This document shows positions 1 through 38,770 of a stretch of 38,770 nt of DNA, one piece after another. The notes beneath the pieces were generated by a model. The model worked only from the letters and a program-made list of their open reading frames with translations. It was not told where the DNA came from and did not search any database. Origin of the DNA: a bacterium (GTDB lineage Bacteria > Vulcanimicrobiota > Vulcanimicrobiia > Eremiobacterales > Eremiobacteraceae); NCBI GenBank assembly GCA_902812405.1, contig CADDZI010000022.1, positions 1-38,770 of the forward strand, written 5' to 3'. The position numbers were made by a program, and so were the translations under genes. Numbering within the stretch: position 1 is the first letter of the stretch; each line of letters starts with the position of its first letter.

Positions 1-184
1 ACCCGCGAGCCCGCCGCCCGATCCGGCTGCCCTGCGCCGTTTCGAGCGGCTGCATACCAACCGCGACGATGCGGCCGCGCCGCAGCCGGTGCGCAAAACC
101 GAGAAGAAGGTCGGGCGGAACGACCCGTGCCCGTGCGGCTCGGGCAAGAAGTACAAGAAGTGCCACGGCCTGGCCACCGTGTGA
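1..184 (+). CDS. secA: Preprotein translocase subunit SecA, C-terminal end only
   Basis: This is the last 60 codons of a gene that begins upstream of the window; the first complete codon is at base 2 and the stop is TGA at 182-184. The tail has a proline/alanine-rich linker followed by the SEC-C zinc-binding module, visible as [20 protein letters not shown] with three cysteines and one histidine. SecA is the ATPase motor that drives unfolded proteins through SecYEG; in the family this tail binds SecB and phospholipids. SEC-C modules also occur in other proteins, but the position at the extreme C-terminus after a low-complexity linker, and prfB further downstream (secA-prfB is a common pair), favour SecA. 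The body of the protein is outside the window. Confidence 0.85.
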
Positions 185-300
185 AGCAGGGAACACTGAA
201 ACAGGAGCTATGACGGCAGGGGTTCCAAGAGGTGGACACGCCGCGCTGTCCGAACCTTAAAGCTGCCTGAGGGCTGCTCAGTCCCATCGCTATTCGCCTC

Positions 301-310
301 AAAAAGGAGG
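301..310 (+). promoter_or_regulatory. Strong ribosome binding site that sets the TonB receptor start
   Basis: AAAAAGGAGG is a near-perfect Shine-Dalgarno sequence. It lies 7 bases before ATG at 318 and only 4 before an in-frame TTG at 315, so ATG 318 is the better start. It is one of the strongest SD sequences in the window, suggesting high expression of the receptor. Confidence 0.7.
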
Positions 311-317
311 AGCTTTG

Positions 318-3300
318 ATGCTCACTAAGAGCATGCTCCGCATCGCGCTCTTGGCTGTGCTCTTCGTGTTGATCCAGGCAACTCGGTCACTGGCTCTCAC
401 GACCGGCAACATCCAAGGCAAGGTGACGGATCAAAACGGAAATCCGCTCGCTGGGGTCAGGGTCGCCGTCACCTCACCCAGCCAGAGCCAGACCACGACG
501 ACCAACCGCGCCGGCTTCTACTCCATCCTCAACCTGTCGCCCGACACCTATAGCGTCACGGCGAGCAAGGATGGGTTCGACACGGCGACCGTGTACGGCA
601 TCACGGTTACGGCCGACCAGACCTCGCAGGTCAACATCGTGATGCGTCCGGCCATTAAGACCATCGGCCACATCACGACGACCGCCACGGCAACCATCGT
701 CAGCAGGACGGTAACGGGCGATCTCTACGCCGTCAATGCGCAGGCCATCGGCAAGTACCAGGGTGCGGCGGGCGGCTCGGAGACGCTGTACAGCCAAAAT
801 AGCGTCGTCGGGTCTCTGCCGGGAGTGGTTCGCTTGGCCGGAACCGGCGGCGGCTACTTCGGCCAAGGTTCGCTCTCCATGCGCGGCGGCCAGCAGGATC
901 AAATCGGCTACGAGTTCGACGGCATCGAACTGAACCGCGGCTTTGACTTCTACAACGCAACCTCGTTCGTGACCAACGGGTTGGGCAGCCTGGAGGTGTA
1001 CACGGGCGGCGCCCCGGCTTCCGCCGGCCGCGCCATGTCGGGATACATCAACGCGATACCGCAGCGCGGCCACTATCCGGGCGGCGCCGACTTCACAGGC
1101 GTCCTTGGTGCGCCGGACTTCAACCACACGGCTCAGGCTGACGTGTACGGCGGGACGCCGGACAACCGGTTCACGTACTACATCTCGACGCTGGCCATCA
1201 ACGCAGCCTACGACTTCGGTCAGCGCGGAAACTTGGACAACACGACGCTCGTGATCCCGGCCGGTGATCCGAACTGCGGGGCCGTGGCGGCGATCTATGC
1301 CGGTAATGGTTTGTCGACGGCCTTCCCGTGCACGCCATCGGGCCGTTTGGCAAGCACGCAGGCGGTCAACCTTCCCGTGTCCATCGGCTCGTACTTTTCC
1401 AATCCTTACGCCACCATCCGGGATACGGTGGCAAACTTGCACTGGAGCCTTTCACATAACGGTCTCAACGACGACATTCAGGCGCTGTATCTGACCGGTT
1501 TGACGGAGTCGCCGAACTTCTACGCCGGCCAAGGGGTCGACCCCAACGCGTCGGGGGCTCCGAATTTCGGGGTCAACGGCGGACCATTCACGATCGACTG
1601 GCCGGTAGGAACGCTGTACCAAGGGCAGCTCGGTGCCCCGTACGACCCCACCAAGAACCTGTTGCTTACCTGGCCTTCCTCGGGCGGAAGCGACCAGGGT
1701 CCGGTGCCGCCCAATTATCTCGACGGGTTTACGACCAAATACAGCATCGAAAAGGTCGGCTACACGCGGGCCATGACCGAAAATTCGTTCCTCAACATCT
1801 ACGGATACATGCTGTATTCGGACTGGCTCATCGACTCCGCCACCAACTCAAACAACAACGGCATCTTCTATCAGCTGCACGACAACGCGACCGGGGTTAC
1901 GCTGAACTACCAAAACCAGCTCAACGATCACAACCTGCTCAAGTTCACGGCAGATTACATCCGCGACGTCACTCTGCGCTACAACTACGCCAACTATATC
2001 ACGCAACAGCGCTATCATGGCGCCCTCACCGAGCCCGGCGGCAGAGTAGTCTGCGGAGCGCCCGGGGCGTTGGCCACGTTCGGTCCCTTTGATCCCGGCT
2101 GCACGGGTGCAATTCCGGAAGAAGTCGTGCTGCAGATCAAGGGCCCGTATGCGTACTGGAACAACGTCAACCCGCTCAACTACGACGGGGTGATCTCCGA
2201 TCAATTCAGACCGAGCGACAAGTGGCTCTTCGACATCGGTGCGCGCTACGACATCTTCGGCTTCCAGTTGATGCCGCTCACCATCAACGGCCCGAACGGC
2301 ATCGCAGAGCAGTCGCAGAACCAGTTCGGGATATGCCTGTTCGGCTACAAGTACGCCCCCAGCGAGCCTTGCAACGGCTACCTGACGAAACTTGCGACCG
2401 CCAACGGCCAGCCCGGGTTCTTGCCCGGAGCCGCCCCTTGGCAGGACGTGTCGGGAACGCTCCAATATCGCCAGTGGAGCCCGAGACTAGGCATCACCTA
2501 CAGCGCCGGGCCCGGCGACGTGTTCCGGTTCTCTGCCGGGCGGTACGTTCAACCGCCCAATGGAGCGTTTGAGGAGTACCGCGCCGCCCCGTATTGGGGA
2601 GTCGGCGACACGGTATCGATCCTCAACCGCTTCTATGCGCCGGCCACGCTGCACTTCACGGCAGTGCACAACATCCTGCCGGAGGACAGCACCAACTACG
2701 ACCTGTCCTGGGAGCACAACTTCGGCGGCGACGTGTCCGCCAAGATCACGCCGTATTACCGTATCACGCGTAATCAGGTCGTGACCATCCCCGTCGACCC
2801 GTCGAACCCAACGTTCGTCACGGGTTCGAACGTCGGTGCCGAGCGGGTGAAGGGTGTGGAGTTCTACGCGAGCAAGCCGGTGCAAGGCGAAAACGGCCTG
2901 GGAGGAACCATCTCCGCCACCTACACCGATGCCAAGTTACGCTTCAACCGCAATGCCTACGGCGTGTCGTTCATCGACGTGGTCAACCAGCAAATCGCCG
3001 CCTACAACGCGGCGCACGGAACAAACTACCCGATGCAAGATGTCAACGGGTATTACTCGCCGTCGTACAGCATGGCGCCGACCGACTTCAGCCCGTCCTA
3101 CGACGTGAAATGGGTCATCGGCCTCAACCTCGACTGGCGGTTTGCCGGGTTCGACCTTACGCCTACGTTCAACTATCAATCCGGCAGTCCGTACGGCGAA
3201 CCGCTGCTTTTCCCCGATCCATCCGGTCTGGTGGCATTCGGGCCTGATCCATACACGGGCCAGTTCGACCAGATCGGCTCGCTCAAGGGACCGTCGTCAT

Positions 3301-3584
3301 GGACCATGAACCTCGGGCTGTCTCACAACATCGGTCACAACGTCATGGGCTCGATCCTGTGGACGAACGTGTTCACCGCCGTCCACAACCAGGGCTATCC
3401 ATGGGAGTATAACCCCCGGTACCAGGTCGTGAGCTACAGCGACAACATCTTCTACCAGGTTGAGCCGCTCGGCCTGGATACGGGCAATGCAACCTCGTAC
3501 AACGGGGTGAATTACTTCCCGTATGCTCCGTCGGGTCTTCAGCCGTACAAATCCATTATCTTCAGTCTCTCACTCAAAACCTAA
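318..3584 (+). CDS. TonB-dependent receptor with N-terminal carboxypeptidase-regulatory-like domain
   Basis: A 1088-residue outer-membrane protein. Residues 1-27 form a signal peptide (basic start, hydrophobic core, LAL). Residues about 30-110 form a CarboxypepD_reg-like beta-sandwich (GKVTDQNGNPLAGVRVAV, then GFYSILNLSPDTYSV). A TonB plug follows at about 140-250 (SLPGVV, SMRGGQQDQIGYEFDGIELN, GGAPASAGRAMSGYIN), and the rest is a beta-barrel rich in alternating aromatic and polar residues. Such receptors import large or scarce ligands using ExbB-ExbD-TonB energy; the substrate cannot be read from the sequence. No exbBD or tonB gene is nearby and the gene appears monocistronic, followed by a hairpin. 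The CarboxypepD-plug-barrel order matches the Oar/SusC-like side of the family. The call is firm at family level and open on ligand. Confidence 0.93.
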   Translation: MLTKSMLRIALLAVLFVLIQATRSLALTTGNIQGKVTDQNGNPLAGVRVAVTSPSQSQTTTTNRAGFYSILNLSPDTYSVTASKDGFDTATVYGITVTADQTSQVNIVMRPAIKTIGHITTTATATIVSRTVTGDLYAVNAQAIGKYQGAAGGSETLYSQNSVVGSLPGVVRLAGTGGGYFGQGSLSMRGGQQDQIGYEFDGIELNRGFDFYNATSFVTNGLGSLEVYTGGAPASAGRAMSGYINAIPQRGHYPGGADFTGVLGAPDFNHTAQADVYGGTPDNRFTYYISTLAINAAYDFGQRGNLDNTTLVIPAGDPNCGAVAAIYAGNGLSTAFPCTPSGRLASTQAVNLPVSIGSYFSNPYATIRDTVANLHWSLSHNGLNDDIQALYLTGLTESPNFYAGQGVDPNASGAPNFGVNGGPFTIDWPVGTLYQGQLGAPYDPTKNLLLTWPSSGGSDQGPVPPNYLDGFTTKYSIEKVGYTRAMTENSFLNIYGYMLYSDWLIDSATNSNNNGIFYQLHDNATGVTLNYQNQLNDHNLLKFTADYIRDVTLRYNYANYITQQRYHGALTEPGGRVVCGAPGALATFGPFDPGCTGAIPEEVVLQIKGPYAYWNNVNPLNYDGVISDQFRPSDKWLFDIGARYDIFGFQLMPLTINGPNGIAEQSQNQFGICLFGYKYAPSEPCNGYLTKLATANGQPGFLPGAAPWQDVSGTLQYRQWSPRLGITYSAGPGDVFRFSAGRYVQPPNGAFEEYRAAPYWGVGDTVSILNRFYAPATLHFTAVHNILPEDSTNYDLSWEHNFGGDVSAKITPYYRITRNQVVTIPVDPSNPTFVTGSNVGAERVKGVEFYASKPVQGENGLGGTISATYTDAKLRFNRNAYGVSFIDVVNQQIAAYNAAHGTNYPMQDVNGYYSPSYSMAPTDFSPSYDVKWVIGLNLDWRFAGFDLTPTFNYQSGSPYGEPLLFPDPSGLVAFGPDPYTGQFDQIGSLKGPSSWTMNLGLSHNIGHNVMGSILWTNVFTAVHNQGYPWEYNPRYQVVSYSDNIFYQVEPLGLDTGNATSYNGVNYFPYAPSGLQPYKSIIFSLSLKT

Positions 3585-3613
3585 TCAAGCGCGACGGTAA
3601 CGATCGCGAACAC

Positions 3614-3643
3614 GAGGGGCTGTCGCATCTGCGGCAGCCCCTC
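3614..3643 (+). terminator. Hairpin after the TonB receptor gene, probable terminator
   Basis: Arms GAGGGGCTGTCGC and GCGGCAGCCCCTC form a 13-pair stem (one G-U pair) around the loop ATCT, 29 bases past the stop codon. There is no T-run after it, so it may be a weak intrinsic terminator or an mRNA-stabilising 3' structure. Confidence 0.55.
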
Positions 3644-3750
3644 ATACGTTGCCGCACGGCCAAAGCAGTTATACCTAATAACTTTGACGGCGGCGATGGC
3701 GCAGCGTTGTATCAGTGGTATCTGTCAATCTACGCGCTCGACAACACGAC

Positions 3751-4665
3751 CTATCGTTTGCACGACAGTTCGCCGGAGTCGCCCGTTCCGTTCACCGGGT
3801 AACGAAGGTGCCCGGTCTTTCGATGTGGTCCCCGCGCCAAGATGCACAGATCGTCGGCACGAGTGAGTTCATGGCACCGGGCGCGCAGTGATGAACATGC
3901 AGAATCGCCTGGGCCCGGGGGCGTGCCTCGCGACATATCGTTTCCCGCCAGAATCGTCGGATCCAGCGGATTGTCGTCAATGTAGTACGTCCGGTAGCCG
4001 CACGGCACGGCATAGACCTTTCCCGTGTCCGGATCGCGCACGAGTTCCTCGCCCGCCAGTGCCGCCACCCAGTGCCGGGTATCATGGACCATTGCTGCCT
4101 GACGCTGTTCGAACGTTTCCAGCTGCATCTGCCGGACGGCCTCTCCGGCGGCGCTGATCATCTGTTGCCGTGCCGCGAAGCCCACAGCGGCCGTCTCGCC
4201 CATCTGCACGAGAATGTTTGCTTCCTGCACGTACGTGGCGACGAGGGCCTCGGAAAAACGGCTGACCCAATCGGGCGTGGGGTGCACGCAGCGGATCATA
4301 CCGCCGCATGCGTCGCGCCAGCGCTCGGCCTGACCGGCAGGCGCCACGCAGCCGGCAATGAGAGCCTCGTCACCTCGCCCCGTCCCAGCATGGGATTGGG
4401 CACGCGGTACATCGTGATGGTAGCCCAGTTGTCGAGCGGCCCGACGGAGCTCTCGCTGTGCACCTCATAGTATGCCTGCGTCGCGGAGACGGGAATGAGG
4501 CGTGGGCTCTCCAACGACGGGGGCAAGGAACCGGTCCCTTCCAGGGGTTGCATCACAAGCTGTAAGCTCTCTGCCGGTGCCCAAGGCCGGGAAGAATCCT
4601 CAAGCTGCATGCGGACCGATGGAATCACTCACTGCGTGACGACGTCGCCGAGCGGATTGAAGTTT
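3751..4665 (-). pseudogene. Decayed gene for a hypothetical protein (frameshift and in-frame stop)
   Basis: Two minus-strand reading frames look like consecutive parts of one protein. The upstream part (about 4628 down to 4360) reads in one frame and ends in a region rich in TRLSLPAAWR. The downstream part (about 4370 down to 3751) continues in another frame with a convincing stretch: a helix-rich segment containing VQMGETAAVGFAARQQMISA, then a C-terminal element with GKVYAVPCGYRTYYIDDNP. Upstream of 4628 the first frame still encodes FNPLGDVVTQ but is then cut by TGA at 4629-4631, where a TGG Trp would join the parts smoothly. Both lesions are needed to explain the region, so I call it a pseudogene; sequencing error is an alternative. 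I do not recognise a function. The GY..YY ending resembles the C-terminus of uncharacterised bacterial proteins with a [K/N]VYxVP-GY motif. It sits alone in antisense orientation. Confidence 0.5.
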
Positions 4666-4947
4666 TGGGAACATCATGAGGCCACATTGGCCTCGTACCG
4701 AAGGTCCGAAACACTCAGGACAACCGAACCGCGGCGGGTGCCGTCTACCCCGCCGGCGCCATGGTGAGAGCGTCATCGCGAGGCGAGACGGTTATCGACG
4801 ATCCGGCGGGCAGATCGGCGCTGAAACTGTCATCCGGCGCCTGCACGGGGTGGAGCAAGACATACCCGGCGCCGATTTTTCGAACTCTTGTTCGAGAACT
4901 TGCGCCACGAACTGTGATTTTTGTCTCTTTGTAGCCGGAGCGACAAA

Positions 4948-4974
4948 TTGATTTTACACTGGCGATGCTATACA
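4948..4974 (+). promoter_or_regulatory. Probable sigma-70 promoter of the cytochrome-porin gene
   Basis: In an AT-rich patch unlike the surrounding DNA, TTGATT (4948-4953) and TATACA (4969-4974) resemble -35 and -10 elements with a 15-base spacer, slightly short of the preferred 17. Transcription would then start near 4981, inside the palindrome that follows, leaving a leader of about 15 bases with no clear Shine-Dalgarno sequence before ATG 4996. Confidence 0.45.
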
Positions 4975-4975
4975 C

Positions 4976-4989
4976 TTAGGCATGCCTAA
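4976..4989 (+). promoter_or_regulatory. Perfect 14-bp palindromic operator, DtxR/MntR-like
   Basis: TTAGGCATGCCTAA is a perfect palindrome placed directly after the -10 element and across the predicted start site, the classic position for a repressor. TTAGG and CCTAA half-sites are those of DtxR/IdeR/MntR-family metalloregulators, which respond to iron or manganese. A degenerate second copy (TTGGCATACCTA) lies at about 5000-5011, just inside the coding region. Regulator identity is inference; no DtxR-family gene is in the window. Confidence 0.5.
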
Positions 4990-4995
4990 TTATTC

Positions 4996-6126
4996 ATGGT
5001 TGGCATACCTATACGAAGCCTGGGTCTTATACTAGCTACCATCACGCTTGCCACCTGTGTGGTCCGGGTGCCCGCACCCGCTATTCCAATCTTCGCCCAT
5101 CAGTATGGGGTCACGTGTGAAAAGTGCCACTCGGTCATCCCGCATTTGAATGCGTTTGGGGCCGCCTTCGTGGCAAACGGCTATCGAATTCCAGGTGTAC
5201 AACCGGCGTCCGCCATCCCCGTGGCAATGAAAGTCAATCTCGCCGACTCAAGCCAAAATCAAGGCGGCGGCCAGGGAGGCGCGGGCCTCCCCAAAGCAAT
5301 CGTGGACGAGGTTGAAGTCTTCACGGCCGGGGCAATCGGCAGCCGCGCCAGTTATCTCGTCGAACAGTACGCGGTCGACGGCGGGATGCCGGGATTGCTG
5401 CGCGATGTGTGGATTACGGATCGCATCAATCCATGGGATGCACGGATCCCGATCTACGTCCAAGCTGGGTCTTTTACGCTTCCCCTCCCCGTCGATCCGG
5501 AGACGTTTCGCGACACCTATCAGGGGTACGCGGTCTACGAGCAAACCGTGGGTGCCAATCCCTTCAATTTCTTCGACCCAAAGATCGGGGTTCGGGTCAG
5601 CGTTGGAGATATGCTGCAGGGGCCCAGCCTGCAACTCTTCGCAGGGCCCGGGCACGACCGGCAAAGCGGACTCTCGAGCCTGGGTACGGACACCATGGGC
5701 TATGCGCAGGAGAGTCTGGGACCTTTCACCGTCAGCGCCTATCGGTATCAAGGCCAGCGTCCGGTGACCACATTCTTCAACGATCGGTTTGAGCGCAGCG
5801 GCTACAGCCTGGTCTATAACCAGTGGGCAAGGTTTTCGCTCGAGACCCTCCTCCAGACGGGCTGGGACTCCTGGTGTGGCCTTGATGTGGGCGGTTGCTC
5901 GTCCAGCGGAGGTTTTGCGCAGCTGCGGTACATGCTCAACCGCAGGCTCTTCGTCGGAGGACGCTACGAAGGGACGGCTGATTCAACCGGGACGTTCAGC
6001 CGCGACGTGGTTGTCCTGGCCGGCTACGGGCTGAGTGAAAACAGCCGCCTGACGGCCGAGGACGTCATTCACCACACGCCGGCGACGATGCATACACTCA
6101 ACCTGCAATGCACGGTCTCCTACTAA
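4996..6126 (+). CDS. Cyc2-like monoheme cytochrome c fused to an outer-membrane porin
   Basis: A 376-residue protein. Residues 1-29 are a signal peptide. Right after it comes one c-type heme site, CEKCH at residues 41-45, in the context IPIFAHQYGVTCEKCH followed by PHLNAFGAAFVANGY. The pattern A..YG..C..CH....P.LNAFG.AF...GY is the signature of the cytochrome domain of Cyc2-type fused cytochrome-porins. About 300 residues of amphipathic beta-strand sequence follow, and the protein ends in a terminal tyrosine, as outer-membrane barrels do. In iron oxidisers, Cyc2 takes electrons from extracellular Fe(II) and passes them across the outer membrane; many less studied relatives exist in other phyla, so the donor here is unknown. 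It shares a TAATG overlap with yceI and has a likely metal-responsive operator upstream. The fusion architecture is well supported; a role in iron oxidation is only possible. Confidence 0.75.
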   Translation: MVGIPIRSLGLILATITLATCVVRVPAPAIPIFAHQYGVTCEKCHSVIPHLNAFGAAFVANGYRIPGVQPASAIPVAMKVNLADSSQNQGGGQGGAGLPKAIVDEVEVFTAGAIGSRASYLVEQYAVDGGMPGLLRDVWITDRINPWDARIPIYVQAGSFTLPLPVDPETFRDTYQGYAVYEQTVGANPFNFFDPKIGVRVSVGDMLQGPSLQLFAGPGHDRQSGLSSLGTDTMGYAQESLGPFTVSAYRYQGQRPVTTFFNDRFERSGYSLVYNQWARFSLETLLQTGWDSWCGLDVGGCSSSGGFAQLRYMLNRRLFVGGRYEGTADSTGTFSRDVVVLAGYGLSENSRLTAEDVIHHTPATMHTLNLQCTVSY

Positions 6127-6692
6127 TGTCGAGTCGGCATCTCATCGCTGTCGGCCTCACGTGGCTGGCGGTGGCCGCCGGCGCAGCCAGACTGGACGCC
6201 GCAACAACGGAACGGGCGATCGACGTCGCCGCCTCCAGCGCCCGGTTCAGCGTCCAGCATGTCTTCGTGCAACGGGTCACGGGCAGCGTGCCCATTCTGA
6301 GCGGCTCGGTGACGCTTAACTCGGGCTCGCTCGTGCCGCTTGCCGCATCCGCCGTCTTGGATGCCACCCGCATCGACACGGGTGAAGCGGACCAAACTGC
6401 AGCCCTGCGTGGTCCGGACTTCTTCGATACGCAGAGGTTCCCGACGTGGACGTTTCACAGCACGAAGGTCGAACCGGAAACGCCCTCCACCTTCTCGATG
6501 GACGGCATGTTGACAATACACGGCGTCACGCAGCCGGAACACCTCGAGGTGACCATTCGGGGTAACGGCAACCGGCCCGAGTACGTCGCCACGGCCAAAA
6601 TCGATCGCCACGCGTTTGGAATGAAGACCGTGCCGCTGGACCCGGCCATCGGCACCATCGTCGACGTCACTCTCGACGTCATTCTGCGGTGA
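6126..6692 (+). CDS. YceI family periplasmic protein
   Basis: A 188-residue protein if started at ATG 6126, which overlaps the TAA of the preceding gene (TAATG); an in-frame ATG at 6108 would add six residues. Residues 1-30 form a signal peptide (LTWLAVAAGAARLDA). The rest is the YceI lipocalin-like barrel: IDVAASSARFSVQHVFVQRVTG, an LDATRIDTGEADQTAALRGPDFFD segment, FPTWTF, the M.G.LTIHGVT.P strand pair and a final AFGMKTVPLDPAIGTIVDVTLDV. YceI proteins bind isoprenoid or other hydrophobic chains in the periplasm and are often encoded beside membrane cytochromes. Coupling to the cytochrome-porin suggests a role in handling a quinone or lipid cofactor for it, though that is inference. Confidence 0.9.
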   Translation: MSSRHLIAVGLTWLAVAAGAARLDAATTERAIDVAASSARFSVQHVFVQRVTGSVPILSGSVTLNSGSLVPLAASAVLDATRIDTGEADQTAALRGPDFFDTQRFPTWTFHSTKVEPETPSTFSMDGMLTIHGVTQPEHLEVTIRGNGNRPEYVATAKIDRHAFGMKTVPLDPAIGTIVDVTLDVILR

Positions 6693-6702
6693 CGGCATGC
6701 CG

Positions 6703-6726
6703 GCCGCCGGAGGTGCCTCCGGCGGC
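6703..6726 (+). terminator. GC hairpin between yceI and prfB
   Basis: GCCGCCGGAGG and CCTCCGGCGGC are perfect complements separated by TG, giving a very stable stem 10 bases after the yceI stop. No T-run follows, so it is either a factor-assisted terminator or a 3' protective structure. Confidence 0.4.
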
Positions 6727-6760
6727 GGAGCACAGGGCCGCACCCGCCGGGTGACGCGAG

Positions 6761-6770
6761 AAGGAGGAGG
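6761..6770 (+). promoter_or_regulatory. Ribosome binding site fixing the GTG start of prfB
   Basis: AAGGAGGAGG lies 6 bases before GTG 6777. The next in-frame ATG at 6795 would be 24 bases away, too far, so GTG is the start. Confidence 0.7.
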
Positions 6771-6776
6771 GGCCGT

Positions 6777-7914
6777 GTGTCGAAACACGTCGCGATGAAC
6801 GAGCAACTGCGCACCGACCTCGCCAAGATCGAAGACCGCCTGCAGACCCTGCGGGTGCGTCTTTGACCACGACGCCAAACAGCGCGAAATCTCCGAGCTC
6901 GAAAAACGCACCCACGCTCCGGACTTTTGGGATGATAGCGCCGCCGCTCAGGTGGCGATGAAGGCTTTAGCCGCTCTCCAGAACGAGACGGCGCCTTTGC
7001 AGCGCCTGCTGGAGCGGGCCGCCGAGCTGCGCGAGTTCGTCGAGCTCGGCGAGAGCGATGGCTCCCTTGTGGATGAAGTCGCGCGAGAAGTCGAAAGTTT
7101 GCGCGCCTCCCTGGACGAGCTCGAAACGAGCGCGGTCTTTGACGGCGAGTACGACCACCACGATGCCATTCTGACCATTCACGCCGGGGCGGGCGGCACG
7201 GAAGCCATGGACTGGGCGGCCATGCTGTTGCGCATGTACGTGCGCTGGGCCGAACGCAAAGGCTATCGCACCCAGATCCTGGATGTCTTGGAAGGCGACG
7301 AAGCCGGCGTGAAGAGCGCTGAAGTGCTGGTGCAAGGCCGCTACGCCTACGGTTACTTGGAGAGCGAACGGGGTGTGCACCGCCTCGTGCGCATCTCCCC
7401 CTTCGACGCCGCCAAGCGCCGGCACACGTCGTTCGCCTCGGTGGACGTCACGCCGGACGTCGAAGAAGACGAGACGATCGACATCAAACCGGACGACATC
7501 GAGATCGAAACCTTCAAGAGCGGCGGCGCCGGCGGACAGTACGTCAACAAGACCGAGAGTGCGGTGCGCATCATTCACAAAGCCACGGGCATCATCGTGG
7601 CGTGCCAGAACGAGCGCTCGCAACTCGCCAACCGCAACCGGGCCATGAAGATGCTGGCGGCCAAGCTGCTGCAGCGCGAGCGCGACGAACGGGCGCGCAA
7701 GCTCGCCGTCCTGAGCGGTCAGAAGAGCGCCATCGAGTGGGGCAGTCAGATCCGCTCGTACACTTTGCAGCCCTATACGATGGTCAACGATCACCGCACC
7801 GAGGTCAAGGTGACCAATGCTCAAGCAGTCTTGGACGGCGACCTCGACCGTTTCATGCTGGCCTATCTGCAGCAACGCCGCCGCGAACGGACCCCTGCCG
7901 CCCGTTCGGGGTAG
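6777..7914 (+). CDS. prfB: Peptide chain release factor 2, expressed by programmed +1 frameshift
   Basis: The gene is join(6777..6863, 6865..7914), 378 residues. The first frame runs 29 codons from GTG 6777 to CTT TGA at 6861-6866; skipping T 6864 continues as GAC CAC into the long frame. RF2 recognises UGA and UAA and releases the finished peptide. Visible signatures are the acidic N-terminal helix ([11 protein letters not shown]), the SPF recognition tripeptide in [12 protein letters not shown] that is specific to RF2 rather than RF1 (PAT), and the catalytic GGQ loop in [19 protein letters not shown]. The in-frame UGA lets RF2 control its own level: when RF2 is scarce the ribosome pauses and shifts. 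Without the shift the gene would appear to begin at an internal ATG near 6952 and lose its N-terminus. A secA gene lies upstream, as in many bacteria, but 6.6 kb away. Confidence 0.96.
6861..6867 (+). promoter_or_regulatory. prfB: Programmed +1 frameshift site in prfB (CTTTGAC)
   Basis: CTT TGA C is the canonical RF2 slippery site: tRNA-Leu slips from CUU to UUU and reading resumes at GAC. GCGGGTGCG just before it offers a weak internal Shine-Dalgarno-like GGGTG, close to the position of the stimulator in E. coli. Confidence 0.93.
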
Positions 7915-8134
7915 CGGCAAGCGAATGCTACGCTGCAACCCCCCCTTCAAGGCCGGCCCCGGCAGACGCGGCGTGCAAACGCCACATCGCACGTGCCAAA
8001 GGCCGCACGCCACCCGCGCATCCAAGCCCGGCGGGGCAGGGACATCGGCCGTCTGTTCGAATACAGGCCCCGTATCGAACCTGCGGCTGCCGCTAGAGAG
8101 AGACCAACGTGCGGCGCACGACAGGACCAAGGGG
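7915..8134. other. Gene-free interval between prfB and the DUF1858 gene
   Basis: 220 bases with no convincing gene, hairpin terminator or promoter. Frames here are open only because of the high GC content. Confidence 0.4.
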
Positions 8135-8380
8135 GTGGTCGCCGTCAGTACAGACAGTCCGTTATTTCATCCCAGCATGACCGTCGGCGAAGCCTTTGCT
8201 CTCCACCCCGGTGCGAGAGCCGTCTTCGCCAACTTTCACCTGGGCGGGTGCGCTCACTGCGCGATCTCGGAGTTTGAGACGATCGAGCAGGTGAGTGAAG
8301 GCTACGGGATCCCGCTCGACATGATCTTGGACGCCCTCAATAGCTTGCCGGCGCCCGAGAGCGCAACCAAAGCCTCGTAG
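8135..8380 (+). CDS. Small DUF1858 (putative redox disulfide) protein
   Basis: An 81-residue protein if started at GTG 8135, which has AGGA 8 bases upstream; ATG 8177 (67 residues) is the alternative and corresponds to the domain start. It matches the DUF1858 pattern: MTVGEAFALHPGARAVFANF, a GGCAHCAIS CxxC-type pair, FETIEQVSEGYGI and a C-terminal LDMILDALN helix. These domains occur near hybrid-cluster proteins and radical or redox enzymes and are thought to sense or exchange electrons through the two cysteines; no biochemical role is settled. It stands alone between prfB and a perfect terminator. Confidence 0.8.
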   Translation: MVAVSTDSPLFHPSMTVGEAFALHPGARAVFANFHLGGCAHCAISEFETIEQVSEGYGIPLDMILDALNSLPAPESATKAS

Positions 8381-8411
8381 CCCGTCCGCCGCGACGCAGC
8401 GCGGCCATCCC

Positions 8412-8441
8412 CGAGCGTCGAAAAAGACGCTCGTTTTTTTT
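8412..8441 (+). terminator. Rho-independent terminator after the DUF1858 gene
   Basis: CGAGCGTC and GACGCTCG form an 8-pair stem around GAAAAA, followed directly by eight T residues (8434-8441). It is the only textbook intrinsic terminator found in this window. Confidence 0.93.
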
Positions 8442-8457
8442 GCCGAAGCGCCCGCCC

Positions 8458-9357
8458 GTGGCACCCCGTATCAGCGTCATCATCGTCAGCTACAACGCAG
8501 CCGACCAGCTCGCGGCCGCACTGGACTCGCTGGCCCAAGCGCCCGAGGTGGCAAACGACCCGGGGTTTGCCCAAGTGATTGTCTCCGATAACGGTTCCCG
8601 CGACGACAGCGTGGCGCGGGCTGCCCGTGCGTTTCCCGGCTGCTGCATCCTGGAAAACGGCGCCAATTTGGGCTTCGCCCGCGCTTGCAACGTCGCGGCA
8701 CGGGTCGCGCAAGCTCCCGTGCTCTTCTTCCTCAATCCCGACGCACGCGTCCATCCCGGCACCCTGCGCAACGGAGTCGAATACCTGGAAACCCACCCCG
8801 ACGTTGCGATGGCCGGCGCCAAGCTGCTCAACGAAGACGGAACCGTCGCGCCGTCGTGCGGCGAGTTCGACACCTGGTGGCAGGCGTTTTTACGCAGCTC
8901 GGCCTGGGGCGAGCTGCCGTGGTTTCGCAAGCAGGCCAACGGCTACGCGCTGCGGCAGTGGGACTATGCCAGCGAGCGCGACGTGGACATCGTCGTGGGG
9001 GCGGCGATGTTCATCCGGGCCAGCGTCTTTGCAGAGCTGGGTGGCTTTGACGAGCGTTTTTTCCTGTACCACGAGGAGATCGACTTCGCCCGGCGCGTCC
9101 ATAACCGGGGTCTGCGGGTCGTCTTTTTGCCGCAGTGCGTCGTGACGCACCTGGGAGAAGCCGGCGGGTCGAAGAAGACGTGGGGCGCACGGGGCGTGCT
9201 GGCCTGGCGCCAGCGCAGCCGGCGCCTGTACTGGGTGAAGCACCACGGCCGGCTGTGGTACTGGTCGCTCTCGGCCGCGTTGGCCGGGCGCTACCTTGTG
9301 TACCTGGGTCTGGCGGCGTTGCTGGTGGCCGCCGCACGCCGGGTCATCCTCAGGTGA
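8458..9357 (+). CDS. Family 2 glycosyltransferase, rhamnosyltransferase-like
   Basis: A 299-residue protein from GTG 8458. An in-frame TTG at 8440 is excluded because it lies in the T-run of the preceding terminator. The GT-A fold is clear: PRISVIIVSYNAADQLAAAL at the N-terminus, VIVSDNGSRDDSV for nucleotide-sugar binding, ENGANLGFARACN, then FFLNPDARV as the metal-binding NPD/DxD site, and GAAMFIRASVFAELGGFDERFFLYHEEIDFARRV, which is typical of WbbL-like enzymes. A single C-terminal hydrophobic segment (YLVYLGLAALLVAA) probably anchors it to the inner membrane. Such enzymes add sugars to lipid-linked surface polysaccharide; the acceptor is unknown. It forms a unit with the uracil-DNA glycosylase gene 22 bases downstream. 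Confidence 0.9.
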   Translation: MAPRISVIIVSYNAADQLAAALDSLAQAPEVANDPGFAQVIVSDNGSRDDSVARAARAFPGCCILENGANLGFARACNVAARVAQAPVLFFLNPDARVHPGTLRNGVEYLETHPDVAMAGAKLLNEDGTVAPSCGEFDTWWQAFLRSSAWGELPWFRKQANGYALRQWDYASERDVDIVVGAAMFIRASVFAELGGFDERFFLYHEEIDFARRVHNRGLRVVFLPQCVVTHLGEAGGSKKTWGARGVLAWRQRSRRLYWVKHHGRLWYWSLSAALAGRYLVYLGLAALLVAAARRVILR

Positions 9358-9379
9358 AGGATTCGGGGTCTTATCGACA

Positions 9380-10114
9380 ATGAGCGCTGCCCCCACCGAA
9401 CGCCATGCCGCGCTGGCCGCCATCCGCGCCCGCGCCGATGCGTGCCGGCGCTGCGCCATCGGTCACACGCGCACGAACATCGTCTGCGGCGTCGGTAACC
9501 CCTTCTCGCCGCTCGTCATCGTCGGCGAGGGTCCCGGGGAAAACGAAGACCGCCAGGGCGAACCCTTCGTCGGACGCGCGGGCGAACTGCTCACCCGCAT
9601 GTTGGCCGCCATCGGGCTGCGCCGGGAGGACGTCTTCATCACCAACACGATCAAGTGCCGGGCCACGGTCGAGGAGAACGGACGCATCGCCAACCGCGCA
9701 CCGTCGCCTGAAGAGATGAGTAACTGCCGGGAATACCTGGATGCCGAACTGGACGTCGTGGCGCCGCGGATCATTTTGGCGCTGGGCGCGCCTGCCGCCA
9801 AGTCGTTTTTGGGGCGAGACTTTTCGATCACCCGCCAGCGCGGAATCTGGTATCCAGGTCCGCAGGGGACGCAGATCATGGTGACCTTCCACCCGGCCTA
9901 CATCTTGCGTCAGACGGGCGGCAATATGGCGGCCGTCAAGCGGCTGGTGTGGGCGGACTTACAAGCCGTTCGCGCCAAATTGGATGCTCTTGCCGACCAG
10001 CCTGCGGGTTCACCGCCCGCAGGCGCCACGCAGCCGGCGATAGCCGCGCCGTCACCGGGCGAGGTCACGCAGGCGCCAGACGGACCGGTCGCGCTGCGTT
10101 TGGATCTTTCATGA
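9380..10114 (+). CDS. Family 4 uracil-DNA glycosylase with iron-sulfur cluster
   Basis: A 244-residue protein from ATG 9380. Type 4 (UdgA-like) enzymes remove uracil from deaminated DNA as the first step of base-excision repair. Four cysteines expected to bind a 4Fe-4S cluster are present: C22 and C25 (CRRC), C93 (IKCRA) and C116 (SNCRE). The active-site motif GEGPGENEDRQGEPFVGRAG spans residues 49-68, and HPAY carries the second conserved site with H171. Residues after about 205 form a proline/alanine-rich tail (GSPPAGATQPAIAAPSP) not needed for the fold. Its TGA overlaps the ATG of rlmN (ATGA), so the two are translationally coupled. Confidence 0.93.
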   Translation: MSAAPTERHAALAAIRARADACRRCAIGHTRTNIVCGVGNPFSPLVIVGEGPGENEDRQGEPFVGRAGELLTRMLAAIGLRREDVFITNTIKCRATVEENGRIANRAPSPEEMSNCREYLDAELDVVAPRIILALGAPAAKSFLGRDFSITRQRGIWYPGPQGTQIMVTFHPAYILRQTGGNMAAVKRLVWADLQAVRAKLDALADQPAGSPPAGATQPAIAAPSPGEVTQAPDGPVALRLDLS

Positions 10115-11235
10115 CGTCGTCGAAGGTTGCCGCCCTGCCCGCCGCGCCGCAGCGCGACGCGAGGCGCATCTGGTGGAACGGCAAAGCGCGCGTCGCGGGG
10201 CGTCAGACGGCACAGGAGCTGTGCCTGGAGCTTGACCTTGCGCCCTATCGCCAGGCGCAAATCTACCAGGCAGTGTGCAAGGAGCTCGTCACGGATCCAG
10301 CCGCCATCACGGTGCTGCCGGTTGCGCTTCGCCAGCGTCTGCGCGAGACGCTGGCCCTCGTGAGCCTCAGTCCGGCGCGCGAGGTCACGTCCGCCGACGG
10401 CCAGACGACCAAATTCCTCTTCTCGCTCGCCGACGGCACCCCGGTCGAAGGCGTGCTCATGCGCCACCGCGGCGGACGTACGACGGCGTGCATCTCGTCG
10501 CAAGCCGGGTGCGCGTTGCGCTGTGATTTTTGCGCCACGGGGCAAGGCGGTTTTGTCCGCAACATCAGCGCCTTGGACATCTTCGAGCAGGTGCTGCTTG
10601 TGGCCGCCCGGGCCCGGCGCGAGGGCAAGAGTCTGACCAACCTCGTCTTCATGGGAATGGGGGAACCGTTCCTCAACTACGACGCGGTCATGGATGCGGT
10701 AGCGTTGCTCAACGACCCCCAAGGCTTCAATCTGGGGGCGCGGCGCATGACAATCTCGACCGCGGGGGTTGTCCCCGGGATCGAGCGTTTCACGGCCGAG
10801 CACGTTCAGGTCAACCTGGCGATTTCGCTGCACGCGGCGGATGACGAGTTGCGGTCACGCCTCATGCCGATCAACCGCAAGTGGCCGCTCGCGCTGCTGC
10901 TGGCAGCGGCACGCAACTACGTGGCGGCAACCCGGCGCAAGGTCTTCTACGAGTACTTGCTGTTGGATGAGGTGAACGATAGCCCGGACGATGCCCGCCG
11001 GCTTGCCGATCTGCTGGGTGGGCCGCTGCACCACGTCAACCTCATCCCCTATAATGCGACCGATGCCCCGTACCGGCGCAGCAGCCCGCTGCGAACCAGG
11101 CGTTTTGCAGACATCCTGCGCGAGCGCGGCATTCCCGTGACAATCCGGCACACGATGGGTGACGACATCGCGGCAGCCTGCGGGCAACTGCGCGCCGAGG
11201 GTGTCTCGCGGCGCGTGCGCCGTGCGGCGGGTTAA
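10111..11235 (+). CDS. rlmN: Dual-specificity 23S rRNA/tRNA methyltransferase RlmN
   Basis: A 374-residue radical-SAM enzyme that methylates C2 of A2503 in 23S rRNA and A37 in some tRNAs. The start is ATG 10111, which overlaps the previous stop as ATGA; the frame is open further upstream but only as a shadow. The radical-SAM cysteines are C134, C138 and C141 (CALRCDFC). The conserved methyl-accepting cysteine near the C-terminus is C357 in DDIAAACGQL. Other family marks are GVLMRHRGGRTTACISSQAG, VFMGMGEPFLNYDAV, ISTAGVVPGIERF and NLAISLHAADDELR. The N-terminal 100 residues match the accessory helical domain that precedes the TIM barrel. Confidence 0.95.
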   Translation: MTSSKVAALPAAPQRDARRIWWNGKARVAGRQTAQELCLELDLAPYRQAQIYQAVCKELVTDPAAITVLPVALRQRLRETLALVSLSPAREVTSADGQTTKFLFSLADGTPVEGVLMRHRGGRTTACISSQAGCALRCDFCATGQGGFVRNISALDIFEQVLLVAARARREGKSLTNLVFMGMGEPFLNYDAVMDAVALLNDPQGFNLGARRMTISTAGVVPGIERFTAEHVQVNLAISLHAADDELRSRLMPINRKWPLALLLAAARNYVAATRRKVFYEYLLLDEVNDSPDDARRLADLLGGPLHHVNLIPYNATDAPYRRSSPLRTRRFADILRERGIPVTIRHTMGDDIAAACGQLRAEGVSRRVRRAAG

Positions 11236-11386
11236 GCATCTCTTAACGCGCAACAGCGACGGCTAGATAGACAAGCCGAGCAGGGAGCGGCATGAGTGCC
11301 CCCCTGCGGGCACGAACAAGGCTGGGCGCGAGAGCTCACGGTGCGGCGGGGGCGGTGTTTTCACCGTACCCCGCGGTGATGTAAGG

Positions 11387-12289
11387 ATGCTGGAAGTCGA
11401 CAATATCTCAAAGAGTTTCGGCACTGTCCAGGCGGTCAGCGACCTGTCGTTTGCGGCGCGCCCCGGAAGTATCTTCGGTTTGCTCGGGCCCAACGGCGCC
11501 GGCAAGACAACGACCATTCGCATGATCCTGGACATTTTGGCGCCCGATCGCGGCGAGGTGCGGTGGGCCGGCCGGCGCGTCGGCCCGCACATCCGCCATA
11601 CCTTCGGTTATTTGCCCGAAGAGCGCGGCCTGTATCCGAAGATGAAGATTCACGAGCAGTTGATGTTCTTCGCGCGCCTCCACGGACTCTCGGCCGACGA
11701 AGCCCGGCGGCGCATCGCGACGTTCTTCGACGCTTTCCGCCTCAACGAATACCTCAAGCGGACCCCCGCCGAGTTGTCCAAAGGCAACCAGCAGAAGGTA
11801 CAGTTCATCGCCGCCGTCGTGCACCGGCCGCCCCTGCTCGTCTTGGACGAGCCGTTTTCGGGTTTCGACCCCATCAACGTCGAGATCGTCAAAGACAGCG
11901 TCCGCGAGCTGGTCGCCGAGGGGACGACGATCTTGCTCTCCAGTCACCGTATGGAGCAGGTCGAAGAGCTGTGCGAGGACATTTGCATCATCGACCGTTC
12001 GCGCAGCGTCGTGGCCGGCAACCTGCGTGCCATCAAGCGCGCCTGGCCCAACCGTTTCGTGCGCATGACCAATCTGCCGGACATGAGCTTCCTGCAGCGC
12101 TTCCCGGGCGTCGTGGCGACCGGTGCGTCGGACGGCGTGGCGCACATCACGGTGCCGGCGGGCACCGATGCGGCGGCCCTTTTGCGGGCGGCGGTCGAAC
12201 ACGGACCGGTCGACCGCTTCGAGGTTGCCGAACCGAGCTTGACCGACATCTACCTGCACTACGTCAAGCCGGAAGGAGCCGCGGCATGA
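11387..12289 (+). CDS. ABC transporter ATP-binding protein, NatA-type
   Basis: A 300-residue ATPase from ATG 11387. Walker A is GPNGAGKT (residues 34-41), the signature is LSKGNQQ (about 130-136, K replacing the common G), and Walker B is LLVLDEP with a SSHRMEQVEELC switch region. The roughly 80-residue C-terminal extension (DUF4162-like) is typical of NatA/YhaQ exporters. It partners the overlapping permease downstream; the pair resembles the NatAB Na+ exporter family, but substrates in this family vary and cannot be deduced. The 150 bases before it contain an interrupted hairpin at 11346-11374 (GCGGGG, CGGTG, TTTT, CACCG, CCCCGC) just before the start, which may affect translation. Confidence 0.9.
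   Translation: MLEVDNISKSFGTVQAVSDLSFAARPGSIFGLLGPNGAGKTTTIRMILDILAPDRGEVRWAGRRVGPHIRHTFGYLPEERGLYPKMKIHEQLMFFARLHGLSADEARRRIATFFDAFRLNEYLKRTPAELSKGNQQKVQFIAAVVHRPPLLVLDEPFSGFDPINVEIVKDSVRELVAEGTTILLSSHRMEQVEELCEDICIIDRSRSVVAGNLRAIKRAWPNRFVRMTNLPDMSFLQRFPGVVATGASDGVAHITVPAGTDAAALLRAAVEHGPVDRFEVAEPSLTDIYLHYVKPEGAAA
12271..12278 (+). promoter_or_regulatory. Ribosome binding site of the NatB-type permease gene
   Basis: GGAAGGAG lies inside the end of the upstream ATPase gene, 7 bases before ATG 12286, and supports that start over upstream in-frame codons. Confidence 0.6.
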
Positions 12290-13569
12290 CAACCCTCGCC
12301 CTCTTGGTGAGCCGCGACTACCTGACGCGTGTGCGCAGCCGGGGTTTCATCATCGGGACGATCCTCGGGGTCCTGGGCATCCTTGCGCTGTCCTTCATTC
12401 CGGTGCTGGGCCGACTGCTGGGCAATCTGTTCTCCACATCCATTGCGCTGGTCGGCCCTGACCCGGCCACGACGGCGATCGTGCAGCGGGCGCTGACCGG
12501 CGACTACCGCGTCGCGGTGCAAAAGGAGAGAAGCCTGGGTCCCACGCTGCCCGCGGATCTCAAGAAAAAACTCCTGGCCGGGACGTACGATGCCGCGCTC
12601 GTCGCCTACCGCACGCCCGGTGGTCAGCTCGGCTTTGCCTACTATCCCGTGAAGTCGGCGGGCGTAGAGGAGCAGGAAGTCTTGCGCCGCCGCCTCCTGC
12701 AGGCGGCCATCGAAGCCGACTTTCAAGCCCGGGAGGCCGTGCAGGTGGCCCAGGCCCTGCACTTCCCGTTCACGACGACCAATTTGAACGGGCGGTACCG
12801 CAACGCGGCCGAGGTGGGTTTCGCTCAAGGACTCGTCTACTTCTTGCTCATCCTGCTCTACATCTCGGTGATCATGTATGGCGTCTACGTGTCCCAAGGC
12901 GTCATCGAGGAGAAGTCCAACCGCGTCATGGAGGTGATGATTGCCGCTGTGCGTCCCAATCAGCTGCTGGCCGGCAAGATCATCGGCATCGGGGCTTTGG
13001 CCTTCACGCAGATGCTCATCTTTGCGGCGGTTGCCGGCGCCATGCTCGTCGTTGCCGGGCGGCACGTGGCAGGCCCGATGCTGCTGCCGGCAGGTTCTCC
13101 GGCCCAGGCGGCTCAGGGTAACGTGCTCTCCATGCTGGCCACGGTGCCGCTCTCGACAATCGTGTACCTTGTCATCTTCTTTGTCTTGGGTTTCTTCTCG
13201 TACGCGGCGATGTTTGCCGGTGTGGGGGCGTTGGCCAGCAAGGCCGAAGACGTCCAGCAGGCCAATGGGTTGCTCATCTGGCCGCTCATCATCGCCTACG
13301 TCGTGGCCCTGTTCGCCATTCAGACGCCCGATAAGCCGCTCATGGTCGTCTTCTCGCTCGTGCCGCTCTTCAGCCCGATGGTGATGTTCACGCGCGTCGC
13401 CATCTCCGTCGTGCCGCTGTGGCAGGTCGGACTCTCCATCGCGCTCTCGCTCGCGGCGATCTGGCTGTTCACGCTCTTGGCCGCCAAATTGTACCGGGTC
13501 GGGGTCCTCATGTACGGCAAGCCGCTCTCGCCCAAGGAGGTCCTGCGCGCCCTCCGGGCTCCGGCCTGA
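12286..13569 (+). CDS. ABC-2 type permease, NatB-like
   Basis: A 427-residue membrane protein starting at ATG 12286, overlapping the ATPase stop (ATGA). The reading frame stays open 700 bases upstream, but that part is a shadow of the ATPase gene. It has one N-terminal membrane helix (GFIIGTILGVLGILALSFIP), a large extracytoplasmic domain (about residues 45-180) and about five C-terminal helices, including YFLLILLYISVIMYGVYVSQGV followed by the conserved EEKSNRVMEVMIAAVRPNQLLAGKIIG loop that contacts the ATPase. This is the ABC2_membrane_3/NatB layout. Together with the ATPase it would form an exporter; the cargo is unknown. Confidence 0.9.
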   Translation: MTTLALLVSRDYLTRVRSRGFIIGTILGVLGILALSFIPVLGRLLGNLFSTSIALVGPDPATTAIVQRALTGDYRVAVQKERSLGPTLPADLKKKLLAGTYDAALVAYRTPGGQLGFAYYPVKSAGVEEQEVLRRRLLQAAIEADFQAREAVQVAQALHFPFTTTNLNGRYRNAAEVGFAQGLVYFLLILLYISVIMYGVYVSQGVIEEKSNRVMEVMIAAVRPNQLLAGKIIGIGALAFTQMLIFAAVAGAMLVVAGRHVAGPMLLPAGSPAQAAQGNVLSMLATVPLSTIVYLVIFFVLGFFSYAAMFAGVGALASKAEDVQQANGLLIWPLIIAYVVALFAIQTPDKPLMVVFSLVPLFSPMVMFTRVAISVVPLWQVGLSIALSLAAIWLFTLLAAKLYRVGVLMYGKPLSPKEVLRALRAPA

Positions 13570-13619
13570 TCCGCCCGGGTTCGCGCGGGGCGGCGTAGGG
13601 ACCGCGCGGCGCGCCACCT

Positions 13620-13627
13620 AAGGAAGG
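13620..13627 (+). promoter_or_regulatory. Ribosome binding site favouring a TTG start for glyS
   Basis: AAGGAAGG lies 5 bases before TTG 13633. ATG 13666 is 38 bases away, so TTG is the likelier start. Confidence 0.55.
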
Positions 13628-13632
13628 CATCC

Positions 13633-14958
13633 TTGACGACGGCACCGGCACGCCCTAAGCCCAGCATGGATGAGATCACGGCGCTTGCAAAGCGCCGCGG
13701 TTTTATCTTCCCGTCCAGCGAGATCTACGGCGGCATCAGCGGCGCGTGGGACTACGGCCCGCTCGGGGTTGAGCTCAAACGCAACGTCCGCGAGGCGTGG
13801 TGGCGCGACATTGTGGCCTTGCGCGACGACGTCGTCGGCGTCGAGACGGCCATTCTCATGTCGCCCGAGGTGTGGCGCGCCTCGGGCCACCTCGAGCACT
13901 TCTTCGATCTCATGGTCGACTGCCGCAGCTGCAAGAAGCGCTTCCGGGCCGACCAGGTCACCGGACCCCGCTGCCCGGCGTGCGGCAACCCGACGCTGAC
14001 CGAGCCGCGCTCGTTCAACATGATGTTCAAGACGTACATCGGTGCGATGGAAGATGCGACCTCGGTGGCCTACCTGCGGCCGGAAACCGCTCAGGGCATC
14101 TTCACCGACTTCAAACTGGTCTACCAGACGGCGCGGCGCAAGCCGCCCTTCGGCATTGCGCAGATCGGCAAGGCCTTCCGCAACGAGATCACGCCCGGGA
14201 ACTTCATCTTCCGCTCGCGCGAGTTTGAGCAGATGGAGCTCGAGTACTTCGTGCGCCCGCAGCCCCGCGAGGAAGGACGGCGCTGGTTCGACTACTGGGT
14301 CGAGGAGCGCTATGCGTGGTTTCTACGCCTGGGCATACAATCCGAACGCCTGCGTCGCCGCGCGTACAGCGGCGACGAACTGGCGCACTACAGCCAGGCG
14401 ACGACCGACATTGAATACGATTTTCCCTTCGGGTGGGCCGAGCTGGAGGGTATTGCGCACCGCGGTACCTTCGATCTCGAGCAGCACGTGCGCGGCAGCG
14501 GCAAGGACCTCTCGTTCTTCGACGAGGAGACCAAGGAGAAGTATCTGCCGGCCGTCATCGAGCCGTCGCTGGGAGTGGACCGGGCTTGTTTGGTCTTCTT
14601 GCTGGATGCGTACGAGCGCGAGGCCGACCGCACCGTGCTGCATCTGCATCCCAGACTTGCACCCATCAAGGTGGCTGTGTTTCCACTGGTGCGCAACAAG
14701 CCGGAGATCGTGGAACTTGCGGTCACCGTGGAACGAGGCTTACGGCCTCACGTGCGCACCGCGTTTGACGACTCGGGTAACGTCGGCAAGCGCTACTACC
14801 GGCAAGACGAAGTCGGAACACCGCTGTGCGTGACCGTGGACTACGACAGTTTGACCAACCAGGACGTCACGGTGCGCGATCGCGACACGAAGCAGCAAGT
14901 GCGCGTCAGCATCGATCGCCTGCCGAGTTACGTGCGTGATAGGCTGGATCAGGCGTGA
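13633..14958 (+). CDS. glyS: Glycyl-tRNA synthetase, single-chain dimeric type
   Basis: A 441-residue class II synthetase of the alpha2 type found in Gram-positives, Deinococcus-Thermus and eukaryotes, not the GlyQ/GlyS tetramer of E. coli. Motif 1 context is FIFPSSEIYGGISGAWDYGPLG. A CRSC...CPAC cysteine quartet (C97, C100, C114, C117) forms the zinc-like insertion. RPETAQGIF, QIGKAFRNEITP (motif 2) and EPSLGVDR (motif 3) complete the catalytic core. The anticodon-binding domain begins near residue 345 (APIKVAVFPLV). Start TTG 13633 has a good ribosome site; ATG 13666 is the alternative and would shorten it by 11 residues. It opens the glyS, ppdK, dgt, dnaG, rpoD series. Confidence 0.96.
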   Translation: MTTAPARPKPSMDEITALAKRRGFIFPSSEIYGGISGAWDYGPLGVELKRNVREAWWRDIVALRDDVVGVETAILMSPEVWRASGHLEHFFDLMVDCRSCKKRFRADQVTGPRCPACGNPTLTEPRSFNMMFKTYIGAMEDATSVAYLRPETAQGIFTDFKLVYQTARRKPPFGIAQIGKAFRNEITPGNFIFRSREFEQMELEYFVRPQPREEGRRWFDYWVEERYAWFLRLGIQSERLRRRAYSGDELAHYSQATTDIEYDFPFGWAELEGIAHRGTFDLEQHVRGSGKDLSFFDEETKEKYLPAVIEPSLGVDRACLVFLLDAYEREADRTVLHLHPRLAPIKVAVFPLVRNKPEIVELAVTVERGLRPHVRTAFDDSGNVGKRYYRQDEVGTPLCVTVDYDSLTNQDVTVRDRDTKQQVRVSIDRLPSYVRDRLDQA

Positions 14959-15167
14959 GCCCCGCGGGCACGCAGGATGCATCTCGTTCCGTCCGGCACC
15001 CACGTACTTCCGGGCAAGACTTCTGGCCGTTCAGTGGAAGTAGCGCAAGCCAGCCAGGTCCCGTTCTGTCCCGCATCTAAGTAAGGTCTGTTGAGAAGTA
15101 CCACACGGTCCAGTCGCGTAACCCCAAAGCCTCTGCCCATACGTCGAGGCACGGTAGCACGGTAGGG

Positions 15168-18100
15168 ATGGTCATGAAAGCCACATCGCGGTCCGCTAAG
15201 GTTTCCAAGTCAGGTTCCGGTGGCTCCAAGGCTGCCAAGCTCAAGGCCGCAGCGGCTAAGCGCTCGGCCAAGCGCCAGGCACAGGCCCCCGAAAAGCTGA
15301 CAGCAGGTAGCCGGCGTTCGACCCCTGCACAAACCGCAGTTTCACCCCCTCCGGCGGATGCCGCCAAGGCGGCTAAACCCAACGGCAAGCGCGAGCGTGT
15401 GTCACACCCGGTGGGCGAAAAAGCAGCTCTTACCGTCTCGGTGACGGCTGCGCACGAAGACGGAAAAGCACAGGCCGCAGTGACGGAGGACTCCGGACTG
15501 ATGGGCGGCGTGCCGGTCGCCAAGATTCCGGTCATGGCGGAGATCGAGGAAAAACCCATGCCCCCGCTGCCCGCACCGCGCAAGACCGGCGCGCGCAAGA
15601 TCGAGCCTCCCGCCAAATTGCACCTCGGCAAGATGACGTATGCTTTCGAGGAGGGCAGTGCGGCCATGCGCGACCTGCTGGGGGGCAAGGGCGCGGGTCT
15701 GGCCGAGATGACGCGCATCGGGTTGCCGGTGCCGCCGGGGTTTACGATTACGACCGAAGTCTGCCGGCGTTACCTCGAACTGGGGCGGCAATTCCCGCCC
15801 GGTCTCGAGGAAGAGGTACACAAGCGCATCGCCGAGCTGGAGCGCAAGACTGGCAAGGAGTTTGGCGGCGAGACCAATCCGCTTTTGGTCTCGGTTCGCT
15901 CCGGAGCGCGCGTCAGCATGCCCGGCATGATGGATACCGTGCTTAACTTAGGCTTGAACAACCGGACCTGCAACGCGCTCATCGTCCTAACGAAGAACGA
16001 CAAATTCGCCTGGGATGCCTACCGGCGCTTCGTCCAAATGTTCGCCACCGTCGTCTTGGGCATGCGTCGCGACCCCTTCGATGAGGTCGTCAAGCGCTAC
16101 GTGGCCAAAGCCCGCGTCCCATCTGAGTCCGACCTGACCGCGCTGGCCTACCGCAACATGACGAGTGAGTTCAAGGCGCTCGTCCGCCACCACACCAAGA
16201 AGGATTTCCCGGAGGACGTTTTCCTCCAGCTGCGGATGGCCATCGAGGCGGTCTTCAACTCCTGGAACAGCAAGCGGGCCATCGAATACCGGCGCTACGA
16301 GCACATTCCGGATTGGTGGGGCACCGCGGTCAACGTCGTCACGATGGTCTTCGGCAACATGGGCGAGGACTCGGGCACCGGCGTGGCCTTCACGCGCAAT
16401 CCGTCAACCGGCGAGAAGGTCCTGTACGGAGAATTTTTGCCCAATGCCCAAGGCGAGGACGTCGTCTCGGGCTCGCGGACGCCGCTCAAGATTTCGGTCC
16501 TCGAAAAATTGCAACCCAAGATCTACAAGCAGTTCCTCGAGATCGCGGCCAAGCTCGAGAAGCACTACCGCGACATGCAGGACATCGAGTTCACGGTCGA
16601 GCGCGGCCGGCTGTACGTCCTGCAGTGCCGGTCGGGCAAGCGCAGCGCGGCGGCAGCGGTCCAGATCGCGGCCGACATGGTCAAGGAGCACTTGATCAGC
16701 CGCGAGGAAGCGCTGTTGCGCATCGATCCGGCCTCGCTGCAGGCGCTGCTCCACGCGCACATCGACGAGAAGGCGGCCGCGGCGACGCCGCCCCTCACGA
16801 AGGGTCTCAACGCTGCGCCGGGCGCCGCGGCGGGCATCGTCGTCTTCGATCCCGACGACGCGGTGGAGATGCGCCGTCAGGGCAAGCGCGTCATCCTCGT
16901 GCGGCCCATGACGACGCCGGATGACGTCCACGGCATGGTTGCCGCCGAGGGCATCCTCACCTCGCAGGGCGGAGCGACCTCGCATGCGGCGGTCGTCGCG
17001 CGCGGCATGGGCAAGCCCGCGGTTGTCGGTTGTGAAAGCATCCTCATCGACCTGCGGGCGCGGCAGTTTACCGTCAAGGGCGAGACGGTGCGCGAGGGCG
17101 ATGCGATCACGATCGACGGTACGACCGGCAACGTCTACCGCGGCGAGCTGCCCATGCAGGCAGCCAAACTCTCGCCCCAGTTCAGTCAGATCCTCAAGTG
17201 GGCAGACGAGTTTAAGCGACTGGGCGTCTACGCCAACGCCGACACGCCCGAGGACGCAGCCAAGGCACGCGACTTCGGCGCCGAAGGCATCGGCCTGTGC
17301 CGCACGGAGCACATGTTCATGCAGACCGAGCGCCTGCCGGTCGTCCAGGAAATGATTCTGGCCGAGACGCCGGACTCGCGGCGCAAGTGCCTCGAGCAGC
17401 TGCTGCCCATGCAGCGCGAGGACTTTCAGAACATCTTCCGGGTCATGAAGGGCCTGCCGGTGACGATCCGTCTGCTCGATCCGCCGCTGCACGAATTCCT
17501 CCCCAGCCTGGAAGACCTGCTCGTCGAAGTCACCGAACTGCGGCTGACGAAGAGCGACCCGGCACTGTTGTCGCAAAAAGAGCGGCTGCTGCGGCGCGTG
17601 CGGGTGTTGCACGAAAGTAACCCGATGTTGGGCCTGCGCGTCTGCCGCCTGGGGATCGTGTACCCCGAGATCTACCAGATGCAGGTACGGGCGATCATCG
17701 AGGCGGCCGTCGAGGTGAAGAAGGAGAAACTCGACGTGCGTCCGCTCATCATGATCCCGGGCGTCGGCACCGTAACGGAGATGAAGGCCCTGCGCGATCT
17801 GGTCTGCAACGAGGCCGAGCGCATCATCAAGTTGAGCGGCGTCAAGGTGCCGTACCACGTCGGCACGATGATCGAGCTGCCGCGTGCGTGCCTGGTCGCC
17901 CACCGCATCGCCGATCACGCCGAATTCTTCTCCTTCGGCACGAACGACCTCACCCAGACCGTCTTCGGCTACTCGCGCGATGACGCGGAGGGGTCGTTCA
18001 TCCCCGTGTACTTGGATCGCAAGATCTTGCGTGAGGATCCGTTCCAAGTCATCGACCAAGACGGCGTCGGGGAGATGATGAAGATGGCGCTGGAACGCGG

Positions 18101-18308
18101 CCGCATGACGCGGCCGGATATGAAGGTCGGCATCTGCGGTGAGCACGGCGGCGATCCCAAGTCGGTGCACTTCTGCCACAGCATCGGCCTGGACTACGTC
18201 TCGTGCTCGCCCTTCCGCGTGCCGATCGCGCGCTTGGCCGCCGCGCAGGTCGTCTTGCAGGAGCGCGACAAGGCGCGGCCGACCGCCGCTACGCCGGACC
18301 AAGACTAA
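15168..18308 (+). CDS. ppdK: Pyruvate, phosphate dikinase with a long lysine/alanine-rich N-terminal extension
   Basis: A 1046-residue enzyme that interconverts pyruvate + ATP + phosphate and PEP + AMP + PPi. The core begins at M156 (MTYAFEEGSAAMRDLLGGKGAGLAEM). The phospho-carrier histidine is H606 in GGATSHAAVVARG and the catalytic cysteine is C990 in GICGEHGGDP; subtracting 155 gives 451 and 835, close to the 455 and 831 of the classic bacterial enzyme. The first 155 residues are extra: residues 1-80 are Lys/Ala/Ser-rich (SKAAKLKAAAAKRSAKRQAQ) and 80-155 acidic/proline-rich, without a predicted fold or signal peptide. ATG 15168 or ATG 15174 are both possible (GTAGGG at 15162-15167 suits 15174); ATG 15633 lacks a ribosome site. 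No PPDK regulatory protein gene is seen nearby. Confidence 0.95.
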   Translation: MVMKATSRSAKVSKSGSGGSKAAKLKAAAAKRSAKRQAQAPEKLTAGSRRSTPAQTAVSPPPADAAKAAKPNGKRERVSHPVGEKAALTVSVTAAHEDGKAQAAVTEDSGLMGGVPVAKIPVMAEIEEKPMPPLPAPRKTGARKIEPPAKLHLGKMTYAFEEGSAAMRDLLGGKGAGLAEMTRIGLPVPPGFTITTEVCRRYLELGRQFPPGLEEEVHKRIAELERKTGKEFGGETNPLLVSVRSGARVSMPGMMDTVLNLGLNNRTCNALIVLTKNDKFAWDAYRRFVQMFATVVLGMRRDPFDEVVKRYVAKARVPSESDLTALAYRNMTSEFKALVRHHTKKDFPEDVFLQLRMAIEAVFNSWNSKRAIEYRRYEHIPDWWGTAVNVVTMVFGNMGEDSGTGVAFTRNPSTGEKVLYGEFLPNAQGEDVVSGSRTPLKISVLEKLQPKIYKQFLEIAAKLEKHYRDMQDIEFTVERGRLYVLQCRSGKRSAAAAVQIAADMVKEHLISREEALLRIDPASLQALLHAHIDEKAAAATPPLTKGLNAAPGAAAGIVVFDPDDAVEMRRQGKRVILVRPMTTPDDVHGMVAAEGILTSQGGATSHAAVVARGMGKPAVVGCESILIDLRARQFTVKGETVREGDAITIDGTTGNVYRGELPMQAAKLSPQFSQILKWADEFKRLGVYANADTPEDAAKARDFGAEGIGLCRTEHMFMQTERLPVVQEMILAETPDSRRKCLEQLLPMQREDFQNIFRVMKGLPVTIRLLDPPLHEFLPSLEDLLVEVTELRLTKSDPALLSQKERLLRRVRVLHESNPMLGLRVCRLGIVYPEIYQMQVRAIIEAAVEVKKEKLDVRPLIMIPGVGTVTEMKALRDLVCNEAERIIKLSGVKVPYHVGTMIELPRACLVAHRIADHAEFFSFGTNDLTQTVFGYSRDDAEGSFIPVYLDRKILREDPFQVIDQDGVGEMMKMALERGRMTRPDMKVGICGEHGGDPKSVHFCHSIGLDYVSCSPFRVPIARLAAAQVVLQERDKARPTAATPDQD

Positions 18309-18371
18309 ACAGGCTCGTGCCGGGCAAGGGGTGCAGGTGTACGCGGGCGGGCAACGCGTGATAGGTGTCGG

Positions 18372-19457
18372 GTGACGCCCGAACTGCACACCATCCGCGA
18401 GGAGTTGGAGGCCCGCGAGGCAGCCACCCTCTCGCCGTATGCGACCCTGGCCCGCGCGTCGCGCGGGCGCGAGACCCCCGAGCCCGAGGACCCCATCCGT
18501 ACCTGCTTCCAGCGCGACCGCGACCGCATCGTGCACAGCAAAGCCTTTCGGCGGCTCATGCACAAGACGCAGGTGTTCCTCTCACCCCTGGGCGACCACT
18601 ACCGGACGCGCTTAACGCACACGCTCGAGGTCATGCAGCTGTCGCGCTCGATTGCCCGTGGCTGCGCCCTCAACGAGGACCTGACGGAAGCCATTGCTCT
18701 GGGCCACGACCTGGGTCACTCGCCGTTTGGCCACGCCGGGGAGGCGGCACTCAGCGAGGTGCTGGACGAGTTCGAACCGGGCTCGCGCTTCATCCACTCC
18801 CAGCAAAGCCTGCGCGTCGTGATGTACCTCGAGCGGCGTGGCGACAAGGTCGGACTCAATCTGACGGCCGAGGTGCTGGACGGGATTGCCAAGCACAGCA
18901 AGCACGGCGGGAACCTCGCCGGCTACCACGACGTGCCCTCGACGCTGGAAGGGCAGATCGTCCGCTACTGCGACCGCCTGGCCTACATCAACCACGACAT
19001 CGACGATGCGCTGCGCGCCGGCGTGCTCGCGACGAGCGACTTGCCGCGCCAGGCGATTGGCCGGCTGGGCGAGCGAGGCAGCCAGCGCATCGAGACGGTC
19101 GTGCAGGACGTGATCCTGCAATTTCGCAGCCACCACGAGATTTGTCTCTCGCCGCCGGTCTTAGAGGCCGTCGAAACGCTCAAGGACTTCATGTTCGAAC
19201 GCGTCTACCTCAATCAGGCGGCGAAGACCGAGGAGCCCAAGGCGCAGAACGTCGTTAAGCAGCTCTTCCGGTACTACATGCGGCATCCGCAGGAGCTGCC
19301 GCCCGAATTCGGCCCGGAGGCCCTGCCGGGTGATAGCCTGCCGCGCCGCGTGTGCGACTACGTGGCCGGTTTCACCGACCGCTTCGCGGTGAAGAAATTC
19401 CGCGAGCTCTTCCTGGAGCCGCTGGAAATGACGATCCCGCGCGAATGGGACGTCTAG
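18372..19457 (+). CDS. dgt: Deoxyguanosinetriphosphate triphosphohydrolase-like protein
   Basis: A 361-residue HD-superfamily enzyme starting at GTG 18372. It hydrolyses dNTPs to nucleosides and tripolyphosphate, adjusting precursor pools. Metal ligands are visible: H83 (RLTHTLEV), H112-D113 (GHDLGH) and the later aspartate in YCDRLAYINHDIDDAL. The N-terminus has the family's LSPYATLARASRGR....E..IRTCFQRDRDRIVHSKAFRRL.HKTQV signature. The length matches the short dNTPase type common in Gram-positives, Thermus and alpha-proteobacteria, rather than the 505-residue E. coli enzyme. A dgt gene directly upstream of dnaG is a recurring arrangement, placing dNTP control beside primer synthesis. Confidence 0.94.
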   Translation: MTPELHTIREELEAREAATLSPYATLARASRGRETPEPEDPIRTCFQRDRDRIVHSKAFRRLMHKTQVFLSPLGDHYRTRLTHTLEVMQLSRSIARGCALNEDLTEAIALGHDLGHSPFGHAGEAALSEVLDEFEPGSRFIHSQQSLRVVMYLERRGDKVGLNLTAEVLDGIAKHSKHGGNLAGYHDVPSTLEGQIVRYCDRLAYINHDIDDALRAGVLATSDLPRQAIGRLGERGSQRIETVVQDVILQFRSHHEICLSPPVLEAVETLKDFMFERVYLNQAAKTEEPKAQNVVKQLFRYYMRHPQELPPEFGPEALPGDSLPRRVCDYVAGFTDRFAVKKFRELFLEPLEMTIPREWDV

Positions 19458-19496
19458 CCGGCGGACCCGCGGCGGCGGAGGGCGAAAGAATCGCGC

Positions 19497-21299
19497 ATGC
19501 CGGTTGCCGGAAGCCTCGTCGCCGAAATTACAGCCCGCGTCGACCTCTTGACCTACGTCAGCCAGTACGTCACGCTGCGGAAGCGCGGGCGCGAGTACGT
19601 CGGCTTGTGTCCATTCCACGCCGAAAAGACGCCGTCGTTCTCGCTCAACGCCGAAAAGCAGCTCTGGCACTGCTACGGATGCCAGGCCGGCGGCGACCTC
19701 ATCGGGTTCGTCAAGCGCTACGAGAACCTCGATTTTCCTCAAGCGCTGCGCTTGCTGGCGGCGCGGGCCGGCATCCCGTTGCACGAGACGCCGGATGCGG
19801 CCCGCAAGCGCAGCCTGCGCGAGGCAATCTACGAGGCCAACGCTGCGGCGCGCGCCTACTTCGCGGATGCTCTGCGCACGAGTCAGCGTGCCCGTGCCTA
19901 CCTGGCGCAGCGGGGTCTGGAGCCCGAGGTCTGCGAGCGGTTTGGCGTCGGCTATGCCCCGGATGAGTGGGAAGGGCTTAGCAAGGCGCTCGCGCGGGCT
20001 GGAATCGACCTCGGGGTGGCCGCGACGGCGGGCCTCGTGTCGGCGCGAACGGGAGAAGCGGGCTACGTCGATTTCTTCCGCGGGCGGCTCATGCTGCCGA
20101 TCTACAACCTGACGGGCGAGGTCATCGCATTTGGCGGCCGTTCCCTGGGCGACGAAGAGCCCAAGTACCTCAACACCCGCAACACGCCGGTCTACACCAA
20201 AGGGCACCACGTGTTCGGGCTGCACCTGGCGCGCCGCTCGGCCGCCGCGCACGAGGCGATCATCGTCGTCGAGGGATACCTGGACTGCCTGGCGCTCCAC
20301 CAAGCGGGGTTCACAAATGCGGTTGCCTCGCTGGGCACCGCCCTCAGCCTGCAGCAGGCCCGCGAACTGCATCGCGTAGCGGATAATCTCTACCTGTGCT
20401 TCGACGGAGATGCGGCAGGCCAGGCGGCAACCGTGCGCAGCATCGACATGCTGGTGGACGAGGGCTTGCACGTGCTGGTGGCGGCATTGCCGCCGGGACG
20501 CGACCCGGACGACGTCGTCCGCGAGGGGGGCAAAGCCGCCTTTGCCGCGCTGCTGGACTCGTCGCGGGACTGGACCGAATTTAAAATTGAGCAGGCATGC
20601 AGCCGCATTGCCGAACGTTTTACGAGCAAGAGCGAGGTTGCGCGGGAGGCTCTGGCGGTCATCGCGCGGGTGCGCGATCCGATCGAGAGGGATCTCTACA
20701 TCAAAGCAATGGCCAGACGGCTGGACGTCAGCGAAAGTGCCCTGCGCGCGGTGCGTCCTGCGGTTGCGCCGGCCGCCGCTGCCACGGCAGGCGGGGAAGA
20801 CTCGAAGTCGCGGCCGGACAGACGTTCCTCCGGGCCGAGGCCCGCACTGTCGGTCGAACGCGAGCTCGTGCAGGTGTTGATGGTGCGACCGCAACTGACG
20901 CAACGCGTCGCGGCGTGCGTCGGCTCCGAGGATTTCTCCGACCCTGAGATGCGTGAAGTCTATCGGGTGCTGGCCGCCAATGCCGACGCGCTGGCCCGGG
21001 GGGAAAGCCCGCTGGGGCTTTTTACCGACGAGGCTGTCCTGGCCGACCTGACCCACCTGGCGCTGGCTGCGCCGCCGCTGAGCCCGCCGGACGAGGAGGA
21101 GCGGCTGGCGCGCATCGTTGCGCGGTTTGAGCGCCGCCGATGGGAGCGCAGGCTTTACGAGCTGGATGCGGAAATGAATCAACTCCTGACCGCCGGGAAA
21201 TCCGTGCCAGAGCCGTTGCGCGATGAGTACAATTCCCTCGCGGCCACGCTGCGAGGCGCAGCTTCAGACAAGGCCGATCAGAAAGAGGGACCTCCGTAG
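19497..21299 (+). CDS. dnaG: DNA primase
   Basis: A 600-residue primase that makes RNA primers at the replication fork. The N-terminal zinc ribbon has C38, H41, C59 and C62 ([20 protein letters not shown]). The RNA polymerase core contains [30 protein letters not shown] and [19 protein letters not shown]. The TOPRIM metal site follows: [16 protein letters not shown] near residue 257 and [12 protein letters not shown] near 302. The last 150 residues form the helicase-binding domain ([26 protein letters not shown]). The stop TAG shares its G with the GTG start of rpoD (TAGTG), so primase and sigma factor are coupled, as in the classic macromolecular synthesis operon. Confidence 0.96.
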
Positions 21300-22540
21300 T
21301 GCCAGCGCGCAAGACGTCACGACAACGCAAGTCCACGCCCCCGCCGGCTGCCAGCGAAAACGGCCAGCCGGCTGGCGGTGTGCTGCCCGCGCGCGAGGCT
21401 GCCGTCAGGGCTCTCATCCAAAAGGGCAAGCAGCGCGGTTCGCTCAGCTATGATGAGATTGCGGCCGTCTCGGCGGCCTACGACGAAGACGACCCCGAGC
21501 GCGGCAACGACCTGGTCGAGGAGATCATGGCGCAAGGCATCGAGATCACCGAGATGCCCGACGCCGCCGAGCCGGAGCCGGACAAAGAAGCCGCCGAGGG
21601 TCCGGAGGAAAACCCCGAGGATCTGGCACTCGTGCCCGGGGTTGCCCTCGACGATCCGGTCCGCATGTACCTCAAGGAGATTGGCCGCGTGCCGCTCTTG
21701 GGCATGGCACAGGAGCAGGAGCTGGCCAAGAAGATCGAGCGTGCGGCGCTGGAGAAAGAGCGTGCCCGGCTACGGGGCGTGCCCCCCAATCCGGCTATCA
21801 TCGAGGAAGGCGAGGCCGCCAAGCGCGATCTGACCGAGGCAAACCTGCGCCTGGTCGTCAGCATTGCGCGCAAGTACGTCGGCCGCGGCATGCAGTTTTT
21901 GGACCTCATCCAAGAAGGCAACCTGGGGCTCATCCGGGCCGTCGAGAAGTTCGAGTACCGCAAAGGCTACAAGTTCTCGACGTACGCGACGTGGTGGATT
22001 CGGCAGGCCATCACCCGTGCGCTCGCCGATCAGGCACGCACGATTCGCATTCCGGTGCACATGGTCGAGACGATCAATCGCCTGGTAAAGGTGTCGCGGC
22101 AGCTGCTCCAGCAATTGGGGCGCGATCCGTCGGTGGAAGAGATTGCCAAAGAGATGGACCTCTCACCGGACAAGGTGCGCGAGGTCATGAAGATCGCGCA
22201 GGAACCGATCTCGCTGGAGACGCCGATCGGCGAGGAAGGCGACAGCCACCTGCGGGACTTCATCGAGGACCCGGATGCCGTGGCGCCGGCCGAAGCCGCT
22301 TCGGTGACGATGCTGCGGCAAAAAATGGCCGACGTCCTTAAGAACCTCACCGAACGTGAGCGCAAGGTTCTCGTGCTGCGCTTCGGCCTGGAAGACGGGC
22401 ACCAGCGTACGCTGGAAGAAGTCGGGCAGGAGTTTGGCGTCACGCGCGAGCGCATCCGGCAAATTGAAGCCAAGGCGCTGCGCAAGCTACGTCATCCCAG
22501 CCGCGGGAAAGCGCTCAAGGACTACTGGACGGCGGACTAG
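21299..22540 (+). CDS. rpoD: Primary RNA polymerase sigma factor (sigma-70/SigA)
   Basis: A 413-residue sigma factor from GTG 21299, overlapping the dnaG stop, with AGAGGGA 8 bases upstream. Region 1.1 is a short acidic domain (residues about 32-90). Region 1.2 is [17 protein letters not shown]. Region 2 has the [27 protein letters not shown] core and the -10 melting helix [19 protein letters not shown]. Region 3 holds [14 protein letters not shown] and region 4 the [28 protein letters not shown] helix-turn-helix that reads the -35 box. The length and the complete region 1 mark it as the housekeeping factor, comparable with SigA of Bacillus. It ends the coupled gene string; REP-like palindromes follow immediately. 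Confidence 0.97.
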
Positions 22541-22587
22541 CCTGCCGCCCTGCGCGCGCGTACCGCGATCCCCTCGTGGCGTGCCCC

Positions 22588-22625
22588 GTAGCGGCCGCGC
22601 TTGCGCGGCCGACAGAACCTGGCGC
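22588..22625 (+). repeat. REP-like palindromic repeat, copy 1 (forward)
   Basis: Begins GTAGCGGCCGCGCTTGCGCG and continues to GGCGC. It contains the stem CGGCCGCGC/GCGCGGCCG with a TT loop at 22592-22611. All 38 bases are identical to copy 2 at 22693-22730. It lies in the otherwise gene-free 380 bases after rpoD. Confidence 0.8.
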
Positions 22626-22692
22626 CTTGGGAAATCGCACGCCTGTGCTTTCGCGTCGGCGCGCCCGCTCACGTTGTGTCTTCCTTGGAAAC

Positions 22693-22730
22693 GTAGCGGC
22701 CGCGCTTGCGCGGCCGACAGAACCTGGCGC
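22693..22730 (+). repeat. REP-like palindromic repeat, copy 2 (forward)
   Basis: Identical over 38 bases to copy 1, starting 105 bases after it. Flanks differ on both sides, so the unit rather than a larger duplication was copied. It faces copy 3 to make an inverted pair. Confidence 0.8.
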
Positions 22731-22743
22731 ATTCGTATCAAGG

Positions 22744-22755
22744 GGAAACGTTTCC
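22744..22755 (+). repeat. 12-bp perfect palindrome between two REP-like copies
   Basis: GGAAACGTTTCC is a perfect palindrome in the short spacer between copies 2 and 3. It may be the centre of a REPIN-like unit. Confidence 0.4.
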
Positions 22756-22756
22756 G

Positions 22757-22789
22757 TCGGTCGCGCAAGCGCGACCGCGACCGCTACGG
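22757..22789 (-). repeat. REP-like palindromic repeat, copy 3 (inverted)
   Basis: Read on the minus strand it starts CCGTAGCGGTCGCGGTCGCG, then CTTGCGCGACCGA. It is the same core as copies 1 and 2 with C-to-T/G-to-A compensating changes in the stem and a 6-base GGTCGC duplication. It is in opposite orientation to copy 2. Confidence 0.7.
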
Positions 22790-22919
22790 GTGTTCGGCGG
22801 CTCCTGAGGAGTGGCAAGCCGAAATCATCTCTAGGCCGCGCAAAAGGTGGCCGCGAGAGAAATTTCTGCGCCGGGGACGGTGCAGGCACCGGATGCCGTC
22901 ATGCCGTAGCAGGGGTGCA

Positions 22920-24410
22920 ATGAAACGTACCGCGTGGGGTGTACTTCTGACAGCCCTGCTGGCAAGCGTTGGTATGACGTCCGGCCGAAACGCCTTTGGC
23001 GCAGAGCCCACTCCGCTCGCGCCGCCGACGCCCAGCCTGCCGGCCACCTCCGATGCCGGTCGCATCGGACTCATCGAACGCAATCGCAAGAGCGACCCGT
23101 CCGTGTTGCTGCCCTATCTAAGGAATACCGATCCCGCCATCGCGGCCCGCGCAGCGCTGGCATTGGGCCGGTTGGGGAACCCGGCCGGCGAACCGGCGTT
23201 GTCACACGTGCTGGAAGATAGAGGCCGCGCGGTGCAGGTCCGGGCTATGGCCGCCTTCGGGCTGGGGCTGCTGGGATCCCAAAACTCGGTCGGCGTGCTC
23301 AGCGTTGCGCTGCGCGATCCCAATGCCGCCGTCGCCGGCGCGGCGGCCGACGCATTGGGACGGATTGGGGGGTCGGCGGCCATCGACGCACTCATCCCGA
23401 TGCTTGTGGCACCCGATGAAATTGTGCGGAGCCAATCCGCCGTGGCGCTCGGAGAAGCCGCATTGCCCGGCGCGCCAGCAATCGGTTTCGCGCAGCGCAA
23501 GAACGCGGCCGGGGCGCTGGCAGTTGCCATCCAGCGTGAGACGGATCCCGAAGTACGATGGCGAGAAGCCTGGGCTCTGGGCCGCGCCTACTACCAGATG
23601 CAGGCTCCGGTTTTACGGCGTCTGCTGGGCGACGGGCAGGAGTTGGTACGGCTGTACGCGGTGGAGGGTCTGGGCCGACTGCACGACCGCACGTACGATC
23701 TGCCCGTCCGCTTGCTGGCTCACGATGCGTCGTGGCGCGTCCGTGTCGAAGTGCGCAACGCGCTGCAACGGATGCGCGACCGAACCGCAGTCTCCGTCAC
23801 GCCCCCGCCCGTGCCCGACCAGGACCTTGCCACCCCGGCGCCGCTACCTTCAAGCGCCCCTTTCGGACCGCATCCCCAAGTCGCATTCGTCACCACCAAG
23901 GGAGTCATCGTCGTTGAGCTCTTTCCCGACGCCGCACCGTACAGCGTCGACAACTTCCTGTCGCTGGTCGATCGCGGTTTCTACAATAATCTGAGTTTCT
24001 TCCGCGTTATTGAGGATTTTGTCATCCAGGGCGGCGATCCGCAGAACACCGGCAGCGGCGGCCCCGGCTACACCGTCCCGAGCGAACGCAATCCCATCCA
24101 GCAACTGACCGGCATCATCTCCTACGGCCTTGACTACGACACCGCGACCAACCAGCCGATTCTCGACAGCGCGGGCAGCCAGTACTACATCACCCAATCC
24201 CCGCAGTTGCACCTGGACCGTGCGTTCACCGTTTTCGGCCGGGTCGTTAAAGGCATGGCGGTCGTTGATGCCATCGCGCCGCATGCGGTGGGCGACACCG
24301 CCCCGGCGGACGTCGCTCGGCGCGTCTACCGCTGCCGTCCGGTGACAGACCAGACGCCACATGTCGAAGAGCTTTTGCGGACAGCGGAGGTGGGCTACGA
24401 CGCCCACTGA
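22920..24410 (+). CDS. Secreted HEAT-repeat protein fused to a cyclophilin-type peptidyl-prolyl isomerase
   Basis: A 496-residue protein from ATG 22920 (AGGGG just upstream). Residues 1-28 form a signal peptide. Residues about 45-290 hold HEAT/PBS-like helical repeats, each with an RAALALGRLG or AGAAADALGRIG-type core. A proline-rich linker (290-318) leads to a cyclophilin domain at about 320-470 (VAFVTTKGVIVVELFPDAAPYSVDNFLSL, FFRVIEDFVIQGGDP, GSQYYITQSPQLHLDRAFTVFGRVVKGM.VVD). The catalytic Arg of the FxRV motif is kept (R362), while the usual FHRV is FFRV. Cyclophilins catalyse cis-trans proline isomerisation and assist folding; export suggests an envelope chaperone, with the HEAT part as client-binding scaffold (inference). 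It is probably monocistronic. Confidence 0.88.
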   Translation: MKRTAWGVLLTALLASVGMTSGRNAFGAEPTPLAPPTPSLPATSDAGRIGLIERNRKSDPSVLLPYLRNTDPAIAARAALALGRLGNPAGEPALSHVLEDRGRAVQVRAMAAFGLGLLGSQNSVGVLSVALRDPNAAVAGAAADALGRIGGSAAIDALIPMLVAPDEIVRSQSAVALGEAALPGAPAIGFAQRKNAAGALAVAIQRETDPEVRWREAWALGRAYYQMQAPVLRRLLGDGQELVRLYAVEGLGRLHDRTYDLPVRLLAHDASWRVRVEVRNALQRMRDRTAVSVTPPPVPDQDLATPAPLPSSAPFGPHPQVAFVTTKGVIVVELFPDAAPYSVDNFLSLVDRGFYNNLSFFRVIEDFVIQGGDPQNTGSGGPGYTVPSERNPIQQLTGIISYGLDYDTATNQPILDSAGSQYYITQSPQLHLDRAFTVFGRVVKGMAVVDAIAPHAVGDTAPADVARRVYRCRPVTDQTPHVEELLRTAEVGYDAH

Positions 24411-24420
24411 CCGCCGTCCG

Positions 24421-24440
24421 AGGCCGGCCGCATCCGGCCT
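24421..24440 (+). terminator. Hairpin after the HEAT-cyclophilin gene
   Basis: AGGCCGG and CCGGCCT form a 7-pair stem around CCGCAT, 10 bases after the stop. No T-run follows, so a terminator role is only possible. Confidence 0.3.
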
Positions 24441-24520
24441 GAAGGCCGCGGGGCCACAGCCTGCGAAACCGCCGCCCATGTGGCCTCCCCACGGGCTTGC
24501 TTGGTTGCACGGATCCGTGC

Positions 24521-25150
24521 ATGGCTAATCGCAAACAGCACATCATTACGCTGGCCGCCGAGGTCGTCTACCGTCAGGGTTTCAAAGGCACCAGCGTCGA
24601 GAACGTGCTGGACATTGCGGGTGTCGGGAAAGGGAACTTCTACCACTATTTTCGCAGCAAGGATGACCTCGGCGTCGCCATCATCGGCGAGCTGGAGCGC
24701 TGGTTTGAGAGTCCGGTGGCTGAGGATATTTTCTCGGTCACGAAGTCGCCGGCCCAGCGCTTGCACGATTTCTTGGCGTACCTTGAAGAGCAACGGCGGC
24801 GCAACAATCACGGCGATCCCCTCGCCAACCTTTTGGCCGAGCTGGGCAACGTCGAGCCGTTCGTCAAACCGTTGCAGGCGGCGCTCAACGCCCTCATCGA
24901 ACGCCTCGAATCCATCATCTCCGAGTATGCCCTCGAACGCGGAGCGACGGTCAATGCACGCGCGCTTGCGCGCGGCATCGCGGCGCAGATCCACGGTCTC
25001 AGCGGTTTCTTTAAAGTCGACCGCGACGAGGCGGCCTTTCACGACGGTTTGCAACGCATCGAAACTCAGCTTCAGTTGCTCGTGGCTGCGCCGGAAGTGC
25101 CCGCGCCCGCTCCGCGGATGCCTTCGGTTCCTCCCAGTCATTTGGCCTAA
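24521..25150 (+). CDS. TetR/AcrR family transcriptional regulator
   Basis: A 209-residue regulator from ATG 24521. The N-terminal helix-turn-helix is complete: IITLAAEVVYRQGFKGTSVENVLDIAGVGKGNFYHYFRSKDDLGVAII (residues about 8-55). The C-terminal ligand domain is helical, with a conserved-looking GDPLANLLAELGNVEPFVKPL segment and a closing DGLQRIETQLQLL helix, as in the YcdC/TetR_C_33 type. These proteins repress nearby genes until a small ligand binds. The target is unknown: modA starts 146 bases downstream in the same direction, but molybdate systems are usually under ModE, so control of modABC is only a possibility. There is no clear Shine-Dalgarno sequence. Confidence 0.9.
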   Translation: MANRKQHIITLAAEVVYRQGFKGTSVENVLDIAGVGKGNFYHYFRSKDDLGVAIIGELERWFESPVAEDIFSVTKSPAQRLHDFLAYLEEQRRRNNHGDPLANLLAELGNVEPFVKPLQAALNALIERLESIISEYALERGATVNARALARGIAAQIHGLSGFFKVDRDEAAFHDGLQRIETQLQLLVAAPEVPAPAPRMPSVPPSHLA

Positions 25151-25243
25151 CCCAAACCCGGTTTTCGTCTTGCCCGTTCGTCCGGTCCGTCCTGGGTGCA
25201 GGCCGCCCCAAACGCAGCCGGTCACCTGAGATTGTGCGGTCCT

Positions 25244-25258
25244 TGTGCGCGGCGCACA
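25244..25258 (+). promoter_or_regulatory. Inverted repeat upstream of modA, possible operator
   Basis: TGTGCGC and GCGCACA flank a single G in the 146-base gap between the TetR gene and modA. The compact 15-bp dyad has the size of a TetR-type operator; no promoter could be assigned with confidence. Confidence 0.3.
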
Positions 25259-25295
25259 GCGGTTTGGCGGTCCGGGCGGCGTAACGGGATAGCCT

Positions 25296-26024
25296 ATGCT
25301 CTGCCTGCTCGCAGCGGCCCAGGCTGTGCTCATCGTGTTTGCCGCCGCATCCCTGCACGCGGCGCTGCCGGCCGTCGCCGCATCCTTCCAAGCTGCGCAC
25401 CCCGGCGTCAGCGTCCGTTTCAGTTTCAACGGCAGCCAGATCTTGGAGGCACAGATTGCCAACGGTGCGCCGGCCGACGTCTTCGTGAGCGCCGATAAAC
25501 GCTGGATGGACGCCGCCGTGCGCGCCGGTCTTGTCGTGCATCCGGCCGTCTTCGCCAGCAACCACCTGGTCGTGATAACGCCGCCGCACTCCCTGGTCGC
25601 TCGGCTTGCGGATCTTGCCCAGCCGCGCGTGAGGCTTGTCATCTGTGCGGAAGCCGTTCCATGCGGACTCTACACGCGGCGTCTGCTGACGGGTTTGGAG
25701 CGCAGCCGCGGCTTTGCGCCGGGGTTTGCACACGCCGTCCTCACCAACGTCGTCTCCCAAGAATTGGATGTCGAATCGGTGGTCAGCAAGGTGGTTTTGG
25801 GCGAGGCCGATGCGGGCATCGTCTATCAAACCGACGCGCGCCATCAGCCCGGACTGCGGGTGATCCCGGTGCCGGCAATCCCGGGCACCCCGATTGCCTA
25901 CTACATTGCTCCGGTGCGCGGAAGGCCCCAAGCCGCTTTGGCGGCATCCTTCGCCGCCTTTGTGCGCTCGGCGCCCGGCCAGGCTATCCTTGCACGCTAC
26001 GGCTTTACCACCGCACCCCGCTAG
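25296..26024 (+). CDS. modA: Molybdate ABC transporter, substrate-binding protein
   Basis: A 242-residue ModA. Family signatures are VLIVFAAASLHAALPAVAASF, the oxyanion-binding FNGSQILEAQIANGAPADVFVSAD segment, CAEAVPCGLYTRRLL, the VSQELDVESVVSKVVLGEADAGIVYQTDA region and a C-terminal RYGFTTAPR helix end. ModA captures molybdate (or tungstate) in the periplasm for ModBC. The N-terminus is odd: the mature fold normally starts at the LIVFAAASL strand, which here begins only about 11 residues after the start, and TAG lies two codons upstream in frame, so no normal signal peptide can be encoded. Either the start has been damaged by a frameshift or export is unusual. The gene is followed 10 bases later by modB. 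Confidence 0.9.
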   Translation: MLCLLAAAQAVLIVFAAASLHAALPAVAASFQAAHPGVSVRFSFNGSQILEAQIANGAPADVFVSADKRWMDAAVRAGLVVHPAVFASNHLVVITPPHSLVARLADLAQPRVRLVICAEAVPCGLYTRRLLTGLERSRGFAPGFAHAVLTNVVSQELDVESVVSKVVLGEADAGIVYQTDARHQPGLRVIPVPAIPGTPIAYYIAPVRGRPQAALAASFAAFVRSAPGQAILARYGFTTAPR

Positions 26025-26034
26025 CCCGGGCGCC

Positions 26035-26841
26035 ATGCACGTGCGGGCCCGGGCGCGCGACGGCGTGCTCGGGGCGGCTATCATCGTGCCGTCCGCGATC
26101 GGCGTGCTCTTCATTGCGCTGTCCTTGGCGGCTCTGCTTGTTCACCTCTCACCGCGCCAGCTCGGGGCGGCGTTTGAAAGCCCGATTGTTCATCAGGCGC
26201 TGGGCTTGTCGTTGCGCACGAGCCTTGCAAGCACGCTCATCATCGCCGTGTTCGGCACGCCGCTGGCGGCGGTTCTCGCAACGCCGTTCCGGGGACGCGG
26301 GGCGCTGGAAACCCTCGTCACCCTGCCGGTTGTCTTGCCGCCGGTCGTCGGGGGTTTGGCCTTGCTGCTTGCCTTCGGCAGAATGGGCCTGCTCGGTAAG
26401 GCGCTCAGTCTGGTGGGTATCAGCCTGCCGTTTACGACTGCAGCTGTCATCATGGCGCAGGTCTTCGTCTCCGCCCCTCTCTACATCACGGTTGCACGCA
26501 GCCTCTTCGCACACGCCGACCGCCGTTTGCTGGAAGCGGCGGCCACCCTGCACGCATCGCGAACCTACACGCTGTGGCGCGTCGTGCTGCCGCCGCTCGT
26601 GCCGGCCTTGGCGGGAGGACTCATCCTGGCCTGGGCGCGTGCGCTCGGCGAGTTCGGCGCAACCATCACCTTTGCCGGCAATCTGCCGGGCGTCACCCAA
26701 ACGATGCCGATCGCGGTCTACATGGCCGCGCAGACCGATCTGGGAAGCGCGATCGCGGTTGCCGTCGCGCTCATGATCTTGTCGTACGCGGCCTTGGTCG
26801 CGGTGCGCTATGTCGCGGGCGAGCGCGCGCGCCTCGTCTGA
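26035..26841 (+). CDS. modB: Molybdate ABC transporter, permease
   Basis: A 268-residue inner-membrane permease with five to six helices (GAAIIVPSAIGVLFIALSLAALLV, LSLRTSLASTLIIAVFGTPLAAVLA, TLPVVLPPVVGGLALLLAFG and others). The coupling-loop motif contacting the ATPase is EAAATLHASRTYTLWRVVLPPL, followed by GLILAWARALGEFGATITFAGN, characteristic of ModB/CysT-type permeases. Its last base is shared with the ATG of modC (TGATG), indicating coupled synthesis of permease and ATPase. Confidence 0.93.
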   Translation: MHVRARARDGVLGAAIIVPSAIGVLFIALSLAALLVHLSPRQLGAAFESPIVHQALGLSLRTSLASTLIIAVFGTPLAAVLATPFRGRGALETLVTLPVVLPPVVGGLALLLAFGRMGLLGKALSLVGISLPFTTAAVIMAQVFVSAPLYITVARSLFAHADRRLLEAAATLHASRTYTLWRVVLPPLVPALAGGLILAWARALGEFGATITFAGNLPGVTQTMPIAVYMAAQTDLGSAIAVAVALMILSYAALVAVRYVAGERARLV

Positions 26842-27896
26842 TGCTGCGTGCCGTCATCGGCGTACGCCTGGGCGGTTTCCGGCTGGCGTGCGAACTGGAG
26901 GTTGAGGCCGGCCGGGCCGTCTCCGTCGTCGGGGCCAGCGGTGCCGGCAAGACGACCCTGCTGCGCTGTGTGGCCGGGTTGCTGCGGCCGGACGAGGGCT
27001 TCATCGCGTGGCAGGACGCAGTCTGGTTTGACGCACAACGGCGGCTGCACGTCCCCCCGCAGGCGCGCGATTGCGGCATGGTCTTTGCGGAGTACGCACT
27101 TTTCCCGCACATGACGGCGCTCGACAATGCGGCCTTCGGGCTGCAAGCGCAGGGCCTGCACGCAAGTGCGGCGCGGCGCCGGGCCGGCGAGGTTTTGGCT
27201 GACCTTGGGATTGAGCACCTCGCACGGCGGCGGGCCGGATCCCTCTCCAGCGGCGAGCAACAGCGCGTGGCCTTGGCCCGCGCGCTTGTCTGCCGCCCGC
27301 GCGTGTTGCTCTTGGACGAGCCGCTGTCCGCCATCGACGTCGAACGGCGCCCGCCGGTGCGCGAGGTGGTAAGGCGGGCGATTCTGGAAAACCAGGCGGC
27401 TGCGGTGATCGTGACCCACGATCCGATCGAAGCCATGCTCTTCGCAGAGACGATCTGCGTGATGGAGCACGGGCAGGTCGTGCAGCGGGGGAGCCCGGCA
27501 GACCTGCGCGAGCGGCCCGCCTCGGCCTACGTCGCAGCATTCTGCGGGGTGAACTGCTATCGCGGCATTGCGCACCCGTCCGCGGATGGCATCAGCGTCG
27601 TCGACGTGGATGGAGCGTCCATCACGGTCAGTGGGCGATGGTCCGGTCCCGTCGCCTGCGTCGTCGACCCGGACGCCGTCGTGGTCTCCCGTATGCCGGT
27701 CGACTCGTCCGCTCGCAACAGCTTCCGGGGAACAATCACAAGTATGGTTCCGGATGGAGCGGCGGTGCGCGTCGCGATAGCGGGCACACCTCCCATCGTC
27801 GCGCGCGTCACGCGCCGGTCGGCGGACGAGTTGGGCTTGGCGCCGGGTGTGGATGTGGTCGCGACATTCAAGGCTACCGAGGTGCGCGTCTCCTAA
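26841..27896 (+). CDS. modC: Molybdate ABC transporter, ATP-binding protein
   Basis: A 351-residue ATPase from ATG 26841. Walker A is GASGAGKT (31-38), the signature is LSSGEQQR (variant of LSGGQ), and Walker B is VLLLDEPLSAID with the switch histidine in VIVTHDPIEAML. The C-terminal third (about 265-351) is a TOBE/Mop-like domain (ARNSFRGTITSMVPDGAAVRVAIAG, LGLAPGVDVVATFKATEVRVS), which in ModC binds oxyanions and gates transport. The D-loop region reads SAIDVERRPPVREVV, where most family members have D.. R..LR; otherwise it is complete. No molybdopterin-synthesis genes are in the window, so which molybdoenzyme benefits is unknown. Confidence 0.93.
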   Translation: MLRAVIGVRLGGFRLACELEVEAGRAVSVVGASGAGKTTLLRCVAGLLRPDEGFIAWQDAVWFDAQRRLHVPPQARDCGMVFAEYALFPHMTALDNAAFGLQAQGLHASAARRRAGEVLADLGIEHLARRRAGSLSSGEQQRVALARALVCRPRVLLLDEPLSAIDVERRPPVREVVRRAILENQAAAVIVTHDPIEAMLFAETICVMEHGQVVQRGSPADLRERPASAYVAAFCGVNCYRGIAHPSADGISVVDVDGASITVSGRWSGPVACVVDPDAVVVSRMPVDSSARNSFRGTITSMVPDGAAVRVAIAGTPPIVARVTRRSADELGLAPGVDVVATFKATEVRVS

Positions 27897-27995
27897 CCGC
27901 CTCGCAGCCCCGGCTGCTCCTCATGGGCCCCAGGACGGATTCTCTCCTCACGGCGGACACAACTTGGTCATAAGACCGGCGTACGATGCCCACCC

Positions 27996-28571
27996 ATGCA
28001 GGATCAGGATCGAGATTTTCTCTACCAGGGTTGCTACCGCGTCCGCGAGGGCGTGAGCCTGGCGCAGCAACGTGCGTGGGGCTTGCACGGCCCCTCGCGC
28101 CCCACGGAAGCGCCACGCGAGCAAACGCTTCATGAGCCGTTGCGCCGGCTGTGGCACGAGGCCTTGCACGCGGCGCTGCACCTCCGCGGCCACATACATG
28201 TCGGCCCCGAGCCTGCGCTCTCTTCATCTCGTCGCCCGTCCGCAGGCCGCCTGCCTTTTGGGGAGCACACGGACGTGCCGCGCCCGCGGTGCGTTCGGCG
28301 CTTCTTGCCGCGTTGCGCGGTTCGCGCCCGTTCGCTCTCGCCGGCGCCTGCTTGGCGCACAGTCCGCGTGCGGTACAAGGGGCTCACGATCAGCTGCCTT
28401 GTGTCACGGGGCCGCGTGTTTGTGGCCGGAACGCCGCCCGAGAGCTCAGACACGCCGCGAAGAGCGATAACCCACACGTCTCGTGAGCGTGCTAACGGGA
28501 TACGTAGTCCCCAGTCTACCGGCGGTCGCGCCGGCAACACCCCCGGCGGCGTGTCGGACGATGTTCCATGA
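27996..28571 (+). CDS. Unrecognised protein at the head of the flagellar export operon
   Basis: A 191-codon frame from ATG 27996 that ends with TGA overlapping the next ATG (ATGA at 28568-28571), the same junction style as the rest of the operon. Most codons end in G or C, as in neighbouring genes, although the last 40 codons are less biased. The product is basic and has no membrane segment or known motif. Its most protein-like parts are residues 1-70 (RRLWHEALHAALHLRGHIHV) and about 123-150 (TVRVRYKGLTISCLVSRGRVFVAG). Arg/Pro-rich stretches in between could mean a frameshifted or decaying gene. By position it could be an accessory or chaperone-like gene, but nothing in the sequence shows that. 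There is no clear ribosome site. Confidence 0.45.
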   Translation: MQDQDRDFLYQGCYRVREGVSLAQQRAWGLHGPSRPTEAPREQTLHEPLRRLWHEALHAALHLRGHIHVGPEPALSSSRRPSAGRLPFGEHTDVPRPRCVRRFLPRCAVRARSLSPAPAWRTVRVRYKGLTISCLVSRGRVFVAGTPPESSDTPRRAITHTSRERANGIRSPQSTGGRAGNTPGGVSDDVP

Positions 28572-29308
28572 TCGATATGCAGTCTGTTGATCCTGTCGCG
28601 ACGCAGGCATCGGCTTTGCCGGATCCTGCGGCGCTCGCACAACAGCATGAGGCTTGGCTGGCGGCCTTGGAAGAGGCGGACACCGGCGGCCAGCCGGTTG
28701 CACCCGATCCTGCCGCGCTAGGACGCCGCGGCGCGCGTGATGGCGCACTCTTCGTTCTCGCGTCTCCACGCGGGCTCATGTACACGCCGGTGGCGGACTT
28801 TCGCATCGGCCCCGGTGGCGTGCTTGAAGATCGCCAAGGCAATGCCATCCTGGGTTTTTCCGCGGATGCCGGGCCCGGCTCGACGTCTCTGCGGCCGATT
28901 GTCGTTGCACCGGCAGATCGAGACCCGGCGCGGGTTGCCCGCTACGAGCTCGACGAGCATGGCGTCCTGTGGGCAATCGAGCATGAGATGCCTCAAACGG
29001 CAGGCCACCCGCTGCGACACCGCATCGCGTGTCTCGGTCTGGCTGTCTTTCCGGCTGCGCAGAACTTGCGGGCCGCCGGGCCCAACGGTCGTTTGCAAGC
29101 CACCCTCGAAGCCGGAATGCCGCTCATCTGTCCGGCCGATGCGCCGGGCGTCTCCTCTCTCGAACGGCAGCCGGACTCGCCGGTGCTGGCGGGGTTGCGC
29201 GGTGCCATGCGAGAGATGTGGATGGCGGCGAACAGGGCGGAAACGCAAGTCTCACTGGCGCAAAGCCGCGACGCCCTGGACCGCATCGCGCTGGATGTCG
29301 TCAAGTGA
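28568..29308 (+). CDS. Degenerate flagellar rod/hook protein, FlgF/FlgG-like
   Basis: A 246-residue protein from ATG 28568. The middle resembles the core of FlgF/FlgG rod proteins: GALFVLASPRGLMYTPVADF, then RIGPGGVLEDRQGNAILGF, YELDEHGVLWAIEH (compare IGxDGTV) and RIACLGLAVFPAAQNLRA. The C-terminus ends in an amphipathic helix (EMWMAANRAETQVSLAQSRDALDRIALDVV) like the axial C-terminal helix. The conserved N-terminal SNNLANV.T.G(F/Y)K segment is absent; instead there is an Ala/Pro-rich start. The gene overlaps both neighbours (ATGA, GTGA) and precedes fliM/fliN-type genes. Either it is a highly derived rod protein or an unrelated protein reusing the FlgG core fold. Family assignment rests on pattern only. 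Confidence 0.55.
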   Translation: MIDMQSVDPVATQASALPDPAALAQQHEAWLAALEEADTGGQPVAPDPAALGRRGARDGALFVLASPRGLMYTPVADFRIGPGGVLEDRQGNAILGFSADAGPGSTSLRPIVVAPADRDPARVARYELDEHGVLWAIEHEMPQTAGHPLRHRIACLGLAVFPAAQNLRAAGPNGRLQATLEAGMPLICPADAPGVSSLERQPDSPVLAGLRGAMREMWMAANRAETQVSLAQSRDALDRIALDVVK

Positions 29309-30102
29309 ACGTCACGCCGGCGGCCTCGCGACGCGTCAGCGGGCCTTTCGTGCCGCCGCGATTGACGGCACGCGTCAGGCCAACACCGCCCGACGACGGC
29401 TGCCGCCGGCTGACGGTCTTTGCCGCCGGCCTCATCCGGCGCGCACCGGCCGTGGTCCAAGGTGTCGTATCGGCCACCCACGATGCCGTCGGTCTCGCCG
29501 GGTACGTCGATGATCCGGCCGTCGAGGATCGCGCCTGGGTCTGTCGGGATCGGGACGCGGAGGTGTTTTGCATTCTTGACGCGGACGGCGAGCGCAGCCT
29601 TCTGGGGCTGGTTGTGGGTTCGCCTCCGGCGGGGCGTTTGAGTGCGCTCGAACGGCGGATCGTCGGCGACGTCATGGCGCGCCTCATCGGGCAGTCGTGC
29701 GATGTGCAGAGCCCGGTGCGCGAGGAGCTGCGCAAGCGGCCCGGGGGCCAGACGTGGTGTTGCTGTGTCGAGCTCTCCGGGCGTCAAAACCCCGCGGTGC
29801 GCATTCGCCTCTTCTGTCCGCGCGCTGTGCCGCCACCGGTGCCCGACCTGCGCCCGGCCATCAGCCGCATACCCGTCGCGCTGCGCGCCCTCGCGCCTGT
29901 TGCGCCGGCGCGCCTGGCGGCGGTCAACGCCTGGCGGCCGGGGCTCGCCCTGCGGATCGCACCCAGTCCCCACTTGCTGAGTGCAGTTCTGTATGTGGCC
30001 GGGCAGCGCATCGCTCGCGCTCACGCCGGCGCTATGGCGGAACAACGTGCCGTTCGCATCACCGACGTGCACGCGCCGGCTCTGCCCGCGGCGGTGCGGT
30101 GA
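29305..30102 (+). CDS. FliM-like flagellar switch protein, divergent
   Basis: A 265-residue protein from GTG 29305, overlapping the previous stop as GTGA. The middle (about 33-160) matches the FliM domain in outline: a helix-strand core, FCILDADGERSLLGLVVG, then LSALERRIVGDVMARLIG, where FliM has the LT.IEQ.L...V...L helix. The C-terminal 70 residues (VNAWRPGLALRIAPSPHLLSAVLYVAGQRIARAH) look like a SpoA-type domain. The N-terminal CheY-binding LSQ.EIDALL motif is missing. FliM with FliN forms the cytoplasmic C-ring that sorts export substrates and, in motile cells, switches rotation. The gene directly precedes fliN, supporting the call. Confidence 0.65.
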   Translation: MNVTPAASRRVSGPFVPPRLTARVRPTPPDDGCRRLTVFAAGLIRRAPAVVQGVVSATHDAVGLAGYVDDPAVEDRAWVCRDRDAEVFCILDADGERSLLGLVVGSPPAGRLSALERRIVGDVMARLIGQSCDVQSPVREELRKRPGGQTWCCCVELSGRQNPAVRIRLFCPRAVPPPVPDLRPAISRIPVALRALAPVAPARLAAVNAWRPGLALRIAPSPHLLSAVLYVAGQRIARAHAGAMAEQRAVRITDVHAPALPAAVR

Positions 30103-30356
30103 GCTTGCTGCGGTTGGATCACCTGGCCGATGTGCGGGTCAGCGTCACCGCCATGTTGGGCCGGGCCACGGTGCTCTTGGGAGACGTCGTCTCCTATGGG
30201 CCCGGCACGGTCGTGCCGCTTGACGTCGCGGCGGACGCACCGGTGCCCCTTCTCGTCAACGGCGTCGCCGTGGCCAGCGGCGATCTTGTCACACTCGACG
30301 ACGGCAGTCTGGCTCTTGAGATCCACGAGGTTGCCCCGGATGTGGGAATGCCGTGA
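30099..30356 (+). CDS. fliN: FliN/SpoA-domain C-ring protein
   Basis: An 85-residue protein, essentially a single SpoA domain: LADVRVSVTAMLGRATVLLGDVVSYGPGTVVPLDVAADAPVPLLVNGVAVASGDLVTLDDGSLALEI matches the FliN pattern of V.V.LGR......D.L.L..GSVV.LD...  ..PV.LLVNG..VA.GEVV.VD..  ..RI..I (shown here by its key residues L3, V11, G21, D29, G34, L40, N53, G61, D65). GTG 30099 overlaps the fliM-like stop. FliN multimers form the lower C-ring and dock the export ATPase complex. It lacks the extended N-terminus of E. coli FliN. Confidence 0.85.
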   Translation: MSLLRLDHLADVRVSVTAMLGRATVLLGDVVSYGPGTVVPLDVAADAPVPLLVNGVAVASGDLVTLDDGSLALEIHEVAPDVGMP

Positions 30357-30478
30357 AGACACCGCGGCCGATGTTCGGAAAATCCGGAGGTGCGCGGCCT
30401 TCGACCCGGCGGGAGGCGGCTTGCGACCCGCTACATGTTCTTGCTCCCGGTGTCCGGCGCCATCAACGTTCGCAATAA
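30353..30478 (+). CDS. 41-codon mini-ORF between fliN and fliP
   Basis: It starts with GTG 30353, overlapping the fliN stop as GTGA, and ends with TAA 30476-30478, which is the first part of the fliP ribosome site (TAAGGAG). The product is basic (KTPRPMFGKSGGARPSTRRE) and has no membrane segment, so it is not FliO although it lies where fliO often does. It may serve only to keep ribosomes on the message up to fliP. Confidence 0.3.
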   Translation: MKTPRPMFGKSGGARPSTRREAACDPLHVLAPGVRRHQRSQ

Positions 30479-30482
30479 GGAG
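30477..30482 (+). promoter_or_regulatory. Ribosome binding site of fliP
   Basis: AAGGAG lies 8 bases before GTG 30491 and fixes the fliP start. Confidence 0.7.
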
Positions 30483-30490
30483 ACCCGACG

Positions 30491-31153
30491 GTGAACGATT
30501 TGGTTGTCCGAACCCTGGCCCACCCGCACCTGGGCAGTCCTGCCGACCTCCTCGCGGCTTTTGTCCTGCTCGGGCTCATACCGGTCCTCGCGATCTCGGT
30601 CACGTCGTTCACGCGCATCGTCGTTGTTTTGGGACTGCTGCGCGCGGCGCTGGGAACAGGAGCTCTGCCCCCGACCAGCGTGCTCGTCGCGCTGGCGATC
30701 ATGCTCAGTGCGGCGGTCATGGCTCCGACGCTGTCGGCTATCGAGCGCGAGTCTCTGATTCCATACCAACAACACCGGATTTCCGCCGTGACGGCTTTGA
30801 CGCGCGGCGAAGACAGGCTCGCCCTCTTCATGCGACGCCAGACGCGTACGGCCGACATCCGCACCTTCGCCCGCATTGCACGTCAGCCGCTGGCCGGGTC
30901 GGCGGAGAGGATGCCGTTTTCGATTTTGGCTCCGGCATTTTTGATCAGCGAATTGCAGACCGCGTTCGCGATGGGATTCTTGTTGGCGCTGCCGTTTGCC
31001 GTCATCGATATCATCGTGGGTATCGCGCTCATGTCGCTGGGCATGTTCATGGTCTCCCCGGCGACGATCTCTCTGCCGCTGAAACTGCTCCTCTTTGTGG
31101 CGGTCGACGGCTGGTCGCTTGTCAGCACGTCGCTCGCCGCCTCCTTCCGATGA
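30491..31153 (+). CDS. fliP: Flagellar/type III export membrane protein FliP
   Basis: A 220-residue membrane protein from GTG 30491. Family signatures are SVTSFTRIVVVLGLLRAALGT followed by LPPTSVLVALAIMLS, FMRRQTRTADI in the periplasmic loop, ILAPAFLISELQTAFAMGFLL and the closing IDIIVGIALMSLGMFMVSPATISLPLKLLLFVAVDGWSLV. FliP, FliQ and FliR form the helical export gate core. It lacks the cleavable N-terminal signal of enteric FliP and in length is nearer SctR of virulence type III systems, but the P-Q-R-FlhB-FlhA order and the FliM/FliN genes point to a flagellar origin. Confidence 0.92.
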   Translation: MNDLVVRTLAHPHLGSPADLLAAFVLLGLIPVLAISVTSFTRIVVVLGLLRAALGTGALPPTSVLVALAIMLSAAVMAPTLSAIERESLIPYQQHRISAVTALTRGEDRLALFMRRQTRTADIRTFARIARQPLAGSAERMPFSILAPAFLISELQTAFAMGFLLALPFAVIDIIVGIALMSLGMFMVSPATISLPLKLLLFVAVDGWSLVSTSLAASFR

Positions 31154-31239
31154 CCTTCCACGCCGGCTCCGGGGCGGCGGTGGGAACAGGCGACGATACG
31201 ATGGGGCCCGGCATCGCCGGCAGTGCCGGACTGCCATGA
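31150..31239 (+). CDS. 29-codon mini-ORF bridging fliP and fliQ
   Basis: ATG 31150 overlaps the fliP stop (ATGA 31150-31153) and the final TGA overlaps the fliQ start (ATGA 31236-31239). It exactly fills the gap between the two genes. The predicted peptide is Gly/Ala-rich (GSGAAVGTGDDTMGPGIAGS). It may be a coupling ORF rather than a functional peptide. Confidence 0.35.
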   Translation: MTFHAGSGAAVGTGDDTMGPGIAGSAGLP

Positions 31240-31502
31240 GCGGCGTCCTCCTCGAGCTCTGGATGCGGGCACTGTTAACGACGGTGCTCTTGGCTCTTCC
31301 GCTGGTGGGACTTACCGCAGCGGCGGGCGTTGCTGTCGGCTTGTTGCAAACCGTCCTGGGCATCCAAGATCAGAATCTCTCGTTTGGACCAAAGATTGCG
31401 GCGATGGCGGGTGCGCTGGCGGTGGGCGGTGCGGCTGCGCTGGCGCTGATTGAGGCACTGTTGGTGGCCGCCGCGGCAGCCTTGCCCCGCGTTGCGGGGT
31501 AA
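31236..31502 (+). CDS. fliQ: Flagellar/type III export membrane protein FliQ
   Basis: An 88-residue protein with two membrane helices joined by the conserved loop LLQTVLGIQDQNLSFGPKIAAM (key residues Q38, T39, Q44, L48, P52, K53), the FliQ/SctS signature. ATG 31236 is preferred over upstream in-frame codons, which lie in fliP. FliQ packs four copies around FliP5FliR1 in the export gate. Confidence 0.9.
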   Translation: MSGVLLELWMRALLTTVLLALPLVGLTAAAGVAVGLLQTVLGIQDQNLSFGPKIAAMAGALAVGGAAALALIEALLVAAAAALPRVAG

Positions 31503-31512
31503 GCGGCGCACA

Positions 31513-32226
31513 ATGCCTGCGGGGCCAGGCCTCGCCGCCGTCCTGGAGAGCGCGGCGCCCGCCTTTAGCCTCGCCGCCACCATGCCGCTGGGGCCCTCGT
31601 CGGTCAGTCTGCGAACAATCCGCGCCGGTCTGGCGATCACGTTGATGGCCATTCTGTCGGCGAGGCAGGCTCCCGCCAGAGATGTTCTTCCAGCCGTCAT
31701 GACGGGTGCACTTGCCGGCGCGACGCTCGGCCTGAGCGCGACCATCGTCGCGCGTGCGGTGACTGCCGCCGCCGACCTCATGGAAAACATGCTTGCGCCC
31801 AGCCCGCTGGCTGCAGGCCCACCCACGGCGGGCACAGTGAAACTGCTGTATGAGTGCGCCTTCAGCTGGGTGTTTCTGGGCAGCGGAGCGTTCGGGGCAG
31901 TCGCCGGATACGCCGCACACGCGCTCGCGGCGGAACACGGCCTGCCCGGGTTAACGACGCGCGGTCTCGCATCCCTTGGCGCGACGTTCTTTACAGCCAG
32001 CCTCGCGCTGGCCGCACCAGCCTGTCTGGCCCAGCTGCTCGCGGCGCTTGTCGGCGGCACGATCGCCCGGGCGGCGCCGCAGGTCAATGGTCTCTTGCTC
32101 AACGCGCCGCTGCTTGCGCTCGCCGCACTCGGTGCGCTTATCTTTGCGGCACCGGTTCTGCCACATGTGATGGTGCAGATCGCACGAACGGCTGCGCAGC
32201 TGTGCGCGGGGATGATCGGCCGGTGA
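31513..32226 (+). CDS. fliR: Flagellar/type III export membrane protein FliR
   Basis: A 237-residue, strongly hydrophobic protein with about six helices. The identifying segments are VSLRTIRAGLAITLMAIL, GATLGLSATIVARAVTAAADLMENML and, near the end, GGTIARAAPQVNGLLLNAPLLALAALGALI, which matches the FliR R..PQ.N.......P motif. It is a little shorter than typical FliR (about 255) at the N-terminus, where an upstream in-frame extension to 31450 would run into fliQ. The TGA overlaps the GTG of flhB. Confidence 0.88.
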   Translation: MPAGPGLAAVLESAAPAFSLAATMPLGPSSVSLRTIRAGLAITLMAILSARQAPARDVLPAVMTGALAGATLGLSATIVARAVTAAADLMENMLAPSPLAAGPPTAGTVKLLYECAFSWVFLGSGAFGAVAGYAAHALAAEHGLPGLTTRGLASLGATFFTASLALAAPACLAQLLAALVGGTIARAAPQVNGLLLNAPLLALAALGALIFAAPVLPHVMVQIARTAAQLCAGMIGR

Positions 32227-33305
32227 GCGCGCAAGAGCGCACCGAAGAGGCCACACCCAAGCGTCGTCTCACCGCGCGGGCCGCCGGGCACCTTCCGCGG
32301 CCCCTGTTGGCATCGCCCGCCGCAGCGATTCTGGCGGCGCCGCTTGTGGTTGCGGTCGTCTGGCACTGGGTCGTGTGGTGGCCGGCCACGTGGACGGCCG
32401 CGCTCGACGAACTGCCGGCTGTGACCGGCAGCGGAGCGGGCGTGCACGCACTCCTGGACCGGGCCTCGGTTGTGCTTGCGGTTTCCCAGGCGCCGCACGT
32501 CTGCTGGCTGTTGTGGCTCATCGCCGCCGGGGCAGCCGTTGCCGGCGCCGCCGCAAGCGGTGCGCTGCGGCCCTCGCCGGGCGCTCTTCGGCCGCGGCTG
32601 GAACGTCTTGGGCGCGGATGGCGCGGACTCGTCACTGCGGATCAGGCGGCGCACGTGGCGCTGGCTGCGGCGTGCTGCGTCCTTCTCGTCTGGCTTGCCG
32701 TACCCGTCGTCGCGGCTGGTGTGCGTGCTGCCGCCGTGGCATCGCTGGATCTAGGGGAGGTGCTGGTTGTCGTGACCGGCGCGGCCAAAGCCTTCTGGGT
32801 GCGGGCGGCCGCCTGCATCGGCTGTCTGGCGGTGGTGGATGTGGCGCTTGCGCGGCGGCGCTATGCCGTCCAGCTGCGCATGACGCCCCGGGAAGTGCGC
32901 GAGGAGCGTGCCGAAACGGAAACGCGGCCCGAAATCAAAGGCCATCGCCGCGCCGCCGCGGCGCGCCACGCGCGCGACCTGCGCCTCGCCGCCATCCGGC
33001 GTGCAACCGCGGTCCTCGTCAATCCCCGGCACGTTGCCGTCGCGTTGCGCTACGCGCCTCCGGCACTGGACGTGCCGCACGTCGTCGCACGTGGTGCGGA
33101 GTTGTCTGCACTCCTCGTGCGCGCGGTGGCCGCACGTTACGATGTGCCGGTGATCGAGGCGCCCGATCTAGCGCGTCTCCTCTATGCAACGACGCCCGTG
33201 GATGACCCCATTCCCGAAACCTGTTACGCAGCGGTGGCGGCGATCTTCGCCTGGATCGTTCGCACGGGCGGCCGGCTGCGCCGGGGCGACGAGGACGAGG
33301 CGTAG
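32223..33305 (+). CDS. flhB: Flagellar/type III export switch protein FlhB with a variant cleavage site
   Basis: A 360-residue protein from GTG 32223 (overlap GTGA). The N-terminus has the ERTEEATPKRRLTARAAG signature, four membrane helices span about residues 35-215, then comes the cytoplasmic linker RMTPREVREERAETE..PEIKGHRR. The C-terminal domain contains AVLVNPRHVAVALRY. In FlhB the protein cleaves itself between N and P of NPTH to switch substrates from rod/hook to filament; here the motif is N267-P268-R269-H270, keeping N, P and H but changing T to R. It ends with a charged tail (RRGDEDEA). Function as gate partner of FliPQR and FlhA is well supported. Confidence 0.92.
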   Translation: MSAQERTEEATPKRRLTARAAGHLPRPLLASPAAAILAAPLVVAVVWHWVVWWPATWTAALDELPAVTGSGAGVHALLDRASVVLAVSQAPHVCWLLWLIAAGAAVAGAAASGALRPSPGALRPRLERLGRGWRGLVTADQAAHVALAAACCVLLVWLAVPVVAAGVRAAAVASLDLGEVLVVVTGAAKAFWVRAAACIGCLAVVDVALARRRYAVQLRMTPREVREERAETETRPEIKGHRRAAAARHARDLRLAAIRRATAVLVNPRHVAVALRYAPPALDVPHVVARGAELSALLVRAVAARYDVPVIEAPDLARLLYATTPVDDPIPETCYAAVAAIFAWIVRTGGRLRRGDEDEA

Positions 33306-33311
33306 CGGCGC

Positions 33312-35378
33312 GTGCGGGAAGCACTCTCCAACGTCCTCGCGCTTGCCGTCTTGGCGAGTGTCGTCATGCTCATCATTCCCCTGCCGCCGCTCCTCTTGGA
33401 CCTGCTGCTGGCATTCGACGTCATGTTTGCGGCCGGCGTGTTGGTGGTCGCTCTCTCCATCCACGATCCTCTCGAACTGGCGGCTTTTCCCTCCCTGCTC
33501 CTGGTGACGACGCTTTTTCGGCTGAGCCTCGATGTCTCCGCGACACGCCTCATCCTCACCCAAGGCGACGTGCCGGGCGGCGTCGGAACGGTCATTCCCT
33601 CGTTTGGAACGTTCGTGACGCACGGCAACCTCGTTGTCGGCATCTTGATGTTGACGATCCTCATCGTCGTCCAATTGGTCGTCGTGACCAACGGTGCGCA
33701 GCGCGTCGCGGAGGTGGCGGCGCGCTTTACGCTGGATGCCATGCCGGGCAAGCAGATGGCGATCGACGCCGACCTGCACGCCGGCCTCATCGACGCGGCA
33801 ACGGCGCGCCAACGGCGCAAGGCGGTGCAAGCCGAAGCCGACTTTTACGGCGCCATGGACGGGGCCGGCAAGTTTGTCCGGGGAGACGCGATCGCGGCCG
33901 TCGTTATCGTCTTGGTGAACGTGATTGCGGGAACGGCGATCGGAGTGCTGGGCAGACACATGGACCTCGCGGCGGCGGTGGCCACGTATCCCGTGCTCTC
34001 CGTCGGCAATGCGCTGGCGACAACCCTGCCCGCGTTCTTGCTCTCGACCGCCATGGGCATTATGGTCACGCGCGCCGCATCCGAGACCACCCTGGGCATG
34101 GACCTCGTCCGCCAGCTGTGTGCACAGCCGCACGCGCTCAACGCCGTCGGTGCGGCGATGGTGGCACTGGCTGCGGTGCCGGGCTTGCCGCACGGTGCCT
34201 TTGCCGTTCTGGGCGGCGCTTCGCTTGCCGGCGCACGGTTGGCACGGTCCGCCCAGCGCCGCCGCGAGCAAGCGGCATACCGGATTGAAGAAGACCGCCG
34301 GCGCAGCGAGGCCCACAAACCCGAATACGCGGTCTCGCTCCTGGGGCTGGATGTCCTGTCGGTGCACGTCGGCGAGGCGTTGCTGCCGCTTTTGGAGCCG
34401 CCCGCCTGCGAAGAACTTCTTGGCCGGATTGCGCTCGTGCGGCGGCGCATCGCCCTCGAGCTGGGCATCCTCATGCCGGGTGTCGCCGTCTCGGACGACC
34501 TGCAGTTGCCGCCTCGCGGATATGCAATACGGCTGCGCGACCGCACGGTCGCCCAGGGCCTGCTCCACCCTGACCGGCCGCTCGTCGTCGGGGCAGCCGA
34601 AGCACTTGCGGCGATCGAGGGCGAACGGGTCCTCGACCCCGCGTACGGCCTACCAGCCGTCTGGCCCACGAACCCGCCGCCCAGCGACGACCGTGCGGGC
34701 CAGCTCGTCGCGATCGATCCCCCGGCGATCGTGGCCACCGCGCTCGATGGTGTCGTGCGCGAACACGCCGCCGCGCTGCTCGGCCGTCAGGAAGTTCAAC
34801 AGTTGCTCGATACGCTCAAGGCCGCGCAACCTGCCGCCGTCAAGGGCATCGTGCCCGAAACCGTGTCGCTGGCGCTCGTCCAGCGGGTTTTGCAGCACTT
34901 GGTCCGCGAGGAAGTCTCCGTGCGTGACATGGCTACAATCATCGAGACCCTGGCTGAGGAAGCCGAAACGACCCGCGATCCGTCGCGCATCGGCGAGGCG
35001 GTGCGCCGGCGCCTGGCGGCTGCCATCTGCGCCGCTCTGGCTGACGAGCGCAATGTCATTCGCGCCGCCGCGCTGTCTGCTGGGCTGGAATCCCAGGTTG
35101 CGGCGGCCGTCGTACCCACCGAGCAGGGGCCGCAGCTCGGCCTTGCCCCCGAGACGGCTATGCGCCTGAGCGCAGCTCTCTTGGCCTACGAAGGGCGGGC
35201 CGGCGCGCGGGCGGTTATCGTGTGCTCGCAGTCACTGCGGCTACCGTTGGCGCGATTTGCGCGTCTGTGCGGGACACGGCTGCGTGTCCTGGGCCTTGCC
35301 GAAGTTGTGGTTGGGTATACGATCAATGTCGCCGAAACATTAGATATCGTCCCCGCCGGGGATGCTCCCTCACCATGA
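33312..35378 (+). CDS. flhA: Flagellar/type III export protein FlhA
   Basis: A 688-residue protein from GTG 33312. About eight membrane helices fill residues 1-300 (VLALAVLASVVMLIIPLPPLLLDLLLAFD and onward). The FHIPEP-region signature EVAARFTLDAMPGKQMAIDADLHAGLI, followed by a Q..AEADFYGAMDGAGKFVRGDAIA stretch, is intact. The cytoplasmic domain (about 330-688) includes the ALDGVVREHAAALLGRQEVQQLLDTL and LVREEVSVRDMATIIETLAE helices that recruit chaperone-substrate complexes. FlhA forms a nonameric ring beneath the export gate and uses the proton gradient. Its TGA overlaps the next ATG (ATGA). Confidence 0.95.
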   Translation: MREALSNVLALAVLASVVMLIIPLPPLLLDLLLAFDVMFAAGVLVVALSIHDPLELAAFPSLLLVTTLFRLSLDVSATRLILTQGDVPGGVGTVIPSFGTFVTHGNLVVGILMLTILIVVQLVVVTNGAQRVAEVAARFTLDAMPGKQMAIDADLHAGLIDAATARQRRKAVQAEADFYGAMDGAGKFVRGDAIAAVVIVLVNVIAGTAIGVLGRHMDLAAAVATYPVLSVGNALATTLPAFLLSTAMGIMVTRAASETTLGMDLVRQLCAQPHALNAVGAAMVALAAVPGLPHGAFAVLGGASLAGARLARSAQRRREQAAYRIEEDRRRSEAHKPEYAVSLLGLDVLSVHVGEALLPLLEPPACEELLGRIALVRRRIALELGILMPGVAVSDDLQLPPRGYAIRLRDRTVAQGLLHPDRPLVVGAAEALAAIEGERVLDPAYGLPAVWPTNPPPSDDRAGQLVAIDPPAIVATALDGVVREHAAALLGRQEVQQLLDTLKAAQPAAVKGIVPETVSLALVQRVLQHLVREEVSVRDMATIIETLAEEAETTRDPSRIGEAVRRRLAAAICAALADERNVIRAAALSAGLESQVAAAVVPTEQGPQLGLAPETAMRLSAALLAYEGRAGARAVIVCSQSLRLPLARFARLCGTRLRVLGLAEVVVGYTINVAETLDIVPAGDAPSP

Positions 35379-36079
35379 AAGATCCGTTGATGTCATCCAA
35401 AATCGCGCCGCTGCGGAGCTCGCTGTTCGAGCGTCTGCGGGCGGACACAGAAATGATGACTCTCATCGAGCGTGCCGACGACGTCTTGGCATCGCTCGGC
35501 TACACCGACCATGGCCGCCGGCACGCGACCCTCGTAGGGATGACAGCCTCGCGCCTTTTGGCCTCGCTGGGCTACGACGCCCGCACGTGCGACCTGGCCG
35601 CGGTTGCCGGCCTGACCCACGATCTCGGCAACTGCGCCGGGCGGCAGAATCACGCCTCGGCCGGTGCACTCTTCGTGTATCACTTGCTATTGGCCCGGGG
35701 TGTTTCCGTGGAAGACGCCTCCACGGTGATGATCGCTGTCGCAAACCACGATGAAAATGAAGCCGGAGCCGCGGTCGATCCGGTCAGCGCGGCCTTGATC
35801 ATCGCCGATAAAGCCGACATGCACCGCTCGCGCGTGCGCACGCGGCGGCTGGAGGAATTCGACGATCACGATCGCGCGAATTACGCGGTGACGGCCGCCG
35901 CACTGGATGTCGCGGCGGCCCGCAAGGCGATCGATCTGCGCCTGAGTCTGGAGACGCAGTACGCCGAGCCTGCGGACCTCGTGAAGCTCTTCGGTCAGCG
36001 CTTCGTCATGAGCCGCGACGCCGCGGCGGTCTTGGGATGCGCGTACAACGTGCACGCCAACGGCGCCGTGATCTTTTAA
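35375..36079 (+). CDS. HD-domain phosphohydrolase at the end of the export operon
   Basis: A 234-residue protein from ATG 35375, overlapping the flhA stop (ATGA). The HD metal site reads H46, H50 (GYTDHGRRH), H82-D83 (LTHDLGN) and H93, with a second conserved NHDENEAG segment and ALIIADKADMHRSRVR. This pattern matches a widespread uncharacterised HD family in which GYTEHG.RH, HDIGN and LADKSDVHRSRVR are conserved. Substrate is unknown; phosphomonoester or nucleotide hydrolysis is typical of HD enzymes. Coupling to flhA suggests co-regulation with the export apparatus, where flhF or flhG often lie in other bacteria. REP-like repeats follow. Confidence 0.85.
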   Translation: MKDPLMSSKIAPLRSSLFERLRADTEMMTLIERADDVLASLGYTDHGRRHATLVGMTASRLLASLGYDARTCDLAAVAGLTHDLGNCAGRQNHASAGALFVYHLLLARGVSVEDASTVMIAVANHDENEAGAAVDPVSAALIIADKADMHRSRVRTRRLEEFDDHDRANYAVTAAALDVAAARKAIDLRLSLETQYAEPADLVKLFGQRFVMSRDAAAVLGCAYNVHANGAVIF

Positions 36080-36133
36080 CAGTCCTTCGACGAGACGCCA
36101 TCTCCCGCCGTCGCCCGGAAGCGGTCTCCATCG

Positions 36134-36161
36134 GTAGTGGCCGCGCTTGCGCGACCGAGAG
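36134..36161 (+). repeat. REP-like palindromic repeat, copy 4 (forward)
   Basis: Starts GTAGTGGCCGCGCTTGCGCG and ends ACCGAGAG; same core as the copies after rpoD, with small changes. It lies in the 420-base gap between the HD gene and secD, which holds no convincing gene. Confidence 0.65.
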
Positions 36162-36179
36162 CGGGCTGCATGAGTGACC

Positions 36180-36207
36180 GTAGCGGCCGCGCTTGCGCAG
36201 CCGAGAG
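36180..36207 (+). repeat. REP-like palindromic repeat, copy 5 (forward)
   Basis: Starts GTAGCGGCCGCGCTTGCGCA and ends GCCGAGAG. It shares the GAGAG end with copy 4, 46 bases upstream, and faces copy 6. Confidence 0.7.
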
Positions 36208-36260
36208 CACGTTACGCCTTACGCCTAGGGACAGGCCTTAACGAGGACGTTACGTCCCAA

Positions 36261-36286
36261 CGGTCGCGCATGCGCGACCGCTACGG
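36261..36286 (-). repeat. REP-like palindromic repeat, copy 6 (inverted)
   Basis: On the minus strand it reads CCGTAGCGGTCGCGCATGCG then CGACCG. Stem GGTCGCGC/GCGCGACC with AT loop. Opposite orientation to copy 5, forming an inverted pair. Confidence 0.7.
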
Positions 36287-36345
36287 ACCCCGACGACCTC
36301 AACGCGCACGCGCGACCGCTGCGGACCCCGAAAACCTGAGCGCGC
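36272..36345 (+). repeat. Imperfect 38-bp tandem repeat containing copies 6 and 7
   Basis: GCGCGACCGCTACGGACCCC (from 36272) recurs as GCGCGACCGCTGCGGACCCC (from 36310), and the following bases also match (GACGACCT/GAAAACCT, then GCGCGC). The unit length is 38 bases. Confidence 0.6.
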
Positions 36346-36356
36346 GAGAGCGACGC

Positions 36357-36376
36357 TCGGCCAAGCCTGACCGCTA
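36357..36376 (-). repeat. Degenerate REP-like repeat, copy 8 (inverted)
   Basis: On the minus strand it reads GTAGCGGTCAGGCTTGGCCG. The GTAGCGG head and CTTG centre are kept, while stem pairing is partly lost. Confidence 0.4.
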
Positions 36377-36501
36377 CAGACATAGGATGGTGCACCCAAG
36401 CCTGTCCAAAGCGGCTTTTCCGGCAAGGCCGCGGGGAGACGGCACGGACGCGCCGAACGCCCGCAGCGCACCACTTGCCGCCAACCGGGAGTCCGCCTGT
36501 C

Positions 36502-37770
36502 GTGTTTTGGTTCCGCTGGAAGCATCTCATCAAGCTGACGGCGATTGTCGTCCTCAGCATGCTGTGCGTGGTCGCCTTCACGCCGCTCAAGCAGAAGATG
36601 CACCTTGGACTCGACCTGCAGGGCGGGCTGCGGGCACTCGTTGAGCTGGAACCTACCCCGCAGTACCCGACGATCACCGGCGACCTGCAGGCCGAGGAGC
36701 TTCAGGTTCTCGAGGATCGCCTCAACAGCCTGGGAACCAGTGAACTGTCGTTTTCGAAGGTCGGTACGGATCGCATCAACATCGAAATGCCCGGGCTGCG
36801 CGATCCCGAAGAGGCGATCAAGCTCATTCGGGAGGCGGCCGTCTTGGAGATGCGCCCCTTGACGAAAGCGCAAGTGGCGCGTGCCCAAAGCGATCCAAAA
36901 TTCAACGCCTACGCGGCGTCTGGACCGCCGGTCATTACCGGCGCCGACATGGCGAGCGCGACGCCGGGGACGGACGCCGCCGGTCAGCCGGCCGTCCTCT
37001 TCACTCTCACCGCAGCCGGCGCGCGCAAGTTTTATAATTGGACGAGCAAGCACATCGGCGACCCGCTGCCGATCTTCCTGGATAAGAAGTTGATCTCGGC
37101 GCCGATTATCGAAGGCGCCATCAGCACGAACGGCGAGATCCATGGGAACTTTACGACCGACGACGTCGTAAGGCTGGCAACCGAGCTTTCCGCCGGTTCG
37201 CTGAAGGTCCCGACGAAGATCATCGAGATTGAGAACGTTGGTCCGACACTCGGCGCCATCGACCTGCGCAAGTCTCTGTTGGCATCGCTGGCCGGCCTGG
37301 GCGTCGTCTTGGTCTTCATGCTTGCCGTGTACCGGGTGCCGGGTCTCTTGGCCGACGTCGCACTCTTCGTCTACTGCTTCCTCATGCTGGCCTACGTGGC
37401 CATCGTCCCCGTGACCTTAACGCTGCCCGGCATCGCCGGTTTCGTGCTGAGCATCGGTATGGCGGTGGATGCCAACGTCCTAATCTTCGAACGCATCAAG
37501 GAAGAGTTGTGGGCCGGGCGGACAACGCGGGCCGCTGTCAACGTCGGCTTCAAGCGCGCATTTTGGACGGTGTTTGATTCACACGTGACCACCATCGTCG
37601 GCGCTCTCGTCCTGTACTGGCTGGGGACCGGCACCGTCAAGGGTTTTGCGCTGACGCTCCTCGTGGGTACCGTTTTCTCCCTTTTGACCGCGGTCAACGT
37701 GACGCGGGCCTTCATGGATGCGGTCGTCGACTACGATCTCGTGACGGCACCCGCCTGGTACGGAGCCTAA
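36502..37770 (+). CDS. secD: Protein translocase subunit SecD
   Basis: A 422-residue membrane protein from GTG 36502, with GGGAG 10 bases upstream; TTG 36475 would add nine residues. One N-terminal helix (LIKLTAIVVLSMLCVVAF) leads to the periplasmic P1 region, which begins LGLDLQGGLRALVELE and has EELQVLEDRLNSLG..E and INIEMPGLRDPEEAIKLI. Five further helices near the C-terminus carry VGPTLGAIDLRKSLLASLAG, IGMAVDANVLIFERIKEEL and FALTLLVGTVFSLLTAVNVTRAFMD. SecD with SecF uses the proton gradient to pull proteins out of SecYEG. At 422 residues it is the short form typical of Gram-positive-like lineages rather than the 615-residue E. coli protein. No yajC is upstream. Confidence 0.95.
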   Translation: MFWFRWKHLIKLTAIVVLSMLCVVAFTPLKQKMHLGLDLQGGLRALVELEPTPQYPTITGDLQAEELQVLEDRLNSLGTSELSFSKVGTDRINIEMPGLRDPEEAIKLIREAAVLEMRPLTKAQVARAQSDPKFNAYAASGPPVITGADMASATPGTDAAGQPAVLFTLTAAGARKFYNWTSKHIGDPLPIFLDKKLISAPIIEGAISTNGEIHGNFTTDDVVRLATELSAGSLKVPTKIIEIENVGPTLGAIDLRKSLLASLAGLGVVLVFMLAVYRVPGLLADVALFVYCFLMLAYVAIVPVTLTLPGIAGFVLSIGMAVDANVLIFERIKEELWAGRTTRAAVNVGFKRAFWTVFDSHVTTIVGALVLYWLGTGTVKGFALTLLVGTVFSLLTAVNVTRAFMDAVVDYDLVTAPAWYGA

Positions 37771-37771
37771 C

Positions 37772-38770
37772 ATGTTCTTCCGGCGCCTTCGATGGAACAT
37801 CATCCGGCAGCGGCCGTACTGGTTTACGCTCTCCGGTCTGGTCATTGCAGCCGGCATCGCCGCGCTGATTCTCCACCACGGATTGCCGCTGGGTTTGTCG
37901 TTTACCGGCGGTTCGATTGTTGACGTCAAATTCCGCAGCACGGTCACGGAGAGCGCCGTCCGTTCCGCGCTGCGTGCGGTCGATCTGTCGCGACTGCCCG
38001 CCGAGTCGCGGGCTCAGTACGCCAACTTGCAGGCGGGTCAAGAGAGCATCCAGCTGGCGCAGAAGCCAGGGGATGCGCAGCCCAACGACCGCGCGCTCAT
38101 CGCGACCCAGAACGCCATCGCCGACCCCGGGCCGATCTACGACGCTTTGGACCGCGCCGGGCTGGACGTCGATCGCGGGCAAAGCCAGATAACCTCGGTC
38201 GGGCCCAGCCTGAGCCGCGAGTACCTGACGAAGTCGCTCTGGGCGTTGGTCATCGCACTCGCCCTGCAGCTGGTCTACATCGCGTTCCGCTTTGGCAACC
38301 AGCTGCGCTATGGCATCATCGCCGACGTCGCGCTCGTCCACGACGTCCTGGTCATGGTCGGCATCTACGCCATCGCCAACCGCAAGGCCGACGACGCGTT
38401 CCTGGCCGCGTTGCTGACCGTGATCGGATATTCGGTAATGGACTCCATCGTGATCTTTGACCGGATTCGCGAGAACAGCCGTCTCATGCCCGATACGCCG
38501 TACGACGAGATGGTCAACACCTCGCTGCTACAGACCATGACGCGTTCGGTCAACACGCTGGCGACCGTGCTCATCACCCTCCTTGCGCTCTACTTCTTCG
38601 GCGGCGACACGCTGAAGAATTTCGCCTTCGCGCTGCTGGTTGGCGTGACAAGCGGCGCGTACTCATCGATCTTCATCGCCAGTCCTCTGCTCGTCATCTG
38701 GAAGAACTGGGAGCAGCGCCGCCGACGCGCTGCCCGGGCTGCCGTGGCGGCGCGCACGCCGGTTCCCGCC
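37772..38770 (+). CDS. secF: Protein translocase subunit SecF, 3' end outside the window
   Basis: ATG 37772 follows the secD stop by one base and the frame is open to the window end (333 codons). SecF marks include the N-terminal FFRRLRWNIIRQRPYWFTLSG helix, GLPLGLSFTGGSIVDVKF (the SecF LG.DF.GG motif), ITSVGPSLSREYLTKSLWAL, HDVLVMVGIYAI, LTVIGYSVMDSIVIFDRIREN and TRSVNTLATVLITLLALYFFGG. The last residues (WEQRRRRAARAAVAARTPVPA) look like the start of a cytoplasmic tail, so little is missing. It pairs with SecD in one complex. Confidence 0.95.
   Translation, partial: MFFRRLRWNIIRQRPYWFTLSGLVIAAGIAALILHHGLPLGLSFTGGSIVDVKFRSTVTESAVRSALRAVDLSRLPAESRAQYANLQAGQESIQLAQKPGDAQPNDRALIATQNAIADPGPIYDALDRAGLDVDRGQSQITSVGPSLSREYLTKSLWALVIALALQLVYIAFRFGNQLRYGIIADVALVHDVLVMVGIYAIANRKADDAFLAALLTVIGYSVMDSIVIFDRIRENSRLMPDTPYDEMVNTSLLQTMTRSVNTLATVLITLLALYFFGGDTLKNFAFALLVGVTSGAYSSIFIASPLLVIWKNWEQRRRRAARAAVAARTPVPA

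Follow-up and report, generated by a model that had tools for sequence, protein, structure and literature searches.

A Cyc2-like cytochrome-porin coupled to YceI in Eremiobacterota: a candidate outer-membrane redox gate under a proposed IdeR-type operator

Gene organization of the locus

The window, i.e. the whole stretch of DNA that was analyzed (38,770 nucleotides), belongs to an Eremiobacterota MAG with a genome of 2.32 Mb, labeled G000 in the following. Its named relatives are Candidatus Eremiobacterota MAGs, several of which were sampled from palsa and bog, and the host can be described as a "soil-type" bacterium. The genomes used for comparison were MAGs as well, and all conclusions presented here are based on sequences.

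The features of the locus are compiled in Table 1. The open reading frame at 4996-6126 of the forward strand has a hydrophobic signal at its N-terminus, contains AIPIFAHQYGVTCEKCHSVIPHLNAFGAAFVANGY and ends with a Tyr, which agrees with the signal peptide, single CEKCH site and terminal Tyr described for it in a first-pass annotation of this DNA. The signal peptides of the cytochrome-porin and of YceI were both judged by eye. Compared to a homolog of 70% identity, the cytochrome-porin gene showed a divergence of 0.21/0.17/0.53 at the three codon positions, and homologs were present in 61 of 61 genomes in the first search. Due to these two observations, the gene is regarded as real and its product as a selected protein.

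Upstream of the porin and on the same strand, a TonB-dependent receptor with a carboxypeptidase-regulatory domain is encoded (window 315-3584), in front of which no copy of the operator described below was found, neither exact nor with one mismatch. Downstream of yceI follows prfB (window 6780-7914), whose first part and main reading frame lie in different frames around CTTTGAC (approximately 6862-6868), comparable to the programmed frameshift of release factor 2. A conserved operon extending further than YceI was considered and rejected, since the neighbors differ between genomes.

Table 1. Features of the cytochrome-porin/yceI locus, with positions given for the window
Feature	Position	Strand	Basis
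Operator palindrome TTAGGCATGCCTAA (TTAGG-N4-CCTAA), proposed DtxR/IdeR-type binding site	4976..4989		Uniqueness, conservation
Cyc2-like cytochrome-porin, 376 aa	4996..6126	+	ORF, alignment, AlphaFold2, Foldseek, profile comparison
Signal peptide, about residues 1-29	4996..5082	+	By-eye call on the sequence
Degenerate second operator copy GTTGGCATACCTAT, 23 bp on	4999..5012		Three mismatches
AIPIFAHQY, corresponding to the Cyc2 signature AXPXFAR[Q/K][T/Y] with R replaced by H	5080..5106	+	
CEKCH heme c site, residues 41-45	5116..5130	+	Both Cys and the His unchanged across 48 aligned homologs
PHL, corresponding to the PXL motif 3' of the heme site	5140..5148	+	
Predicted 16-strand beta-barrel	5221..6117	+	AlphaFold2 model; Foldseek matches among 16-strand porins, including Omp32
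Conserved long loop connecting strands 5 and 6, at the position of the porin constriction loop L3	5476..5580	+	Model topology and conservation in the alignment
yceI, exported YceI lipocalin-fold protein, TAATG overlap	6126..6692	+	Pfam, nearest structure, conserved overlap

Heme domain and predicted barrel

In the alignment of 48 homologs, both Cys and the His of the CxxCH site were invariant, so that the retention of this site, on which the cytochrome assignment depended, is confirmed. A reading of the family as porins without heme was rejected for the same reason. The other invariant columns comprise a few Gly, Pro, Asp and Arg, while P24 and L26 of the PXL motif (SVIPHL in the window) are nearly invariant across the homologs. 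The only full locus without CxxCH in its reading frame was L029, where the gene is split over two reading frames, the upstream one of which carries the motif. A distal heme ligand was not evident, since no second His or Met was invariant among the 48 homologs, and the same holds true for the six Cyc2 references.

The AlphaFold2 model, calculated with the 48 homologs as input, showed a mean pLDDT of 85.7 and a pTM of 0.84. It comprises exactly 16 barrel strands, preceded by short helices around CxxCH that would form an N-terminal heme domain. The best matches of the model among PDB structures in Foldseek were 16-strand porins, led by Omp32 (1.3e-7) and followed by MOMP, OmpT, DcaP, PorB, OmpF and others. 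The predicted closed barrel with its N-terminal heme domain supports the fusion of cytochrome and porin that had been proposed from the primary sequence. The model of the C3 paralog of G000 was also 16-stranded, with low confidence in the heme region. Neither Pfam nor NCBIfam gave a significant match for the porin itself, a sequence search of the PDB resulted in chance matches only, and two members of the cytochrome-porin family matched Porin_O_P weakly. In one other genome, a homolog of the porin is extended by a Met-rich linker and two further CxxCH domains, resulting in a tri-heme fusion (L055:4152-6143; G004:C50).

Relation to Cyc2

According to the published criteria, Cyc2 comprises a signal peptide, one CXXCH with AXPXFAR[Q/K][T/Y] upstream and PXL downstream, a minimum length of 365 aa and a porin of 16 strands; the protein oxidizes Fe(II) (PMC8406198). 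The porin of the window carries a single N-terminal CXXCH after the signal peptide, followed by PXL (SVIPHL), in a predicted 16-strand porin fusion of 376 aa. The strict signature was not found in it, as AIPIFAHQY contains His in place of Arg, while the sister homolog L046 (AIPVFARQY) satisfies it. Some homologs are shorter than 365 aa, as for example L027 with 356 aa from stop to stop.

Since the homologs obtained in a genome-scale scan were confined to MAGs of this phylum and to bacteria without a name, plasmid records served as the source of canonical Cyc2 references, namely those of Methylocystis, Caballeronia, Paraburkholderia, Ideonella, Acidithiobacillus/Acidiphilium and Polymorphobacter. 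A profile-profile comparison by hhalign with canonical Cyc2 of Pseudomonadota gave a probability of 98.4% and E=6e-15, confined mainly to the first ~90 columns (deep profile), and a Cyc2 profile search of G000 retrieved three genes, among which the porin of the window was the best at 4e-11. The assignment to the Cyc2 family in the first-pass annotation therefore holds for the homologous heme domain (E=6e-15), and it does not hold for strict membership, where His occupies the position of the signature Arg (PMC8406198). Judged from sequence and model, the porin resembles Cyc2 in the ancestry of its heme domain and in its predicted fold. Since one defining residue differs, the protein is called Cyc2-like and not Cyc2.

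The YceI partner

At 6124-6128, the sequence TAATG combines the stop codon TAA of the porin gene with the start codon ATG of yceI, an overlap also noticed in the first-pass annotation. The yceI product matched the Pfam family YceI (PF04264) with E=3.5e-33; the nearest solved structure was TT1927b (1wub, E=4e-16), and the YceI structure of E. coli matched as well. The porins linked to YceI form a monophyletic clade with an SH-aLRT of 100 in a tree that was calculated by a quick search without bootstrap and contains some long branches. Within this clade, yceI adjoins the porin gene in 26 of 28 rows; one of the two exceptions is cut by the contig end (L038), while the other truly lacks yceI (L028). 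Most of the pairs show a TGATG or TAATG overlap or a gap of a few bases. The pairing with YceI is thus real, clade-specific and translationally coupled.

YceI proteins bind isoprenoids including ubiquinone-8 (PMC9113575; PMC8981238), and most YceI structures contain Ubi-8 or other isoprenoids (PMC9113575). No cytochrome b561 gene was present next to yceI in the window, where the neighbors are the cytochrome-porin gene and prfB.

Proposed operator and regulon

The palindrome directly upstream of the porin gene, TTAGGCATGCCTAA at 4976-4989, is the only exact TTAGG-N4-CCTAA in G000. The pattern was first noticed in the window, and its conservation in other genomes constitutes the test. In the YceI clade, the operator was found upstream with at most two mismatches in 26 of 26 rows with enough sequence and with at most one mismatch in 24 of these 26; in the multicopper oxidase clade it was found with at most one mismatch in 5/5. 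It was absent upstream in the cupredoxin clade (0/13) and in the porins linked to COX (0/2). As a background, approximately 98% of random 200-bp segments of these loci show at least three mismatches to the operator. The homologs carry a second, weaker copy at +22 bp with a mean of 3.83 mismatches, compared to about 6.6-8.5 at other offsets, and the corresponding copy in the window, GTTGGCATACCTAT, shows three mismatches at +23 bp. In five homologs (L027, L030, L036, L096 and L100), the operator occupies the -35/-10 spacer of a promoter of the type TTGACA-N17/18. Since no clear sigma-70 promoter was found in the window, the assumption of a repressor position is based there on the closeness to the start codon and on these homologs.

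In 778 kb of loci, which had been selected for the cytochrome-porin family, 43 exact operator sites were found compared to none of a reversed control pattern, whereas in whole genomes the exact pattern was not more frequent than the reversed control. Consequently, the non-random feature of the operator is its placement and not its genome-wide frequency. Duplicate loci were removed by hand from L123-L152 and L161-L192, leaving 61 distinct exact sites from genomes of the class, the counts of which are not to be read as a census. Among these listed sites, 54 of 61 lie at or just before the start codon of six kinds of genes: multicopper oxidase/ZIP-like fusions (23), Nramp (13), cytochrome-porins (8), DtxR-type regulators (7), HiPIP (2) and a TonB receptor (1). 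The exact operator in front of dtxR was found in seven genomes of the same family among the sites listed. An assignment as a Crp/Fnr-type site, for which the 5-N4-5 spacing would fit, was dropped, since the site precedes a DtxR-type gene in 7/7 of the non-porin genome sites of the same family. In G000, dtxR carries an operator with one mismatch 61 bp upstream, the Nramp genes show no recognizable operator, and near-exact sites occur only at dtxR and at the porin operon.

The multicopper oxidase/ZIP-like protein under the porin-type operator is a fusion of 622 aa, in which a two-domain multicopper oxidase is joined to a ZIP-like membrane part (L160:515-2380 and 22 similar sites), and its ZIP match lies below the Pfam cut-off (E=2.4e-5). 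In L148 and L150, one operator near position 1500 is common to a divergent small membrane protein and a HiPIP that carries a Tat-like signal, and in L191 an exact operator separates a divergent pair of genes for uncharacterized lipoprotein-like secreted proteins (260-1993 and 2036-2689).

The DtxR protein of G000, encoded at L158:687-1439, carries Met10 and Cys102 (VEMYL, EACRLEH) at the positions where aligned manganese regulators carry Asp and Glu. Met/Cys versus Asp/Glu ligands separate iron from manganese sensors (PMC10317159). Manganese regulators are among the solved structures with the best scores; the Met and Cys ligand residues suggest an iron-type regulator. In IdeR-repressed genes, the box lies over the start site or the -10 region (PMC10317159). 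The canonical 19-bp IdeR box TTAGGTTAGSCTAACCTAA was not found at the site in the window, which consists of the 14-bp palindrome and its second copy. The IdeR-type operator, which was not part of the first-pass annotation, suggests that the unit belongs to an iron-regulated gene set with uptake functions.

Sister clades and paralogs

In sister clades, a multicopper oxidase gene follows the porin gene instead of yceI (L039, L040, L045, L111 and L112), and in L035 the order is porin, YceI and multicopper oxidase. A distant paralog clade (L058-L070) combines the porin with a plastocyanin-like lipoprotein, SCO1/SenC and a TPR protein, often together with a two-component pair. This set is reminiscent of a blue-copper iron oxidation chain. 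The third cytochrome-porin of G000 (G000:C4; L109:2774-6509) is located directly downstream of COX2-COX1 and adjoins a histidine kinase. G000 also encodes RuBisCO, three COX1 genes and one cytochrome c maturation gene.

A probable iron-regulated outer-membrane redox gate

Altogether, we consider it somewhat probable that the two-gene operon encodes a Cyc2-like redox gate of the outer membrane, which belongs to an iron-repressed regulon and has its role in the handling or uptake of iron rather than in bulk respiration on Fe(II). This preference originates from the operator that is common to the autoregulated IdeR-type gene, Nramp and multicopper oxidase genes. The gate would consist of a 16-strand porin, the periplasmic mouth of which is plugged by the c-type heme domain of ~45 residues. 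Via the heme, electrons would cross singly between the periplasm and a small extracellular reactant located in the pore. In the periplasm, YceI most likely has an isoprenoid quinone bound and would trade the electron with the envelope electron pool. With sufficient iron, the regulator would repress the operon; under iron scarcity the gate would be made, with electron exchange between its heme and the iron in the pore and a relay by YceI in the periplasm. That YceI carries the electron and that the unit acts as Fe(II) oxidase can only be inferred, and the first-pass annotation had likewise labeled role and direction of electron flow as inference. Since the partners other than YceI, namely multicopper oxidase, cupredoxin and heme-copper oxidase, all accept electrons on the way to O2, an inward flow from Fe(II) is slightly favored by analogy with these partner swaps.

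IdeR-family proteins are also able to activate, and a heme protein and a HiPIP would be costly under iron scarcity; both points count against the reading as iron repression and would allow for respiration. The length of the operator (14 bp instead of the canonical 19-bp IdeR box), the missing clear sigma-70 promoter in the window and the Nramp genes of G000 without a site likewise count against the proposed gate.

The same components could be arranged as a respiratory Fe(II) oxidase like Cyc2, with electrons from extracellular Fe(II) passing via the heme and YceI-quinone or soluble carriers to an oxidase for energy, while RuBisCO fixes carbon. The homology to Cyc2 (E=6e-15; profile 4e-11) would fit this, as would the RuBisCO, COX1 and cytochrome c maturation genes of G000, its other porin beside COX2-COX1, the electron acceptors accompanying the paralogs, and the presence of HiPIP, a partner of a canonical Cyc2, in the regulon of the porin. 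One Cyc2-like gene, recognized by BLAST in Eremiobacterota MAG 15, was proposed earlier as Fe(II) oxidase (PMC8357290). However, the porin shares its control with Nramp and with an IdeR-type regulator that is itself autoregulated, and the operators lie in repressor position, which predicts a shut-off just when Fe(II) is abundant; moreover, the strict Cyc2 motif is not matched and no cytochrome c gene was recognized beside the porin. A respiratory function is regarded as rather unlikely.

Reversing the electron flow would turn the unit into a reductive iron importer, in which electrons from quinol on YceI would reach the heme and, from there, Fe(III) inside the pore. The resulting Fe(II) would then move through the barrel toward Nramp or ZIP transporters. 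Such an importer would be in line with the operator common to the porin, Nramp and multicopper oxidase-ZIP genes and with its repressor-type placement. It is nevertheless unlikely, as the multicopper oxidase paired with the porin in sister clades takes up electrons and cannot supply them, and the literature searched contained no precedent for a ferric reductase in the Cyc2 family. Quite improbable is an antioxidant unit of the envelope, where YceI-quinone, as proposed for BcnA, would quench lipid peroxyl radicals and would be recycled by the outer-membrane heme in place of the cytochrome b561 LcoA. Such a function could draw on the precedent of a YceI lipocalin with a cytochrome in BcnA-LcoA and on the isoprenoids in most YceI structures (PMC9113575), and iron control would fit the links to oxidative stress; yet the porin is located in the outer membrane, far from the quinone pool, cytochrome b561 is not adjacent, and, judging by the operator, the unit would be expressed at low iron, a condition that minimizes Fenton damage.

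Returning to the redox gate, it can tentatively be proposed that cytochrome-porins of Eremiobacterota have a second role as redox-coupled iron gates of the outer membrane in uptake or homeostasis, within an IdeR-type regulon comprising Nramp and multicopper oxidase/ZIP and with YceI as a quinone-loaded partner. To our knowledge, cytochrome-porins are known only as respiratory Fe(II) oxidases. Cyc2-like genes are widely taken as evidence of Fe(II)-oxidizing metabolism, including in Eremiobacterota. If this phylum uses them under an iron-scarcity switch, finding the gene would by itself be no proof of iron oxidation, which would then be overestimated in iron-cycle surveys. Furthermore, YceI could be assigned to a specific position in an electron path of the outer membrane, and a little-cultured phylum would offer a compact regulon accessible to testing, with the porin, YceI, multicopper oxidase/ZIP, HiPIP and Nramp as its members.

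Comparison with known systems

With Cyc2 (PMC8406198), the porin of the window shares the single N-terminal CXXCH in a like context, the PXL after it, the predicted 16-strand barrel and the homologous heme domain. It differs by the His in place of the signature Arg, by a shorter barrel (mature part of ~350 aa compared to ~420-495 aa in the references used), by the YceI partner and by the IdeR-type operator, and beyond the first ~90 columns of the deep profile no significant sequence match to Cyc2 was found. The Cyc2-like protein of Eremiobacterota MAG 15 originates from the same phylum and is compared here by its published description; unlike for the porin of the window, the part of the account describing it mentions no YceI, paralog set or regulation (PMC8357290).

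The genetic coupling of a YceI gene to a cytochrome gene is also found in BcnA-LcoA (PMC9113575), where the cytochrome is a membrane b561, whereas a c-type porin of the outer membrane is predicted in the window. Cbp2D of Cellvibrio (PMC8981238) likewise joins a YceI-like domain with c-type heme domains, two in this case, for electron transfer; in contrast to the system of the window, it contains a carbohydrate-binding module, is linked to polysaccharide oxidation and comprises no porin. The regulons of IdeR and DtxR (PMC10317159; PMC1382209) show the same TTAGG/CCTAA repeats, autoregulation, metal transporters and Met and Cys ligands. Compared to their 19-bp box, the putative operator described here is a palindrome of 14 bp, which often occurs as two copies at a distance of 22 bp, and its targets include heme porins, HiPIP and multicopper oxidase-ZIP fusions.
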